Assembly: GCF_034479615.1 (NCBI RefSeq)
Contig: NZ_CP140255.1
Location: 1,488,001-1,552,000 of the forward strand
From: Vreelandella neptunia
GTDB taxonomy: Bacteria; Pseudomonadota; Gammaproteobacteria; Pseudomonadales; Halomonadaceae
Length of the DNA: 64,000 nucleotides
Reading direction: 5' to 3'
Positions 1 through 64,000 of the stretch are shown one piece after another (position 1 is the stretch's first letter; the number at the start of each line of letters is the position of its first letter). The notes below the pieces were generated by a model. It did no database searches. It saw nothing but the letters and a program-made list of their open reading frames with translations, and was not told the origin of the DNA. The position numbers were made by a program, and so were the translations under genes.

Positions 1-43
1 TGAATGCCGGTATTTTTACAGAACAATAGCTAAAAAATACGCT

Positions 44-53
44 AAACCGGTTT
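44..53. promoter_or_regulatory. Candidate LacI-family (PtxS-like) operator core
   Basis: AAACCGGTTT is a perfect 10-bp palindrome with a central CG, the layout of LacI-family operators. It is identical to the core of the Pseudomonas PtxS site as I recall it (TGAAACCGGTTTCA), but the flanking TG/CA is absent here. It lies about 160 bp upstream of the GntR gene. A PtxS-like regulator is encoded at 20534-21550, so cross-regulation is possible but unproven. I see nothing else definite in bases 1-212. Confidence 0.3.
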
Positions 54-212
54 GTTATGTAAGAATTTTGTTGAAGTATGCAGGAAATTGGCTGGCGAGG
101 GATAGGCATTCTATGCGACTAAAGATTGAAGGAATCGGCCTTTTCTTATCGCAACCACACTACCATACTAGTCATAGCAGTAGAGGCGGTCATAGACGTT
201 AATAGGATTAAT

Positions 213-944
213 ATGAAGACGAACTTGCAAGCAATGTGGCTGAGAACCAGTACCGACGTATCGGTGCGGCAGCGTCTGCATAAAGTGTTGCGGCAAGCGA
301 TCATTCGTATGGTGTTAGCGCCGGGCCAGGCGCTTTCTGAAAAAGAGATTGCGGATTTGTTTAACGTTAGTCGCCAGCCCGTGCGAGAAGCGTTTATTCG
401 CCTTTCTGAGTCAGGCTTGGTGGAAGTTCGCCCCCAGAGAGGCACCTATGTTGTGCGCATTTCGCGCCAAGCCGTGCTGGAGGCACGATTTATTCGTGAG
501 TCTCTGGAGGTAGCCATTGCTTTAGAGGCCGCTAAATGCACGCTTCCATCGAGCGTATTAATGGAGTTAAACGAGCTGATTGAGCGTCAGCGCAGCTGTA
601 TTGAGCGTCAAGATCATGACCGTTTTTTCTTTCTTGACGAGATGTTCCATCGCACCTTGGCAATCTCTACGGGGCAAACCATGGCATGGAACGTAATCGA
701 AGATGTTAAAGCGCAGTTAGATAGAGTGCGGTATTTGAGTATTCCTGATTCCACACCCATCCCCAAACTGGCAGATCAGCATCAGGCCATAGTGGATGCG
801 ATATCTGCTGGAGATACCGAGGCGGCCGAGCAGGCAATGTGTATCCATCAACGTGAAATACTTCACTCGCTACCTGAACTAGAGCGCCGCTTTCCAGAGT
901 TGTTTGAAAATGTGGGCACCAATGCTCATGCGCTATCTATATAA
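213..944 (+). CDS. GntR-family (FCD subfamily) transcriptional regulator
   Basis: A 243-residue regulator with an N-terminal winged helix-turn-helix (the region reading LSEKEIADLFNVSRQPVREA) followed by an all-helical FCD ligand-binding domain. FCD regulators such as UxuR, ExuR and LldR bind sugar acids or other carboxylates through a metal and conserved His residues. I chose ATG 213 because AGGA sits 6 bases upstream. An in-frame TTG at 126 would add 29 residues that do not resemble the family. The gene opens a same-strand block of TRAP transporter and uronate genes, so it is probably their local regulator; a palindrome at 1008-1022 is a candidate site. The specific effector cannot be read from the sequence. 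Confidence 0.85.
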   Translation: MKTNLQAMWLRTSTDVSVRQRLHKVLRQAIIRMVLAPGQALSEKEIADLFNVSRQPVREAFIRLSESGLVEVRPQRGTYVVRISRQAVLEARFIRESLEVAIALEAAKCTLPSSVLMELNELIERQRSCIERQDHDRFFFLDEMFHRTLAISTGQTMAWNVIEDVKAQLDRVRYLSIPDSTPIPKLADQHQAIVDAISAGDTEAAEQAMCIHQREILHSLPELERRFPELFENVGTNAHALSI

Positions 945-1007
945 AACCCGCTAGAGAACAACAAAAAAGCAGCATAGGCCGCATTACGAAGGATCAGCCA
1001 GAACTGG

Positions 1008-1022
1008 TTGGTAAATTATCAA
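1008..1022. promoter_or_regulatory. Candidate operator for the adjacent FCD regulator
   Basis: TTGGTAAATTATCAA reads as TTGRTAA-N-TTAYCAA, a 15-bp near-perfect palindrome with one G/T departure per half. It is 29 bp upstream of the TRAP substrate-binding protein start codon and 63 bp after the GntR gene. Position and symmetry fit a GntR/FCD operator. No binding evidence is available. Confidence 0.4.
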
Positions 1023-1051
1023 TAATAAATGAATGCCTTTAGGAGCCTGAA

Positions 1052-2011
1052 ATGAAACTCACAAAATTACTTCCTGCTGTAGCGCTGATTGTCGCAAGCC
1101 ATTCGGCTCACGCCGCTTATCAGCTTAATGTCTCAATAGCGTTGAGTCCTCAAGACCCTATTGCCCAAGCTATGGAAAGTGCAAAACAAGCAATTGCGGA
1201 GCGTTCAGAGGGAGAGCTGACCATTCAGATTTTCCCTAACAGCCAGCTTGGTTCAGACGAAGACGTGATCGAACAAATTCGTAGTGGTGCCAACATCGCT
1301 ATCTTAGTCGATGCGGGACGTTTATCGGAGTATCAACCTGAGCTGGGTATCTTGAGTGCCCCTTATTTAGTGGAAGACCATCGTGACTATAGCCAAATCA
1401 CAACATCTCCGCTTTATCTGGATTGGGTCGAGGGTCTTGCAGAATCAAGTGGGTTACGACTGCTCAACTATAACTGGTTTCAAGGGTCACGGCAGATGCT
1501 GACCCAAAATGAAGTAAACACGCCAGAGGATTTAAATGGTGTACGGGTGCGCACTATTAATTCCCCTGTATGGGTGAAAACCATTGAAGCCATGGGCGCT
1601 ACTCCGACGCCATTGCCTTGGTCAGAAGTTTACTCAGCCCTACAGCTAGGTTCGATTGATGGAGCCGAAGCACAGCTAACCGCAGCTGAAGGTCAAAATT
1701 TGCATGAAGTTATTACTCACGTGGCTCTAACCAATCACATTCATTTGATGACCGGTATTGCGACTTCCGAGCAGTGGTACCAGGCGTTACCTGAGGAGTT
1801 GCGCTCAATTCTCGATGAAGAACTGCTCAGTGCTGGCGATGCTGCTAGCCAAGCGACGTCAGACGCCCAAGCTTCGGTGCGCGAGCGAATGGAAGCGGCA
1901 GGCGTTACGTTTTCTGAGGTGGATATGGACGTATTCCGCGACCGAGTGGGCAGCGTTTATGAAGAGCTAGGTTACGACCAGTACCGTGATCAATTGCTTT
2001 CTTCAGAGTGA
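1052..2011 (+). CDS. TRAP transporter substrate-binding protein (system 1)
   Basis: A 319-residue periplasmic DctP-family protein. A Lys-containing start, hydrophobic core and SHSAHA cleavage site make a clear signal peptide of about 21 residues. The family signature is visible: LNGVRVRT, which carries the ligand carboxylate-binding Arg, followed by MGATPTPLPWSEVYSALQLGSIDGAE. It delivers an organic or sugar acid to the QM permease encoded just downstream. AGGAG lies 7 bases before ATG 1052. The neighbouring uronate genes suggest a hexuronate or aldonate ligand, but DctP ligands cannot be assigned by family alone. Confidence 0.9.
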   Translation: MKLTKLLPAVALIVASHSAHAAYQLNVSIALSPQDPIAQAMESAKQAIAERSEGELTIQIFPNSQLGSDEDVIEQIRSGANIAILVDAGRLSEYQPELGILSAPYLVEDHRDYSQITTSPLYLDWVEGLAESSGLRLLNYNWFQGSRQMLTQNEVNTPEDLNGVRVRTINSPVWVKTIEAMGATPTPLPWSEVYSALQLGSIDGAEAQLTAAEGQNLHEVITHVALTNHIHLMTGIATSEQWYQALPEELRSILDEELLSAGDAASQATSDAQASVRERMEAAGVTFSEVDMDVFRDRVGSVYEELGYDQYRDQLLSSE

Positions 2012-2108
2012 ATATCAGCCCTCTGCCTGCTAGGGCAGGGGGCTTCACAATTTTTTCTTTTGCTATTACTTAACTGTCCAAATCCCCTTTTAGGGGGAGG
2101 AACGCTGT

Positions 2109-2603
2109 ATGTGGCATTGGTACGATAAAGGTGAGGAGTGGTTGGCTATTATGCTGCTCGGTGGTACCTCTCTCACCATGTTTGTTAGCTCGACAGCTAG
2201 AGCAATAGGAAATCCTTTTGCAGGGGGCGCTGAGCTTGCGCAATTCCTGTTTATATGGACCGCTGTATTAGGTGCTGATATTACTCTGCGCCAGGGTGGG
2301 CAAGTGCGAATCGATGCTCTTGTCATTCGTTTGCCTATTAAATGGCAGCTTCTTATTACCAGTTTGTGCATTGGAATGATGATGCTCTTCCTGGCCCTTT
2401 TAATCTGGTATGGCTTTGTTTTAGCGGCTTCAAACTGGCAGCGCCCCATGGGAGTGGCAGGACTTAGCTATGGATATATCACACTTGCGCTTCCTGTCGG
2501 AGCATTATTAATGATGCTTTCGCTAGTGCGGCGATTGTTCACAAATGGCGTTATCGGGAGTTTGGTTGCTGACGATGACGAGATTGTGGAGGAGGCGCTA
2601 TGA
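2109..2603 (+). CDS. TRAP transporter small permease subunit (system 1)
   Basis: A 164-residue DctQ-family membrane protein with four predicted hydrophobic helices (starting near residues 13, 46, 83 and 120). It carries the usual GADITLRQGGQVRIDAL stretch between helices 2 and 3. It pairs with the large permease, whose ATG overlaps its TGA (ATGA at 2600-2603), showing translational coupling. GGGGGAGGA lies upstream of ATG 2109. Na+-dependent uptake is the family mechanism, which suits a halophile. Confidence 0.88.
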   Translation: MWHWYDKGEEWLAIMLLGGTSLTMFVSSTARAIGNPFAGGAELAQFLFIWTAVLGADITLRQGGQVRIDALVIRLPIKWQLLITSLCIGMMMLFLALLIWYGFVLAASNWQRPMGVAGLSYGYITLALPVGALLMMLSLVRRLFTNGVIGSLVADDDEIVEEAL

Positions 2604-3889
2604 CGGCAGCTTTGTTATTAGGATTCGGCCTGCTTCTTATGGCGATAGGTATGCCCGTTGCCTTTGCTATCGGGATTGCGGGTTTCTCCTATTTTTTATT
2701 GCCCGAAACATTCTTACCGACGAGCATTGCCGTCCAACGCATAGTGTCTTCGACGCAATCATTTCCACTATTAGCTGTGCCGTTGTTTATTTTTATCGGC
2801 CATCTAATGAACGCCAGCGGTATTACTCCCCGCTTGGTGCACCTTTCTACGCTTTTAGCGGGATGGATGAGCGGAGGTTTAGCCCAGGCAAGTATCGTGC
2901 TGAGCACCTTAATGGGCGGTGTTTCTGGTTCTGCCGTGGCCGATGCCGCAATGCAATCCAGGGTGCTGGGAAAAAGCATGATTAAGGGAGGCTACTCAGC
3001 GGGGTTTACTGGTGCGGTGCTCTCTATTGGGGGGCTAATCACTGCAACCATTCCGCCAAGTATCGGCTTGATTCTCTATGGCTATCTTGGCGAAGTTTCG
3101 ATAGGACGGCTGTTTATCGCAGGCCTCGTGCCGGGCTTTTTGCTAATGGTAGCGCTGATGGTGACTACTTACATAATGGCCAAACGGCGGGGCTATCAGC
3201 CGGTAAGAGAGCGGCTACCCACGGGAAGGGAGGTGCTTAAGGCCCTACGTAGCAGTATCTGGGCAATTCTCTTCCCCGTATGGCTCTTGGTGGGAATTCG
3301 CTATGGACTCTTTACCCCCTCTGAAGCGGGTGCTTTTGCGGTTGCTTATGCCTTGTTGGTGGGCTGCGTAATACACCGAGTAATGGGTGTTAAAGAAATT
3401 CTTAATGCCATGCGTGCCAGCGTAAGAGATATTGGCATGATAATGCTGATTATTATGTTCTCAGGCATTATTGGTTATGTCGTGTCTTTTGAAAGAGTAC
3501 CGCAAACAATAGCAGAGCTAACGCTTGGCGTATTCTCTAGCCACATAACACTGTTGCTGGCAGTGGCTGTAATACTTGTTTTTCTAGGCATGCTGCTAGA
3601 AGCTACTGTTGTTGTCATGCTGTTGACCCCCATCTTGGTGCCCGTTATTAAAGCTGCAGGTGTTGATCCGGTTCATTTTGGACTGTTAATGATGACGCTG
3701 GTTACGTTCGGCGGTATGACGCCTCCTGTGGGGATTTCAATGTATACCGTATGCGGAATATTGCGTTGCTCTTTTTACGAGTATAGCCGTGAGTTACTGC
3801 CTTTTGCCGTTGCTGTATTTGTGGTTGTGCTGGGTATTCTCTTCTTCCCCAATGTAGTGCTATTTTTGCCTAATTTACTGCTGGGCTAA
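2600..3889 (+). CDS. TRAP transporter large permease subunit (system 1)
   Basis: A 429-residue DctM-family protein with about a dozen membrane segments. Family signatures include GMPVAFAIGIAGF at the start, the GGVSGSAVADAA loop near residue 105 and the GGMTPPVGISMY segment near residue 375. It forms the transport core with the small subunit that overlaps its start. It is the last intact gene before the uxaC remnant, so this transporter probably served the same glucuronate-type pathway before that deletion. Confidence 0.9.
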   Translation: MTAALLLGFGLLLMAIGMPVAFAIGIAGFSYFLLPETFLPTSIAVQRIVSSTQSFPLLAVPLFIFIGHLMNASGITPRLVHLSTLLAGWMSGGLAQASIVLSTLMGGVSGSAVADAAMQSRVLGKSMIKGGYSAGFTGAVLSIGGLITATIPPSIGLILYGYLGEVSIGRLFIAGLVPGFLLMVALMVTTYIMAKRRGYQPVRERLPTGREVLKALRSSIWAILFPVWLLVGIRYGLFTPSEAGAFAVAYALLVGCVIHRVMGVKEILNAMRASVRDIGMIMLIIMFSGIIGYVVSFERVPQTIAELTLGVFSSHITLLLAVAVILVFLGMLLEATVVVMLLTPILVPVIKAAGVDPVHFGLLMMTLVTFGGMTPPVGISMYTVCGILRCSFYEYSRELLPFAVAVFVVVLGILFFPNVVLFLPNLLLG

Positions 3890-3922
3890 ATCGACCTATG
3901 ACACTCTCATAATTAAGGAGCG

Positions 3923-4106
3923 ATGATGAAGGTTGATAATAATGTTGAGTTAATGGGTAAAGACCGCCTGTTAGGAAATGAAGTAGCCCAGCGGCTTTAT
4001 CATAAGTACACAGCTATTATGCCGGTTTTTGATGATGGCTCTAGTTGGCGGGATGATGCGGGCGGCGTGTTACCACAATGTGCAGCGCTACCTATTTGAG
4101 CGTTAA
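3923..4106 (+). pseudogene. uxaC: uxaC (glucuronate isomerase) remnant with large internal deletion
   Basis: Downstream of an intact AAGGAG, ATG 3923 opens a frame whose first ~36 codons match the UxaC N terminus: RLLGNEVAQRLYHKY followed by PVFD aligns with LL..EFARRLYHDY..PIFD in E. coli UxaC. Right after this, in a different frame (about 4038-4106), the sequence reads LVGGMMRAACYHNVQRYLFER and stops, matching the UxaC C terminus (LLGEMVKNICFNNARDYF). Roughly 410 codons that should lie between them are missing and the join is out of frame. The 58-codon frame that results ends at 4099 and lacks all the metal-binding and catalytic parts. UxaC normally is about 470 residues. Confidence 0.85.
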
Positions 4107-4136
4107 CTTCTTTTTACTTCTTGTGATGGATTTATC

Positions 4137-5348
4137 ATGATCATTAGCGATGCATATTTAATCGTAACGTCCCCGGGCCGAAACTTTGTCACGCTGAAAA
4201 TCGTTACCGAATCAGGAGTGTATGGAATCGGCGACGCCACTTTAAACGGCCGTGAACTGTCGGTGGTCGCTTACCTGGAAGAGCATGTATTACCAACACT
4301 AATTGGGCGTGATGCTAGCCGTATTGAAGATATCTGGCACTACCTTTATCGCGGCGCTTACTGGCGGCGAGGCCCTGTAACGATGACGGCTATTGCGGCA
4401 GTCGATGTAGCACTATGGGATATCAAAGCGAAGGTTGCGGGTATGCCGCTGTACCAATTGCTAGGTGGTAAGAGCCGTGACCGAGTGATGGTGTATGGCC
4501 ATGCCACCGGGAGAGATATTGAAGCATGCCTGGAAGAGGTCGCTCGTCATGTAGATGAGGGGTACAAAGCCGTGCGCGTTCAGGCGGGTGTGCCAGGCAT
4601 TGCCAGTATTTATGGGGTCGCCAAAAAAGATGGCGAGCCGTATGAGCCAGCCGATGCCGAGCTGCCCGCGGAGCACGTGTGGAGTACCAGCAAATACTTA
4701 AACCATGTACCCAAGTTGTTTGCCGCCGTGCGTGAGCGTTTTGGCGATGATTTACACGTGCTACATGATGTTCATCACCGCCTGACGCCCATTGAAGCCG
4801 CCCGTTTAGGCAAAGAAGTGGAGCCCTATCATTTATTTTGGCTCGAAGACTGCGTACCGGCTGAGAATCAGGAGGCGTTTGGTCTTATTCGCCAGCACAC
4901 CACCACGCCATTGGCGGTGGGCGAAGTCTTTAACAGCCTGTATGACGCCAAAGCGCTAATTGAAAATCAGTGGATCGACTATATCCGCGCCACCCTAACC
5001 CATGCCGGGGGGATCACCCATGTACGCCGCATCGCCGATTTAGCGGGTCTTTATCACGTGCGTACCGGCTTCCACGGGCCAACGGATCTTTCGCCGGTTT
5101 GTCTGGGTGCGGCGATTCACTTTGACACCTGGGTACCCAATTTCGGCATCCAGGAGTACATGCCGCATACCAGCGCTACTGACGAGGTGTTCCCCCACGA
5201 TTATCGCTTTGAAGACGGGCATTTCATTGTCGGTGAAAAGCCGGGGCATGGTGTTGATATCGATGAACAGTTAGCCAAACAGTACCCATATAAGCGTGCC
5301 AGCCTGCCGGTAAATCGGCTGGAAGACGGCACTCTGTGGCATTGGTAA
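4137..5348 (+). CDS. manD: D-mannonate dehydratase family enzyme (ManD subgroup, enolase superfamily)
   Basis: A 403-residue ManD/RspA protein, essentially the family length. Using the known ManD structures as a guide (offset +1), I find Arg147 and Tyr159 of the catalytic pair, Mg2+ ligands Asp211, Glu237 and Glu263, His213, and the closing Trp403. Canonical members dehydrate D-mannonate to KDG. The residue after the conserved FHG is Pro315; I recall that in this subgroup Pro versus Ala at this place separates low-efficiency or inactive enzymes from efficient D-mannonate dehydratases, so the real substrate is uncertain. It starts 30 bp after the uxaC wreck and is followed 13 bp later by an RspB-like dehydrogenase, as in E. 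coli rspAB. Confidence 0.88.
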
Positions 5349-5361
5349 GGAGATTAGGTCG

Positions 5362-6390
5362 ATGAAAGCATTCCAGGTGAAGGCGCCTCACGACTACCAG
5401 GTAGCGGATGTTGAGCCACCCAAGGTGGCCGCTGGTGAAGCACTGGTGCGTGTGGCATTTGCCGGTATTTGCGGCTCGGATATGCATATTATCCATGGCG
5501 ACAACGCCTTTGTGCGTTTTCCGCGCATCACCGGTCATGAGTTTGCCGGGGTAGTGGAAGCGGTGGGGGAAGGCGTGCTTGGCCTCGCCGTCGGGGATCG
5601 CGTGTGCGTTGACCCCGTTATCAGCTGTGGTGAGTGCTATCCCTGCCGGATTGGCCGTCCTAACGTGTGCAGTTCGCTTGAAGTGATCGGCGTGCATCGC
5701 GATGGTGGTTTTGAAGAGTTTGTTGCTGTCCCCGCGGCTAACGTGCACCACCTACCCGAGCATATTGGGCTAGACGCGGCTGCCCTGGTTGAGCCGTACA
5801 CCATTGCCGCCAACGTGCTTGATCGCATGCAGCCGCACCCGGGTGATCGACTAATGATTCTGGGCGCCGGCGTTATTGGTCTGACGATCCTGCAGATGGC
5901 CCTGGCTAAGGGTATCGAAGAGGTCATCGTCACTGATGTTATTAATGAGCGATTAGCGGCGGCAAAACAGCTTGGGGCAACGCAGGTATTGAATAGCCGC
6001 GAGCAGGATGTGGAAAAAGAGGTGCTTGCCTTAACCCAGGGTGAAGGCGTACCGCTGATTGCCGATGCGGCCTGCGTGCCTGCGCTGTTACCGCAAATGC
6101 TGCGTTTAGCGTCGCCAGCAGGACGCATCGGCCTGCTGGGCTTTAGCGTTCAGCCCAGTGACCTTGTACAGCTAGAAGTGATTAAGAAAGAGCTGACCCT
6201 GGTGGGGTCGCGGCTCAATAACCGTAAGTTTCCGGAGGTGCTTGAGCTAATGGCAAGTGGGCAGTTGGATCCGTTGGCGTTAGTTAGCCATAGGTTGCCG
6301 CTAAGCGATATGCCCAGCGCCATTGACATGCTTGATCACCGACCAGAAGAGGCCCGTAAGGTACTGATTCAAATCAGTGCTGAAGGGTAA
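5362..6390 (+). CDS. Zinc-dependent sugar-acid/polyol dehydrogenase (RspB / L-gulonate 5-dehydrogenase type)
   Basis: A 342-residue medium-chain dehydrogenase. The catalytic zinc site is Cys37 (GICGSD), His59 and Glu60 (TGHE). The structural zinc site is Cys89, Cys92, Cys95 and Cys103. The nucleotide-binding GAGVIG lies near residue 167. E. coli RspB and L-idonate/L-gulonate 5-dehydrogenases are the nearest types. Oxidation of L-gulonate at C5 gives D-fructuronate, which UxuB (9389-10852) and ManD could carry on to KDG. It sits between manD and the second TRAP system, in one transcription direction with short gaps. Threonine dehydrogenase-like activity is the main alternative. Confidence 0.75.
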   Translation: MKAFQVKAPHDYQVADVEPPKVAAGEALVRVAFAGICGSDMHIIHGDNAFVRFPRITGHEFAGVVEAVGEGVLGLAVGDRVCVDPVISCGECYPCRIGRPNVCSSLEVIGVHRDGGFEEFVAVPAANVHHLPEHIGLDAAALVEPYTIAANVLDRMQPHPGDRLMILGAGVIGLTILQMALAKGIEEVIVTDVINERLAAAKQLGATQVLNSREQDVEKEVLALTQGEGVPLIADAACVPALLPQMLRLASPAGRIGLLGFSVQPSDLVQLEVIKKELTLVGSRLNNRKFPEVLELMASGQLDPLALVSHRLPLSDMPSAIDMLDHRPEEARKVLIQISAEG

Positions 6391-6460
6391 CCACGCCAAC
6401 CCGCGCGCAGCTAACAGCCGCAATCAATAATTAACAACATACGAGTGTAGGAGAAAGACA

Positions 6461-7429
6461 ATGATCAAACAACTTATTACCAGCGCTGTTATTGGGGCCG
6501 CCATGCTAGGCAGCCACTCATTAATGGCGGCAGATTTCACCCTGCGTTTTGGCCATTTAGCCAATGAGCAGAATATATGGCACCAGGCCGCCGAGAAGTT
6601 CAAAGAGGAAGTCGAAGCAAATTCTGACGGGCAGATTGAAGTACGCCTCTACCCCAGTGAGCAGTTAGGAAATGAAATGGATATCATTAATGGTATTCAG
6701 CTGGGTACCGCGGATATGACCATTACCGGTGAAAGCTTACAGAACTGGGCGCCTAAAGCCGCGATGATGGCCGTACCCTATGCCTTCCGAGATTCCGAAC
6801 ATTTGCATGAGGTAGTTAATGGGGAGATCGGTGCTGAAATTGAAGAGCAAATCATCGAACGCACAAAGCTTGTGCCGCTGGCATGGTTTGAACGGGGCCC
6901 TCGGGAACTGACGTCTAACCGGCCGATTCGCAGCCCGGAAGAGCTTGATGGGCTGCGTTTACGCGTACCAAACGTACCGTTATTCGTGGATACCTGGCAG
7001 GCAATGGGGGCTCGCCCCACGCCGATGGCTTTTAGCGAAGTGTTTACCGCGCTTCAACAGAATGTTCTTGACGGCCAGGAAAACCCGCTCAGCTTGATCG
7101 AAAGTGCCAGTTTCAATGAGGTGCAGGATTACGTCAATATGACTAGTCATGTGCGTAGCTGGATCTATGTCGTTATTGGGCGTAATCAGTTGGAAAGTAT
7201 GCCTGAAGAGCTCCAAAAGGTAGTTCGCGATGCTGCTCAGACGATGCAGGCATATGAAGCGGAGCTGTTCACTGAAGACCAGGCACGCCTTGAGCAAGCG
7301 CTACAGGAACGTGGTATGGAGTTCGTGGAAGTAGACGTCGACGCCTTTGCAGAGAAAGCTCGTCCCGCTGTCCTTGACGCCTTAACCGAAGAGCAGCGTG
7401 AACTCTTTGACGCTATCCAAGACCTTTAA
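6461..7429 (+). CDS. TRAP transporter substrate-binding protein (system 2)
   Basis: A 322-residue DctP-family protein with a signal peptide ending at SLMA/ADF (about 23 residues). The signature region LDGLRLRVPNVPLFVDTWQA is followed by MGARPTPMAFSEVFTALQQ and VLDGQENP, the form typical of DctP proteins for C4-dicarboxylates and sugar acids. TAGGAGAAAG precedes ATG 6461. It is only distantly like system 1, whose matching loop reads DGAEAQ, so the two probably bind different ligands. Its place between the RspB-like dehydrogenase and uxuB suggests an aldonate or hexuronate, for example L-gulonate. Confidence 0.9.
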   Translation: MIKQLITSAVIGAAMLGSHSLMAADFTLRFGHLANEQNIWHQAAEKFKEEVEANSDGQIEVRLYPSEQLGNEMDIINGIQLGTADMTITGESLQNWAPKAAMMAVPYAFRDSEHLHEVVNGEIGAEIEEQIIERTKLVPLAWFERGPRELTSNRPIRSPEELDGLRLRVPNVPLFVDTWQAMGARPTPMAFSEVFTALQQNVLDGQENPLSLIESASFNEVQDYVNMTSHVRSWIYVVIGRNQLESMPEELQKVVRDAAQTMQAYEAELFTEDQARLEQALQERGMEFVEVDVDAFAEKARPAVLDALTEEQRELFDAIQDL

Positions 7430-7523
7430 GGTCGGATTTGTGGTCAATTGATAATGACGATGGGCTGGCACACGCCAGTCCATTTTCTAACGATACAAGC
7501 AGCTTGCCCATGAGGATACGGTT

Positions 7524-8102
7524 ATGAACTCGGATCAAAAAACGCTTGAAAAGGAAGCGTTGGAGAGTCTGGATTCAATGTCGGCGGTGCCTAAATTTAA
7601 AGGTTCCATTGGGCGCATGATTGGCTGGGTGGACACGTGCTTTCTGACCTTGGCCGTTACTGCGCTGATTGCGATTGCCGCCACGGTACTGCTGCAAATT
7701 TGTTCGCGGCTGTTTTTGCCGTTTTCGATAGCCTGGACCGAAGAACTCTCACGTTATCTATTTATTTATATGGTGGCACTATCTGTTGGTGTGGTGCTGC
7801 GACAGAACCGAAACATCAGCGTTGAGCTTTTCCATCACCTGCTGGGGCCACGCGTACAGGCGGCGGTTCAAGTGCTGCTCTGTGGACTGATTGGCTTGTT
7901 TGCCTTTTTGGTGCTGCCTTACGCTTGGCAGTATGCGCAAAACGGCGCTTGGCAAACCTCGCCAACGCTGCATGTTCCCATGCTGTATATCTTTTTCTCA
8001 ACGGTAGTCACCTTTGCGCTTCTCCTGGTTTACAGCTTGCTGGGGTGTCTTGAGGGAATTATCGCAATGTGTCGCTCCTCTGCCTCCCTTCAGGAGTCGT
8101 AA
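7524..8102 (+). CDS. TRAP transporter small permease subunit (system 2)
   Basis: A 192-residue DctQ-family protein with a ~35-residue hydrophilic N-terminal tail and then four hydrophobic helices. The conserved FSIAWTEELSRYLFIYM segment and VVLRQNRNISVELF loop are present. ATG 7524 has GAGGA upstream. The large subunit starts 2 bp after its TAA, so the two are made together. The ~95 bp before this gene includes AT-poor hairpin-like sequence (CTGGCACACGCCAGTCC), which may lower QM expression relative to the binding protein, as is common in TRAP operons. Confidence 0.88.
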   Translation: MNSDQKTLEKEALESLDSMSAVPKFKGSIGRMIGWVDTCFLTLAVTALIAIAATVLLQICSRLFLPFSIAWTEELSRYLFIYMVALSVGVVLRQNRNISVELFHHLLGPRVQAAVQVLLCGLIGLFAFLVLPYAWQYAQNGAWQTSPTLHVPMLYIFFSTVVTFALLLVYSLLGCLEGIIAMCRSSASLQES

Positions 8103-8104
8103 GC

Positions 8105-9385
8105 ATGGAAGTTATTATCCTCTTTAGCGTTTTCTTGGTTTTGCTCTTGGTGGGAATGCCCATTGCGTTTGCGTTGGGGCTAGCCTCGCTCTCCTATCTG
8201 CTGCTTGAAGGTATTTCATTAACCATCGTTCCGCAGCGCATGTATGCGGGTATCGACACCTTCGTGCTGCTGTGTATCCCCGGCTTTGTGTTGGCCGGCA
8301 ATTTAATGAATGTGGGCAATATCACTGATCATATTGTGCGTTTCTCAAACGCTCTGTTAGGTCACATTCGCGGCGGTCTTGGCTTGGCCAATGTGGCAGG
8401 GTCGATGATTTTCGGTGGTATCTCCGGCACGGCGGTTGCGGATTCAGCCAGTATCGGTTCGGTGATGATTCCTGGTATGGCTCGCTCAGGCTATGACAAG
8501 CCGTTTGCCGCTGCAGTGACCGCCGCTTCGTCAACCGTTGGGCCGATTATACCGCCCAGTGTTCCCATGATCATCGCCGGATCTCTCAGCGGTATTTCAG
8601 TCGGGCGTATGTTCCTGGCAGGCGCAGTACCGGGGCTGCTAATGGGCCTAGCCATGATGGTTACGGTGTATATCCTGGCCGTTCGGCGTGGGTATCCCAA
8701 AGAGCAGCGGGTACCATTTTTGCAGCTGCTGCGCGAAGCCAAAACGGCCTTCTGGGCACTGCTGATGACCGTGATTATTCTCTACGGCATTATTGGCGGG
8801 TTCTTTACCCCCACCGAAGCGTCTATTGTGGCTTGTCTCTATGCCTTGGTTGTCGGCATGTATGTGTATAAAGGCCTGTCGTGGAAAAAGCTTCCGGCGA
8901 TTTTGTCAGATACTGTATTAACCTCGTCGGCACTATTGTTGATGGTAGGCTTGGCGAACCTGTTTGGCTGGATACTCACCAGTGAGCAGATTCCCCAAAT
9001 GATCGCTGCACTTATTCTTTCCATTAGCGATAACCCGCTAATCGTTCTGCTGATTCTTAACTTGATTCTGCTATTTGTCGGCGCTTTTATGGAAACCATC
9101 GCCGCGCTGATTATTCTATTCCCAGCCTTGGTGGGAGTCGCCACTGGCGTGGGTGTCGATCCGGTTCACTTTGCGGTAATCGCGGTGTTGAACCTGATGA
9201 TTGGGCTGACAACCCCTCCGGTGGGGGTGTGCCTATTCGTGGTGGCGGGGATTGGCAAGCTACCTATGTTGGCGGTGGCAAAAGCCATCGTGCCTTTTTT
9301 GCTGTGCAACTTGGCGGTACTGTTGTTGGTGACCTATGTCCCCGCGATTTCGCTTTGGTTGCCTAACTTGCTAATGGGAGAGTAG
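8105..9385 (+). CDS. TRAP transporter large permease subunit (system 2)
   Basis: A 426-residue DctM-family permease. I take ATG 8105 (MEVIILFSVFLVLL), preceded by CAGGAG, rather than an upstream in-frame GTG that overlaps the small-subunit gene. Signatures are GMPIAFALGLAS, GGISGTAVADSASIGSVMIP and LTTPPVGVCLFVV. About twelve membrane segments are predicted. The stop is followed directly by uxuB, so transporter and reductase are probably cotranscribed. Confidence 0.9.
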   Translation: MEVIILFSVFLVLLLVGMPIAFALGLASLSYLLLEGISLTIVPQRMYAGIDTFVLLCIPGFVLAGNLMNVGNITDHIVRFSNALLGHIRGGLGLANVAGSMIFGGISGTAVADSASIGSVMIPGMARSGYDKPFAAAVTAASSTVGPIIPPSVPMIIAGSLSGISVGRMFLAGAVPGLLMGLAMMVTVYILAVRRGYPKEQRVPFLQLLREAKTAFWALLMTVIILYGIIGGFFTPTEASIVACLYALVVGMYVYKGLSWKKLPAILSDTVLTSSALLLMVGLANLFGWILTSEQIPQMIAALILSISDNPLIVLLILNLILLFVGAFMETIAALIILFPALVGVATGVGVDPVHFAVIAVLNLMIGLTTPPVGVCLFVVAGIGKLPMLAVAKAIVPFLLCNLAVLLLVTYVPAISLWLPNLLMGE

Positions 9386-9388
9386 TTG

Positions 9389-10852
9389 ATGATGGCGCCA
9401 AAGCTGATTGAAGCATCGCCAAGAAGTGGCCAGATCGGGATTGTTCATCTGGGGTTGGGCGCTTTCCATCGCGCCCACCAAGCGGTCTATTTAGAGCGTT
9501 ATCGCCAACGCAGCGGTGACGGTGAGTGGGGAGTATGCAGTGCGAATTTACGCTCTAGCGTTGGTTTAGTCGACGGCTTACGTGCGGCAGGGCATCGCTA
9601 CCATGTGGCGGAGTACGCCGATAGCAAAAATATCACGCTGCGCGAAATTGGCGTGATTGAAGAGGCGCTCTTTTCAGGCCGTGATGCTGACGGTCATTGG
9701 AGTCGTGACCGTGAGGCGTTGCTGGCGCGAATGGCCTCTGTGGATACCCGTATCGTGACGTTAACGGTGACCGAGAAGGGCTACTTTTTAAACCCCGCCA
9801 GCGGTGAGCTAAGAGTCGATGACCCCATGATCATTGGCGATATTGCTTCCCCCCAGCAGCCGCGAACTGCCCCTGGACTATTGGTGGAAGCGTTAGCTCA
9901 GCGGCGTGATGCTGGTCTTGCCCCCTTTACCGTGCTCTCTTGCGACAATATGCCGGATAACGGCAAGCGAACACGCCAAGCGGTGGTGCAACTGGCCGAG
10001 CATCGAGACGCAGAATTGGCCAGTTGGATTGCCAGTGAAGTGGCGTTTCCCTGCAGCATGGTAGATCGCATCGTCCCTGCGATGACCGACGCCGATTTTG
10101 AGCGCTTAGCGTCACTGGGCGTTACCGATCCAAACGCCGTGGTATGCGAAGCGTTCACACAGTGGGTGGTTGAAGATAACTTCCCCCAGGGACGACCCAA
10201 CTGGGAGGCTGAGGGGGTTGAGATGGTGGCAGATGTGGCGCCGTTTGAAACCATGAAACTGCGCATGCTCAACGGTAGCCACTCCTTGCTTGCCTATCTT
10301 GGTGCGCTTGCAGGTATTGAAACGGTTTATGAAGGCATCAATAACGCCGAGCTTCGTGCGCTGTTGCGTCGTTATATGATTGAAGAGGCGGCGCCTACGC
10401 TTGAGATGCCCGAGGGAATCGATTTAGACGCTTATGCTGACTCGCTGCTAGAACGCTTTGCCAATGACAGTTTGCGTCATCGTCTGCAGCAAATCGCTAT
10501 GGATGGCAGCCAAAAACTCCCACAGCGCTGGCTCTCTGGCGCGCTGGAACGTAGTACCGCTGGTCAATCATCGCCCTGCGTGGCGTTGGGGATAGCGGCC
10601 TGGATTCGCTATACCGCGGGTCAAGACTTACAAGGCAATAGTTACCCCGTGGATGATCCGCTAACCAAGCGCTTTGCTGAGCTACATCAGAGGCATGGTA
10701 GCGATCCCAGCGCGCTGGTAGCGGCCTATTTAGCCATGGACGATGTGGTGCCGAGTGAACTGGCAGCGTATAAGGGATTCGTTCAGGCGGTGCTGGTGGC
10801 GTATCAAGCACTTACCCTGGGCGGGGTGAGTGAAGTGCTAAAAAATGCCTAA
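9389..10852 (+). CDS. uxuB: D-fructuronate reductase (mannitol dehydrogenase family)
   Basis: A 487-residue long-chain polyol dehydrogenase. The N-terminal nucleotide-binding region contains IVHLGLGAFHRAHQAVYLE, then VTLTVTEKGYFL. The catalytic Lys motif KLRMLNGSHSLLAYLG lies near residue 290. UxuB reduces D-fructuronate to D-mannonate with NADH. Mannitol or D-arabinitol dehydrogenase activity cannot be excluded from sequence alone, but the ManD and TRAP neighbours favour UxuB. ATG 9389 comes 3 bp after the permease stop with GGGAG upstream; a second ATG follows directly. Confidence 0.83.
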   Translation: MMAPKLIEASPRSGQIGIVHLGLGAFHRAHQAVYLERYRQRSGDGEWGVCSANLRSSVGLVDGLRAAGHRYHVAEYADSKNITLREIGVIEEALFSGRDADGHWSRDREALLARMASVDTRIVTLTVTEKGYFLNPASGELRVDDPMIIGDIASPQQPRTAPGLLVEALAQRRDAGLAPFTVLSCDNMPDNGKRTRQAVVQLAEHRDAELASWIASEVAFPCSMVDRIVPAMTDADFERLASLGVTDPNAVVCEAFTQWVVEDNFPQGRPNWEAEGVEMVADVAPFETMKLRMLNGSHSLLAYLGALAGIETVYEGINNAELRALLRRYMIEEAAPTLEMPEGIDLDAYADSLLERFANDSLRHRLQQIAMDGSQKLPQRWLSGALERSTAGQSSPCVALGIAAWIRYTAGQDLQGNSYPVDDPLTKRFAELHQRHGSDPSALVAAYLAMDDVVPSELAAYKGFVQAVLVAYQALTLGGVSEVLKNA

Positions 10853-10893
10853 TATATCTTTTTAATTCGTTTTAAGAACGAGGAAATGGGCGA

Positions 10894-12102
10894 TTGCAAA
10901 CGACGTCGTTAGCAGTGGGTAAGGGAAGTGTCGAACTGGCGTCCAATGTGCTGTCCGGAGTTAGCCTTCCCGCAGCGGTCGTGTTTGAAAGGCCACTGGC
11001 TCATAACGTAGCGTGGATGCAGCGCTTCGCCGCAGCTCACGGGGCCCACTTGGCGCCCCATGGCAAAACCACCATGACGCCCGCGCTTTTCCATCGACAG
11101 CTCCAGGCAGGGGCGTGGGGTATCACACTTGCCACTGCACCCCAGTGTCGTGCTGCCTTCGCCAATGGCGTTACCCGAATATTGATGGCGAACCAACTGG
11201 TGGGTCAGGCAAATATGGCCATTATCGCCAGTCTGATCGAACAGGGCGCTGCGTTTTATTGTGTGGTCGATAGCCATGAGAATGCGCGCCAGCTCGGGCG
11301 CTTTTTTGCTGAGCGGAGCTTGACGTTATCGGTGCTTATTGAGATAGGCGTGGAGGGTGGCCGCTGTGGCTGCCGCAATCAGCAGCAAATTCTTTCGCTG
11401 GCGGAGGTGATTGCTAGTGAACCAGCACTTTCTCTGGTGGGCCTGGAGGGCTATGAGGGTGTGGTTCACGGGGATAATCCCGAATCTGGTATTCGTACCT
11501 ATGCTAAATACCTGGTGGATGTTGCCGTAGAGCTCGAAGCTGCTGGACGCTTTGCTGAAGAGAACCCGATTGTCACCGCGTCAGGTTCCGCCTGGTATGA
11601 TGTGATTGCGGAGGCCTTTCAGGGCGCACCGCTTCAGGGAAGATTTACCCCCGTGCTACGCCCAGGTTGCTACATCGTCCACGACCATGGGCTTTATCGT
11701 GAAGCGCAATCAGCGGTATTAGGCCGCCGGCCGGATTTGCAGCAGGGGCTTGAGCCGGCCCTGGAAGTCTTTGCCCAGGTGCAGTCGCTTCCCGAACCTG
11801 GGCTTGCCATTGTAGCGCTAGGTAAGCGTGATATTGGTCATGACCAGCTACCTATTGCACTGCGTCGTTTCAGGGAAGGGGGAAGCCCCTCGCAGCCATT
11901 GCCGGTGACTGGTTGGGAAGTGACGAAAATTATGGATCAGCACACCTTTGTGGGCCTTCCGGAAGGGGCTCAAGATGTCGAGGTCGGTGATATTGTCGCC
12001 TTTGGCGCCTCTCATCCTTGTTTAACCTTCGATAAATGGCGCCAGATATTGTTAGTGGATGATCAACTAAACGTTAAAGAGCGTATGGCGACCTACTTTT
12101 AG
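10894..12102 (+). CDS. Fold-type III PLP enzyme (D-serine dehydratase-like / amino acid deaminase family)
   Basis: A 402-residue protein with an N-terminal alanine-racemase-like barrel and a C-terminal D-serine dehydratase-like domain. The PLP lysine is Lys58 in APHGKTT. The C-terminal zinc signature GASHPCLTFDKW supplies the His and Cys ligands known from eukaryotic-type D-serine dehydratase and D-threonine aldolase. Only a TTG start (10894) fits, with GAGGAA about 9 bases before it; the nearby ATG 10886 is out of frame. It follows uxuB by 41 bp. Substrate unknown: a D-hydroxyamino acid is the family default, but in this setting an aminated sugar acid (for example D-glucosaminate, whose dehydration-deamination yields KDG) would fit. 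That is a hypothesis. Confidence 0.75.
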   Translation: MQTTSLAVGKGSVELASNVLSGVSLPAAVVFERPLAHNVAWMQRFAAAHGAHLAPHGKTTMTPALFHRQLQAGAWGITLATAPQCRAAFANGVTRILMANQLVGQANMAIIASLIEQGAAFYCVVDSHENARQLGRFFAERSLTLSVLIEIGVEGGRCGCRNQQQILSLAEVIASEPALSLVGLEGYEGVVHGDNPESGIRTYAKYLVDVAVELEAAGRFAEENPIVTASGSAWYDVIAEAFQGAPLQGRFTPVLRPGCYIVHDHGLYREAQSAVLGRRPDLQQGLEPALEVFAQVQSLPEPGLAIVALGKRDIGHDQLPIALRRFREGGSPSQPLPVTGWEVTKIMDQHTFVGLPEGAQDVEVGDIVAFGASHPCLTFDKWRQILLVDDQLNVKERMATYF

Positions 12103-12140
12103 CGCCCTGTTATTGAGAAAACCGTTATAGAGAACATCAT

Positions 12141-12935
12141 TTAGCTCGTCGTACCTGCTGGTAGGCGCCCACCAATAGCCAGTGTCAGGGCGTCTGCCAG
12201 CTCCCCTAGCTGTTCCCGGCAGCGGTCGATGCTGGGAACTTCCCGATGCATCGCTTCTGGAATCAGCGTGAGATAAGGGATGGTGATAACGGCTTCGATA
12301 ACGTCATGAACCCCAAAGACAGGGAAGCTGATATTGGTTAACCCTTGGACTTGAGGGCTTGGCCCCACGTGGTAGCCCTGCTGGCGAATCGGATCAAATA
12401 GCGCCCGCGTTCGGTCAACCTCTTGTTGCGTTGCATCGCTGGCGGCGAGAATGCGCTCCCGGCGTGGCTCATCCAGAAAGGCCAGCATGACGGCCCCAGA
12501 ACCGGAGCCGCATATATCGATTTTGGCCCCCAGGCGCAGCCCAAAGCCCATCTTGTCGGGGTTTTCGTACTGGGCCACTACCAATAGATGGCCAGGACGA
12601 GCAACACTAAGATGACACGACTGGGAGATTTCATGGCACAGCTCTTCCATGCGCGGTAGTGCGGCCTGTACTAACCGCTTGGTGGGCGGGAAGCGGTGGG
12701 CCATCTCAAACATCTTTAGCGTTAGCTGATAGCGGCTACCGCTATCATCCATGCTGACGTAGCCACGATCTCGCAGCACCATCAGCATGCGGTACATCTC
12801 ATTGGTTTTACGGCCGATCTGTTCGGCAATCGCTTGGGTGCTTAGCGGCTGGGGAGATTGGGCAAGCAGCTCCAAAATATCCAACCCTTTCTCTAAGGCA
12901 GGGGCGTGGTACTGCGTTTCAGCCTTCTCCTTCAT
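12141..12935 (-). CDS. IclR-family transcriptional regulator (KdgR-like)
   Basis: A 264-residue protein with an N-terminal winged HTH (LEKGLDILELLAQ, then TQAIAEQIGRKTNEMYRML) and a C-terminal IclR effector domain of GAF-like fold. KdgR, the IclR-family repressor of pectin and uronate genes in enterobacteria, binds KDG-type compounds. The gene lies downstream of kduI-kduD on the same strand, 61 bp after kduD, so it is probably the last gene of the operon and autoregulated through it. A KdgR-box-like palindrome at 17516-17544, in front of the operon, is its likely target. The block converges with the + strand genes, only 38 bp from their end. Confidence 0.85.
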   Translation of the reverse strand: MKEKAETQYHAPALEKGLDILELLAQSPQPLSTQAIAEQIGRKTNEMYRMLMVLRDRGYVSMDDSGSRYQLTLKMFEMAHRFPPTKRLVQAALPRMEELCHEISQSCHLSVARPGHLLVVAQYENPDKMGFGLRLGAKIDICGSGSGAVMLAFLDEPRRERILAASDATQQEVDRTRALFDPIRQQGYHVGPSPQVQGLTNISFPVFGVHDVIEAVITIPYLTLIPEAMHREVPSIDRCREQLGELADALTLAIGGRLPAGTTS

Positions 12936-12996
12936 TCAAGCTCCCTTACGTGATTGCCAATCGCTCGTTGATCGTGGCGTTAACCAAAACGCTTGG

Positions 12997-13749
12997 TTAG
13001 CGTGCCAGCCAGCCGCCGTCTACCGCCAGGGTATGTCCATGCACGTAGCGGGCGGCATCGGAGCATAAGAATATCACAGCGCCGGCTAAGTCTTCTGGCG
13101 TGCCCCAGCGTCCGGCGGGGATTCGGCCAAGAATTTCAGCATGGCGCTGGGGATCGTCGCGCAATGCTTGGGTGTTGTCGGTGGCCATATAGCCAGGGGC
13201 GATGCCATTAACGTTGATGTCATGGCCCGCCCACTCATTGGCGAGCAGGCGCGTTAAACCGAGAATACCGCTTTTGCTGGCGGTGTAGGAGGGCACTCGA
13301 ATGCCGCCTTGAAACGACAGTAATGAAGCGATATTGACGATCTTGCCCGGCGCTTTGCGCTCGATAAGGTGTTTGGCAACCTGCTGCGCGAGAAAGAAAG
13401 CGGCTTTCAAATTAACGTCAATGACGTCATCCCAATCTTGCTCTGAAAATTCCACGGCTGCCGCCCGACGAATAATCCCGGCATTGTTGACCAGAATATC
13501 CACCTTGCCCGCTTTCGCGATCGCCTGTGAGACAATCTCGCCAGGCGCTTGGCTGCCCAGCTCCGCCGTAATGTCGTAAAACTGGCGCCCTAGGGCCTCG
13601 ACCTGCTGGCGGGTGTCATCAGCAGCGCTTCGGTTGACCCCCACGATATCGGCACCCGCCTGTGCCAGTGCAATGGCAATTCCCTGGCCCAGCCCTTTGT
13701 TGCAACCCGTCACCATGGCAACTTGGCCGTTCAGCGAAAATAGCTTCAT
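12997..13749 (-). CDS. kduD: 2-deoxy-D-gluconate 3-dehydrogenase / 2,5-diketo-3-deoxygluconate reductase
   Basis: A 250-residue short-chain dehydrogenase. The coenzyme motif TGCNKGLGQG is at residues 14-23, NNAG near 90, and the catalytic YTASK near 155. KduD reduces the 2,5-diketo-3-deoxygluconate made by KduI (2-dehydro-3-deoxy-D-gluconate 5-dehydrogenase), giving KDG. It is 24 bp downstream of kduI in the same direction. A 7-bp stem (TAACCAA/TTGGTTA, 12981-12999) overlaps its stop codon but has no T-run. Length and order match kduI-kduD of pectin/alginate degraders. Confidence 0.9.
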   Translation of the reverse strand: MKLFSLNGQVAMVTGCNKGLGQGIAIALAQAGADIVGVNRSAADDTRQQVEALGRQFYDITAELGSQAPGEIVSQAIAKAGKVDILVNNAGIIRRAAAVEFSEQDWDDVIDVNLKAAFFLAQQVAKHLIERKAPGKIVNIASLLSFQGGIRVPSYTASKSGILGLTRLLANEWAGHDINVNGIAPGYMATDNTQALRDDPQRHAEILGRIPAGRWGTPEDLAGAVIFLCSDAARYVHGHTLAVDGGWLAR

Positions 13750-13773
13750 TGGTCACTCTCCCTGGGTAGTGGT

Positions 13774-14604
13774 TTAGCGCAGCTCTTTAGAAGCGATAAA
13801 GTCCATATCATCGTAGGTCAGGTTTTCACCGCACATACCCCAAATAAAGGTGTAGCGGCGAGTGCCAAAGCCACAGTGAATCGACCAGCTGGGGTGAATC
13901 ACAGCTTGTTCGTTGGCAACCACGATATGCCGGGTCTCTTGGGGTTCGCCACACAGGTGGAACACCACATCGTCTTCACTCAGGTCAAAGTAGAAGTACA
14001 CTTCCATGCGCCGTTCGTGGGTATGACAGGGCATGGTGTTCCACATACTACCGGGCTCTAACTGGGTAAGCCCCATGGAGAGCTGGCAGGTATCCAGTAC
14101 ATCGGTATGCAGGTACTTATTGATGGTACGCACATTGCCGGTTTCAGGGTCACCAAGGGTGGTGGGCGAGGCATCTTCCGGGCGGATATGGCGAAGCTGG
14201 TAACGTACATGGGCTGGCGTTGAGTTGATATAAAAGCGCGCAGGCTTGGTCGCATCGAGGCTCTCAAAGCTGACCTCACGGCTCTCTTTGGGAATATACA
14301 GGCCGTGATGGGTGCCTAGCTCGACCGTTTCACCGTCGACAGTAATGCGCCCGGGCGCGCCAATGTTAATAACGCCCATTTCCCGCCGCTCAAGAAAATA
14401 GTCAACGCCAAGCTCTTTGCCACCGCTCAGGGTAAGCGGCGAATCAGTGGGTACCGCGCCACCAACAATAATGCGGTCAACGTGGCTGTAGGTGAGCGAT
14501 AGTTGGCCTGGCACCATAATTTTGGTGACCAGCATTTTGTCACGCAGGCCCTGGGTATCGAGGGTTTTAAAATGATCGCTATGAAGCGCTTGGCGAATAT
14601 CCAT
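13774..14604 (-). CDS. kduI: 5-dehydro-4-deoxy-D-glucuronate isomerase
   Basis: A 276-residue cupin isomerase converting 5-keto-4-deoxyuronate (DKI), which arises from unsaturated uronates released by polysaccharide lyases, into 2,5-diketo-3-deoxygluconate. The zinc ligands are in register with E. coli KduI: His194 and His196 (PCHTHERRM), Glu201 and His243 (SIHCGFG). It implies that the cell takes up or makes unsaturated uronates from pectin, ulvan or glycosaminoglycans, although no lyase is present in this window. It is placed between the TRAP genes and kduD. Confidence 0.95.
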
Positions 14605-14637
14605 ATGAGTTTCCTTTAATGGTAAAAGTCAATGGGC

Positions 14638-15912
14638 TCACGAGAACAGCGTGAGCGGCCACAGGGTGATAGCTGGAAAGGCAATGACCAGCAGCATCAC
14701 CAGGAGGTTAGCGAGCAGGAACGGCAGGGCGCCGCGGAAAATACGCCCAATCGACAGGCCGGTGATGGAGGAGCAGACGTTCAGGCACATGCCCACCGGC
14801 GGCGTGACTAAGCCAATCGCCAAGCCGCTGATCAACAGGACACCAAACTGCACGGGTGAAATATTGGCCAGGGCTAGCACCGGCAGCACCACTGGGGTAA
14901 TCAGCAAGATCGCGGGGGTTACATCAATAAAGGTGCCGATCAGTAGCACGGCAGCTGCAATCACCAGCAGGAGCAATATCGGGGTAAGATCCAGCCCGCC
15001 TAAAAAGCCTGCCAACAGCTGGGGAATCTGCTCCATCGAGAGAATCCACACGTACAGCTGGCTCATGGCAATAATGATCATCACCGTGGCACTGGTCATT
15101 ACGGCAGAGCGAAACAGTGCGGGCAGTTCACGCAGTTTGAGGCTTTTAAATACCACCAATGCTAGAAACAGCGCATAGCCCACGCCTAACGCGGCGGACT
15201 CAGTGGCTGTAGCGACACCGCCGACCACCGCACCCACTACAAACAGAGGAATTAATAGCGCGAGTACCGCACGCTGAATCACCTGGCGGCGCTGTTGCGG
15301 ATTTAATCCTGCGTGGGCACGGGGGTAGCCTTGACGACCGGCCATTAGCGCAATGATGCCCATCATCAGCAGGCCAATGAGTAAACCGGGCACAAGGCTT
15401 GCCATAAACATGGTGCCGATAGACTGCTGCGCGGTAACGGCGTAGATCACCATGGGCACACTGGGAGGAATGATCATGCCCATGGTGGAAGAGGCCACGG
15501 TAATGCCACTGGCGGTTTCGACGCTGTATCCCTTGCGTGCCATCTCCGGAATCATGGCGGAACCCACCGAGGCTGTATCAGACACAGAAGAGCCCGATAT
15601 GCCGCCAAAGATCATCGAGGTCGAGATATTGACGTGCCCCAACCCTCCTGGAAAACGGCCTACCAACATCAAACAGAAGTCGATCAAGCGCGCGGTAATG
15701 CCTGAGGCGTTCATCACCAGCCCCATCAAAATGAACAGCGGTAGGGCAATCATGGTGTACAGATCCATACCGGACAGTACTCGCTGGGGCAGTACGCCAA
15801 TCAAGCCTGGCTGCATGATCAAAAAGTAGACCAACCCCGAAAGCCCTAGGGAATAGGCGATGGGCACCCCAATCAACAGCAGCACCATCAGGCTAACAAG
15901 CAGTAAAATCAT
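14638..15912 (-). CDS. TRAP transporter large permease subunit (system 3)
   Basis: A 424-residue DctM-family permease. The start is ATG at 15912, which overlaps the small-subunit stop (ATGA, 15909-15912); a longer in-frame reading to 16032 would run inside the small-subunit gene and adds a hydrophilic non-family N terminus. Signatures are GVPIAYSLGLSGLVYF, GGISGSSVSDTASVGSAMIP and LVTPPVGMCLNV. It precedes kduI by 33 bp and probably imports unsaturated or keto-deoxy uronates. Confidence 0.9.
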   Translation of the reverse strand: MILLLVSLMVLLLIGVPIAYSLGLSGLVYFLIMQPGLIGVLPQRVLSGMDLYTMIALPLFILMGLVMNASGITARLIDFCLMLVGRFPGGLGHVNISTSMIFGGISGSSVSDTASVGSAMIPEMARKGYSVETASGITVASSTMGMIIPPSVPMVIYAVTAQQSIGTMFMASLVPGLLIGLLMMGIIALMAGRQGYPRAHAGLNPQQRRQVIQRAVLALLIPLFVVGAVVGGVATATESAALGVGYALFLALVVFKSLKLRELPALFRSAVMTSATVMIIIAMSQLYVWILSMEQIPQLLAGFLGGLDLTPILLLLVIAAAVLLIGTFIDVTPAILLITPVVLPVLALANISPVQFGVLLISGLAIGLVTPPVGMCLNVCSSITGLSIGRIFRGALPFLLANLLVMLLVIAFPAITLWPLTLFS

Positions 15913-16451
15913 GCCTGGCCCTCCTGCGCGTCTTCTCGTTGAGCGGAGGGGCGCTCTCCACCCACTAGCACCGCCAAGGAAAATAGAATGACCAGTAGCG
16001 CGCCAATGGGGACACTTATTTGCACTACCCAATTAGGCACATCCAGAACGGCGGAGCGGAAACGACCGACTTGCCCAATCCAGCTGATGCTGAGCCATGC
16101 CAAATAGCCATTGAATAGCATCACAAGACAATGACGTAAGCGGTTCAGCCAGACGGCTATTGCCGTAGGCAGTGCATCCACAAGCACGCTGATACGGATA
16201 TGCTCGCCGCGCAAAATGGCGACCGATGCCCCCAATGCGGTGGAATACACAAATAGAAAGCGCATCACTTCTTCAGCACCGGCAAAGCCAATGCTGAATA
16301 CGTAGCGTAATATCACCAGTGCCAAGCAGAGCAGGAAAACCGCCGCAATTAATGCGGCGATCAGATTTTCCAGCAGGCTAGCGAAGCGGCGCATTACCCG
16401 CATCAAGGCGGTATCTTCCGCCATCGGCTGCGCCAGTGGAGGTGGATTCAT
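15909..16451 (-). CDS. TRAP transporter small permease subunit (system 3)
   Basis: A 180-residue DctQ-family protein with four hydrophobic helices after a short cytoplasmic lead. FSIGFAGAEEVMRFLFVYST and the GASVAILRGEHIRISVLVDALP loop are the family marks. Its ATG shares one base with the stop of the binding-protein gene (TAATG at 16449-16453), and its own stop overlaps the large-subunit start, so all three TRAP genes are tightly coupled. Confidence 0.88.
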   Translation of the reverse strand: MNPPPLAQPMAEDTALMRVMRRFASLLENLIAALIAAVFLLCLALVILRYVFSIGFAGAEEVMRFLFVYSTALGASVAILRGEHIRISVLVDALPTAIAVWLNRLRHCLVMLFNGYLAWLSISWIGQVGRFRSAVLDVPNWVVQISVPIGALLVILFSLAVLVGGERPSAQREDAQEGQA

Positions 16452-17449
16452 TACTCCAGTACCTCGGCTTGATCGGTCAGGGCGAGCACTTGCTCTAACT
16501 GCTCCTGGCTAAAGTCACCACGCTCAACAAAGTGCTCCCAGACAGGAACGACGGCATCTACGAAGCCTTGGCGGTGTTCGTCGGCGATGTCATTAATGCT
16601 CATGTGCTCGCCCAGTGTTTCGAGGTAGTTGGCTTCAGAGGCTAGCCAAATTTCGTTGGAGCGCGTCATCGTCTCCTGCGCGACGTCGTCGACGATCATC
16701 TGCAGCTCTTCAGGTAGCTGGTCGTACCACTGGGCGCTAATAAAGAAGGGGTCAGGATGGATTTGCCAGTTCAGTAATGACATGTACTCCTGAGCTTCAT
16801 GGAATTTCATATCGGCGATATTGGAGGGCGGGTTTTCTTGCCCATCGACCACGCCTGTGCGTAGCGCCATATAGGTCTCGGTGTAAGGCACTTGCTGGGG
16901 GGAGGCTCCCAACGCTTCAAATGCCCGCAGCGTGGGGGCCAGTGGCGGGGTGCGAATCTTCAAGCCACGGAGGTCATCAACTTGATTTACGGCGCGAACG
17001 TTATTGGTTAACTGGCGCATGCCACCTGCAACGCCGGTTACCGGTATATGCAGCTGGCTTTCTCGTGCGCCTTCATTAATGGCCTGACCAAGCTCGCCCT
17101 CCATCACGTCAATAGCCTGCTCCGGCGTGGTGAACAGGAACGGCATGGTATAGATCAGGTAGGCGGGGTTAGCTTGGGCAAACAAGCCACCGCGATAGCC
17201 CTGAATAAGCCCCATTTGGACTTGCTGAAGTACGTCCTCCTCCTTCCCCAGGGTGCCATTGAAATAGAGTTCTACGGCGATACGCCCATCACTGCGCTCT
17301 TCAAGCGCTTCTTTGAAGTAGCGCATGGACTCAGAACGCGGCGCCTCATCGGTTTGCGAATGAGCGTACTTGAAGGTGAAATCGGCAGCTTGGAGCGACG
17401 TGGTGAAGCCAATAGCGAGGCTGGCCATCATTAAGTGGGTTAGGCGCAT
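16451..17449 (-). CDS. TRAP transporter substrate-binding protein (system 3)
   Basis: A 332-residue DctP-family protein with a signal peptide (about 21 residues, ending SLQA/ADF). The signature LRGLKIRTPPLAPTLRAFEA is followed by LGASPQQVPYTETYMALRTGVVDGQENPPSN. First gene of the TRAP-kduI-kduD-iclR operon. GGAGAACC precedes the start. The ligand is most likely an unsaturated or 4-deoxy uronate because of the KduI/KduD genes behind it; this is inferred from context only. Confidence 0.9.
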   Translation of the reverse strand: MRLTHLMMASLAIGFTTSLQAADFTFKYAHSQTDEAPRSESMRYFKEALEERSDGRIAVELYFNGTLGKEEDVLQQVQMGLIQGYRGGLFAQANPAYLIYTMPFLFTTPEQAIDVMEGELGQAINEGARESQLHIPVTGVAGGMRQLTNNVRAVNQVDDLRGLKIRTPPLAPTLRAFEALGASPQQVPYTETYMALRTGVVDGQENPPSNIADMKFHEAQEYMSLLNWQIHPDPFFISAQWYDQLPEELQMIVDDVAQETMTRSNEIWLASEANYLETLGEHMSINDIADEHRQGFVDAVVPVWEHFVERGDFSQEQLEQVLALTDQAEVLE

Positions 17450-17515
17450 GGAAGGTTCTCCGTTTTATTGTGATGTTGTTGTTGCGATGCGATGTTTATG
17501 ATGCGATGGTTTTTC

Positions 17516-17544
17516 TCAAATATAAAATCTGTTTTTATATTTGA
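17516..17544. promoter_or_regulatory. KdgR-box-like palindrome upstream of the kdu operon
   Basis: Perfect 12-bp arms TCAAATATAAAA (17516-17527) and TTTTATATTTGA (17533-17544) flank a 5-bp spacer. The element is 67-95 bp before the first TRAP gene of the kdu operon. Centred on 17530 it agrees with the enterobacterial KdgR box as I remember it (ATRAAAYRNYRTTTYAT) at 14 of 17 positions. It is thus a candidate site for the IclR regulator at 12141-12935. The rest of the 17450-17748 gap holds two copies of GATGCGATG (17486-17494, 17500-17508) and no gene I can support. Confidence 0.5.
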
Positions 17545-17748
17545 TGTAAGGCCAAGCTTAACGTCATTCCTGCATAGGTCAATGCTTGGGCTATGCGACA
17601 TTGGTCGCGATGCGTATTTTCGGTACAGAGAGAGGGGGGTTATAAGCGCACAGGCGGTATCGTCGGCAGGCACGGAAAACATGCCTGTCGAGAGCGGGCG
17701 TTGGAGAGTTGATTAGCGGCGGTTAATTAGTTAACCAAGCAACCGCGA

Positions 17749-18414
17749 TCAGAAGTGTAGGCGTGCAATGGCGGCGGGAAGCTCGCTGGCATGGTGGATA
17801 CCAATCGCCCCTTCGGGGGTGAGCTCTTCATTAGGGAAGTGGTTGAGGTGAATCACGTGCATGCCCGCCGCTAGCCCCGCTTCTACACCCACCGCCGCGT
17901 CATCGATCACTACGCACTGCTGAGGAGCATGGCCCATAGCGGCGGCAGCTTTACGGTACAGCTCGGGGTCGGGTTTCCAGACATTGAGGGTATAGGCGCT
18001 AAAGAGCTTGTCAGCAAAGTGATGGCCTAGTTCGGTGCTTTCCAGCGCACAGCGAATTTTTCGCTCGGGGCCATTTGAGACCACGGCCTTGGGGTGGCTG
18101 CTTAACTGTTCCAACGCGGCGACCATACCAGGAATCGCCACCAGCTCGTCACGCATACGGGCTTCCATACGCGCTCGCATACCTGCCTCAAGCTGGGGAA
18201 AGGCATCTTCTGCTAATGTTTGAAAACGCTTTTCCAGGGTTTGCACGATCGTCTGGAAACGCACCCCGCGAAATTCATCCATATACTGACGTGCTGAAAA
18301 GGGTAAGCCGAACTCGGGAAGAATATCCCCCATTACCTCGGCAAGCAGTATTTCGCTATCCACCAAGGTGCCATCACAATCGAACAGTAAGCACAGGGGT
18401 GTGGCAGGCTTCAT
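17749..18414 (-). CDS. HAD-family sugar phosphate phosphatase (YieH-like)
   Basis: A 221-residue HAD subclass IA phosphatase, exactly the length of E. coli YieH. Motif I is DCDGTLVDS near residue 11, motif II VVSNGPERK with a Ser/Asn core near 110, and the closing acidic motif VVIDDAAVGVEAG near 170. YieH dephosphorylates 6-phosphogluconate and related sugar-acid phosphates in vitro. Its start overlaps the stop of the upstream 2-ketoacid reductase by 3 bases, so it is a true operon partner. Its role beside a sugar-acid kinase is unclear; it may relieve build-up of phosphorylated acids. Confidence 0.8.
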   Translation of the reverse strand: MKPATPLCLLFDCDGTLVDSEILLAEVMGDILPEFGLPFSARQYMDEFRGVRFQTIVQTLEKRFQTLAEDAFPQLEAGMRARMEARMRDELVAIPGMVAALEQLSSHPKAVVSNGPERKIRCALESTELGHHFADKLFSAYTLNVWKPDPELYRKAAAAMGHAPQQCVVIDDAAVGVEAGLAAGMHVIHLNHFPNEELTPEGAIGIHHASELPAAIARLHF

Positions 18415-19385
18415 TGATAGGTTTCCTCGTTGACTAAGCTGATAGGTCGCTCGCCCTGGAGTGCTAGACGAATATTATCCACTGCTCGCTGGGCCATGGC
18501 GTCGCGGGTTTCATGGGTGGCAGACCCGATATGCGGCAGGGCGACCACATTGCTCATTTTCGGTAGTGGTGATGAAGCGGCTAGCGGCTCCTGGGCAAAT
18601 ACATCTAACCCCGCCGCTTGAATAACGCCCTTTTCCAGCGCCTGGATCAATGCGCTTTCATCGACCACCTTACCGCGGGCAATATTGATAAAAATGCTGG
18701 AAGGCTTCATCAGCGCGAACTCTTGGGCACCGATCAAATGCTCGGTCTCGGCGGTAAGCGGCACAGTGACACAGACGAAATCGGCCTCGGCCAACAGCTC
18801 GTTGAGTTCGCGGCGCTGCGCGCCAAGTTCACTCTCTAAATCGGGCTTGGGTGAAGCGTTAGAGTAGAGCACCTGCATGCCAAACCCTAGAGCACCACGC
18901 CTGGCAACGGCTTGGCCAATGCGTCCAAACCCCACCATGCCCAAAGTTTTGCCATGTACATCGCTGCCAAACAGTGCGGGGCCGATGCTGGCTTGCCATT
19001 TGTCCGCTTTGACCCACTCGGCTAATTCAACTACCCGACGCGCGGTGGCCATTATCAGTGCAAAACCGGTGTCGGCGGTGGTTTCGGTCAGCACATCAGG
19101 CGTATTGCACAGCATAATGCCGCGCTTGGTCAGTTCATCAACGGGGATGTTGTCATAGCCAACAGAGACGGTCGCGATGACTTCCAAGTTGGGTGCTGCG
19201 TCCAGCAACTGAGGAGTGATCGCCAAGCCAGAACCGATAATGCCGTGCACCTCCGCTAATAGAGCACGATTTTCAGGGGTATCCAGCGCGGTGGTTTTCG
19301 GCAGCACATCCACCGCAAACAAATCGCTAAGCTCAGCCAGTTGAGCGTCACTGAGTCGTCCTTGAACCACTAAACGTTTTTGCAT
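18411..19385 (-). CDS. D-2-hydroxyacid dehydrogenase (GhrB / 2-ketogluconate or 2-ketogluconate-6-phosphate reductase type)
   Basis: A 324-residue D-isomer 2-hydroxyacid dehydrogenase. It shares the GhrB blocks VSVGYDN, LTETTADT, WQASIGP, GFGRIGQA, catalytic Arg in IARGKVVDE, Glu in DVFAQEP and His in PHIGSATHETR. GhrB/TkrA reduces 2-ketogluconate to gluconate; the related Pseudomonas KguD reduces 2-ketogluconate-6-phosphate to 6-phosphogluconate. The kinase upstream favours the phosphorylated substrate. I start at ATG 19385, 6 bases after AAGGGG; an ATG 6 bp earlier touches the Shine-Dalgarno sequence. Confidence 0.82.
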   Translation of the reverse strand: MQKRLVVQGRLSDAQLAELSDLFAVDVLPKTTALDTPENRALLAEVHGIIGSGLAITPQLLDAAPNLEVIATVSVGYDNIPVDELTKRGIMLCNTPDVLTETTADTGFALIMATARRVVELAEWVKADKWQASIGPALFGSDVHGKTLGMVGFGRIGQAVARRGALGFGMQVLYSNASPKPDLESELGAQRRELNELLAEADFVCVTVPLTAETEHLIGAQEFALMKPSSIFINIARGKVVDESALIQALEKGVIQAAGLDVFAQEPLAASSPLPKMSNVVALPHIGSATHETRDAMAQRAVDNIRLALQGERPISLVNEETYQ

Positions 19386-19462
19386 TGTCATCCCCTTGCT
19401 GAAAATCCTGTTATGAAAAGCCTGTCATTAAACTCCTGCTAATAAAAGCAAGGCTAGGTGCA

Positions 19463-20446
19463 TCAGGCTGGGTAGAGCTCGGCTTCAAGCGCTTGTAGGT
19501 GTTCGCGATTCGGTAGGCCTTCCATATCGCCCACTACCTGGATGGCTTGGGCGCCAATGAGGTTGCCGCGTTGGGCTGCTTGGCGCGCAGTTCTTCCGTC
19601 AAGCAGGGCGCTAATCACGCCGACGGCGAAGCCATCGCCTGCACCGACGGTGTCCACCACCTCAGCGACAGGGCAGCCGTCTACGGTAAAGCTCTCTTCT
19701 TGTCCATCCAGGTTGCCCCGGTAATAGCTGCCTTCCGGCCCCAGCTTGATGATCACCGCCGAGGCACCTTGATCCAGATAGTAGCCTGCTATGTCGTAAG
19801 GCGTCTTCTGTCCGGTGAGAAGCTGGCCCTCTGAAAGCCCAGGCAACACCCAATCGGCGCGGCCGGCGAGTTCATTGAGGGTCGACCGCATTACGTTTTC
19901 GCTGGGCCAAAGTGACGGCCGCAAATTGGGGTCAAAGGAAATAGTAGCGCCATGGGCGCGGGCCTGTTCCATCAAATGATGGCTAAGCTGGCGGGCGCTT
20001 TCAGATAACGCCGGGGTAATGCCCGTCGCGTGAAGGTGGTTCAGCGCCTGAAAGTCGACATTTCGAGCGTCGTCAATAGTGAGATGGCTGGCGGCACTGC
20101 CGCGTCTGAAATATTCGACTCGCGGGTCGGCGCCGTCCTGGGCGCGCTCTTTAAAGAGCAGCCCGGTGGGGTGCTGTGCATCGGCGTGAATATAGCGGTC
20201 ATCGATACCTTCCGCTTTTAAAGCCGCCTGAATAAAACCTCCAAAACTATCGGTGCCCACTCGGCTTAACCAGCCGACGTGAAAACCCAGCCTGGAGAGG
20301 CCGATAGCGACGTTGTTATCAGCACCGGCCAAACGGCGGTGGAAACGTTCAATGCCGGATAATTCGCCCGGTGTATCAGCCACAAACATGGCCATGGCTT
20401 CGCCGAAGGTGAGAATGGCTGGCGGACTAGTGAAGGAGTGATGCAT
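19463..20446 (-). CDS. PfkB-family sugar-acid kinase (2-ketogluconate or 2-keto-3-deoxygluconate kinase)
   Basis: A 327-residue ribokinase-family protein with FGEAMAMFVADTPGEL at the N terminus, LAGADNNVAIGLSRLGF, and the anion-hole/catalytic motif DTVGAGDGFAVG near residue 260. KdgK phosphorylates KDG to KDPG for the Entner-Doudoroff aldolase; the very similar KguK of pseudomonads phosphorylates 2-ketogluconate. The PtxS-like regulator upstream and KguD/GhrB-like reductase downstream favour KguK, while blocks 1 and 2 need a KDG kinase, so either assignment is possible. ATG 20446 is used because the longer start at 20479 abuts the operator and lacks a ribosome site. Confidence 0.8.
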   Translation of the reverse strand: MHHSFTSPPAILTFGEAMAMFVADTPGELSGIERFHRRLAGADNNVAIGLSRLGFHVGWLSRVGTDSFGGFIQAALKAEGIDDRYIHADAQHPTGLLFKERAQDGADPRVEYFRRGSAASHLTIDDARNVDFQALNHLHATGITPALSESARQLSHHLMEQARAHGATISFDPNLRPSLWPSENVMRSTLNELAGRADWVLPGLSEGQLLTGQKTPYDIAGYYLDQGASAVIIKLGPEGSYYRGNLDGQEESFTVDGCPVAEVVDTVGAGDGFAVGVISALLDGRTARQAAQRGNLIGAQAIQVVGDMEGLPNREHLQALEAELYPA

Positions 20447-20481
20447 GGTCAATAATCTCTTTGAGTTGTTTATTATCATCC

Positions 20482-20499
20482 AATGGGAACGATACCATT
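20482..20499. promoter_or_regulatory. LacI-family operator before the sugar-acid kinase
   Basis: AATGGGAACGATACCATT is an 18-bp palindrome with two mismatched pairs and the central CG typical of LacI-family sites. It lies 36-53 bp before the kinase start and just after the gene for a PtxS-like LacI regulator. Its 14-bp core matches the PtxS consensus I recall at 8 positions. It probably controls the kinase-reductase-phosphatase genes. Confidence 0.55.
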
Positions 20500-20503
20500 T
20501 TTG

Positions 20504-20539
20504 CGCTAATTTTTTAGCACTGCCTTAAAAAAATTAGCG
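20504..20539. repeat. 12-bp perfect inverted repeat overlapping the lacI-type gene end
   Basis: CGCTAATTTTTT (20504-20515) and AAAAAATTAGCG (20528-20539) form a 12-bp stem with a 12-nt loop. The right arm covers the stop codon of the LacI-type gene (20534-20536). It is probably a transcript-end hairpin that separates the regulator from the kinase, although the stem itself rather than a following T-run carries the U-rich part. Confidence 0.55.
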
Positions 20540-21550
20540 TTGGGTAGAGCCGCGTGCAATTAAGGTCGGCGCAAAACTTATCTCGGACGGCATTGACAAT
20601 ATGTGCGGCGCAATGCGGTGCATCAAGCATTGGACAGCCGTTCTGCCCATTGCATCGGTGGGTTGGGCAAGTGTAGTAATGCCGGGAGGGACTAAAGCGC
20701 ACCAGTCGAGTTCATCAATCCCCATCAAGCCTACCTTGCCAAGCGATAAACCAAGCTGCTGAAACAGTCGGGTCACTACGAGGGTGGCATTGCCGTTGCC
20801 ACATAAAACGGCACAGGCGTGTTGCTGATTAGCGGCTAAAAAGTCGCTTAGCGCCCCAAGCGTTACAGTGTCATCTGCAGTAGCAAGCAGTGAGGTTGCG
20901 TAATTCAGCCCATGCTGCTCGGCGGTGTGGTTAAAGCGGGTCAAGCGTTTTTGTCGCGTGCTTGACTGCTCTGGAGCTTCGCTGACATACAGCACGGCCT
21001 GGTAGCCTTGATCGGCTAAGTGTTCGAGCGCCATATCAATCGCCAGGTGATTATCGAGCCCGACCACTTCTGCTTCCACATGGTCGACTTCGCGGTCTAG
21101 CAGCACGATGGGAGTTCCCAGGTTGATAAAGGTGTGCAGTTGGCGTTCTGGGCTGCCGGAGGCATTCACCACAAGACCTTCTACTTGATAGGCGCCAAGT
21201 AGGTCTAAATGCTGGCGCTCCTGTTCCGGATCATTGTCGGTATTGCACACTACCAGCGAGTAGCCATATTGGCGGCACGCTTGCTCGACGCCGTGAGTGA
21301 TGGCCACTGAAAACGGATTACGGATATCGGCGACCAGCATGCCTAGCAATTTAGAGCGCCCACCTTTTAGCCCACGTGCCATTTGATTTGGCTGGTAGCC
21401 AAGAGTGCCTGCCGCATGGGCGATGCGCGCCTGAAGTGAGGGCGAGAGCCGATCACGCTCTTCGCCAAAATAGCGGGATACGCTGGTTTTAGAGGCACCC
21501 GCGAGGCGGGCTACTTCAAGAATGGTGGAACGGCGCGGTGTAGGTGGCAT
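20534..21550 (-). CDS. LacI-family transcriptional regulator (PtxS-like)
   Basis: A 338-residue repressor with an N-terminal LacI HTH (TILEVARLAGASKTSVSRYF) and hinge (LGYQPNQMARGLKGGRS). The type-I periplasmic-binding-like effector domain follows and includes GMLVADIRNPFSVA and ACRQYGYSLVVCNTDND, which closely resemble Pseudomonas PtxS, the 2-ketogluconate-responsive repressor. It is first in a same-strand set with the kinase, reductase and phosphatase. A near-palindromic operator at 20482-20499 separates it from the kinase. A KDG- or gluconate-responsive relative is the alternative. Confidence 0.82.
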   Translation of the reverse strand: MPPTPRRSTILEVARLAGASKTSVSRYFGEERDRLSPSLQARIAHAAGTLGYQPNQMARGLKGGRSKLLGMLVADIRNPFSVAITHGVEQACRQYGYSLVVCNTDNDPEQERQHLDLLGAYQVEGLVVNASGSPERQLHTFINLGTPIVLLDREVDHVEAEVVGLDNHLAIDMALEHLADQGYQAVLYVSEAPEQSSTRQKRLTRFNHTAEQHGLNYATSLLATADDTVTLGALSDFLAANQQHACAVLCGNGNATLVVTRLFQQLGLSLGKVGLMGIDELDWCALVPPGITTLAQPTDAMGRTAVQCLMHRIAPHILSMPSEISFAPTLIARGSTQR

Positions 21551-21553
21551 AGT

Positions 21554-21590
21554 GTGCTTAAAGTAGAGTGCTTAAATAAATAGTGCTTTT
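21554..21590. repeat. Three short direct repeats in the lacI-type gene leader
   Basis: GTGCTTAAA (21554-21562), GTGCTTAAA (21568-21576) and GTGCTTTT (21583-21590) recur at 14-15 bp spacing immediately upstream of the regulator start at 21550. They may be a binding array or replication slippage. The remainder of the 21551-21683 gap shows nothing I can name. Confidence 0.35.
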
Positions 21591-21683
21591 CGTTATAGTG
21601 TCTTCCGCTACATTGTGAGTAACGGAATGAAGGCAGCTCAATTTTGGATGCTTGCTAGGCCAAAAGCAACGGCGTGCGAGCCG

Positions 21684-23423
21684 CTAAGGGTGATTGACCA
21701 TGTGAATATTGTAGTCGGTCGGATTTACCGTGCCCTCAAGGCGTCCAATTTGAGTAAAGTCACTATTTTCAAGAACTGTGTCAATTGAGGTGTCTCTAAA
21801 GGAGAGGTTTTTAATGACATTAACTTTACACGGCATTCCCTTTGCGTCTACATCCATTATCCATGCTAAAAAACCGTTTGAGAATTTTGCCAAGCTGCCG
21901 ATAGGGTATAAGCCAAAGTGTTGGATATACTCTACGAGCAAAGACTTTTCATAAATAGCCGGGCAGTTATTAACCCAGCGGTAGGCATCAAGAGGTTGCC
22001 GCGGGTGCTGTCCGTTTCGCTCATGGGTTAATTTATTAATTATTTTAATAACACTGATTAGACGAACGCTTTCGGATAACTTGGAAGCCTGCTTTCCTGC
22101 TGGGTAGCCGCTGCCATCGAGCCGTTCATTGGCATTGAGGATAATGTCATGGCAGGCTGGGCTGGCGACCCAGCCCAGTGCCGTTAGCCTGTTATTCAGT
22201 GCGACTACATGTTCTTTGAGTAGCTCGGCTTGCGATGGAGACATGCGAATTTTAAGTGAGGGGAGCTGTTCGCTAATCAGCAGTGGTTTACCCATGGTGT
22301 GTAGTAGGGCGCCCGCCACTGTTTCCCGTGTTTGTGACGCGTATGGGTCACGACTGATCAGGATCATCGCTAGCTGGCTGCTCACCTGTATAGCATGGCG
22401 AACCCACTCAGGTTCATCATGCAGAAAAGCTAGCGCATACTGAAGCCCTCTTCGGTCTTGAGTGACCATATAAAGAAGGCTGTCGACACACTCATAGAGG
22501 CTCTCTTCCGGAAATACATCCTTGTTTTTAGTAAACATTAACATAACTTGTAGCTGGTGAGCGACTTCAAGGACACCGCGTAGCAGTGGAGATCGTTGGG
22601 TATTTTTAGTTTGATCGCGCTCTTCTTTTTGCTGCATTTTTTTCTCTTTCGCATCTGCTATGAAAAGCCGTGACTTAGCTCGAGAGGAGCTATCCTGTAT
22701 ACCTGAGCGAAAAGCTGCTTCGAACTCAGCTTCCGATACATAATGGAAAAGAGTCTCGGTCATCGTGGCTGACATATTAATAAATTCAATACCGATAGCC
22801 GCATAGTCATGGCTTCCAAAAGGCCGCATATGACAAATGCGTCCTTGGGTGTTGAATGTTTCCCCGTTTGGAAACTCGAGTGTTACCTCCGGCAGCGCCT
22901 GATTAACGCTCAGAGCCATGCTATCTTCCAGCCTGACATACACCATGCAGCCACCTACTGAAAGGTTACGCACTTTGCCTTCCACGTTGAGCTCATGAGC
23001 AAATACTTCCAAGTGCACACGTGCGTGCATACCCAGAATAAAGGGCACACGTAAAGCTCTCCGATTATCGGAGGAGAAAATAGAGCCGGGAAGCTGGCAC
23101 TCTAAATGGTAAGTGCAGGTATCTATTTTAATGACGTGCGCCGGCACTTGTTCAATATTATAAATTTCTTCTTCTATACCCGGCGTAGGGTGGGAAGCTT
23201 CTATGTCAAAGCAAATGGTGTCGTTTTGTAAATAAGGAGAAAGCGAGCTGCCTGTGTAGTGTATGGCTAACGTTATTTTACCGCTGTCCAGCTCTATCTT
23301 AATGGCCTTCGCCTCTATAGCGTAAGCCGCTTCTTTTGAAAAAATAGAAATAGTATGCTCTTTTTTGAGCAAAGATCGTATTATTTGCCCAGTGGTGTTT
23401 TGCTTCGCCGTATCGATAATCAT
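21684..23423 (-). CDS. PilZ-domain protein with degenerate HD-GYP domain
   Basis: A 579-residue protein. The N-terminal part is YcgR-like, with a PilZ c-di-GMP-binding domain marked by RRALR (121-125) and NLSVGG (153-158). A charged linker (about 250-275) leads to an HD-GYP-like domain. There the HD pair reads His375-Thr376 in LLHTMGK, and the HHERxDGxGYP signature has become ANERLDGSGYP (431-441). Key metal ligands are therefore missing, and c-di-GMP phosphodiesterase activity is unlikely although the fold and GYP loop remain. It likely works as a c-di-GMP sensor. The gene is visibly AT-richer than its neighbours, suggesting transfer or relaxed selection. Confidence 0.8.
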   Translation of the reverse strand: MIIDTAKQNTTGQIIRSLLKKEHTISIFSKEAAYAIEAKAIKIELDSGKITLAIHYTGSSLSPYLQNDTICFDIEASHPTPGIEEEIYNIEQVPAHVIKIDTCTYHLECQLPGSIFSSDNRRALRVPFILGMHARVHLEVFAHELNVEGKVRNLSVGGCMVYVRLEDSMALSVNQALPEVTLEFPNGETFNTQGRICHMRPFGSHDYAAIGIEFINMSATMTETLFHYVSEAEFEAAFRSGIQDSSSRAKSRLFIADAKEKKMQQKEERDQTKNTQRSPLLRGVLEVAHQLQVMLMFTKNKDVFPEESLYECVDSLLYMVTQDRRGLQYALAFLHDEPEWVRHAIQVSSQLAMILISRDPYASQTRETVAGALLHTMGKPLLISEQLPSLKIRMSPSQAELLKEHVVALNNRLTALGWVASPACHDIILNANERLDGSGYPAGKQASKLSESVRLISVIKIINKLTHERNGQHPRQPLDAYRWVNNCPAIYEKSLLVEYIQHFGLYPIGSLAKFSNGFLAWIMDVDAKGMPCKVNVIKNLSFRDTSIDTVLENSDFTQIGRLEGTVNPTDYNIHMVNHP

Positions 23424-23702
23424 ATAAAACCCACCGTATTTATTTTGTTATAATTTATAGCGACTTGGTGGTGACTGCTATATGGTTTAATTGCTTGTCA
23501 CTCCTACCATGATAGGAGATTTTTCCTGTGTCGATTAGCTATTATTTCACTCCTATTTGCAAACCTATTTATATTTATTTTAAGTGTCATTTGTAATGAT
23601 TTGATAACTTTTGTTTATGTTTGATGCAGTCTGGGCGGTTATTCGGTCGGGTGGGAATAATCAGGTAAACTGCCCGATTCCTTATACAGTGGTGCCCGCG
23701 GC
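23424..23702. other. AT-rich divergent intergenic region
   Basis: This 279-bp stretch separates the leftward PilZ gene from the rightward cmoM and must hold both promoters. It is strongly AT-rich. The only clear structure is CTCCTA/TAGGAG (23501-23506, 23513-23518) with a 6-nt loop followed by ATTTTT. No gene is evident. Confidence 0.4.
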
Positions 23703-24542
23703 ATGCCCTCAAACCCCACATCAATCCATGCTCAACCGAGCAGCTATCAATTGACCCAGGCTGGCGATCGCTATTTCGATGGTCTGGCAGATAAGTTCTC
23801 CCGTTCGCTCTACCAGGCGCCCCGTGGCGAGCTGCGTCTCGCTATGCTCAACTACCTGTTGCCGGAAATGCTGAATCTAGAGGGGCAGCATGTGCTGGAC
23901 GTGGGTGGCGGCCTGGGCCAGCAGGCGGCATGGTTTGCTGAACGCAAGCACGATGTCACGATGACGGAGCCCTCTGCGGACATGTTGAACTACGCCAAAA
24001 CCTGGCACCGGGACGCTAAGACGTTACCGGAAGAGGCCATTACGTATCTGCAGGCGCCCCTGCAACGGTTAACAGAACAGGCTCCTGGCCCATGGCCGCT
24101 GATTACCTGCCATGCAGTGTTGGAGTGGTTAGGTGACCCGCAAGCAGGGCTGTCCACATTGAGCGATTTATTGGCACCGGGTGGCCAGCTTAGCTTGATG
24201 GTGTTTAATCGCGATGCACTGCGCTTTTCCAACGCGGTCAAAGGCAATCTTGAGAAGGCGTTGAGCGACCGCTTAGCGGGGAAGGGCAAACGCCAACGAT
24301 TGACGCCTATTTCGCCCGTTAGTCACGCCGAGATTGAGCAGTGGAGTGCGGATAACGGCTTAGTGATAGACGCAGTCGCGGGTATTCGCGTCTTTCAAGA
24401 TTACTTGCGCCAACCTCCTGCCACACCCGCAGAAACGGAAACGCTGTTGGCACTGGAGAAACAGTACTGTCGCCATGACCCCCACTGGCGCCTGGGCCGC
24501 TACCTGCTTTATACATTAATTAAACCGGAGATCGTTGAATGA
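23703..24542 (+). CDS. cmoM: tRNA 5-carboxymethoxyuridine methyltransferase
   Basis: A 279-residue class I SAM methyltransferase of the CmoM (SmtA) family, which methylates cmo5U34 to mcmo5U34 in certain tRNAs. The N-terminal FDGLADKFSRSLYQAPRGELR matches the family's substrate-side motif; motif I is VLDVGGGLGQQA and the later CHAVLEWL and APGGQLSLMVFN are standard. The end of the gene overlaps rsmC by ATGA. The makers of the cmo5U precursor, cmoA and cmoB, are 15 kb away in the same window. Confidence 0.88.
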   Translation: MPSNPTSIHAQPSSYQLTQAGDRYFDGLADKFSRSLYQAPRGELRLAMLNYLLPEMLNLEGQHVLDVGGGLGQQAAWFAERKHDVTMTEPSADMLNYAKTWHRDAKTLPEEAITYLQAPLQRLTEQAPGPWPLITCHAVLEWLGDPQAGLSTLSDLLAPGGQLSLMVFNRDALRFSNAVKGNLEKALSDRLAGKGKRQRLTPISPVSHAEIEQWSADNGLVIDAVAGIRVFQDYLRQPPATPAETETLLALEKQYCRHDPHWRLGRYLLYTLIKPEIVE

Positions 24543-25543
24543 GTGCCCAGTCCCCAGCATGCCAGCTGTTAGAGCGCCAAAAAGATAACTATGCTGCGCT
24601 GTGGGCCATTGGCCCGCCAATCGATAGCTGGCTTATTGATCAATCGTCGGGTGTGGTCAGTGGCGATTTTGACGTACTGCGTGAGTGGCAGGCGAAAGGC
24701 AAGCAGGCCCGAACGCCTTTTAACTTGGCGGCGGGCGAGCCATTCGGTAAAGAAGTGGTGCTGTTTTGGCCGAAGGCGCACCAACTAGGTATTTGGTGGC
24801 TCAAGTGGTTATGTGAGCAGCTACCCGAAGGGACGCCCATTGACATTGTCGGTGAGCATCAAGGCGGCATTAAACGCGTTCCCAAGATGTTGGAAGAGCT
24901 GGGCATGTCTTGGGATAAGCGCGACAACGCCCGCCGCTGTTCGCTGTTCGCCACCTATACCGTTGCTCTAGAAGCAGCCAGCGATAGTGCTTGGCAGAAA
25001 TTCGAGACATTAGGGCTGACCCTGATCAGCCACCCGGGCGTATTTGGCCATGGCAAAGTTGACGAAGGCACGCTGTTGCTGTTGGAGAGCATTGAGAATA
25101 GCTTGCCGAAAAAACCGCTCAAAGTGCTGGACATGGGGTGTGGCGACGGGATTATTAGCGCCTGGTTGGCTCAGCGTGGCCACCATGTGACCGCTGTGGA
25201 TGTTAGCGCCTTTGCGGTGGAGGCGTGTCAGCGCACCTTGGCGGCGAATGGGCTAGAGGGGCGGGTGCTTTGCAGTGATGTGTTCAGCGCGCTTGAGGGT
25301 GAACAGTTTGACTGGATTGTTAGCAACCCACCTTTCCATAAAGAGCGTGATATCAGCTATGGCCCCAGCCAGCGTTTGATCAGCGCGGCGCCAGAGCATC
25401 TTAATGCGGGCGGGCGGTTAATCCTGGTGGCAAATGGCTTTTTGCCCTACCCAGACCACTTGCAGCGGGCGTTTCAGGATTTTCAGACCCTGGCGGATAA
25501 TCGCCGCTTCAAGGTTTACGGTGCGATTAAGTCAGGGCGTTAG
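24539..25543 (+). CDS. rsmC: 16S rRNA m2G1207 methyltransferase
   Basis: A 334-residue protein with the RsmC duplicated architecture: a degenerate N-terminal methyltransferase-like half (to about residue 165) and a catalytic C-terminal half with VLDMGCGDGIISAWLA and the N2-guanine motif NPPFH near residue 255. Length is the same as in E. coli (about 340). Its start overlaps the cmoM stop by 4 bases, so two RNA modification enzymes share a transcript. Confidence 0.9.
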   Translation: MSAQSPACQLLERQKDNYAALWAIGPPIDSWLIDQSSGVVSGDFDVLREWQAKGKQARTPFNLAAGEPFGKEVVLFWPKAHQLGIWWLKWLCEQLPEGTPIDIVGEHQGGIKRVPKMLEELGMSWDKRDNARRCSLFATYTVALEAASDSAWQKFETLGLTLISHPGVFGHGKVDEGTLLLLESIENSLPKKPLKVLDMGCGDGIISAWLAQRGHHVTAVDVSAFAVEACQRTLAANGLEGRVLCSDVFSALEGEQFDWIVSNPPFHKERDISYGPSQRLISAAPEHLNAGGRLILVANGFLPYPDHLQRAFQDFQTLADNRRFKVYGAIKSGR

Positions 25544-25663
25544 AGCTAACGCATAGATATTTCCTCAAACTTGCCACAATCAGCCGCCGACGACCCTACC
25601 TTTAAGGGCTATGATGCAAATAAGTAGTCGTTAATTTAACGGTAGTGGGTAGGAGTAGCGGAA

Positions 25664-26392
25664 ATGGCGGGAAATATCCGAAATACGGCGGTATTGGGAA
25701 GTGCCGTTTTGCTGGGCGGGCTGCTGGCGCTGGGGTTGGTATGGAGCGGCAGCAATATCAAGGGCGCCGCGGAAGTATGGCAGCAGTCGTCACGAAGCGT
25801 GACAGTGCGCGGCTTAGCCGAGCGCGAAGTGCCGGCGGATTTGGTGCTATGGCCGTTCAATTACAGTGTCAGCGCCAATAGCTTGAGTGACCTTGAGCAG
25901 CAGTTGTCTAGCGACGAGCAGGCGATTCGCGATTTTCTGGAGGCACAAGGGTTTGCATCGGAGCATGTTAGCTCCACTCCGCCGCGGATTACCGACCAAT
26001 TTAGCAATCAGTACGGTGGTCAGCGCCCTGATGAGCGCTACCGCGCCGAAGCAACGCTGCTGCTGCGCTCCCCTGATGTTGAGGGTGTGATCGAGGCGAT
26101 CCCCAGTGCGACTTCATTGGTGCGTGAGGGCGTCCTGCTCTCGCCCAGCTACGAATACCGCACGGAGTTTCTGTTTACCGGTCTTGACGCGATCAAGCCT
26201 GACATGATCGCGGCGGCCACTGCTGATGCGCGCAACGCCGCACAGCAGTTTGCCGAAGATTCTGGTAGTCAGGTGGGCCACATTCGTCAGGCGACTCAGG
26301 GCTATTTTTCCATTGAGGACTTAGACAGCTACACGCCGCAAACCAAACGTGTTCGCGTCGTCACCACGGTGGACTATTCCTTACAAGATTAG
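25664..26392 (+). CDS. SIMPL-domain periplasmic/membrane-anchored protein
   Basis: A 242-residue protein with an N-terminal hydrophobic anchor (residues 7-25) and a SIMPL (DUF541) domain beginning at SRSVTVRGLAEREVPADLVLWPFNYSV. Bacterial SIMPL proteins are oligomeric envelope proteins of unclear function; links to oxidative stress are reported for some. The tail IKRVRVVTTVDYSLQD-like strand closes the domain. GTAGGAG precedes ATG 25664. A 13-bp palindrome CGTTAATTTAACG lies 22 bp upstream of the start. Confidence 0.75.
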   Translation: MAGNIRNTAVLGSAVLLGGLLALGLVWSGSNIKGAAEVWQQSSRSVTVRGLAEREVPADLVLWPFNYSVSANSLSDLEQQLSSDEQAIRDFLEAQGFASEHVSSTPPRITDQFSNQYGGQRPDERYRAEATLLLRSPDVEGVIEAIPSATSLVREGVLLSPSYEYRTEFLFTGLDAIKPDMIAAATADARNAAQQFAEDSGSQVGHIRQATQGYFSIEDLDSYTPQTKRVRVVTTVDYSLQD

Positions 26393-26425
26393 CCTCTACA
26401 AGATTGGGCGATAAAGGAGCAGCGG

Positions 26426-26956
26426 CTAGGCGGTGTAATCGATGGCGGTGATGGTATAAAACGTATCACCGTTAGGGGTGAGCACCTTTGCTTCATCGCC
26501 CACCTGTTTACTGAGCAGTGCTTTGGCCATGGGCGCATCGATGCTAATCCAGCGCTTTTTGGTGTCGATTTCATCGTGGCCAACGATCCTGAGATGCACC
26601 TCTCCGCCGTTTTCATCCTCCAGGCTTACGTACGCGCCGAAAAACACTTTGCTGGTATCGGCTGGTAGGCGGTCTACGATTTGCAGTTCGTCCAGACGTT
26701 TCGTCAGGTAGGTGATTCGGGCGATGACCCGGTTCAGCTCTTTTTTATTATAGGTGTAATCGGCATTTTCACTGCGGTCACCCTGGGCGGCCGCTTCGCC
26801 GACCTTCGCTGAAATAGCGGGGCGTTTAACCCGCGAAAGGTGATCCAAAATAGCGCGCAAGCGGGCCGCCCCCTCTGGGGTAATCAGGTTGCTCTTAGGG
26901 GCTTGACGCGGATCTTTGGCTGGATCGCGCCAGCGGGTCATGTTGCGGCCTTTCAT
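26426..26956 (-). CDS. greB: Transcription elongation factor GreB
   Basis: A 176-residue Gre factor. The N-terminal coiled coil begins at LITPEGAARLRAILDHL and includes GDRSENADYTYNKKELNRV, whose acidic DxxxE tip is inserted into the RNA polymerase secondary channel to stimulate cleavage of backtracked RNA. The C-terminal FKBP-like domain contains VSLEDENGG and ISIDAPMAKALL. The NKKELNRVIARITYLTKRLD helix is closer to GreB than to GreA. Two starts (26956 and 26941) both have acceptable ribosome sites. Confidence 0.9.
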   Translation of the reverse strand: MKGRNMTRWRDPAKDPRQAPKSNLITPEGAARLRAILDHLSRVKRPAISAKVGEAAAQGDRSENADYTYNKKELNRVIARITYLTKRLDELQIVDRLPADTSKVFFGAYVSLEDENGGEVHLRIVGHDEIDTKKRWISIDAPMAKALLSKQVGDEAKVLTPNGDTFYTITAIDYTA

Positions 26957-27128
26957 TACCTATTCCCCATCGTGTTTCGAGCTACCCACCTTACGTTAAT
27001 TGCGCGAAGCAACCAAGCAGCATACTACTGGTAAATCATTCAAACGTTCGTTACATTTTTTGCTATATTGGGCTAGAGGCCCGTCATTGGTGGGTCTGAG
27101 CAGGACAACAATAATGTTAGGAGCATGT

Positions 27129-27788
27129 ATGCGAACTCACTCTTTTCCACGTATGTTTTTACCGCGCTCATTAATCGCCGCCGCTATTGGCAGCGCGTTG
27201 ATGCTGTCTCCGCTAACCGCTTCTGCCTTTGAAGGCGAGCTTTTCTCGCTTAAAAACAGATGGGAGCATACCGTGACTGAGATGCCCGCCAACGAGCGGG
27301 AGAGCACGTTAAAGGCGTTGGCAGGTGAAGCGGAACAGTTGGCCGAGCAGCACCGCGATGAAGCTGACGTACTTGTCTGGGAGGGCATCATTTTGGCTTC
27401 CTATGCCCGCGAGCGTGGCGGCTTAGGGGCATTGGGCACAGCGGAAGATGCGCGCGATGCGTTAGAGGAGGCTTTGGCCATAGACCCTCAAGGGCTGAAT
27501 GGTTCCGCCTATGTAACCCTCGGTGCGTTATACGACCGGGTGCCCGGCGGACTGATTGGTTTTGGCGATAGCGATACCGCTGAACGCATGTTCCAGCGTG
27601 CCTTGGAAATCCGCCCAGACGGCATCGATGTTAACTACTATTACGCTGCCTTTTTGAAAGAAGAGGGCAATGAGCAGGCCGCTCGCGAGCACGCCCAACG
27701 AGCGGTTAACGGCACCGCTCGAGACAACCGACAGGTCTCCGATGAAGCGCTACGTCGCGATGCCGAGGAGCTGCTTAATCAGTTGTAA
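27129..27788 (+). CDS. Exported tetratricopeptide-repeat protein
   Basis: A 219-residue protein, unknown function. I start at ATG 27129, five bases after TAGGAG; upstream in-frame codons add unlikely residues. The N terminus is a signal peptide (SLIAAAIGSALMLSPLTASA, then FEGE). The rest is helical with TPR-like units, for example ALEEALAIDPQGLNGSAYVTLG and MFQRALEIRPDGIDVNYYYA. It is probably a periplasmic scaffold. It is followed by a strong inverted repeat that ends at nudF. Confidence 0.7.
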   Translation: MRTHSFPRMFLPRSLIAAAIGSALMLSPLTASAFEGELFSLKNRWEHTVTEMPANERESTLKALAGEAEQLAEQHRDEADVLVWEGIILASYARERGGLGALGTAEDARDALEEALAIDPQGLNGSAYVTLGALYDRVPGGLIGFGDSDTAERMFQRALEIRPDGIDVNYYYAAFLKEEGNEQAAREHAQRAVNGTARDNRQVSDEALRRDAEELLNQL

Positions 27789-27803
27789 TCCACCCACTGA
27801 ATT

Positions 27804-27858
27804 GGCATTCCCGGTGGCAAGCATTGATAATAGATCGATTATCACCACCGGGAGTGCC
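27804..27858. repeat. Long hairpin covering the nudF ribosome binding site
   Basis: The left arm GGCATTCCCGGTGG (27804-27817) pairs with CCACCGGGAGTGCC (27845-27858) with a single T-G wobble. Inside, TGATAAT (27825-27831) pairs with ATTATCA (27838-27844) around AGATCG. The only irregularity is a 7-nt left bulge. The right arm holds the GGGAG Shine-Dalgarno sequence of nudF, whose ATG is at 27861. No T-run follows, so a translational control element is more likely than a terminator. Confidence 0.65.
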
Positions 27859-27860
27859 TC

Positions 27861-28580
27861 ATGGCGTCCAACTCCGAAAACGCATCTGTTCGCGATCTTC
27901 CTTTTCAGCGCTCTCCTTTTAAAAACACGGCGCTTAGCGTTCCAGACTTAAAGCGTGCTGATGTTGAGCTGCTTAAGCGGGAGACGCTACACCAAGGGTT
28001 TTTCCGCCTGGAAGCCTTAGAGCTTCGTCACCGGCTGTTTGAAGGCGGCTGGAGCGAACCCATGCGTCGCGAAGTGCATAATCGCTTTGATGCGGTGGGT
28101 GTGCTGCTCTACGACCCCGAGCGCGACTCACTGGTACTCATCGAGCAGTTTCGTGCCGGTGCCATTGATGACGCGGTTTCTCCCTGGAAGCTTGAACTCG
28201 TGGCCGGTTTAGCCGAAAAAGACGAATCGCTGGAAGATGTGGCGCGTCGTGAGGCGTGGGAAGAGGCAGGTTGTAAAGTGGCCCAACTGACCAAACTTCA
28301 CACCTATTACCCCAGTCCTGGGGCCTGCAACGAGCAAGTGACACTATTTTGTGGTTTGGTAGATACCCATGGATTAGGTGGGATTCATGGCCTAGATGAA
28401 GAGCATGAGGATATTCGTGTTCACGTCATGCCTTTTGCCAACGCTTGGGAACTCTTGGAGCAAGGGCGACTCGACAACGCCATGTGTTTAATTGGTCTAC
28501 ATTGGCTTAATAGCCAGCGAGCCTCACTGCGTGCTGCCTCTCAGCGCGCGCTGACGCAAAGTGAAACCGACGAGGAGTGA
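27861..28580 (+). CDS. nudF: ADP-ribose pyrophosphatase (Nudix)
   Basis: A 239-residue Nudix hydrolase that splits ADP-ribose to AMP and ribose-5-phosphate. The Nudix box GX5EX7REUXEEXGU is complete, starting GLAEKDE and ending REAWEEAGC (near residues 119-141). ETLHQGFFRLE, VLIEQFR and GIHGLDEEHEDIRVHV match E. coli NudF. The N terminus is about 30 residues longer than in E. coli. nudF-yqiB-cpdA is a conserved gammaproteobacterial order. Confidence 0.92.
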   Translation: MASNSENASVRDLPFQRSPFKNTALSVPDLKRADVELLKRETLHQGFFRLEALELRHRLFEGGWSEPMRREVHNRFDAVGVLLYDPERDSLVLIEQFRAGAIDDAVSPWKLELVAGLAEKDESLEDVARREAWEEAGCKVAQLTKLHTYYPSPGACNEQVTLFCGLVDTHGLGGIHGLDEEHEDIRVHVMPFANAWELLEQGRLDNAMCLIGLHWLNSQRASLRAASQRALTQSETDEE

Positions 28581-28582
28581 AC

Positions 28583-29029
28583 ATGGCGAGAACGGCCTAT
28601 GTCACCGATTTAAAATCGCTCCAAGGGGAGTGCAGCGCCAACTATTTACGTCTGGTGCGCCTGGTGGGCGATATGGAGGCCGGCCAGCGCCGTGATATTG
28701 CCCTACGCGGCGATAAACAGCATTTCGGTGATCTGCATCTCTATATTCAAGAGCAGGCGCCTTACACCACTATGGTGAATGTTTCTCAGACCGGCCCACT
28801 AGATACCGTTTTGGAAGGGCCGCGTATGCGCGTACATCTCTATCACGATGTGCGCATGGCGGAAGTGACCGACTTTCAGCGCGAGCGCCACTTTAGTGGC
28901 CGCTATCGCTACCCCAATGCCCGGATGCATCAGCCGGATGAGAAGCTTCAACTCAATCGCTTTTTGGGCGAGTGGTTAGCTCACGGCCTTGCCCACGGTC
29001 ACGCCATTGACGTGCCGGAGATGCCCTAA
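28583..29029 (+). CDS. yqiB: DUF1249 protein YqiB
   Basis: A 148-residue soluble protein of the YqiB family (DUF1249), function unknown. Typical family blocks are YVTDLKSLQGECSANYLRL, the internal VRMAEVTDFQRERHFSGRY, and YPNARMHQPDEKLQLNRFLGEWL. ATG 28583 is chosen because GAGGAG lies 5 bases upstream. Its stop shares a base with the cpdA start (TAATG), so the two are coupled. Conserved location next to cpdA is the only functional hint. Confidence 0.88.
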   Translation: MARTAYVTDLKSLQGECSANYLRLVRLVGDMEAGQRRDIALRGDKQHFGDLHLYIQEQAPYTTMVNVSQTGPLDTVLEGPRMRVHLYHDVRMAEVTDFQRERHFSGRYRYPNARMHQPDEKLQLNRFLGEWLAHGLAHGHAIDVPEMP

Positions 29030-29793
29030 TGCGTTTAGTACAGATCACCGATGCCCACCTCTATGCAGATACCGCCGCGCGTTCCCGGGCAGGCATCCCC
29101 TGGCGGCAGTTTCAGCAGGTGCTGAGTTCGGTTGTCACTGAAAAGCCCGATATCGTGCTGTTTACCGGTGATATTAGCCAGGATGAGTCAGCCACTTCCT
29201 ACGCTTTGGCGGTACAGGCGCTGGAGCAGTTGCCTTGCCCCTGGTACTGGCTGCCGGGTAATCACGATCAGCCCGAGTTCATGGCGGCCGAGCGGCCAAT
29301 GGTCGATCAAGTGGACTTGGATTCGTGGCGCATCCTGCTGCTCAATACCCAGGTGGAGGGCAAACCCCACGGTGAACTGGGAAGCGAGCGGCTAGCTAAG
29401 CTTGCTGAACAGCTAGAGAACGACGACCGACCCACGCTGATAGCCATGCACCACCCGCCGGTGGACGTCGGCGCGGTGTGGATGGATGCTATTGGCCTAC
29501 AAGATCGCGACGCATTTTGGCAACTTTTAAGTAAACACCCGCAGGTTAAGATCATCCTATTTGGTCACGCGCACCAGGCTTACGCCGAGCATCATATTTT
29601 AGGCGCAGGTAGAGGCATAGGTGAGGCGACCATTGATGTTTATGGCTGCCCGGCGATGGCCGATCAGTTTTTGCCCGGTGCCGAGCAGTTTGCCATTGAT
29701 GAAGCTTCTCGCCCTGGCTATCGGGTTATCGATTTAGGGTATAGCGATGCCCAGGGAAGCGAGTGGCAGAGCTGGATTGAGCGCATTGAATAG
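29029..29793 (+). CDS. cpdA: 3',5'-cyclic-AMP phosphodiesterase
   Basis: A 254-residue class III metallophosphoesterase that hydrolyses cAMP and so tunes CRP-dependent catabolism. All metal motifs are visible: DAHLY (Asp8/His10), FTGDISQDE, LPGNHDQ, the His in MHHPPV, and GHAHQ. Family length is about 270 residues. Nothing suggests inactivation. It may be relevant to expression of the uronate genes but there is no direct evidence. Confidence 0.88.
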   Translation: MRLVQITDAHLYADTAARSRAGIPWRQFQQVLSSVVTEKPDIVLFTGDISQDESATSYALAVQALEQLPCPWYWLPGNHDQPEFMAAERPMVDQVDLDSWRILLLNTQVEGKPHGELGSERLAKLAEQLENDDRPTLIAMHHPPVDVGAVWMDAIGLQDRDAFWQLLSKHPQVKIILFGHAHQAYAEHHILGAGRGIGEATIDVYGCPAMADQFLPGAEQFAIDEASRPGYRVIDLGYSDAQGSEWQSWIERIE

Positions 29794-29969
29794 AAGTGTA
29801 TTGCTCTCTCATTTCTGGATAGTTTTTTTAGGAATAAAAAGATAGTTATTAATTCTTTTGGGTTATTACTGGCTCGGCGTTACCCTACTCACATTCGAAC
29901 GTACAATTATTTATAACGTACGCTGATTTTAGCTTGTGTGACGAGCTTGTTCTTGTGAGGTAAGGGGCC

Positions 29970-30983
29970 ATGACCCAATTGTCTACTATTTCTTCGAAGG
30001 AGCGGTCGTCAAAAGATCGGTCTTCAGAGACGCGTTCTTCATCTTCAGCGACGCAGGGGGAGGCTTTTAATGCCCCTGATGCCGCGCGCTTGACCCACCT
30101 CAAGCAATTAGAAGCCGAGTCTATCCATATTATCCGTGAAGTCGCCGCCGAGTTCGCCAACCCGGTGATGATGTACTCCATCGGTAAAGATTCGTCGGTC
30201 ATGCTGCACTTGGCGCGCAAAGCTTTTTACCCCGGCACACCGCCATTCCCGCTGATGCACGTGGACACCACGTGGAAGTTTCGCGAAATGATCGAGTTCC
30301 GCAACCGCATGGCCGAAGAGGCGGGTATGGAGCTGATCGTGCACACCAACGAAGAGGGGCGCGCAGCCAATATCAACCCGTTTGATCACGGCAGCGCCAA
30401 ATACACCGATATCATGAAAACCCAGGCGCTCAAGCAGGCGCTGGATAAGCATGGATTTGATGCCGCCTTTGGTGGCGCGCGTCGTGATGAAGAAGCCTCG
30501 CGGGCTAAAGAGCGCGTCTACTCGTTCCGTGATAAGTATCACCGTTGGGATCCTAAAAACCAGCGCCCTGAGCTTTGGAACGTATATAACGCCAAGGTCA
30601 ATAAAGGTGAATCGATCCGCGTGTTCCCGCTCTCTAACTGGACCGAGCTGGATATCTGGCAATACATCTACTTAGAGTCGATTCCCATCGTGCCGCTCTA
30701 CTACTCAGCCAAGCGGCCCATAGTCGAGCGCGACGGTATGCAAGTTATGGTCGATGACGACCGCATGCCGTTAGCGCCTGGCGAAGTGCCGGAAATGAAG
30801 TCGGTGCGGTTTAGAACGCTTGGCTGCTACCCGCTAACCGGCGCGGTGGAATCCGAAGCGGCAACGCTTCCGGAAATTATTCAAGAGATGCTGCTGACCC
30901 GAACCAGTGAACGCAGTGGCCGCGCCATCGATCGCGATCAGGTGGGTTCGATGGAGAAGAAAAAGCGCGAGGGGTACTTCTGA
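29970..30983 (+). CDS. cysD: Sulfate adenylyltransferase subunit 2
   Basis: A 337-residue CysD, the catalytic subunit that forms adenosine 5'-phosphosulfate. From [20 protein letters not shown] (about residue 39) it follows the family closely, with the PP-loop region [12 protein letters not shown]. The first ~38 residues are an extension with four pentapeptide units ([23 protein letters not shown] 29991-30050). No better downstream start with a ribosome site exists, and AAGGGG precedes ATG 29970. Its stop shares a base with cysN. Confidence 0.92.
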
Positions 30984-32425
30984 TGTCTCACCAGTCTAAT
31001 TTAATCGCCGATAATATCGAGCAGTACCTGCACGAGCACGAAAACAAAGACTTGCTGCGTTTTATTACCTGCGGCAGCGTCGACGACGGCAAATCGACGC
31101 TGATTGGCCGTCTGCTTCACGACTCGAAAATGATCTTTGAAGATCAACTGGCAGCGATCACCCAGGCTTCTAAAACCAGTGGTACTACCGGTGACACCGT
31201 TGATCTGGCGCTGCTGGTGGATGGACTGCAATCAGAGCGGGAGCAGGGCATTACCATTGATGTGGCGTACCGCTTTTTCTCTACCGATAAGCGCAAGTTT
31301 ATTATCGCCGATACGCCTGGGCACGAGCAGTACACCCGCAATATGGCCACGGGGGCTTCAACTGCCAGCTTGGCGATTATCCTGATTGATGCCCGCTACG
31401 GTGTGCAGACCCAGACCCGCCGCCATAGCTTTATTGCCGACCTGCTGGGTATTCAGCACCTGGTGATTGCGGTCAATAAGATGGATCTGGTGGGCTTCTC
31501 TGAGCAGCGGTTTAACGAGATAGTCGATGAGTACCGCGCCTTTGCCACTAACCTCCAAGCACCGGACATTCGCTTTGTGCCGATGTCGGCGCTGAATGGC
31601 GACAACGTGGTCAATCGCAGCGAACAAACGCCCTGGTATTTTAGCGATGGTTACCAGGGGAAAACACTGATTGAACTGCTGGAAAGTGTCGAGATCACCC
31701 GCGATCAGAACTTGAGCGATCTGCGCTTGCCGGTTCAGTATGTGAACCGTCCGAACCTGGACTTCCGCGGTTACTGCGGCACCTTAGCCGCGGGTGTATT
31801 ACGTCCTGGACAAGCCGTTAAGGCACTCCCGTCGGGTAAAACATCGCGCGTTGCACGAATTGTCACCTTTGATGGCGACCTTGCGGCGGCTTATCCCGGT
31901 CAGGCAATTACTGTGACCTTGGAAGATGAGATCGATATCTCCCGTGGCGACTGGCTGGTGGCAGCGGATAGCGAACTGCCGCTCTCCAACACCTTTAAAG
32001 CCGATATTGTCTGGATGCAGGAAGAGGCGTTAACGCCGGGTAAGCTCTACGATTTCAAACTGGCGACCCGCGATCTTTCCGGTCAGGTCAGTGCAATTGA
32101 TTACCAGATAGACGTCAATACCCTAGAGAAACATGCCACTCACTCGCTGGGTCTTAATGCAATTGCCCGCTGTGACGTGGAGCTGACTGCTGCTATTCCA
32201 GTGGATGATTACCGCACCAGCCCTGGCACCGGTAGCTTTATCATCATTGATCGGTTGACCAACGTGACCGTAGGCGCTGGCATGATCCGCGGCACGGCAA
32301 GCGCCCCAGGCAATGCTTCAAACACCACCGATTGGGCCGCCTTTGAGCGTGACTTGAATGCCCTGGTGCGTAAGCATTTCCCTCACTGGGAAGCGAAAGA
32401 TATCAGTGGTTTATTCAACCGCTAA
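30983..32425 (+). CDS. cysN: Sulfate adenylyltransferase subunit 1 (GTPase)
   Basis: A 480-residue GTPase that couples GTP hydrolysis to APS synthesis by CysD. G1 is [10 protein letters not shown]3 DTPGHEQY, G4 NKMD, G5 MSALNGDN. It has only the elongation-factor-like domains; no APS kinase (CysC) domain is fused, so PAPS would need a separate cysC elsewhere or direct APS reduction. A strong terminator follows. Confidence 0.94.
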
Positions 32426-32455
32426 AAAGCTTGCATGCACCGCAGCATAAAGCAC

Positions 32456-32487
32456 AACGGCACGCCTTGAAGGCGTGCCGTTTTTTT
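32456..32487 (+). terminator. Intrinsic terminator after cysDN
   Basis: AACGGCACGCCT/AGGCGTGCCGTT forms a 12-bp perfect stem with a TGA loop and ends in a run of seven T. It lies 31 bp after the cysN stop and between convergent genes. The T-run serves the + strand. Confidence 0.9.
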
Positions 32488-32502
32488 GGATGAGTTGAAA
32501 TA

Positions 32503-33312
32503 TCACTCAGCGTTAGGGAAAAACAGCTGCTGATCATCTACCTCAAAATCCGCAATCGCTTGCTGGCCTTTATCGGAAACCAGCCACTCGTGCCACTGGG
32601 CGGCGAGGTCGTGCTTCAAGTGCGGGTGACGCTCTGCCGAAAGCAATAGGCTGCCATACTGATTGAATAGCGCTTCATCGCCTTCAAACAGCAAGGTAAG
32701 GTCTTGTGGGTTGTCAAAGGCAACCCAGGTGGCGCGGTCGGTAAACGTATAGGCATCCATGCCTGCAGCGGTATTCAAGGTAGGGCCCATGCCACTACCC
32801 AGCTCGCGGTACCACTCGCCCTGTGGCGTAACTCCTGCATCTTCCCACAAGCGCAATTCTGCGCGGTTAGTGCCGCTATCGTCCCCGCGTGAGGCGAAGG
32901 GAGACTCGCTCTCGGCAATACGTTGCATGGCATCGATCACGGTGTCGCTATCGCTGATGCCCGCAGGGTCGTCGCTTGGGCCAACGATCACAAAATCGTT
33001 GTACATTACATTCAAGCGTTCTGTGGCGTAGCCATCGGCCACAAACTTTTCTTCACCTGCGGTATCGTGAACCAGCAGGCTATCCGCATCGCCACGGCGG
33101 CCAATTTCGAACGCTTGACCGGTGCCTACAGCGACCACGCGCACATCAATCCCGGTCTCTTCGCTGAATGCGGGAAGGATGGCGTCAAACAGGCCTGAGT
33201 TTTCGGTAGAGGTCGTGGAGGCCAGGGTAATGTAGTTATCGGCCGCCATCAGCGTAGCGCTGAAGGTCAGCCCTAGCGTGCCTGCGGTGATGAGTGCGGT
33301 AGTTTTGTTCAT
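32503..33312 (-). CDS. tupA: Tungstate ABC transporter substrate-binding protein
   Basis: A 269-residue periplasmic protein. The TupA signature STTSTENSGL and later RGDDSGTNRAELRLW are clear; TupA binds tungstate with very high selectivity over molybdate. The signal peptide ends near ATLMA/ADN. I use ATG 33312, preceded by GGAG, instead of a longer in-frame start. It is downstream of tupC by 65 bp on the same strand. Confidence 0.88.
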   Translation of the reverse strand: MNKTTALITAGTLGLTFSATLMAADNYITLASTTSTENSGLFDAILPAFSEETGIDVRVVAVGTGQAFEIGRRGDADSLLVHDTAGEEKFVADGYATERLNVMYNDFVIVGPSDDPAGISDSDTVIDAMQRIAESESPFASRGDDSGTNRAELRLWEDAGVTPQGEWYRELGSGMGPTLNTAAGMDAYTFTDRATWVAFDNPQDLTLLFEGDEALFNQYGSLLLSAERHPHLKHDLAAQWHEWLVSDKGQQAIADFEVDDQQLFFPNAE

Positions 33313-33377
33313 TTTTGCTCCTTGGTCGCTTTTCATGAATCGTTTTACTTCAATCCTAGGGCTCACTTCTATTGGCG

Positions 33378-34109
33378 CTACCAGACCAACTCGCCGCGAA
33401 TAAACGCCCCCGCCTCAGGTGAGGTGGGGGCGGTAAAAAAGTCGCGGGCAGGGGTGTGTTCAAGCAATTCGCCGTTATGCAGAAACACCACTTCGTTGGC
33501 TAAGCGGCGTGCTTGGTGCAAGTCGTGAGTGGTCATAACGATACGGGTGCCGCTGTGATGAAACTCCAATACGGCATCTTCAACGGCCTTGATGGCCGCG
33601 GGGTCGAGCGCCGAGGTGGGTTCGTCTAAAAACAGCACTTGGGGGTTGAGCAGCCAGGCCCGTGCTAACGCCAAACGCTGCTGCTCGCCACCGGAAAGCA
33701 CCCGCGCAGGCCGTTTGGCTAGGTGTGCTAAGCCAAACTTCTCAAGGGCACTCATCGCCTGGGCTTTTCGAGGTAATGCTTTCAGCTCTGGTCGAGCCGC
33801 TTTGTTAATGGCTAGCACATAGGTCAGGTTATCCAGCGCAGAGCGTCGCAGCAGTACAGGGCGTTGGAAAACCATGGCTTGCGCAGGCTGAGCTCCTTGC
33901 CAGCGAACCGAACCGCTGGTGGGTGCTAGCAGGCCGTGGGCTAGGCGCATTAACAGGCTTTTGCCCGCACCGTTCGGCCCCATTATTAACGTTCGCTGGC
34001 AGTCTGCAAGGCGCATTGAAGTCGGTTTAAGCAGGGTATGGCCGCGATGGATAAAGCTCACGCTGTCGAGCTCAAGGGTGGCGACGGGGGGCGTATGATG
34101 GGCGTTCAT
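33378..34109 (-). CDS. tupC: Tungstate ABC transporter ATP-binding protein
   Basis: A 243-residue ABC ATPase: Walker A GPNGAGKS, signature LSGGEQQRLALARA, Walker B VLFLDEPTSALD, switch His in TTHDLHQ. The start overlaps the tupB stop by ATGA (34106-34109). It powers tungstate import for enzymes such as W-dependent aldehyde or formate dehydrogenases, none of which is in the window. Confidence 0.88.
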   Translation of the reverse strand: MNAHHTPPVATLELDSVSFIHRGHTLLKPTSMRLADCQRTLIMGPNGAGKSLLMRLAHGLLAPTSGSVRWQGAQPAQAMVFQRPVLLRRSALDNLTYVLAINKAARPELKALPRKAQAMSALEKFGLAHLAKRPARVLSGGEQQRLALARAWLLNPQVLFLDEPTSALDPAAIKAVEDAVLEFHHSGTRIVMTTHDLHQARRLANEVVFLHNGELLEHTPARDFFTAPTSPEAGAFIRGELVW

Positions 34110-34810
34110 CCCAGCCGCCTTTTCGCCGTTTCGCCGATCATGTGGGCAATCGCGTTAATCATGGTAACCAGGGCGAGCAGGATGATCCCTAAGCCAAGTG
34201 CCATAGGCAGATTGCCCTTGCTGGTTTCCAACACAATGCTGGTGGTCATCACCCGGGTGACGCCGTCGATGTTTCCACCCACAATCATTACCGCGCCTAC
34301 TTCGGCGCTGGCGCGGCCGAAGCCTGCCAGGATCACTGTTAACAGCCCGAAGCGCGCGTCCCACAGCAGGGTGGGGATCATGCGCAGGCGCGTTAGCCCC
34401 AGTGAGTTCAACTGTTCGGCATACTCACCGTGAAGCGCTTCAACCTGCTGGCGGGTAAGAGCAGCGATAATGGGCATTACCAGAATCACTTGGGCTATCA
34501 CCATCGCTGTTGGCGTAAACAGCAGCCCCCATTCTCCCAGTGGGCCTGCGCGTGAAAGCAGCAGGTAGACGCAAAGCCCTGCGACCACTGGCGGCAAGCC
34601 CATGAGCGCATTAAGGGCGACAATGACGACGTTACGTCCAGGAAAGCGCCATAGCGCAAGAGCAGCGCCTAAAGGCAGGGCTATCAGGCTGGCAATCAAT
34701 ACCGCCATCAGCGATACCTGCAGTGAGAGCATCACTATGGAGATGAGCGCGCTATCCATACTCAGTATCAGGGTGAGAGCCGTACTAAAAGCGTTGTCAC
34801 TGGTGAACAT
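34106..34810 (-). CDS. tupB: Tungstate ABC transporter permease
   Basis: A 234-residue CysTW/ModB-type permease with about five membrane helices and the coupling segment LGLTRLRMIPTLLWDARFG. GFGRASAEVGAVMIVGGNIDG is the hallmark of TupB-like proteins. First gene of tupBCA, facing a probable regulator 171 bp away. The order B-C-A (binding protein last) is less common than A-B-C. Confidence 0.87.
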   Translation of the reverse strand: MFTSDNAFSTALTLILSMDSALISIVMLSLQVSLMAVLIASLIALPLGAALALWRFPGRNVVIVALNALMGLPPVVAGLCVYLLLSRAGPLGEWGLLFTPTAMVIAQVILVMPIIAALTRQQVEALHGEYAEQLNSLGLTRLRMIPTLLWDARFGLLTVILAGFGRASAEVGAVMIVGGNIDGVTRVMTTSIVLETSKGNLPMALGLGIILLALVTMINAIAHMIGETAKRRLG

Positions 34811-34981
34811 TGAGCGTCGGTTTCACTTTTGTATGCAGAGCTGTTGTAGGAAACTGTTGTCCGATAGTTGGCATGATGTAACGAAAAATGACTTAATGCA
34901 CGGCGTCCTGAAATTCATGCAGCCTTATGCAGTGTAAATACAAGAAGGGGTTTGCGTTTTACCCAGTGAGGCTACCTTGCG

Positions 34982-35869
34982 ATGTCTGAATCACATGCTT
35001 ACCTGACCACTGCAGAAGTCGCTGACTATTTGCGCTTAAAAGAGCGCAAGGTGTATGACTTGGTACGCCAAGGCCAGATCCCCTGTAGTCGGGTCACGGG
35101 AAAGTTGCTGTTTCCCCGACAACAGATCGATTTATGGGTGCTGAACCACTTGGAAGGCGATCAGGCGAAGCGTTTATCAGTGCCGCTAGTAGCGGCCGGT
35201 AGCCAGGATCCGCTGCTGGAGTGGGCTATTCGGGAAAGCGGCTCTGATTTGGCAATGCTCTGCCAAGGCAGTGGCGACGGCGTACGACGGTTGCTTGACG
35301 GCAAGGCGATGCTGGCGGGGATTCATCTGCTGGATGCTTCTACTCAGCGCTATAACGAGCCTAGCGCGCTTGGCTTAAGCGGCATGCGTGATCTGTTGAT
35401 AGTGCACTGGGCAAAGCGACGCCAAGGTCTGCTTTTACCCGCTGGCAACCCGATGAGCATCACCGGGCTGAATGATTTAAAACGGCCTGGAGTCCGCGTG
35501 GCGCATCGCCAGCCTGACGCTGGAGCAGCACGCTTGCTGCACTGTTTGCTACAGCAAGCAGGCATTGATAGTTCTGCGGTCAACTGGGCACCACATGCCT
35601 CTTTAAGTGAAGATGATTTGGCGCTTAGCATTGGTCAGGGCGAGGCGGATGTTGGGCTGGGGGTTGAAGCTGCCGCTCATCGCCAGCACCTCGGCTTCGT
35701 GACACTTTGCGATGAACCGTTTGATTTAATTATGCAGCGGCGCAGCTATTTTGAACCTTCAATACAGCGCCTGTTGGCGTTTGCTCAGCAAGCGCGTTTT
35801 GCCGAGAGGGCAACACAGCTGGGGGGTTATGATATTGCTGAACTAGGAAGGATTGTGCATAACGCCTAG
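34982..35869 (+). CDS. HTH/PBP-domain regulator, TunR-like (tungstate/molybdate)
   Basis: A 295-residue protein. The N-terminal excisionase-like HTH spans about 8-55 (YLTTAEVADYLRLKERKVYDL and a RVTGKLLFPRQQIDLWV wing). A cytoplasmic periplasmic-binding-like domain follows (about 65-290), with LLLPAGNPMSITGLNDLKRPG and RQPDAGAARLL resembling oxyanion-binding ModA/TupA-like proteins. This arrangement is that of TunR-type tungstate regulators. It is divergent from tupBCA, which makes tungstate-dependent control very likely. The 34811-34981 gap contains three ATGCAG copies (34833, 34917, 34926) but no clear operator. Confidence 0.78.
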   Translation: MSESHAYLTTAEVADYLRLKERKVYDLVRQGQIPCSRVTGKLLFPRQQIDLWVLNHLEGDQAKRLSVPLVAAGSQDPLLEWAIRESGSDLAMLCQGSGDGVRRLLDGKAMLAGIHLLDASTQRYNEPSALGLSGMRDLLIVHWAKRRQGLLLPAGNPMSITGLNDLKRPGVRVAHRQPDAGAARLLHCLLQQAGIDSSAVNWAPHASLSEDDLALSIGQGEADVGLGVEAAAHRQHLGFVTLCDEPFDLIMQRRSYFEPSIQRLLAFAQQARFAERATQLGGYDIAELGRIVHNA

Positions 35870-35931
35870 CGCGCTATTCGCTAATCTTTGACCTGCGCTG
35901 TCAGCAGGAGAGCTTGACCCTGATTCAATAT

Positions 35932-35961
35932 ACGCCACACTAGTGGGGCGTTACTAACGCC
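35932..35961 (+). promoter_or_regulatory. Possible alternative-pairing leader before the PfpI gene
   Basis: ACGCC (35932-35936), GGCGTT (35947-35952) and AACGCC (35956-35961) allow two mutually exclusive stems within 30 bases, 21 bp ahead of the PfpI-family start. The stems are short, so this may be chance. Confidence 0.2.
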
Positions 35962-35982
35962 AATCATCACGAAAAGGAGAGC

Positions 35983-36549
35983 ATGATGAAACAAGCACTG
36001 AACGGTAAACGTGTTGCGATTTTAGCCGCAGATGGTTTTGAAGAGTCTGAGCTGAGCGTACCGCACGCCGCCTTGCAGAAAGAGGGTGTCGAGGTTCACG
36101 TAGTGACACCCGACGGTAAAGGAATCCGCGCCTGGGCGGAAACCGACTGGGGCGACACCTATGAAGCCGATAAAGCCCTTGCTGATGCCAGTGAGTCTGA
36201 CTATCACGCCTTGGTACTTCCGGGTGGTTTATTCAACCCCGATGAACTGCGCATCAACGACGATGCGTTGAGTTTCGTTAAAGGGTTTTTCCAGGCAGGT
36301 AAGCCTGTCGCCGCTATCTGCCATGCGCCGTGGATTTTAATTAATGCAGGCGTGGTTGAAGGCCGCCGCATGACCTCGGTACCCAGTGTCGCGCAAGATT
36401 TACGTAATGCTGGCGTCGAGTGGGTCGATGAGCCGGTGGTTGTGGACAGCGGACTAGTCACCAGCCGGACGCCGAAAGACTTGGATGCCTTTAATGCCAA
36501 GTTACTCGAAGAGCTGCAGGAAGGGCGTCACTCCGGTCAACACGCTTGA
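35983..36549 (+). CDS. DJ-1/PfpI-family protein
   Basis: A 188-residue class I glutamine-amidotransferase-like protein. The nucleophile elbow is AAICHAPW (Cys near 115), with the upstream Glu in ADGFEESEL. Members are called intracellular protease PfpI or YhbO-like stress proteins; protease or deglycase activity is debated. AAAAGGAGAG precedes the start. The stop shares a base with the following gene (TGATG), so the two are coupled. Confidence 0.85.
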   Translation: MMKQALNGKRVAILAADGFEESELSVPHAALQKEGVEVHVVTPDGKGIRAWAETDWGDTYEADKALADASESDYHALVLPGGLFNPDELRINDDALSFVKGFFQAGKPVAAICHAPWILINAGVVEGRRMTSVPSVAQDLRNAGVEWVDEPVVVDSGLVTSRTPKDLDAFNAKLLEELQEGRHSGQHA

Positions 36550-37667
36550 TGAGCGTATTGCGCCAGTGGGCAAGCTTTGTCAAAAGGCTTGTCCACGTTA
36601 TTGCCAAACCCATCAAAGGAGACAGTAGCCGCGGCGGGATGGTGGTTCATCCTTACCGCGGCTATGGTTCCCAGCGTGAAGTTTTTGTCATGGGTAGGGT
36701 GTTTCGCCAAGCCGCACTAGGCCGAGCCATCCCTCGCCATGGCATGCTACGCGATACTGCGGACGTGGCACGGCGCGTTTTACGCCGGGGGCTGGCCAAT
36801 GCGCAGGTAGAAATTCACATCGGCGAAAACAAGCTCTGCGTCGGCACGGATCGAGATGGCTATTTCGACGTCCACTTACCGATTAGTCACACCCTGCCCA
36901 TTGATGTCTCCTGGCACCGCGCCGATATTCTAGTGCACTGCTCGGGGCAGACGCCGGTGCGTACTCACGTAGAAGTTTACGTACCTCCGCCAGAGGCGGA
37001 TTTGCTGATCATCAGTGATATCGATGACACCGTTATGTTTACCGGGGTGGCGGAAAAGCTCAAAATGCTTTACCGCTTATTTGTTAAAAAGCCTCATCGC
37101 CGCACCGCCTTTCCTGGTGTTGCGCCACTTTATCAAGCTTTACATCGCGGCGTTAGTGAACGCGCCGAGCGGCCCATTTTGTATGTATCCCGTGGCCCTT
37201 GGGCGATATATGAAATGCTCGAAACCTTTTTTCAGATCAACCGCATCCCCGTTGGGCCGATTATTTTTTTACGCGAATGGGGCATCTCTTTGCGCCGTCC
37301 GTGGCCGCGCCGCGCAGAAGAGCATAAGCGCGAACTGATCGACCGCATGTTGACGCTTTACAATGATATGCCGTGTATTCTCATTGGCGACAGCGGTCAG
37401 CACGATCCAGAAGTTTATATTGAGATCGTGAAAGCCTACCCGGATCGGATTAAAGCGATTTACATTCGTCGAGTGGATAAAAACCCCAAGCGCGAGCAGG
37501 CCATCCAGCGGTTACGGGATGAGTTAGTCGGCACCCAGTGTGATTTAGTGCTCGCCGCGGATAGCGTGCTAATTGCCGAACACGCCCATGCCCAGGGCGA
37601 TATCTCTGCCCACGGCTTAGCGGCAGTACAGCGCGAAGTGGAAGAGCATCGCAACGATCCCGCATAA
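36549..37667 (+). CDS. APP1-like phosphatase-domain protein (DUF2183)
   Basis: A 372-residue protein. The first ~150 residues form a beta-rich domain including GRVFRQAALGRA. The DUF2183/APP1 catalytic domain begins at LLIISDIDDTVMFTG (the HAD DxDxT-type motif) and includes FPGVAPLYQALHRG and ILIGDSGQHDPEVY. Yeast App1 is a Mg2+-dependent phosphatidate phosphatase; the bacterial role is not established. Translationally coupled to the PfpI gene. Confidence 0.8.
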   Translation: MSVLRQWASFVKRLVHVIAKPIKGDSSRGGMVVHPYRGYGSQREVFVMGRVFRQAALGRAIPRHGMLRDTADVARRVLRRGLANAQVEIHIGENKLCVGTDRDGYFDVHLPISHTLPIDVSWHRADILVHCSGQTPVRTHVEVYVPPPEADLLIISDIDDTVMFTGVAEKLKMLYRLFVKKPHRRTAFPGVAPLYQALHRGVSERAERPILYVSRGPWAIYEMLETFFQINRIPVGPIIFLREWGISLRRPWPRRAEEHKRELIDRMLTLYNDMPCILIGDSGQHDPEVYIEIVKAYPDRIKAIYIRRVDKNPKREQAIQRLRDELVGTQCDLVLAADSVLIAEHAHAQGDISAHGLAAVQREVEEHRNDPA

Positions 37668-37752
37668 CGCTGTTGCCAAGTCAGTCCCCATGGTAAAAGT
37701 ACGCTACGAAAGAAGTGTGTTTAACGACGGTTGTTTGTAGATAGGGACTGCC

Positions 37753-38427
37753 ATGGTTGTTGTGCTGATCATTTTTGCGCTGGCGGTATTTGTGCTCCCC
37801 AATGTATGGGCCAAGTGGGTGCTTAAACGCCATACCCGCGGCCGTGACGATTACCCGGGCACGGGTGCAGAACTTGCCGATCATTTGCTGCGCCGACATG
37901 GCATTGAGGGCGCCAGCGTTGAGCGCACTGAGTTCGGTGACCATTACGACCCTGAAACCCGCTGCGTACGTCTTTCTCCGGATAACTACGATGGGCGTTC
38001 GCTAACGGCCGTCACGGTGGCTGCCCATGAAGTAGGGCACGCCATTCAGCATCACCAGGGCTACGCACCGCTACTGGCCCGAAGCCGCTTAGTCGGCGTC
38101 GCCCAAAAAGCCGAAAAACTCGGCGCACTATTGATGATGGCCGCGCCTTTTCTATTTCTGCTAACGCGCTTGCCGGGTGGACTGGCGATAGTGATCGCCA
38201 TGGCAGTGATTAGCTTTGGCACTGCGGCATTAGTGCATCTAGTGACTCTGCCGGTTGAGTTCGATGCCAGCTTTAACCGCGCGCTGCCGCTATTGAAAGA
38301 GTACGTCCCGCCTTACGATATGTCCGGTGCCCGACACGTACTCACCGCCTGCGCGTTTACCTACGTGGCCGCCTCGCTGGCCAGCGTCATGAATCTTGGG
38401 CGCTGGCTGGTGATTTTACGGCGGTGA
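37753..38427 (+). CDS. Membrane-bound neutral zinc metallopeptidase (YugP-type)
   Basis: A 224-residue protein of the Zn_peptidase_2 family. Residues 1-18 form a membrane helix; the zinc motif is VAAHEVGHAIQHHQG near 92-106. Two further hydrophobic helices (about 124-170) and one near the C terminus follow. The substrate is unknown. It converges with cmoB and no clear terminator is seen in the 19-bp gap. Confidence 0.82.
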   Translation: MVVVLIIFALAVFVLPNVWAKWVLKRHTRGRDDYPGTGAELADHLLRRHGIEGASVERTEFGDHYDPETRCVRLSPDNYDGRSLTAVTVAAHEVGHAIQHHQGYAPLLARSRLVGVAQKAEKLGALLMMAAPFLFLLTRLPGGLAIVIAMAVISFGTAALVHLVTLPVEFDASFNRALPLLKEYVPPYDMSGARHVLTACAFTYVAASLASVMNLGRWLVILRR

Positions 38428-38446
38428 ATCGGACAGTAAACAGAGC

Positions 38447-39457
38447 CTACCCCGGTTTATTAGCCAGAATTACTGCCCTTCTTGGAGCCGGGTAGCCTTC
38501 AATGGTGCGGGTGCGGTCGTTGGGGTCGAGAAAATCAGCCAACGATTGGTAGGTCATCCACTCGGTTGAGCGTTGTTCGTCTAACGTGGTAATGGCTTCG
38601 TCAACCACACGCACGTTGGTAAAACCGCAGCGCTCCAGCCAGTGGCACAGCGCCGTGGAAGAGGGCAGGAAGTAGACGTTGGGCATGGCGGCGTAACGTT
38701 CACCGGGCACAAATACGGTCTGCTCGTCGCCTTCGACTACCAGGGTTTCCAACACCAGCTCGCCGCCCGGCGCCAAGGCGGCTCTCAACTGCTGAAGGTG
38801 CTCAAGGGGGGCAGGGCGATGGTACAGAACGCCCATGGAAAATACCGTATCGAAAAAGCCCAGGTTCTCTGGCACATCTTCGATACCCACGGGTAAAAAC
38901 TGCGTTCTGCCGTCATCGGCATCGCCGACGAAGTGGCGCACCGCCTGAAACTGCCAGTAGAAGCGCGGCGAAGGGTCGATCACTAATACGAAAGCAGCCC
39001 CAGCCCCAGCCATCCGCCAAGCGTGGTAGCCGCTGCCACCTCCCACATCGAGCACCTTGCGGTATTTTAGTGGCGCCAGGTGGGGAGCCACTCGTTGCCA
39101 TTTCCAGTCTGAGCGCCACTCGGTATCAATATGAATGCCGCCCAGTTGAAAAGGGCCTTTACGCCAGGGGGCGAGTTTTCTAAGCAGGTTAAAACACTGG
39201 CGCTGCTGGCTATCGCTAAGATCAAGATCAACGCTTATGGTGTCGCTGTTTAAATCCACGCGTCGCTCGGCGGGCAGCGCCGGAAGCTTGGCTACGGCTT
39301 TTTCCCAGGCGGATAAATCGCCGTGGCGGTTACGGTCAAGCCCGTGAGCTAACTGCTCGGGAAGCTTCGCTAGCCAGGGTGTTAGCGAGGCATCAAGCGT
39401 CGCTTGATCTAAAAACGCCTGATAAATTGCGCGATGATCGTCGGGTAGTGGCGCCAC
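38447..39457 (-). CDS. cmoB: tRNA U34 carboxymethyltransferase
   Basis: A 336-residue CmoB that transfers carboxymethyl from carboxy-SAM to 5-hydroxyuridine-34. Typical parts are LAPWRKGPFQLGGIHIDTEWRSDWKW and the SAM motif VLDVGGGSGYHAWRM, then FSMGVLYHR. Length matches E. coli (323). Its start is 2 bp from the cmoA stop, the usual cmoAB operon. Confidence 0.95.
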   Translation of the reverse strand: MAPLPDDHRAIYQAFLDQATLDASLTPWLAKLPEQLAHGLDRNRHGDLSAWEKAVAKLPALPAERRVDLNSDTISVDLDLSDSQQRQCFNLLRKLAPWRKGPFQLGGIHIDTEWRSDWKWQRVAPHLAPLKYRKVLDVGGGSGYHAWRMAGAGAAFVLVIDPSPRFYWQFQAVRHFVGDADDGRTQFLPVGIEDVPENLGFFDTVFSMGVLYHRPAPLEHLQQLRAALAPGGELVLETLVVEGDEQTVFVPGERYAAMPNVYFLPSSTALCHWLERCGFTNVRVVDEAITTLDEQRSTEWMTYQSLADFLDPNDRTRTIEGYPAPRRAVILANKPG

Positions 39458-39459
39458 CT

Positions 39460-40203
39460 TTAACCCTCCTTAAACGCAATCAGCGAGGCAAAGTTAAGGT
39501 ACTGGAACCAGGTCATCGAGCGCGGAAAGCCTGCTTGTTTCAAACGGTCATGAAGTGCATCGAGGGTATCCGGCACCAGCACGTTCTCAAGAGCGGTGCG
39601 CTTCTGACTGATTTCCAGATCACTGTAGCCATTGGCACGCTTGAAATCGTGGTAGCGTTCTACCCGCCAGGCGTTGTCGCGCTCGTCGGCGTCGACGGTT
39701 TTCTCGGAGAGAATCAACACGCCGCCGGGTTCCAGCGCTGCATAAAGCCGCGCCAGTAGCGCATCGCGGTCGGCGGCGGGTAAAAACTGTAAGGTAAAAT
39801 TGAGAATGATCATGCCCGAAGGCGCATACTCAAGGGTACGAATGTCGGCTTCTTCGACCTGCATAGCGTACGCTGGGCACTCGTCAGCAAAGGTTTGCCG
39901 AGCCTGGGCGACCATGGCGGGCGATAGGTCAACGCCCGTGTAGCGAAAGGCGTCAGGCGCCAGCGCCCCTGCCAGCGCAAGGCCGGAAGCGCCCAGCGAG
40001 CAGCCCAAATCATAGACATGGGCGCCATGGCGCAGGTGGCGCTGGGCAATTAAGCTCAACATGCCAAGGATTTGTCCGTAGCCAGGTACCGATCGGCGAA
40101 TCATGTCGGGAAAGCACGCGACCACCTTTTCATCGAAAGAGAACCGCGCAACTCGGTCAAGGGGTGTCGAAAAGATAGCGTCACGGTAAGATGCATCACT
40201 CAT
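39460..40203 (-). CDS. cmoA: Carboxy-S-adenosyl-L-methionine synthase
   Basis: A 247-residue CmoA that makes carboxy-SAM from SAM and prephenate for CmoB. The start is ATG 40203 (MSDASYRDAIFS), matching the family; a 49-residue longer in-frame reading lies in the intergenic region. FDEKVVACFPDMIRRSVPGY, VYDLGCSLGASGLAL and ILNFTLQFLP are family marks. First gene of cmoAB, divergent from pgi. Confidence 0.94.
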   Translation of the reverse strand: MSDASYRDAIFSTPLDRVARFSFDEKVVACFPDMIRRSVPGYGQILGMLSLIAQRHLRHGAHVYDLGCSLGASGLALAGALAPDAFRYTGVDLSPAMVAQARQTFADECPAYAMQVEEADIRTLEYAPSGMIILNFTLQFLPAADRDALLARLYAALEPGGVLILSEKTVDADERDNAWRVERYHDFKRANGYSDLEISQKRTALENVLVPDTLDALHDRLKQAGFPRSMTWFQYLNFASLIAFKEG

Positions 40204-40257
40204 GGGCAAGCCGGGATCATGGAAAAGGCGTGCTAGTTTACGCGCCCTTAATTGACG

Positions 40258-40300
40258 AGAACAGGCCTGTCTAGCACAGACTCGTATAGAACAGCCCTGT
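40258..40300. promoter_or_regulatory. Paired palindromes between cmoA and pgi
   Basis: AGAACAGGCCTGT (40258-40270) and AGAACAGCCCTGT (40288-40300) differ by one base and are exactly 30 bp apart, about three helical turns. The first contains the perfect palindrome ACAGGCCTGT. They look like a cooperative operator pair in the divergent promoter region. The protein is unknown. Confidence 0.4.
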
Positions 40301-40362
40301 TTAAGGTTATTAACCTGTTTAATGAACCTCGCTGCAAGGATCGACGCCACTGGAGAAGCTAA

Positions 40363-42045
40363 ATGGCCTCAGCATCAAGCGCTACACCCGATACGTTACC
40401 GGCATGGCAAACGTTAAAGCATCACGCTGAAACGCTGCAGCACGTTCACTTGAAAACGCTGTTTGGCACCGAGCCTTCCCGGTGGGAAAGCTTTACTCGC
40501 CAGGTGGCGGGCTTGACGCTGGATCTTTCCAAGCAGCGCTGGGATGACGATACCCTCGAACATCTGTTTACGCTGGCCAGTGAAGCGGGCGTACCCTCTG
40601 CCATTGAAGCGCTGCTGAGCGGTAAGCGAGTGAACGTCAGCGAAAACCGCCCGGCGTTACATACGGCGCTGCGTTTACCCGCCGATGCGACGCTGGAGGT
40701 TGAGGGGGAAGATATCGTCGCTGCCGTGCATGAAAGCCTTGCCCAAATGGAGCGCTTGGTTAGCCGGCTGCACGCAGGGCAGTGGCGTGGTGCCACCGGC
40801 AAGCCGATTCGGCATGTGGTTAACCTGGGCGTGGGCGGTTCAGATCTGGGCCCGTTAATGGTCACCCATGCCTTGGCAGATTTCCGACCCAAGGATATTC
40901 ATCCGGTTGAGGTGCATTTTGCCTCCACCATGGACGGCTCCCAGTTAGCGGACTATTTGAGCCGATTGAATCCTGAAACCACTATCTTTGTGCTGTCATC
41001 CAAGTCGTTCACCACCATCGATACGCTCTCCAACGCTAACACTGCTCGGGAGTGGTTACTTAGCCGCTTGACCCAGCATGGTGCGACGCCGATCAGCGCT
41101 GAGCTGGTGGTGCGTCAGCACTTTATTGGTGTGTCGGCGAGCCCCGAGAAAATGACCGAGTGGGGCATCGCTGACGATCACCAGTTGACCTTCTGGGAGT
41201 GGGTAGGCGGACGCTACTCGCTATGGGGCACCATTGGTTTACCCATTGCGCTGGTGGTTGGGATGGCGAATTTCCGCGAGTTTTTAGCCGGTGCGCACGC
41301 CATGGATCGCCATTTTGCTGAGGCAGAAATGGCGGAGAACCTGCCCGTGCTGCTGGCGTTAGCGGGCATCTGGAACGTCAATTTCCTGGATATCCGCGCG
41401 CACTCTATTCTGCCCTACGATGGGCGCTTGGAGTATTTCGCCGCCTATCTTGAACAGCTTGAGATGGAGTCCAACGGCAAGTCGGTTACCCGTCAAGGGC
41501 AGCCGATTAACTACTCCACCTGCCCTGTGCTCTGGGGTCAGTTGGGCCCCAACGCCCAGCACGCGTTTTATCAGCTATTACACCAGGGCACTCAACCGGT
41601 GGTGTGTGATTTTATCGCGCCACTCAAGCGGTACGATGAGGTGGAAGACCCGGACACCCGCCGCCACCTTAAAACCCAGCATCGCCTGGCACTGGCCAAC
41701 TGCTTTGCGCAGTCCCGTGTTCTTATGCTTGGTGATGATGCTTTGGAAGATGACGGGCCACGGCCGGAACACAAGCGCTACCGTGGCAACCAACCCTCGA
41801 CGACGGTGCTGCTCGACCAGCTTACCCCTGCGACCCTGGGATCACTTATCGCCCTTTACGAGCACAAAGTCTTTGTTCAGGCGGTGATTTGGGATATCAA
41901 CCCGTTCGATCAATGGGGCGTTGAGCTGGGCAAACAGATTGCCACGGATACCCAAAAGATTATCGACCATGAGGGAGATCTATCGCGGATGGATGCTTCC
42001 AGTAAGGGATTGATTGAGGCGTTTTGGGCGGCGGAAAAGGAGTGA
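40363..42045 (+). CDS. pgi: Glucose-6-phosphate isomerase
   Basis: A 560-residue PGI interconverting glucose-6-P and fructose-6-P. GVGGSDLGPLM, SKSFTTIDT, GGRYSLWGTIGLPIAL, and the catalytic Glu in EQLEMESNGKSV are present. C-terminal VFVQAVIWDINPFDQWGVELGK is standard. Family length is about 550. ACTGGAGAAGC precedes ATG 40363. Confidence 0.96.
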   Translation: MASASSATPDTLPAWQTLKHHAETLQHVHLKTLFGTEPSRWESFTRQVAGLTLDLSKQRWDDDTLEHLFTLASEAGVPSAIEALLSGKRVNVSENRPALHTALRLPADATLEVEGEDIVAAVHESLAQMERLVSRLHAGQWRGATGKPIRHVVNLGVGGSDLGPLMVTHALADFRPKDIHPVEVHFASTMDGSQLADYLSRLNPETTIFVLSSKSFTTIDTLSNANTAREWLLSRLTQHGATPISAELVVRQHFIGVSASPEKMTEWGIADDHQLTFWEWVGGRYSLWGTIGLPIALVVGMANFREFLAGAHAMDRHFAEAEMAENLPVLLALAGIWNVNFLDIRAHSILPYDGRLEYFAAYLEQLEMESNGKSVTRQGQPINYSTCPVLWGQLGPNAQHAFYQLLHQGTQPVVCDFIAPLKRYDEVEDPDTRRHLKTQHRLALANCFAQSRVLMLGDDALEDDGPRPEHKRYRGNQPSTTVLLDQLTPATLGSLIALYEHKVFVQAVIWDINPFDQWGVELGKQIATDTQKIIDHEGDLSRMDASSKGLIEAFWAAEKE

Positions 42046-42484
42046 GTAAAGGCGCCCCTCTAAGTCTCATTGATGAGGTAGCCCTTTCCACTTTGCCATT
42101 GATAAGCATGGCTAGATATACAGCTTTTTGCTTTTCCGCTATCATGTGCTCGGTTATTCTTTACCTCATATAGATTAAGAAACATCTTTTGAATCTCACG
42201 GGTTAAGCTGAAATCGCTAAACGAGCTGTCTTATGGGGGAGGCCGCGTCAGTGGTGGTCCGACACTTCGGCGAAGGGTGCCGCAGGCACCCCCAAGACTA
42301 TGAGGCTGGCAGCCGAAATGGTCGCGAGCTAAAGCTACCTCCCACCGATGCCATTATCAGGCTGCCGCCGCCGACCATTGTTAGTAAAGATTCTTTAACG
42401 ATCAATTTAACACCCAACACGGCTGTCAGGATTGTTTGTTCAGCACGATTTGCCAAGTACGATTTTTCAGGGAACCGACGTTAC
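42046..42484. other. pgi-parE intergenic region with REP-like repeat
   Basis: This 439-bp stretch has no credible gene. It contains a REP-like element at 42233-42345 and presumably the parE promoter between 42350 and 42484. A short CTCAT/ATGAG stem near 42078 follows pgi but lacks a T-run. An in-frame extension of parE through the repeat to 42233 is open by chance. Confidence 0.6.
42233..42345. repeat. REP-like repeat, copy A
   Basis: Begins with GGGGGAGGCCGCGTCAG and ends with GTCGCGAGCTAAAGCTACCT followed by CCCAC. It is an imperfect palindrome (GGGAGG...CCTCCC). Shared ends with copy B at 49765-49851 show that it is a dispersed element; the middle differs (a stem GGGTGCC/GGCACCC here). 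It resembles the REP/BIME elements of related gammaproteobacteria. Confidence 0.7.
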
Positions 42485-44380
42485 ATGACCCAGTTTGATG
42501 CCTCTCAGTACGGCGCGAGTTCCATCGAAGTCCTGTCGGGCCTCGAGCCGGTACGTAAGCGTCCCGGTATGTATACCGACACCACACGCCCCAACCACCT
42601 TGCTCAGGAAGTCATTGATAACAGCGTCGATGAAGCGCTAGCGGGCCACGCCACCATGATCAATGTCGTGCTACATAGCGACGGCGGGATTGAAGTGCAG
42701 GATAACGGCCGTGGTATGCCCATCGACCTACACCCGGAGCACGGTGTTTCAGGCGTTGAACTGATATTTACCAAATTGCACTCGGGTGGCAAATTCTCCT
42801 CGACTAGCTACCGTTTCTCGGGCGGCCTACACGGGGTAGGGGTCTCGGTGGTTAACGCGCTGTCGCGCCGGTTAGATGTAGAAGTTACCCGGGATGGCGC
42901 CCGCCATGCCATGGCCTTTGAGTTCGGTGAGAAAGTCGAAGAGCTGCATGAAATTGGCAAAGCCCCCAAGCGGGCGAGCGGCACTTTGGTGCGTTTCTGG
43001 CCGGACGAGAGCTACTTCGATAGTCCCAAGCTAGCGCTAACCCGGTTGAAACACCTGTTGCGTGCCAAAGCGGTGCTGTGTCCCGGTTTAAAAGTCACGC
43101 TGGTAGAACCTGACGGCACCTCCACCGAGTGGGAGTTCGCCGATGGTTTGCGCGACTATTTAGTTGAAGCCACCGATGGTTATGAAGTACTGCCCAAGGA
43201 GCCTTTTGTGGGCCACTTCAACGACGATGAGCACGGCGTGGACTGGGCGATTCAATGGCTACCGGAAGGCGGCGAAGCGCTGCTGGAGAGCTACGTTAAC
43301 CTGATTCCCACCCCCCAGGGCGGCACCCACGTCAACGGCTTTCGTTCCGGGCTGTTGGACGCGCTGCGCGAGTTCTGCGAATACCGCAACCTGTTGCCCC
43401 GCGGCATCAAACTCACCGCCGATGATCTCTGGGAGCGCACCTCCTTTGTGCTCTCGGTCAAAATGCTTGACCCGCAGTTTGCTGGACAAACCAAAGAGCG
43501 GCTGTCATCACGCACGATTGCGGGGTTTGTTTCCGGCGTCGTTAAAGACGCTTTCTCGCTCTGGCTGAATCACCACGTGGATCAAGCCGAAGCGATTGCC
43601 GAGCTGGTCATCAGCGCGGCGCAGAACCGCCAGAAAAAAGCCAAAAAAGTGGCCCGTAAAAAGGTCACGTCCGGCCCGGCCTTGCCCGGTAAGCTAGCGG
43701 ACTGCTCAGGCCAAGACCCTGCCCAGAGCGAGCTGTTTTTGGTCGAAGGGGACTCCGCCGGCGGCAGTGCCAAGCAGGCGCGTAACCGCGAGACCCAGGC
43801 GATTTTGCCGTTGCGCGGTAAAATCTTAAACACCTGGGAAGTTGAAACCCACGATATCTATGGCTCCCAGGAAGTTCACGATATCGCGGTTGCCATTGGT
43901 GCCGACCCCGGCAGCGCTGATCTGGAAAAACTGCGCTACCACAAGATCTGTATTCTCGCCGACGCCGATTCCGATGGCCTGCACATTGCCACGCTGCTCT
44001 GCGCGCTGTTTGTGCGCCACTTCCCGAGCTTGGTAGATGCAGGGCATGTGTATGTCGCCATGCCACCGCTTTACCGCATCGATCTGGGGAAAGAAGTGCA
44101 TTACGCCCTGGATGAGAGCGAAAAAGCCGCCATTCTCAAGCAACTGGCCAACAAACGCGGCACGCCTAACGTACAGCGCTTTAAAGGCTTGGGTGAAATG
44201 AGTCCGCTGCAACTGCGTGAAACCACCATGTCGACGGAAACCCGGCGCCTGGTGCAGCTCACCTTAACGGAGGGCGACGGCACCATGGAAATGATGGATA
44301 TGCTGCTGGCCAAAAAGCGCGCCAGTGATCGCAAAAAGTGGCTGGAAGATTACGGCAATCTTGCCGATATCGAAGTGTAG
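42485..44380 (+). CDS. parE: DNA topoisomerase IV subunit B
   Basis: A 631-residue ParE, ATPase subunit of topoisomerase IV. I use ATG 42485 (MTQFDASQYGASSIEVLSGL), the family start. GHKL motifs: EVIDNSVDEA, DNGRGMP, GLHGVGVSVVNALS; TOPRIM: EGDSAGGSAKQARNR and DADSDGLHIATLL. Size and the lack of a GyrB insert fit ParE. parC follows after a chemoreceptor gene. Confidence 0.96.
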   Translation: MTQFDASQYGASSIEVLSGLEPVRKRPGMYTDTTRPNHLAQEVIDNSVDEALAGHATMINVVLHSDGGIEVQDNGRGMPIDLHPEHGVSGVELIFTKLHSGGKFSSTSYRFSGGLHGVGVSVVNALSRRLDVEVTRDGARHAMAFEFGEKVEELHEIGKAPKRASGTLVRFWPDESYFDSPKLALTRLKHLLRAKAVLCPGLKVTLVEPDGTSTEWEFADGLRDYLVEATDGYEVLPKEPFVGHFNDDEHGVDWAIQWLPEGGEALLESYVNLIPTPQGGTHVNGFRSGLLDALREFCEYRNLLPRGIKLTADDLWERTSFVLSVKMLDPQFAGQTKERLSSRTIAGFVSGVVKDAFSLWLNHHVDQAEAIAELVISAAQNRQKKAKKVARKKVTSGPALPGKLADCSGQDPAQSELFLVEGDSAGGSAKQARNRETQAILPLRGKILNTWEVETHDIYGSQEVHDIAVAIGADPGSADLEKLRYHKICILADADSDGLHIATLLCALFVRHFPSLVDAGHVYVAMPPLYRIDLGKEVHYALDESEKAAILKQLANKRGTPNVQRFKGLGEMSPLQLRETTMSTETRRLVQLTLTEGDGTMEMMDMLLAKKRASDRKKWLEDYGNLADIEV

Positions 44381-44513
44381 GTAAAAGCAGATAAGCGTTA
44401 ACAAAGCGTTATTGACGTTATTACAGTAAAGCGTACTTTAGCCGATAGTTGAATGTAGAGCTTACAAACTAAAAGACCTAATAAACATACATTCATATAT
44501 AAGGGGAAGGCTT

Positions 44514-46481
44514 TTGTTTAACACGATATCTCGACAGTTAACGCTGTCTGCACTTGTACTTATGCTTCTAATGGCGGCCAGTATTTATGGCGTTATGGCG
44601 TGGCGAGGTCAGCCGCTGGTTATCGATGCGAGCCAGTCATTGATAGAGCGTACGGGGGGCTCGATTGTCAATGCGCTCAATGGCCAATTAGCCCGGGTCG
44701 AAGGTAATACATCGAGCTTGGCGGCTTTGGCCGAATCGCTGCCCCGTGAAGAAGCCATTTACCTTGAGGCCTTGCCGAATGTCGTTGATGACAACGGTAA
44801 TGCCACGGTGGCGGGAGGAGGTATTTGGCCGGAACCCGGCGCATTTTCCTCAGGTGTCGAGCGCTTTAGCTTTTTCTGGGCACGCAATGCCCAGGGCGAG
44901 CTGGAGTTTTTGGATGACTATAACGCAAGCGATATTGCCGCCTATCATGATGAGGCATGGTACAGCAGCGCTCGTGATGCCACCCCAGGGCAGTGTGTTT
45001 GGTCTGCTGCTTATCGCGATCCGGCGACCGGCGTCGCGATGGTGACTTGTAGCGTGCCTTATTACCTCGATAATGACTTTGCCGGTGTGGCCACCATTGA
45101 TATGCAGTTAAACGGTGTTGCTGAGTTTCTCGCCGAAAATGGTGGTGGAACGGGCGGCTATGCCTTTGTACTGGATAAAGATCACAACGTGATTGACCTG
45201 CCGGGCGTTGAGCAGGCGTCGGATGAAATGCGCGGCCTGGGCGATTTAGTGGGGGACATGCCTTGGCTTCAGCCCGTTGTAGAGGCCGTTGAGGCTGGCC
45301 GCGAAGAGGCCAATGTAGAAAGTGCGGGCGTATTAGATGAGCCTGCGGCAGTGCGTTTGTTTGATATGCCAGACACTGGCTGGACACTCGGTTTGGTAAC
45401 GCCTAGCGAACAGGTAACGGCCTTGGCGCGCACCTTAACGCGTGATTTATTGATGTTTATTTTACCGCTGTTGGCGCTGCTGCTGGCGCTAGGCTGGTGG
45501 GGCGGGCGTATCCTGTTACGTCAGATTCGCAGTACTACTGGGCAGATTGATCAACTGGGCCAGGGCGGTTCCAGCCGTGAACTGACCATTTATCGCGATG
45601 ATGAAATCGGCGAGCTACGCGGTGCCGTTAATCGCTACGCGGAGAAGTTACAGCGTCTGTTTGGTGACGTGCGTGGTGTCGCGGATGCCATTGCCAGTGA
45701 GTCGACGGAAATTGCCGCGGGCAATACCGAGCTTTCTAGCCGCACTGAGCAGCAAGCGGCTTCTCTGCAAGAGACTTCTTCTACGATGGAAGAGATGGCC
45801 GCCACGGTGAAGCGCAATGCTGACAACGCTCAAGAGGCGGATCAGCGCGCGAAAGAGTCAGCAGAAAAAGTGAAACAGGGTGGAGAGCAGGTATCACGGC
45901 TGGCGCAATCCATGGAGGCCATCAACGCAAGCTCTACTGAGGTCTCTTCGATAGTCGATGTGATTGAAAATATTGCCTTCCAAACCAATATTTTAGCGTT
46001 AAATGCCTCTGTGGAAGCGGCGCGAGCCGGTGAACATGGGCGTGGCTTTGCGGTAGTGGCCAGCGAAGTACGTGAGCTGGCATCGCGCAGTGCTGCTTCT
46101 GCCAGAAACATTAATGGGCTGATTAAAACCACCTCGGAGCAGATTGCCACCGGTAGTGGCTATGCCCAAGCAGCTGAATCCGCCATGAAAGATATCGTGG
46201 TGGCGATTGAAGAGGTTACTGCACGTATTAGCGAAATCAGCCAAGCATCTGGCGAGCAGACCAACGGTATTGATGAGATCAACCGGGCGGTCACGCAAAT
46301 GGATACGGTGACGCAGCAAAATGCCGGGTTGGTTAGCGAAGCAGCGAGTGCTGCCAATGAGCTGTCGTTACAGGCCCAGCGCTTAAAAGGGTTGTTAGAT
46401 GAGTTCCACGGTAGTTCTCACGAATCGTCATCTACGGCAGCGCTATCTAATGCATCAAACGAAAGGTATCAATTAACATAG
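44514..46481 (+). CDS. Methyl-accepting chemotaxis protein
   Basis: A 655-residue transmembrane chemoreceptor beginning at TTG 44514 after AAGGGGAAGG. TM1 is about 9-29; a ~280-residue periplasmic sensor region of Cache/PDC type follows (GLVTPSEQ near its end); TM2 is about 312-332, then HAMP. The signalling tip has [20 protein letters not shown] and [17 protein letters not shown]. No CheR-tethering pentapeptide is seen at the C terminus. The ligand is unknown. It stands alone between parE and parC with its own terminator. Confidence 0.9.
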
Positions 46482-46515
46482 CGAGCCATGTTAAGTGGCC
46501 GCGTGTCCGCTTATC

Positions 46516-46542
46516 AGCCGCCCCAACAGGGGCGGTTTTGTT
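46516..46542 (+). terminator. Terminator after the chemoreceptor gene
   Basis: CCGCCCC (46518-46524) and GGGGCGG (46529-46535) pair around AACA and are followed by TTTTGTT. It ends the chemoreceptor transcript 37 bp past its stop and just before parC. Confidence 0.75.
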
Positions 46543-46555
46543 GTCAAGGTAGGAT

Positions 46556-48811
46556 ATGATCGACATGGATATTCAAGTAGCGGAAGGAGACGTCGAGCGT
46601 CTCTCCCTGCGCGACTACACTGAAAAAGCGTACCTCGACTACTCGATGTACGTCATTCTCGACCGCGCCTTGCCCAATATCGGCGACGGCATGAAACCCG
46701 TGCAGCGGCGAATCATTTACGCCATGCGCGAGCTGGCGCTGCACGCCAATGCCAAGTACAAAAAGTCGGCGCGTACCGTCGGTGACGTACTGGGTAAATT
46801 CCACCCCCATGGCGACAGCGCCTGCTACGAAGCCATGGTGCTCATGGCGCAGCCGTTTAGCTACCGCTACCCGCTGGTAGACGGCCAAGGCAACTGGGGT
46901 AGTCCCGACGACCCCAAATCCTTCGCCGCCATGCGCTACACCGAAGCCAAGCTTTCCAAGTTCGCCGAAGTGCTGCTGGGTGAACTAGGCCAAGGCACCG
47001 TCGATTGGGCGCCCAACTTTGATGGCACCATGCAGGAGCCGCTGGTACTGCCGGCCAAGTTACCCCATGTGCTGCTCAATGGCGGCACGGGGATTGCGGT
47101 TGGCATGGCCACCGATATTCCCCCTCATAACGTGTCGGAAGTGGTTGAAGCTACCTGTCATCTGCTGCGCAATCCCAAGGCGACGACTGCCGATTTAATG
47201 GAATTCGTGCCCGCGCCGGATTTTCCCACCGATGCGGAAATTATTACCCCGCCCGCGGATCTTCGGAAGCTCTACGAATCCGGTCGTGGCTCGGTCAAAC
47301 TGCGTGCCCGCTACATCCGCGAAGAAGCCAATATTGTGATCACCGCCGTGCCCTATCAGGTCAGCGGTGCCAAAGTATTGGAGCAGATTGCCGCGCAAAT
47401 GCAGGCCAAAAAGCTGCCCATGGTGGCTGACCTGCGCGATGAGTCGACCCACGAAGAGCCGACTCGCCTGGTCATTGAACCACGCTCCAACCGCATTGAC
47501 GTAGAGTCATTGATGGCGCACCTGTTCGCCACCACCGATCTGGAAAAGAACGTGCGGGTGAATATGAACGTGATCGGCCTGGACGGCCGCCCACGGGTCA
47601 TGCCGCTGCCGGAAATGCTGGGTGAGTGGCTGCAGTTCCGTCGCAGCACGGTGCGCCGTCGGTTAGAGCACCGCTTAGGCAAAGTCGAAGACCGACTGCA
47701 TATCCTGGAAGGCTTGTTGATTGCCTACCTTGATCTGGACGAAGTGATCCGCATCATTCGTGAAGAGGACGATCCGAAAGCTTCGCTGATGGCGACCTTT
47801 AGTCTCTCCGAGCGCCAAGCGGAAGCCATTTTAGAGCTGCGCCTGCGTCACCTTGCCAAGCTCGAAGAGATGAAAATTCGCGGCGAGCAGGATGAGCTGG
47901 AAAAAGAGCGCAAATATTTAGAGGGGCTGCTGGGCAGCGAAGCCAAGCTCACTACGCTGATCGAAAAAGAGATCCGCGCGGCGGGTAAAGAGCATGGCGA
48001 TGAGCGCCGCTCACCGCTGGTCGAGCGTGAAGAGTCGAAGGCGCTTTCAGAAGTGGAGCTGTTGGGTGCCGACCCGATTACCGTGGTGCTCTCCGATAAA
48101 GGCTGGATTCGAGCGGCCAAGGGACACGATATCGATCCCGAGGGGCTCTCTTATAAAGCCGGGGATAGCTTCCAACTGGCGGCGAAAGGTAAAACCAATC
48201 AGCCCCTGGTACTGCTGGATGACACCGGGCGTGCCTATACGCTGTCGGCGCATAACCTACCCAGTGCGCGGGGCCAGGGTGAGCCGGTCACCGGGCGTGC
48301 TAACGTTGCCGCCGGGGCGAAAATGGCGGGGCTGATGTTCGCACCGCCGGAGCGGCGCTTCGTGCTTGCCACTGACGGCGGTTATGGTTTTGTGGCGCGG
48401 CTCGATACGCTCATCGGTAAAAACAAAGCCGGTAAAGCGGTGCTTAGCCTGCCCAAAGGCTGCAATGTGATGGCGCCGGTTGAAGTGCCAGAGGGTGACG
48501 AGCTGTGGGTTGCCTCGGTTTCAAACGAGGGCCGATTACTGCTATTCCCCTTGGATCAACTACCGGAAATGTCCAAAGGCAAAGGCAATAAGATGCTCGA
48601 TATCCCTGGCCCACGCGCCGCCCGCCGGGAGGAGTTTGTTACCGGCATTGTGGTGCTTGCTGCTAGTGACGCGCTGATGATTCATGCCGGTAAGCGCAAG
48701 CTAACCCTAAAAGCCGACGATCTGGCCTATTATCGCGGCGAGCGTGGCCGACGCGGCAGCAAGCTGCCCCGAGGGTTCCAAAAAGTTGACCGTTTAGAGG
48801 CAGGAGAGTAA
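46556..48811 (+). CDS. parC: DNA topoisomerase IV subunit A
   Basis: A 751-residue ParC. The winged-helix region holds [13 protein letters not shown] (Ser88 and Glu92, equal to E. coli Ser80/Glu84, both wild type, so no quinolone-resistance substitution there). The catalytic Tyr is in [11 protein letters not shown]-terminal beta-propeller covers about 500-740. The stop abuts serB. Its promoter must lie inside the 74-bp gap shared with the chemoreceptor terminator. Confidence 0.96.
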
Positions 48812-49741
48812 ATGATGGCAGGCGGTGACTTGATCCTAACCGTATTAGCGGCGCGTTTATCCGCAGATATTCAATCCCAGGTAGATGCACTGATCGTGCA
48901 GTTTGGCCTACAAGAAAAGAGCACCCAGCGCCTTGCCGACGCCTCGTTACAGCAGAATAAGTGCATCGACTGTATTGAGTACCGTCTGGTAGGTGAGGTG
49001 GATATTGAAGCTGTCCGCAATGCGGCATTGGTACTGAGCGAAACCCTGAGTGTCGATATTGTTGTCCAAGCGAATACCCGCGATCACGTTCAGCCCCGTT
49101 TGGTCTGTTTCGATATGGACTCTACGCTGATCAAAGCTGAAGTGATTGACGAACTGGCCCGCCGCCACGGCGTGGGGGATGAAGTCGCTGAAGTCACAGA
49201 GCGTGCCATGCGTGGCGAGCTGGATTTTAAGGCAAGCTTTCGGGAGCGGATGAGCAAACTGGATGGTTTGGATGAGTCCGTGCTGGCGGAGATCGCTGAG
49301 GAACTACCGCTTATGGAAGGCGTAGAGCGCTTAATGGCCAACCTGAAACGCCTAGGCTATCGCACTGTGATTCTCTCCGGCGGCTTTACCTACTTTGCTC
49401 GCCACTTGCAGAAGAAGCTGGGCTTTGATGAGATCCATGCCAATGAACTGGTTATCGAAAATGGCAGGGTAACCGGCGAGGTAAGCGAACCGATCGTCGA
49501 TGCCGAGCGAAAAGCCGAGCTATTAGAGTCCATTGCGCTAAGAGAAGGTTTTACTCTGGATCAAACGGTTGCGGTGGGGGATGGCGCCAATGATCTCAAA
49601 ATGCTTGCCAAAGCGGGGATGGGGATTGCGTTTCGGGCCAAGCCCTTGGTGCGGGCCCAGGCACGCCAGGCGATTTCAACCTCGGGCCTTGATGGTGTGC
49701 TCTATCTACTGGGCTATCACCAGCAGGATTTAACCCCGTAA
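48812..49741 (+). CDS. serB: Phosphoserine phosphatase
   Basis: A 309-residue HAD phosphatase for the last step of serine synthesis. An N-terminal ~90-residue regulatory (degenerate ACT) region precedes the catalytic CFDMDSTLIKAEVIDELA, VILSGGFTYF and AVGDGANDLKML motifs. It starts directly after the parC stop (TAAATG); ATG 48815 is an equal alternative. REP-like repeats follow in place of a simple terminator. Confidence 0.94.
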   Translation: MMAGGDLILTVLAARLSADIQSQVDALIVQFGLQEKSTQRLADASLQQNKCIDCIEYRLVGEVDIEAVRNAALVLSETLSVDIVVQANTRDHVQPRLVCFDMDSTLIKAEVIDELARRHGVGDEVAEVTERAMRGELDFKASFRERMSKLDGLDESVLAEIAEELPLMEGVERLMANLKRLGYRTVILSGGFTYFARHLQKKLGFDEIHANELVIENGRVTGEVSEPIVDAERKAELLESIALREGFTLDQTVAVGDGANDLKMLAKAGMGIAFRAKPLVRAQARQAISTSGLDGVLYLLGYHQQDLTP

Positions 49742-49764
49742 TGTAATGCGGCTGGAAGCTAATT

Positions 49765-49851
49765 GTGGGAGGCCGCTTCAGCGGGCGAAGGGAGCAGAAT
49801 GCTCCCCAATATTATCAGCCTAAAGGGTCGCGAGCTAAAGCTACCTCCCAC
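49765..49851. repeat. REP-like repeat, copy B
   Basis: GTGGGAGGCCGCTTCAGCGG at the left, GTCGCGAGCTAAAGCTACCT and CCCAC at the right; the inverted ends GTGGGAGG/CCTCCCAC are perfect. GGAGCA/TGCTCC in the middle forms a further stem. It matches copy A (42233-42345) over both ends. Lies between convergent serB and mrpG. Confidence 0.75.
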
Positions 49852-49852
49852 T

Positions 49853-49905
49853 GTGGGACTATGTATGCTGGAAGCCAGTTGGTTGTGAGCTAAAGTCCCG
49901 CTCAC
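49853..49905. repeat. REP-like repeat, partial copy C
   Basis: GTGGGACT at 49853 and TGAGCTAAAGTCCCGCTCAC ending at 49905 resemble the two ends of copy B with most of the centre missing. It follows copy B after one base and is followed by a T-run (49917-49921), so it may help end serB transcription. Confidence 0.5.
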
Positions 49906-49934
49906 TTAGGCAGGCGTTTTTATTGTTATCGTTT

Positions 49935-50321
49935 TTAGCCATGACCTTTATCCGGGTGGGGAACCGGTTTATCGCCGACTTCTTCTGGACGCAGCTCTAC
50001 CGGCTTACCCTGGGTTTTATCAGCGTGCTTTAAACGCAGGTGCAAGCCGGACTTGGCCAGCAAGTGGGCACTAACGGGGGCGGTAATGAACAAGAAGAGC
50101 GTAATCAACATTTCCTGAATATCGGGTTTGCCCTCCACGCTCCAGAAATACATCATCGAAGCGATCAGCATACAGCCGATACCCAGAGTGGTGGCCTTAG
50201 TTGGGCCATGCAGGCGCATATAAAAGTCACGCAAGTGGGCCATCCCTAGCGAACCAATAAACACAAAGATGCCGCCAGCAACCAGCAGCAGCGAAATAAC
50301 CGCCTCTATTACTCCTGACAT
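49935..50321 (-). CDS. mrpG: Mrp Na+/H+ antiporter subunit G
   Basis: A 128-residue MrpG/MnhG with three membrane helices and the conserved FYMRLHGPTKATTLG. It ends with a His/Lys/Pro-rich tail. I start at 50321 (MSGVIEAVIS), preceded by GGGGGGC; two upstream in-frame ATGs exist. Last gene of the mrp operon. Confidence 0.88.
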   Translation of the reverse strand: MSGVIEAVISLLLVAGGIFVFIGSLGMAHLRDFYMRLHGPTKATTLGIGCMLIASMMYFWSVEGKPDIQEMLITLFLFITAPVSAHLLAKSGLHLRLKHADKTQGKPVELRPEEVGDKPVPHPDKGHG

Positions 50322-50388
50322 AACGCCCCCCGGCATAATCCTTTCTGGCATTGCGGCTGCCTCTTTTGGGAGGCGATGATCACGTTCA

Positions 50389-50658
50389 TCATTCGATAAT
50401 ATCTCCGCGCAGAATATATTTGCACACCGCTACAGTACTGATGAAACCTAGCATCGCGATCAGCAGCGCTGACTCGAAATAGGTTTTGCTGTTCAGCCAT
50501 AGCCCCAGCAGCACAATCAGTGCAATCGAGTTGACGTACATAGTGTCCAGGGCGAGTACCCGGTCGGGCAGGCTGGGGCCGATGGTAAGCCGGTAGAGAT
50601 TCATCAACAGTGCCATCACCACGAGAGCTAAGGTGATATAAAGCGCAATGCTCAGCAT
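50389..50658 (-). CDS. mrpF: Mrp Na+/H+ antiporter subunit F
   Basis: An 89-residue protein with three helices; LTIGPSLPDRVLALDTMYVN is the MrpF signature. Its start overlaps the mrpE end by 7 bases. A 67-bp gap with a short GCCTC/GAGGC stem separates it from mrpG. Confidence 0.9.
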   Translation of the reverse strand: MLSIALYITLALVVMALLMNLYRLTIGPSLPDRVLALDTMYVNSIALIVLLGLWLNSKTYFESALLIAMLGFISTVAVCKYILRGDIIE

Positions 50659-51149
50659 TCGTAAATCTCCTTGAGCGGACGTTCGTAGCGCTCACGAATC
50701 TGGTTAATCAGCGCCTCCTCATCGTCCACGTTTAAGGCGTGAATCAGCAGCGACTTGCCATCCATGCGTAGATTGGCTGATACGGTGCCCGGTGTCAGGC
50801 TGATCGTGCTGGCCAGCAGCGTAATGGTGAAGCGCTCTTCGAGCATAAGTGGATATTCAATGAAGTGAGGCTTAAGTTTGCGCCACGGGTTGGCGATCAA
50901 GTAAGCCACTTCAAAGTTGGCAGTGATAATGTCGCCCAGCACCCGGAAAATAAACCGCAAAAGCGCGAAAGGTTTGGCGATAAGCGGTCGCGCATCCCAA
51001 AAGCGGTGGGTCAGCAGAGGGATCAAAATGGCTAACGAGCCACCGAGTACGAATTGACCAAAGGCGTAGCTGCGTACCAGCAGCAGCCAAACGACTAGCA
51101 GTAGTATCGATAAAACAGGCGTGGGTAGCCAGGAGCGCGGAGCAATCAT
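50652..51149 (-). CDS. mrpE: Mrp Na+/H+ antiporter subunit E
   Basis: A 165-residue MrpE with two N-terminal helices and a cytoplasmic domain including SLTPGTVSANLRMDGKSLLIHALNV, the family hallmark. Overlaps mrpD at its start (4 bases) and mrpF at its end. Confidence 0.92.
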   Translation of the reverse strand: MIAPRSWLPTPVLSILLLVVWLLLVRSYAFGQFVLGGSLAILIPLLTHRFWDARPLIAKPFALLRFIFRVLGDIITANFEVAYLIANPWRKLKPHFIEYPLMLEERFTITLLASTISLTPGTVSANLRMDGKSLLIHALNVDDEEALINQIRERYERPLKEIYEC

Positions 51150-52657
51150 TGGGCATCTCCAGCATCAGGTAGTAGCGTGCGAATCAGCACCTGTGGGTTG
51201 GCTAATTGCTCAGCCGTGGCTTGAGTGTAGCTGCTCACTGGCCCGGCCATGGCGACTAATAGAGGGGCTGCACTCAGCAGCCAAATAACCCCAAACCACT
51301 GGCAACGGGAAAGCGGCGTACCGCTGATCGTGCCCCGATGGCTACGCCAAAACAGCGTAGAGCCTGCCCGGGAAAGGGCGATCAGCGAGGCTAAACTGGT
51401 TAGCAGTAGCAACGGCCATAGCCATAGTCGTTGGGTACCTTCGGCAGCATTGAGCATCAATGCTTTGCCGAAAGCACCGGAGAACGGCGGGACGCCTGCG
51501 ACGGCGATAGCGCCGACAAAAAACAGCATGGCGAGTGCTGCGCCCTGCACCATTGGGCGGCCCTTGACTATACGAGTGCCCGCTTTGCCGCGCTGGAGGC
51601 CAATCATTTCCGCTAGCAGGAATAGACCACCGGTGATCAACGTAGTGTGAATCAGATAGTAGAGTAGCGCAGAGACCGCCTGTGGCGAGCGCATGCCGAT
51701 ACCTGCCAGCAGCGTACCCACTGATACCAGCACCAAATAAGCAACCAGCAGTCGTAAGTCCCGTGCAGCCATTACCCCAACGCCAGCGGCCGCCAGAGTG
51801 GCAAGCGATAACCACCATACCCAGGGCTGTTCCAGCGCCTCCAAACCGCCAGCGCTATCGCCAAAAATGAGCGAGTAGACGCGCAGAATGGCGTAAATAC
51901 CCACTTTGGTCATGATGGCAAACAGCGCCGCCACTGGCGCGGGGGCCGAGGCGTAAGCTTTGGGCAGCCAGAAGTAGAGCGGCAGAATGGCGGCTTTTAA
52001 CCCAAACACCACCAGCAGCATCAGTGCCCCAGCGCTCACTAAGCCGTCACGCTCTTCGGGTAGTTCGGCTACCCGGATCGCCATATCGGCCATATTGAGC
52101 GTGCCCGTAGCGCCATACAGAATCCCCACCGCAATCAGAAACAGCGAGGACCCCGCCAGATTGAGCACCACATAGTGGACGCTGGCTTGAATGCGCGCTT
52201 TGCCGCCGCCGTGAAGCAGCAGGGCGTAGGACGCCAGCAGTAGCACTTCAAAAAAGACGAACAGGTTAAACAAATCACCGGTTAAAAAAGCACCGTTAAT
52301 GCCTAGCAATTGCCACTGAAAAAGGCCGTGGAAGTTGCTGCCTTTTTCATCGTCACCGGCGCAGGCAAACACCACAGCGCCAACAGCCAATACGGCGGTC
52401 AGCAGCAGCATTAACGCCGAGAGGCGATCCAGCACTAACACTATGCCGAACGGGGCTTGCCAGTCACCCAGTGCGTAGTAGGTGACTTCACCACTGGCGG
52501 CTTGGCGTAATAGGCCTATCGCGACCAGCAGCAGTAGCACTGTGGCAGCAACACTCACCGTGCGCTTGTAACGCACTAATCCTTGGCGCTGATAGAGCAG
52601 TAATATGCCCGCGACTAGCGGCAGAACGACAGGGAAAACAATTAGATGCTGCATCAT
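51146..52657 (-). CDS. mrpD: Mrp Na+/H+ antiporter subunit D
   Basis: A 503-residue proton-pumping-type subunit related to NuoL/M/N with about 14 helices. GDLFNLFVFFEVLLLASYAL, LKAAILPLYFWLPKAYASAP (carrying the key transmembrane Lys) and IHTTLITGGLFLL match MrpD. ATGA overlaps link it to mrpC and mrpE. Confidence 0.93.
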   Translation of the reverse strand: MMQHLIVFPVVLPLVAGILLLYQRQGLVRYKRTVSVAATVLLLLVAIGLLRQAASGEVTYYALGDWQAPFGIVLVLDRLSALMLLLTAVLAVGAVVFACAGDDEKGSNFHGLFQWQLLGINGAFLTGDLFNLFVFFEVLLLASYALLLHGGGKARIQASVHYVVLNLAGSSLFLIAVGILYGATGTLNMADMAIRVAELPEERDGLVSAGALMLLVVFGLKAAILPLYFWLPKAYASAPAPVAALFAIMTKVGIYAILRVYSLIFGDSAGGLEALEQPWVWWLSLATLAAAGVGVMAARDLRLLVAYLVLVSVGTLLAGIGMRSPQAVSALLYYLIHTTLITGGLFLLAEMIGLQRGKAGTRIVKGRPMVQGAALAMLFFVGAIAVAGVPPFSGAFGKALMLNAAEGTQRLWLWPLLLLTSLASLIALSRAGSTLFWRSHRGTISGTPLSRCQWFGVIWLLSAAPLLVAMAGPVSSYTQATAEQLANPQVLIRTLLPDAGDAQ

Positions 52658-52986
52658 TCTCGGTCTTCCTTTTTACCGTCGACGTGGTCGTTCCCCACTT
52701 CACTCCGCGCCCGCATGGCCAGGATCACCACAAACGCCGTCATCGCAAAGCCGATCACTATGGCCGTGAGCACTAGTGCCTGGGGCAGCGGGTCGGCGAA
52801 ACCTGCACCCTCGGAGACAATGGCAGCTCCATCAGTGGTTAGTCCCCCCATTGAAAACAGGAACAAATTCACTGCGTAAGAGAGCAGCGTAAGGCCCACC
52901 ACGACCGGGAAGGTACGGCCGCGTAACGTTAGATAGAGGCCAGAAGCCGTCAATACACCGGTGGTCATCGCATAAAGCAGTTCCAT
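52654..52986 (-). CDS. mrpC: Mrp Na+/H+ antiporter subunit C
   Basis: A 110-residue NuoK-like protein with three helices; GLTLLSYAVNLFLFSMGG and DPLPQALVLTAIVIGFAMTA are the family marks. The start shares a base with the mrpAB stop. Confidence 0.93.
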   Translation of the reverse strand: MELLYAMTTGVLTASGLYLTLRGRTFPVVVGLTLLSYAVNLFLFSMGGLTTDGAAIVSEGAGFADPLPQALVLTAIVIGFAMTAFVVILAMRARSEVGNDHVDGKKEDRE

Positions 52987-55835
52987 TAACGAGGCTCCTT
53001 GGCAGAGGTGGCGGCGGCGTTGGCATCAGCATCCTGTTCGCTTGCTTCGGTCACCGGGCGGTGAGCGGTGGTGACCTTACCAAGGTTGGCAAGAATCATA
53101 AGCGTAGCGCCCACCACCGCTAAGTAGACACCCAGATCAAAGAGCAGCGCGGTGGCCAATTCAAAGGTACCGATGAGCGGTAGGCTGAAATAGCCAAATG
53201 CGGATGTTAAGAACGGGTGACCAAATAGCCAGCTGCCCAGCCCGGTTAGAGTGGCTATCGCCACCCCAATGACGGCTACCGGTTGGAAAGGGAAGTCCAA
53301 ACGCTCTTGCGCCCACGCCACACCCCGGGCCATGTACAGCAGGATCAAGGCTACCGCAGTAATCAACCCCGCGATAAAGCCACCCCCCGGCTGGTTATGG
53401 CCGCGCAGGAAGATAAAGGCAGATACCAACAGCGCTAGTGGCAGCAGCGTCATTGAAATTGACGTGAGTACCGCTGGGTAGCGGTCAGGTGACCATACCC
53501 GGCCTTCGCCGTCACTGTGCGGCATAAACAGGCGTAAGCGGTTCAGCAGCTTAAAGATCGCCAGGCCTGCGATGGCGAGTACGGTGATTTCACCCAGGGT
53601 GTCGAATCCCCGGAAGTCGACCAGAATCACGTTGACCACATTGTAGCCACCACCACCGGGCTTGCTGTTCTCCACAAAGAAACTGGAAATCGACAGCGTC
53701 TCGCGGGTCATGACCGCATAGTTAAGGCTTGCAATCACCAAGCCAAGGGTGCCGGCTAGCAACATATCGCGAACGTTGCGCAATGGGCTGGATTCGCGTG
53801 GGGTCTTCTGGGGCAAGAAAAATAGCGCCAGCATCAGCAGAATCATGGTGACGACTTCCACCGAAAGCTGAGTAAGTGCCAAATCAGGCGCCGAAAAACG
53901 AGCAAAGGTGAGCGCCACAAAGAGCCCGACGACCGATAGCATCAGCAGAGAAATCAGCCGGTAGCGGTGAGTGGCAGCGGTGGCCACGCCGCCAAACATC
54001 AGCATTCCCGCCCCGAGTATAAGGATACCATCCAGCTCCTGATTGCCGGCAGCACCCGTTAAGTCGGTGACCTGAACCAGGCCGATCCCACCCATAACTA
54101 ATGCGCCTAGCCAGAGCCAGCCCACGTAACGCTGTAGCGAATTGCCTTCCAGCGCGGCAATAAACTGTTCGGCGCGATAGCCCATGGAGACAAGCATGCG
54201 CTCAAATACCCGTCGGGCATCGACCCCGGCAAACTGCTGGGTAAATCGACGCACCTCGCCATGGCGCCAATAGAGTGCGATACCCACCACGAAGGCGAGC
54301 AAGCTCATGATGAGCGGTAGATTCACGCCGTGCCAAATAGCCAGGTGGAAATCTAACGGGCTACCAATCACCGCTTGGCTGGCGAGCTCTAACAATCCCG
54401 TTGCCATAAAGGCCGGGAAAAGACCCACTACCACGCACAGGACTACCAATATTTCTACCGGCAAACGCATAAGGTGCGGGGGCTCGTGAGGCGTCTTCGG
54501 AGGGGCCTCACGAGCCGGTTTGAAGAAAACTGCGTGTACCAAACGTAGCGAGTAAGCCACAGAGAGGATACCTCCCAGTGCTGCCAGCGCGGGCAATAGC
54601 CAACTCAGGCCGCCTAACACGGGCGTCGCTAGCGCCTCGGTAAAGAACATCTCTTTGGATAAGAAACCATTAAATAGCGGTACGCCCGCCATTGCGGCTG
54701 CCGCCAGCGTCGTCAAGAGCGCCGTCACTGGCATGGCTTTTTTCAGCCCGCCCAACTGTTTCAGCTCCCGGGTGCCGGTCTCGTGATCGATAATGCCGGC
54801 ACTCATAAATAGTGCGGCCTTAAAGGTGGCGTGATTCAGAATGTGAAACAGGGCCGCTAAAATCGCCATGGGGCTGCCGATACCCAGCAGCACGGTAATC
54901 AAGCCTAAATGGCTAACGGTGGAGAACGCCAGAATACCCTTCAGGTCCGTCTTCATCAGTGCAAACCAAGCGCCATACAGCATCGTCACGATGCCCACTA
55001 GGGAGACCACCACACTCCACAGCTCGCTACCCGCGATGGCAGGGTGGAGCCGCGCCATGAGGAAGATCCCCGCTTTAACCATGGTGGCTGAGTGCAGGTA
55101 TGCCGACACCGGCGTGGGCGCTGCCATGGCGTGGGGTAACCAAAAATGGAACGGGAATTGCGCCGATTTGGTAAAGGCCCCGAGCAGTACCAAACCCAGC
55201 ATAAGCGGGTAGCGGGAATCGGCCAGAATCACGTCGCCGCTAGCCAGTACATCGCCCATATTGAAGCTGCCCGCCATATCGCCCAACAGCAGTAAGCCTG
55301 CCAATAGCGCAAGGCCGCCCGCGCCGGTGACTGTGAGCGCCATGCGTGCGCCTTTACGGGCATCCGATTGGTGCGACCAGTAGCCGATCAGCAAAAACGA
55401 AGAGAGGCTGGTTAACTCCCAGAACAGCCAGAGCAGAATCAGGTTGTCCGACATGGAAATACCTACCATTGACGCCATAAAAAGCATCAGGAAGGCGTAA
55501 AATCGGCCATAGGGTTCGTCTTTGGCTAAATAGTAGTGAGCATAAAGAATAATCAGCAGACCGATGCCGAGTATCAATAGATTGAACAGCAGCGATAGCC
55601 CATCCAGGCGGAACGCCAGGTTCAATGCCAGCTCCGGCATCCAGGTAGCCGAAAAACGTAGCTGCTCGCCATCTAAAAGAGCTGGCACGTTGAGTAGCGT
55701 CATTACTAGGGCGGTAGCGGGCAGCACCGCCGTTGCAAGGGAACAGAAACCGCGCCCGCGCCGTGCGGTGAGTGCCGGCACCAGTACGCCTAGCAGAGGC
55801 AATAAGGCTATCCAAAGCAGTGTCATGGGGATCAT
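52986..55835 (-). CDS. mrpA: Mrp Na+/H+ antiporter fused subunit A-B
   Basis: A 949-residue protein that joins the NuoL-like MrpA ([34 protein letters not shown]) with an MrpB domain at the C-terminal end ([16 protein letters not shown] and [11 protein letters not shown], about residues 780-910). The A-B fusion is known from group 2 Mrp systems of alpha- and gammaproteobacteria. First gene of the operon; it drives Na+ (or K+) extrusion in exchange for protons, essential for salt and alkali tolerance. The last ~25 residues are polar. Confidence 0.93.
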
Positions 55836-55912
55836 CCAGCGGCTAAAGTAAAAAAAGTCAAAAGAGTACCAACAGGGCGTCTAAAGAGGCGTTCTGGTGG
55901 CGTAGGATACAT

Positions 55913-55938
55913 CAAGTGAAACAACAGGATATCACTTG
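55913..55938. promoter_or_regulatory. Inverted repeat in the mrp / sodium channel divergent region
   Basis: CAAGTGA (55913-55919) and TCACTTG (55932-55938) form 7-bp perfect arms 12 bp apart, in the 166-bp space between divergent mrpA and the channel gene. It could be a shared operator. The factor is unknown. Confidence 0.35.
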
Positions 55939-56001
55939 TGTAGCAGGCGTGTAATTTTAGTATAAAGTGTGCGGATTAACCGTTGAGAGATTTTTTGTTA
56001 C

Positions 56002-56892
56002 ATGAGCGAGCCCTTTACTACCTGGCAGTCCCGATTTGAAAAGCTGCGGTCAAACAAGTTTTTTGAAGCGGTAGTGATCGCCATTATCGTCATTTCTGCC
56101 CTGGTGATCGGGGCAAAGACCTATGACGAAACCACTCAGGTTGAGCAGTGGCTGCTCTATCTCGATATTGCGGTAACGATATTTTTCCTGATTGAGATTT
56201 TAATCAGAATGGCTGCAGAGCGCACCCTGCTCGACTTCTTTAAAAAGGGCTGGAACGTTTTTGACTTTCTGATTGTGACTGCCAGCCTCATCCCCATGGA
56301 TGACTCGGAAATGGTGCTACTGGCTAGGCTGCTGCGTATCTTCCGGGTACTGCGCCTGGTGTCGATGATTCCAGAGCTTCAGATGCTCCTTAGCGCCCTG
56401 GTGAAGTCGGTGCCACGGATGGGCTATGTGGTACTGCTGATGTTTATCATCTTCTATATATACGCCGCCATTGGGAGCTTTCTGTTTCACAATGTAGACG
56501 AGGGGCTGTGGGGTAATATTTCCCTGGCCATGCTAACGCTATTTCAGGTGGCGACCTTTGAGAGCTGGGCCACCGCTGTGCTGTATCCGGCCATGGAGGT
56601 CTACCCATACGCTTGGATCTATTTTCTCACCTTTATCTTTTTGAACGCCTTTATCTTTCTCAATATGATGATTGGTATTGTGCTGGACGTGATGCAGAAA
56701 GAGAGCGCGCAAATGGCGCTGGACAACGGCGAAGGTGAAGAAGCCGAGCTGCAGTCGCTGCGCAATGATGTTCGAGGGCTGAAAGCGCAGCTTGACCGCA
56801 TGGAGTCAGCGCTCTCTCAAGCATACTCGACAGCCCCCACACACCAGAATGACGCGGGCGGTAAGCACAGCGACAAGCCCACAACTGACTGA
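56002..56892 (+). CDS. Voltage-gated sodium channel, BacNav (NaChBac) family
   Basis: A 296-residue six-helix channel subunit. The S4 sensor carries Arg109, Arg112, Arg115 and Arg118 at three-residue steps. The pore region [11 protein letters not shown] (181-190) aligns with NaChBac LFQVVTLESWA; Glu187 is the selectivity glutamate and Phe186 replaces the usual Leu. S6 is [14 protein letters not shown] and a C-terminal coiled coil (about 248-275) should hold the tetramer. It is divergent from the Mrp Na+ antiporter. Confidence 0.88.
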
Positions 56893-56908
56893 TTTTAGGA
56901 GAGCCGCC

Positions 56909-58615
56909 ATGATGTTGACTGATCCTGCCAAAAAGTACCGCCCCTTTGTGGCCGTTGATCTGCCCGACCGCCAGTGGCCGAGCAAGCGTATTGAAACGGC
57001 GCCTATCTGGTGTAGCGTTGACCTGCGCGATGGCAACCAGTCGCTGATCGACCCCATGGATCAGGAGCGCAAACAGCGCTTATTCGACATGCTGTTAAGT
57101 GTCGGTTTCAAACAGATTGAGGTGGGATTTCCCTCCGCCTCGCAGACTGACTTCGATTTTGTACGTTCGCTGATTGAGCAGGATAAAATTCCTGACGATG
57201 TGACCATTCAAGTGCTGACCCAGGCGCGTCCGCACTTGATTGAGCGCACCTTCGAAGCGCTACAAGGCGCCAAAAACGCCATCGTCCACGTCTATAACGC
57301 CACCGATCCTATGTTTCGCCGGGTGGTGTTCAATGTCGATAAAGCCGAGTGTGTGCAAATCGCCGTCGAAGCAACCCAGCAGATTCGTGCCCAGATGGAC
57401 GCCGCGCCGGAGACCAACTGGACGTTTCAGTACTCACCGGAGCTCTTCACTACCACCGAGATGGATTTTGCCGTTGAAATCGTCGAAGCGGTCATGGACG
57501 CTTACGGCACCCGCGCCGATAAGCCCATGATCGTGAACCTGCCTGCCACGGTAGAAGTCGCCACGCCCAACAACTACGCCGACCAAATTGAGTGGTTCTG
57601 CCGCCACGTCAAAAATCGTGATCATCTGATTGTCAGCGTTCACCCCCACAACGACCGCGGCACTGGCGTAGCAGCGGCAGAGCTGACGCTGATGGCCGGG
57701 GCTGATCGCGTTGAGGGCACGCTGTTTGGAAACGGCGAGCGTACCGGCAACGTCGATATCGTCACCCTGGCGATGAATATGTATACCCAGGGCGTCTATC
57801 CAGGGCTCGATTTCTCTAACATCACCCCGATCATGCGCGAGGTGGAGTACTGCAACCAACTGCCGGTGCATCCGCGCCACCCCTACGTGGGCGACCTGGT
57901 GTTTACCGCCTTCTCCGGCTCCCACCAGGATGCGATCAAAAAAGGCATGGCGGATCGCCGCGCTAATCCGGATGCCGTTTGGGATGTGCCTTATTTGCCT
58001 ATCGATCCGCTGGACGTGGGCCGCAGCTACGAAGCGGTGATTCGGGTTAACAGCCAGTCGGGTAAAGGCGGTGTTTCCTATCTGCTTGAGCAGGAACACG
58101 GTATTGAGCTACCGCGTCGGCTTTCCATCGAGTTCAGCCAAGTGGTGCAGGAAGTGGCAGAGCGCACCGGTCGTGAGATCACCTCGCAGATGATCTATCA
58201 GGCGTTCTCGGATGAGTATTTGGAGCAGCGAGTGCCCTTTGCGTTGGTTAACCACCGTTTGTCGTCTGAACCTGACAGCCCCAAAGTTACGCTGGACGCC
58301 GTGATTGAGGAGAACGGCACACGGCAAACGTTAAAGGGCGAGGGCAACGGCCCGTTAGCGGCCTTTGTTAAAGCGCTGGCAGCCGCAGGGCACGATGTAG
58401 AGATTATTGACTACCACGAGCACTCCCGTGGCCAGGGCGCCGACGCTGAAGCCATTGCCTACGTGGAAGTGCGTATCGATGGCAAAGCGGTATTCGGTGT
58501 CGGTAACGATGAAAGCATTACCAGCGCGTCCATGAAGGGGGTATTGAGCGCGATCAATCGCCACCACTCGACCCAGCCTGCGGCGGCCAACGTAACGGCG
58601 GAGACGTTGGGGTAA
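56909..58615 (+). CDS. leuA: 2-isopropylmalate synthase
   Basis: A 568-residue LeuA, first step of leucine synthesis. [15 protein letters not shown] starts the catalytic barrel, the metal HxH is in [11 protein letters not shown], and the C-terminal regulatory domain (about 430-560) ends near [13 protein letters not shown] 56909 follows TAGGAGAG; the in-frame extension into the channel gene is rejected. Only 16 bp separate it from the channel gene, so read-through is possible. No leader peptide or attenuator is visible. Confidence 0.94.
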
Positions 58616-58649
58616 GCCTGCGGTTACCAATTAAGTGAGGTGGAGTGCG

Positions 58650-59771
58650 ATGCGGCCCTGGCAGATAGTGGTAGTAACCGCGATAGTGATCGCCGGGCTA
58701 GCAGCAACCTTAGCTTCCCATGAGCCGTTTGAGTCCAAACTGGTTCGGTTGGAAGCTCAGCGGGCGCTGCCTTCGCTGGAGGCGTCACTACAGCAGGAAA
58801 CACCGGAGCTCAATGCGCTGTTTCTCAGCTATGCTGACGATCAGGCGCTGTGGATGAGCGCCTCTTTGGCGATGTTGCGCCATGGTGATATAGCCCGCGA
58901 TGTACTGGTGGAGTACGGCTTACTGCCCGATTTTCAGCGAGTACTGGTGCGCTATGGGGCTGATGCCGTTCTGCCCATTAGCTACTTTCGCAGTCACGAT
59001 GTGGCCACGCTGAGGGCGCAGCACTGGGTCGGCGAGCGTTATCAGCAGTTCAACCGCTGGTGGAGCGATGAGGAGGGAGAAGCGAATTCAGCATTCACCC
59101 CTTACCGCCGCGGCCAGATGGGCATTGTGCTGCTGGATGCCAATGGTCACGCGCTGCTCAACCAGTTTGTGGTCAGTGAACAAGGCGACGTGGAGTGGCT
59201 ACAGGGTGAGCGTCTGGTTGCGGGCCTAGGCGATTTCTTCACCAGCGGGCTACGCGATTTGGAAAGCCAGTGGCGGCGGGGTGACGACATTGGCGCCGCC
59301 GATCTAGGCTGGGCCGGTGTCGATCTACTCGTGATGGCCAGCACCGTGAAGGTGCTGCGGGCAGGCAAGGCCGCTCGTGCTGCCCGGGTGGGCAGTGTGG
59401 AAGCCCAGGGGACTCGTGCTGGTTTGCGCCAAGGCGCGTTAATGAGTGGTGGCGGGCGTTTTGCGGCGTTGCCACGTATGGCCAAAGTAGCCGCGGTGGC
59501 GGGCACTGCCTATGTAGTGGTTCGCCATCCAAGCCTTGTGAGCGCACTTGGCGCCAACCTCTCTTCCTGGCTAGGCTGGCCAATTTGGTTTGGCCAATTT
59601 CTTATCTGGTTCATCGTGCTACTTCCAGTACTCTTCATTGCGCGCTTTATCTACCGCTGGCTACTCACGCCGATACTGTGGCTGCTGGTGCCGCTGATGC
59701 GGGTATGCTTTAGGGCGGCAAACAATCAGTTAGCCAGGCGTACCAAGCCTCAGACCCGTGATCTTGGCTGA
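58650..59771 (+). CDS. Membrane protein of unknown function
   Basis: A 373-residue protein I do not recognise. One N-terminal helix (about 4-21), a soluble region to about 225, an Ala/Arg-rich stretch (KAARAARVGSVEAQGTRAG) and then three hydrophobic helices (about 275-365) ending in a basic tail. ATG 58650 is preceded by GGTGGAG; a GTG at 58635 is the alternative. It follows leuA on the same strand and ends at a strong bidirectional terminator. Confidence 0.6.
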   Translation: MRPWQIVVVTAIVIAGLAATLASHEPFESKLVRLEAQRALPSLEASLQQETPELNALFLSYADDQALWMSASLAMLRHGDIARDVLVEYGLLPDFQRVLVRYGADAVLPISYFRSHDVATLRAQHWVGERYQQFNRWWSDEEGEANSAFTPYRRGQMGIVLLDANGHALLNQFVVSEQGDVEWLQGERLVAGLGDFFTSGLRDLESQWRRGDDIGAADLGWAGVDLLVMASTVKVLRAGKAARAARVGSVEAQGTRAGLRQGALMSGGGRFAALPRMAKVAAVAGTAYVVVRHPSLVSALGANLSSWLGWPIWFGQFLIWFIVLLPVLFIARFIYRWLLTPILWLLVPLMRVCFRAANNQLARRTKPQTRDLG

Positions 59772-59799
59772 AGCAGTGAGAGAAAGTAGTTGTTAACGT

Positions 59800-59830
59800 A
59801 AACGGGGCGGCCTCAGAGGCCACCCCGTTT
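59800..59830. terminator. Bidirectional terminator between convergent genes
   Basis: AAACGGGGCGGCCT (59800-59813) pairs with AGGCCACCCCGTTT (59817-59830) around CAG with one C-A mismatch. The A/T ends let it serve both the membrane-protein gene and the quinoprotein gene. Confidence 0.8.
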
Positions 59831-59852
59831 ATCATTTTATCTACGCTAAGGG

Positions 59853-61871
59853 TTATTCTGGCAGCGCGTAGACCGCGATCTGATCACCTACCTGATCTTT
59901 CAGGATGGTATTGCCACCGGAAACAAAGGCGACATATTGGCGACCGTTGTACTCGTAGACCGCGGGGTTCGAGACGGAGGGGGCTTCGGTCTGATCCGAC
60001 CAGAGCTCCTCACCGGTTTCAAGGGAGTAGGCACGCACCTTGGCATCCATGGAAGCGCCAATAAAGATAATATCGCCTGCTGTGACGGCCGGGCCACCGA
60101 TGGTGGGCGAGCCCCAGCTCTCAGGCATATAAAAGCCATACTGTTGCGATGCACCCACCGGACGACGCCACTTGATATCACCGCTGGTCATATCCAGAGC
60201 GACAAGCTCGCCAAAGGGTGGCTCCCAGCAGGGCATGCCTAGCCGATTAAGTGCTACCTCAAGACGCATCCCGTAGGGCGCGCCTTCCTGGGGGGCGAAG
60301 CCGCTTTCGTTGCCGGAGCCGCTATCTGCCTTTTCATACTCTTCTCGATTGTAGAGCTTAATGTACTGCACAATGTGCGAAGTGTTGACGATCGCCGTCT
60401 GGCTTTTAGGATCAAAGGCCACGCCGCCCCACTGTACGCCGCCCGCACTGATCGGGTAGCCGAGCGTGCCTTCGCCTTGGGTAGTGGGCGGGGTGTACAT
60501 ACCTTCATAGTGAAGGTCGTCCCACAGCGCAGAGCACTCCCCAAAGCTAACCGCGTCGGCCAGCGCCCAGACATTGGGCTTTTCAGATTGATCTAACAGC
60601 GGTGCCGGTTTAGTCGGGAAAGGCTGGGTCGGCGCGTAAACTTCGCCCTCAACGCTGCCGTCTCCGCTGGGTACCGGGCGCTCCTCAATCGGCCAAACGT
60701 CTTCGCCTGTTTCGCGATTAACCACGAACAGAAAGCCCATCTTGGTTGCTTGGATGAGTGCCGGTATTTCTTCACCATCCACTGTGATGTCCATCAGCGT
60801 TGGTGCGGCATTGATATCATAATCCCAGATATCGTGATGCACCCACTGCCGCGACCAAACCACTTCGCCGGTCTCGATATCCAGGGCGGTGGTGGATGTG
60901 CCCAGAGGCACTTCTTCGGTGCGATTGCCTCCCCAGTAGTTCGGTGAGGGTGAGGAAACCGGCAAGTAAACTAAGCCGCGCTCCTCGTCGGCAGACATGT
61001 GTGTCCAAACGTTGGCAGTGCCGCTTTGATCGCGCATCTCATCTGAAAGTGCCTGGAACGTCCATTCACGCTCTCCGGTGCGGGCATTAATTGAGTAAAC
61101 GGTGCCGGGTGGCGCCTGTTCGTAGGCCCAGTCCATCCCCGCCCAGCCGAGCACCAAGTGGTCTCCCACCACGGTAGGGGGTTGTAATAGCGAAAGCGGC
61201 CAGCGGTCGTTGGTGTCGTTCCACTGGTTGACGTCGAGCACACCGTTATTGGCAAAATCGGCACACTGTTCGCCACTATCGGCGTCGACCGCGAACAGCT
61301 GTGCATCCATGGTGCCCATATAGATAATTTTCTGACAGGGCTCGCCTGCTACCGGATCGTCGGCTTCCCAATAGGCCACACCACGGTTTTTCAAAGCGGG
61401 TTGAGTTAGTGCTTCCAGGGATGATTGAGTATCGAAACTCCATTTCTCTTCGCCACTACCGGGGTCTAACGCGAGTATGCGGTAGAAGGGGGTGCCAATA
61501 TAAAGAGTATCGTTAGCAAACACCGGGGTCGCTGACCAAACGGTGGCTGGCAACTCACCTGAGCCATCCGCGACATCGCCGGTATGCACTTCCCATACCT
61601 TCTCCAGCTCGCCGACGTTATCAGTATTGATTTGATCAAGCGGGCTATATTTTTGGGCATTAAGCTGGCCATGGAAGCTATCCCAGGTCGGCTCGCCAGG
61701 CACCAACGGGATGGGAGCGCGACTGGGCGCTTCTTCTTGCTCGGGATTCTCCTGCTCACTGGGTTTATCCTGAGCCAGTAACGGCAAGGGCGTAAAACAC
61801 ATCGCCAGGGCGGTGACTGCGCCTAAGCCTGGAGTTATCGATTTAAACGGGGTGGATAGTAGTGTTGGCAT
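59853..61871 (-). CDS. PQQ-dependent (Gcd-type) quinoprotein dehydrogenase, periplasmic part
   Basis: A 672-residue eight-bladed propeller quinoprotein. A signal peptide (about 1-34, ending PLLAQ) and an acidic Glu/Pro linker precede the first blade (SFHGQLNAQKYSPLDQINTDN). Family blocks are QWVHHDIWDYDINAAPTLMD, QATKMGFLFVVNRETG, GGVQWGGVAFDPKS and the final GGPAVTAGDIIFIGAS. It resembles membrane glucose/quinate dehydrogenase (Gcd, about 800 residues) without its five-helix N terminus; the neighbouring gene encodes such an anchor. The start ATG 61871 has GAGGAG. The substrate (glucose, quinate, other polyol) is not fixed by the sequence. No pqq synthesis genes are here. Confidence 0.85.
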   Translation of the reverse strand: MPTLLSTPFKSITPGLGAVTALAMCFTPLPLLAQDKPSEQENPEQEEAPSRAPIPLVPGEPTWDSFHGQLNAQKYSPLDQINTDNVGELEKVWEVHTGDVADGSGELPATVWSATPVFANDTLYIGTPFYRILALDPGSGEEKWSFDTQSSLEALTQPALKNRGVAYWEADDPVAGEPCQKIIYMGTMDAQLFAVDADSGEQCADFANNGVLDVNQWNDTNDRWPLSLLQPPTVVGDHLVLGWAGMDWAYEQAPPGTVYSINARTGEREWTFQALSDEMRDQSGTANVWTHMSADEERGLVYLPVSSPSPNYWGGNRTEEVPLGTSTTALDIETGEVVWSRQWVHHDIWDYDINAAPTLMDITVDGEEIPALIQATKMGFLFVVNRETGEDVWPIEERPVPSGDGSVEGEVYAPTQPFPTKPAPLLDQSEKPNVWALADAVSFGECSALWDDLHYEGMYTPPTTQGEGTLGYPISAGGVQWGGVAFDPKSQTAIVNTSHIVQYIKLYNREEYEKADSGSGNESGFAPQEGAPYGMRLEVALNRLGMPCWEPPFGELVALDMTSGDIKWRRPVGASQQYGFYMPESWGSPTIGGPAVTAGDIIFIGASMDAKVRAYSLETGEELWSDQTEAPSVSNPAVYEYNGRQYVAFVSGGNTILKDQVGDQIAVYALPE

Positions 61872-61881
61872 GGGCGGCTCC

Positions 61882-62247
61882 TCAGGTGTGGGTGAGACGG
61901 GCGTGATGGGTTGCGCGAACCATATCAACAATCAAGCCGATCAGACCGACTACCATGGCTGCACTGATCCACCACTGATGCAGCAGCATCCCGGCGAAAA
62001 ATGTACCGGCAAGCCCCATCAGGATGAGTATCCGCAGGGCGATGGAAGCGCCACGTCCTTTAACTTTAAAGAGGAGTAACGCCATCATCGCAAGGGCAAT
62101 GCAGGCCACAATGGCGACCAGTGCCCCGAGCGTTCCAGTGACTCCGGTTAGTGGTGTGAAATAGGCATATACAGCGATGGCAAGCCCGGTAAGCGAGGCT
62201 ATTAAGAGGACGAGAGCGCCCGGTCTGGACGAGAGGGATGGTGACAT
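61882..62247 (-). CDS. Small membrane protein, probable Gcd-type membrane anchor
   Basis: A 121-residue protein with four hydrophobic helices (about 11-30, 38-60, 69-89, 92-110). It lies 10 bp upstream of the quinoprotein gene on the same strand. Its size and position correspond to the N-terminal membrane domain that is fused in ordinary membrane glucose dehydrogenase. The anchor role and ubiquinone contact are inferred. Confidence 0.65.
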   Translation of the reverse strand: MSPSLSSRPGALVLLIASLTGLAIAVYAYFTPLTGVTGTLGALVAIVACIALAMMALLLFKVKGRGASIALRILILMGLAGTFFAGMLLHQWWISAAMVVGLIGLIVDMVRATHHARLTHT

Positions 62248-62495
62248 AACGCTATGGCCTCCTGCTGAGTGGGATGCCCAACGTTGAGGCTAATTCAACG
62301 TCGGAAATCGTTAGCACTATAACTTTAGCAGAAAACGATATTTTTACGATCTGGGTGACATGTCTTGATTAACTGTAGCAACACCTAGTGCTGTTTATTC
62401 AATGAAGGGGAGGCATTGTAAAAGCGTGCGCCTCAGCTAAACTAAACCTATTAAACTAAGCTAACTAACCAAGTCGCATTTTTAGGAGATTTTAT

Positions 62496-62735
62496 ATGGA
62501 GGCTATCAATATTCACGAAGCTAAAACACGTTTGTCTCAGCTGGTGGCGAGGGCTGCCGAGGGAGAGGGGTTTATTATTGCCAAAGCAGGCAAACCGATG
62601 GCACGCGTGACGGCCATTGATAGCCCTGCTTCTGGCCAGCAAAAGCGTCTGGGATTTCTGGCAGGCCAGTTTAAGATACCTAATGACTTTGATCGTATGG
62701 GGCAGGAGGAAATAGCTGAGATGTTTGGAGGTTGA
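62496..62735 (+). CDS. Phd/YefM-type antitoxin
   Basis: A 79-residue antitoxin: MEAINIHEAKTRLSQLVARA is the DNA-binding Phd/YefM fold, and the C-terminal FDRMGQEEIAEMFGG would cover the toxin. TTAGGAGA precedes ATG 62496. The toxin starts one base after its stop. The 248-bp region upstream (62248-62495) is AT-rich with TAAACTA-type repeats at 62439-62470 and probably holds the autoregulated promoter. Confidence 0.88.
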   Translation: MEAINIHEAKTRLSQLVARAAEGEGFIIAKAGKPMARVTAIDSPASGQQKRLGFLAGQFKIPNDFDRMGQEEIAEMFGG

Positions 62736-62736
62736 T

Positions 62737-63123
62737 GTGAATCTACTTCTGGACACGCATGTTTTGCTCTGGGCGGCAGCAGCGCCGGAGAGGCTTTCTG
62801 CTGATGCGCGAGCTATGATTAATGACGAAGATAACAGGCTCTATTTTAGCGCTGCCAGCATATGGGAAGTGGTCATTAAGAACAGCCTGCAACGCCCTGA
62901 TTTTCACGTTGACCCGCACTTGTTGCGTCGCGGGCTATTAGATAACGGCTATTTAGAACTCCCTATCAGTTCATTGCATACACTCAACGTTGCTCATTTA
63001 CCAATCATCCACAAAGATCCTTTTGATCGAATTTTGGTGGCCCAGGCAGAAACTGAGGGATTTTTGCTGCTTACTGCGGATGAGCTGGTGGCTCAGTATG
63101 CTGGGCCTATCCGGAGGGTATAG
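62737..63123 (+). CDS. PIN-domain ribonuclease toxin (VapC-like)
   Basis: A 128-residue PIN protein of the type paired with Phd antitoxins. Acidic residues: Asp6 (LLLDTHVLLW), the Glu in AASIWEVVIK, and the Asp pair in DPFDRILVAQA and LLTAD. GTG 62737 is chosen, five bases after GGAGG; a TTG at 62725 overlaps the antitoxin gene. It probably cleaves tRNA or other RNA. Apparently complete. Confidence 0.87.
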   Translation: MNLLLDTHVLLWAAAAPERLSADARAMINDEDNRLYFSAASIWEVVIKNSLQRPDFHVDPHLLRRGLLDNGYLELPISSLHTLNVAHLPIIHKDPFDRILVAQAETEGFLLLTADELVAQYAGPIRRV

Positions 63124-63194
63124 CTAACTTTTGGCTTAAGGCTTCAGCACTGAGCTATTCAAGCGTCTCAGTGCCGCTGTTTCTTCAACATGCG

Positions 63195-64000
63195 TCACAA
63201 CGGCGTTTTACTTCCCCTTCCAGGAATTTCCCGCACCAAGCGTGGCATTAAGAATCCAGGAAGATGATCACGTAGTTGAGCTACCAGCTCGTGCGCTTCT
63301 TCATCCGACACATCAAAGTGCGCAGCACCCTGAACTGGATCCAGTACGTGCAGGTAGTAGGGCAGAATACCCGCTTCGAATAGTCGTTCAGAAAGCGCGG
63401 CCAGCGTAGCAACGTTATCGTTAACGCCTTGCAGAAGTACGCTCTGGTTGAGTAGCGTTGTACCGGCTTGTTTAAGGCGCGCGCAGGCATCAATCACCGC
63501 CTGGTCGATTTCATTGGCGTGGTTAATATGCAGCACCACCACTTTTTGCAGGCGTGTAGCGGAGAGCCAACCGAGCAGGGCGTCTTCGACCCGATCGGGA
63601 ATCACCACCGGCAGGCGGGTATGAATGCGGAGCCGTTTTAGGTGCGGGATGCTTTCTAGCTGCTCCACCAGCCATGCCAACTGACGATCGCTGGCGGCCA
63701 GTGGATCGCCGCCAGAAAGAATCGCTTCGTGAATAGTGGTGTCAGCGCGCAGGTAATCCAGCGCTTCCTGCCACTGCGCCCTGGAGGGTGAGTTATCGCT
63801 GTAGGGGAAATGGCGGCGAAAGCAGTAGCGGCAGTTGATGGCGCAGTTGGGGCTGGCTATAAGCAGCACCCGGCCAGCATACTTATGGATAAGCCCTTTG
63901 GCGGGCCGATGTTCGGCTTCTTCAAGCGGGTCGACGACATAGCCATTTGGCGTGAGCGCTTCCTCGCTCAGCGGCAGAACCTGGCGCAGCAACGGGTCGT
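63195..64000 (-). CDS. epmB: EF-P beta-lysylation protein EpmB (partial, runs off the right edge)
   Basis: The C-terminal ~268 residues of a radical-SAM lysine 2,3-aminomutase-like protein. The Fe-S motif CAINCRYCFRRHFPY is complete, followed by LSGGDPLAASD and NHANEID. EpmB makes (R)-beta-lysine for modification of elongation factor P by EpmA. Full-length EpmB is about 340 residues, so roughly 70 N-terminal residues are beyond base 64000. The extreme C terminus (EIPGRGSKTPL) matches EpmB rather than the longer clostridial aminomutases. Confidence 0.88.
   Translation of the reverse strand, partial: DPLLRQVLPLSEEALTPNGYVVDPLEEAEHRPAKGLIHKYAGRVLLIASPNCAINCRYCFRRHFPYSDNSPSRAQWQEALDYLRADTTIHEAILSGGDPLAASDRQLAWLVEQLESIPHLKRLRIHTRLPVVIPDRVEDALLGWLSATRLQKVVVLHINHANEIDQAVIDACARLKQAGTTLLNQSVLLQGVNDNVATLAALSERLFEAGILPYYLHVLDPVQGAAHFDVSDEEAHELVAQLRDHLPGFLMPRLVREIPGRGSKTPL

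Follow-up and report, generated by a model that had tools for sequence, protein, structure and literature searches.

Positions 3923-4106 (+) of the window (the whole stretch of 64,000 nucleotides of Vreelandella neptunia DNA that was analysed) hold a relic of uxaC, the gene for glucuronate isomerase, between the large permease gene of a TRAP transporter (2600-3889) and manD (4137-5348). The relic very likely represents an old pseudogene, a reading to which we give a probability of roughly 0.87: the ancestor or donor from which this operon allele comes would have lost the body of its local gene through an internal deletion of about 1.2 kb, both ends would then have drifted without constraint, with a further 40 bp lost in three relatives, and the loss would have been tolerable because another uxaC, only distantly related, stands with uxuA in a glucuronide cluster of the genome. 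This account draws on the relic itself, on the full gene found at the same place in relatives, on the second uxaC, and on the derived bases and loss of constraint common to the relics. The operon in which the relic lies is laid out as follows.

210-944, +: GntR-family regulator (family matches, all below their cut-offs)
1052-3889, +: TRAP transporter 1, comprising substrate-binding protein, small permease and large permease (small permease by a weak match only, E=2.3e-6)
3915-3920, +: AAGGAG, a ribosome-binding-like site before the relic (read from the sequence and aligned with relatives)
3923-4036, +: uxaC N-terminal arm, about residues 1-38 (E=3.8e-7 to local-type UxaC; 89% DNA identity to the intact relative G075)
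3923-4099, +: accidental 58-residue ORF crossing the junction (47, 47 and 19 residues in relatives)
4037-4042, +: junction of the deletion, placed to within about 6 bp (a net 1,241 bp missing relative to five of the six intact relatives)
4043-4106, +: uxaC C-terminal arm in a frame other than that of the N-terminal arm, comprising the last 20 codons or so and the native stop, 4104-4106 (translation, DNA match and alignment)
4137-5348, +: manD, D-mannonate dehydratase (NF043051, 743 bits against a cut-off of 550; solved D-mannonate dehydratases at E of about 1e-239)
5362-6390, +: RspB-type zinc dehydrogenase, candidate L-gulonate 5-dehydrogenase by predicted substrate (PRK10083, 385.6 bits against 376)
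6461-9385, +: TRAP transporter 2 (binding protein and large permease by family matches; small permease, 7524-8102, by ORF and place only)
9386-10852, +: UxuB-like fructuronate reductase of the mannitol dehydrogenase family (best match fructuronate reductase at 475.8 bits, below the cut-off of 603)

Structure and Identity of the Relic

Translation of the 58-residue ORF gives a first stretch of about 38 residues that matches UxaC, and the tail VGGMMRAACYHNVQRYLFER, which ends at the native stop, is read in a different frame. A six-frame genome search aligned the N-terminal arm with residues 1-38 of the G075 enzyme at 58% identity. Taken alone, the N-terminal piece matches the Pfam UxaC family weakly (E=0.029), and the C-terminal piece alone yields no Pfam UxaC match, only a chance-like match to ADSL_C (E=0.0046). 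At the relic there is no full-length UxaC open frame above the family cut-off, the best piece reaching 13.6 bits against 25. At the DNA level, window 3700-4036 and 4043-4400 match G075 at 89% and 91%, with about 1.25 kb containing the full gene between them; a second BLAST setting places the junction gap at 4029-4042. The distance between fixed anchors is 79 nt in the window genome and 1,320 nt in five of the six intact relatives (1,319 in G074), and the resulting net loss of 1,241 bp shifts the frame.

Both arms thus correspond to the two ends of the glucuronate isomerase UxaC (PF02614, NF002794) and lie where relatives carry the intact gene, as expected of a uxaC pseudogene. Unlike that enzyme, however, the relic is without some 414 of 473 codons and cannot yield such a protein. 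The first-pass annotation of this DNA, which had described uxaC as reduced to its two ends by the loss of about 1.2-1.3 kb, with the ribosome site and the neighbouring genes intact, is borne out on each of these points. Its description of the deletion as clean is only partly apt: simple as the junction itself is, substitutions are numerous in both arms, and another 40 bp are gone in three relatives. A by-eye look at the aligned arms for repeats at the deletion ends gave none that could be named, because decay blurs the junction.

Intact Genes at the Same Locus

Full uxaC genes occupy the place between the TRAP permease and manD in six of the 82 genus genomes (G075, G074, G066, G054, G053 and G011), among 13 with any UxaC match. 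The G075 protein, representing this local type in full length, scores 584 bits against a cut-off of 387 (NF002794). The uxaC frame is unbroken in five of the six; in G074 an assembly error is the best account of the break, since rpoB and gyrB are also broken in that genome. More generally, the loci of G030 (L053, AP019416.1) and G074 (L056) contain numerous frameshifts, in genes of the operon or in housekeeping genes, that are likely sequencing errors, so that gene losses called there call for caution; given their broken rpoB or gyrB, these frameshifts were taken as assembly noise and both genomes were kept in the counts.

The same arrangement extends beyond the genus. When the G075 protein was compared with 250 evenly drawn genomes of the family, 35 matched, and 30 loci were listed, of which 25 from other genera (L131-L155) were inspected, the remaining five belonging to the genus itself. 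The local type (75-82% identical) accounts for 22 of these 25 and another type (52-55%) for three; at the 22 local-type loci a TRAP large permease gene always precedes uxaC, and ManD follows it in 20. Gene order and flanking genes are thus the same as in the window, the difference being that uxaC is a relic there; the RspB-like gene after manD also occurs in some loci of other genera and is therefore no difference in itself. Given that TRAP-uxaC-manD is the usual order in other genera, a full uxaC at this place is most likely the ancestral condition. Both the presence of the full gene in six genus genomes and its presence in other genera uphold the earlier claim of an internal deletion in a once-complete uxaC, and the proposed comparison with related genomes found the gene where it had been anticipated.

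Age and Loss of Constraint

The relic is found at this locus in four of the 82 genus genomes, with at most six candidate places scored per genome, so that more divergent relics could be missed: the window genome (G000), Halomonas campaniensis SK03 (G010), Halomonas olivaria TYRC17 (G030, AP019416.1), now Vreelandella at NCBI, and G059. The last three relics are 40 bp shorter than that of the window, lacking 1,281 rather than 1,241 bp. Seven of 138 aligned columns carry a base common to the four relics and present in none of the six intact genes; six of the seven change an amino acid, each at a residue invariant across the intact genes, and a tree of the aligned arms splits relics from intact genes with a support of 100. 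Expressed as mean dN over mean dS, dN/dS is about 0.97 for the six relic pairs, in which dS is low, against 0.06 for the 15 intact pairs; the pairs are not independent, and the arms are short (138 nt aligned, 117 nt used here, one inserted base in G059 being passed over to restore its register). Coding constraint, judged on these 117 nt and on the differing ORFs, has been lost, and the relics fit the unconstrained decay of one old allele.

These observations bear directly on other ways of reading the locus. A recent loss confined to the window lineage, with the pathway deprived of glucuronate isomerase, is what the first-pass annotation had envisaged, and both uxaC ends and the ribosome site are indeed still recognisable; yet the arms drift without constraint, the relic recurs in three more genomes, and a second intact uxaC is present, so that this reading is highly improbable and the word "recent" does not survive a relic decaying in four species. 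Scarcely more credible is a short ORF kept for function, for instance because it encodes a small peptide or couples the translation of manD. The start codon and AAGGAG are kept in the window genome, and a fused frame of 47 residues runs to the native uxaC stop in two relatives, but the ORFs of the four species measure 58, 47, 47 and 19 residues and end 37, 30, 29 and 115 nt before the manD start, and dN/dS is near 1. Relatives carry the gene and the relic ORF is not conserved, whereas a conserved short ORF shared by relatives, or the absence of uxaC here from all of them, would have counted against a deletion. Least probable of all is an assembly artefact at the junction: two compared assemblies (G030 and G074) are error-prone and nothing of the kind is specific to the window genome, which consists of one contig at 99.99% completeness, and separate public records carry the relic at the same place.

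Mosaic History of the Operon

A single deletion is not proved, given that the relics are of two types that stand apart in the species tree. That tree, built from rpoB (12 genomes) and gyrB (11 genomes; 13 overall), joins G000 with G075 (support 100) and groups G010, G030 and G059 (95), then with G066 (99); G074 and G053 each have one housekeeping gene absent or partial (rpoB partial in G074), and G030 is without gyrB. The gene could accordingly have been inactivated once by a small, unseen lesion, or become dispensable twice, with its body deleted separately in the G000 lineage and in the ancestor of the other three. Both the placement of each relic type with an intact relative (G075 and G066) and the deletion endpoints, which differ on both sides, speak for such a history, but the relics share the seven derived columns, six of them amino-acid changes at invariant residues, an AU test on their arms, comparing two trees only, rejects the one species-tree topology considered (p 8e-6), and the larger deletion encloses the smaller, as expected from a later loss of 40 bp. 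Two independent deletions are therefore unlikely, though considerably less so than the readings discussed above.

The operon itself is a mosaic. Compared over window 1-5250 and upstream with loci L052-L055 and L057, positions 600-3450 and 4050-5250 are about 89-99% identical to the G010 group against 82-93% to G075, positions 3600-3900 are nearer G075 (93%) than the G010 group (86%), and positions 1-450 are nearest G066. The sequence 2.5-3.75 kb upstream of the window follows the species tree; nearer the operon, the closer match of G000 to G075 ends at about 2.25 kb upstream. The four relic genomes are set apart in trees of the TRAP binding-protein and small-permease genes (100), of the first part of the large permease (91) and of manD (81); the end of the large permease gene, by contrast, places G000 beside G075 (63). 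Given that the operon trees conflict with the species tree, the relic allele may have crossed between lineages by recombination; alternatively, the deletion may be the older state, with the gene recovered later in G075 and G066. A fuller scenario, in which an operon allele with a dead uxaC passed between species by recombination and the loss thereby spread horizontally, the second cluster having made the local isomerase dispensable and the two loci sharing one UxuB, is put forward tentatively, its chances being a little short of even.

A Second uxaC and the Glucuronide Cluster

The window genome, a single contig of 4,952,479 bp, carries one other, intact uxaC at 904,660-906,069, about 586 kb from the relic. 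Its product scores 644.8 bits, above the family cut-off that no other copy in this genome passes, is assigned to glucuronate isomerase NF002794 (600.6 bits against 387), and is 49% identical to the local type of G075. Its neighbours include uxuA at 914 kb, about 8 kb away, together with a TRAP transporter and a GH31-like gene; below-cut-off matches add a UxuR-like regulator and a GH2 gene that resembles beta-glucuronidase and probably begins ahead of the stretch read. The search for a further copy thus runs against the claim that the deletion removes glucuronate isomerase from the pathway. Two genes of the mannitol dehydrogenase family are present in the genome, both outside the distant cluster; one is the UxuB-like gene of the window, and the other, at 1,137,701, adjoins a frame that we take to be xylulokinase. 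The UxuB-like enzyme of the window probably also serves fructuronate produced by the distant UxaC.

Among ten related genomes, the second uxaC is present in all four with the relic and in three of six with an intact local gene, a difference that is not significant (exact p about 0.17); one of those without it, G074, is 74% complete. The association is compatible with loss after redundancy, on numbers too small for proof.

Of the seven genomes with the second glucuronide cluster, six have uxuA near it (frameshifted in G030), and it was not found in G053. Loci L060 (G011) and L058 (G054) carry, after UxuB in the operon, a uxuA about 52% identical to that of the window genome. A third type of uxaC cluster, with uxaC, UxuB, GH31 and TRAP genes and with uxuA in two of three stretches, stands no more than about 20 kb away from the manD locus in L067 (G005), L068 (G063) and L069 (G012). 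Finally, L108 contains at 10189-14629, near the second uronate cluster, a glucarate dehydratase-like gene (714 bits, below the cut-off of 829) followed by a putative tripartite transporter set.

The Remaining Operon and L-Gulonate

The genes left beside the relic fit an L-gulonate route. L-gulonate would be oxidised to D-fructuronate by the RspB-like dehydrogenase (best solved relative RspB, 4ilk), reduced to D-mannonate by the UxuB-like enzyme and dehydrated to 2-keto-3-deoxygluconate by ManD, without UxaC. Dehydrogenase, fructuronate reductase (below its cut-off), mannonate dehydratase and TRAP genes all occur together in the operon, as in known L-gulonate gene sets. The statement that the deletion leaves transporter, ManD and UxuB is accurate as to the genes present, but it overlooked this set. 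Experiments in Haemophilus influenzae tested a dehydrogenase-UxuB-UxuA route for L-gulonate in which UxuA replaces ManD (PMC5788505), and an L-gulonate locus has been predicted for two Halomonas genomes following work on Chromohalobacter salexigens (PMC5507952). The GulPQM-GulD-UxuB-UxuA system of Haemophilus influenzae and the loci of Chromohalobacter salexigens and Halomonas HL-48 and HL-93 share with the window operon a dehydrogenase, a fructuronate reductase, a mannonate dehydratase and a TRAP transporter; the window operon differs in its two TRAP transporters, the uxaC relic, ManD replacing UxuA, and a substrate that is predicted.

Thirty-three genus genomes have a manD match without the uxaC locus, and in the best 20 of these manD lies between a GntR gene and an RspB-like gene with no uxaC (20 of 20 loci). 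Given that the operon most likely serves the L-gulonate route, and that manD loci of this kind do without the gene, UxaC would not be needed here. A shorter version of the operon, with UxuB directly after manD and without the RspB-like dehydrogenase and the second TRAP transporter, occurs in L054 (G059), L056 (G074), L058 (G054) and L059 (G053).

Implications

The relic is real but is an ordinary pseudogene, the product of ordinary gene loss; titles and abstract openings in the literature searched contain no report of it. Given that the deletion is old, is common to relatives and is accompanied by another complete uxaC, the locus represents a gene relic rather than a broken pathway. The metabolic prediction is corrected accordingly: the strain should still isomerise glucuronate because a complete uxaC lies elsewhere in its genome. 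More broadly, the intact gene, the relic and the shorter relic form a small natural series of an operon losing one enzyme beside a redundant cluster, and they hint at a possible passage of gene-loss alleles from one species to another.
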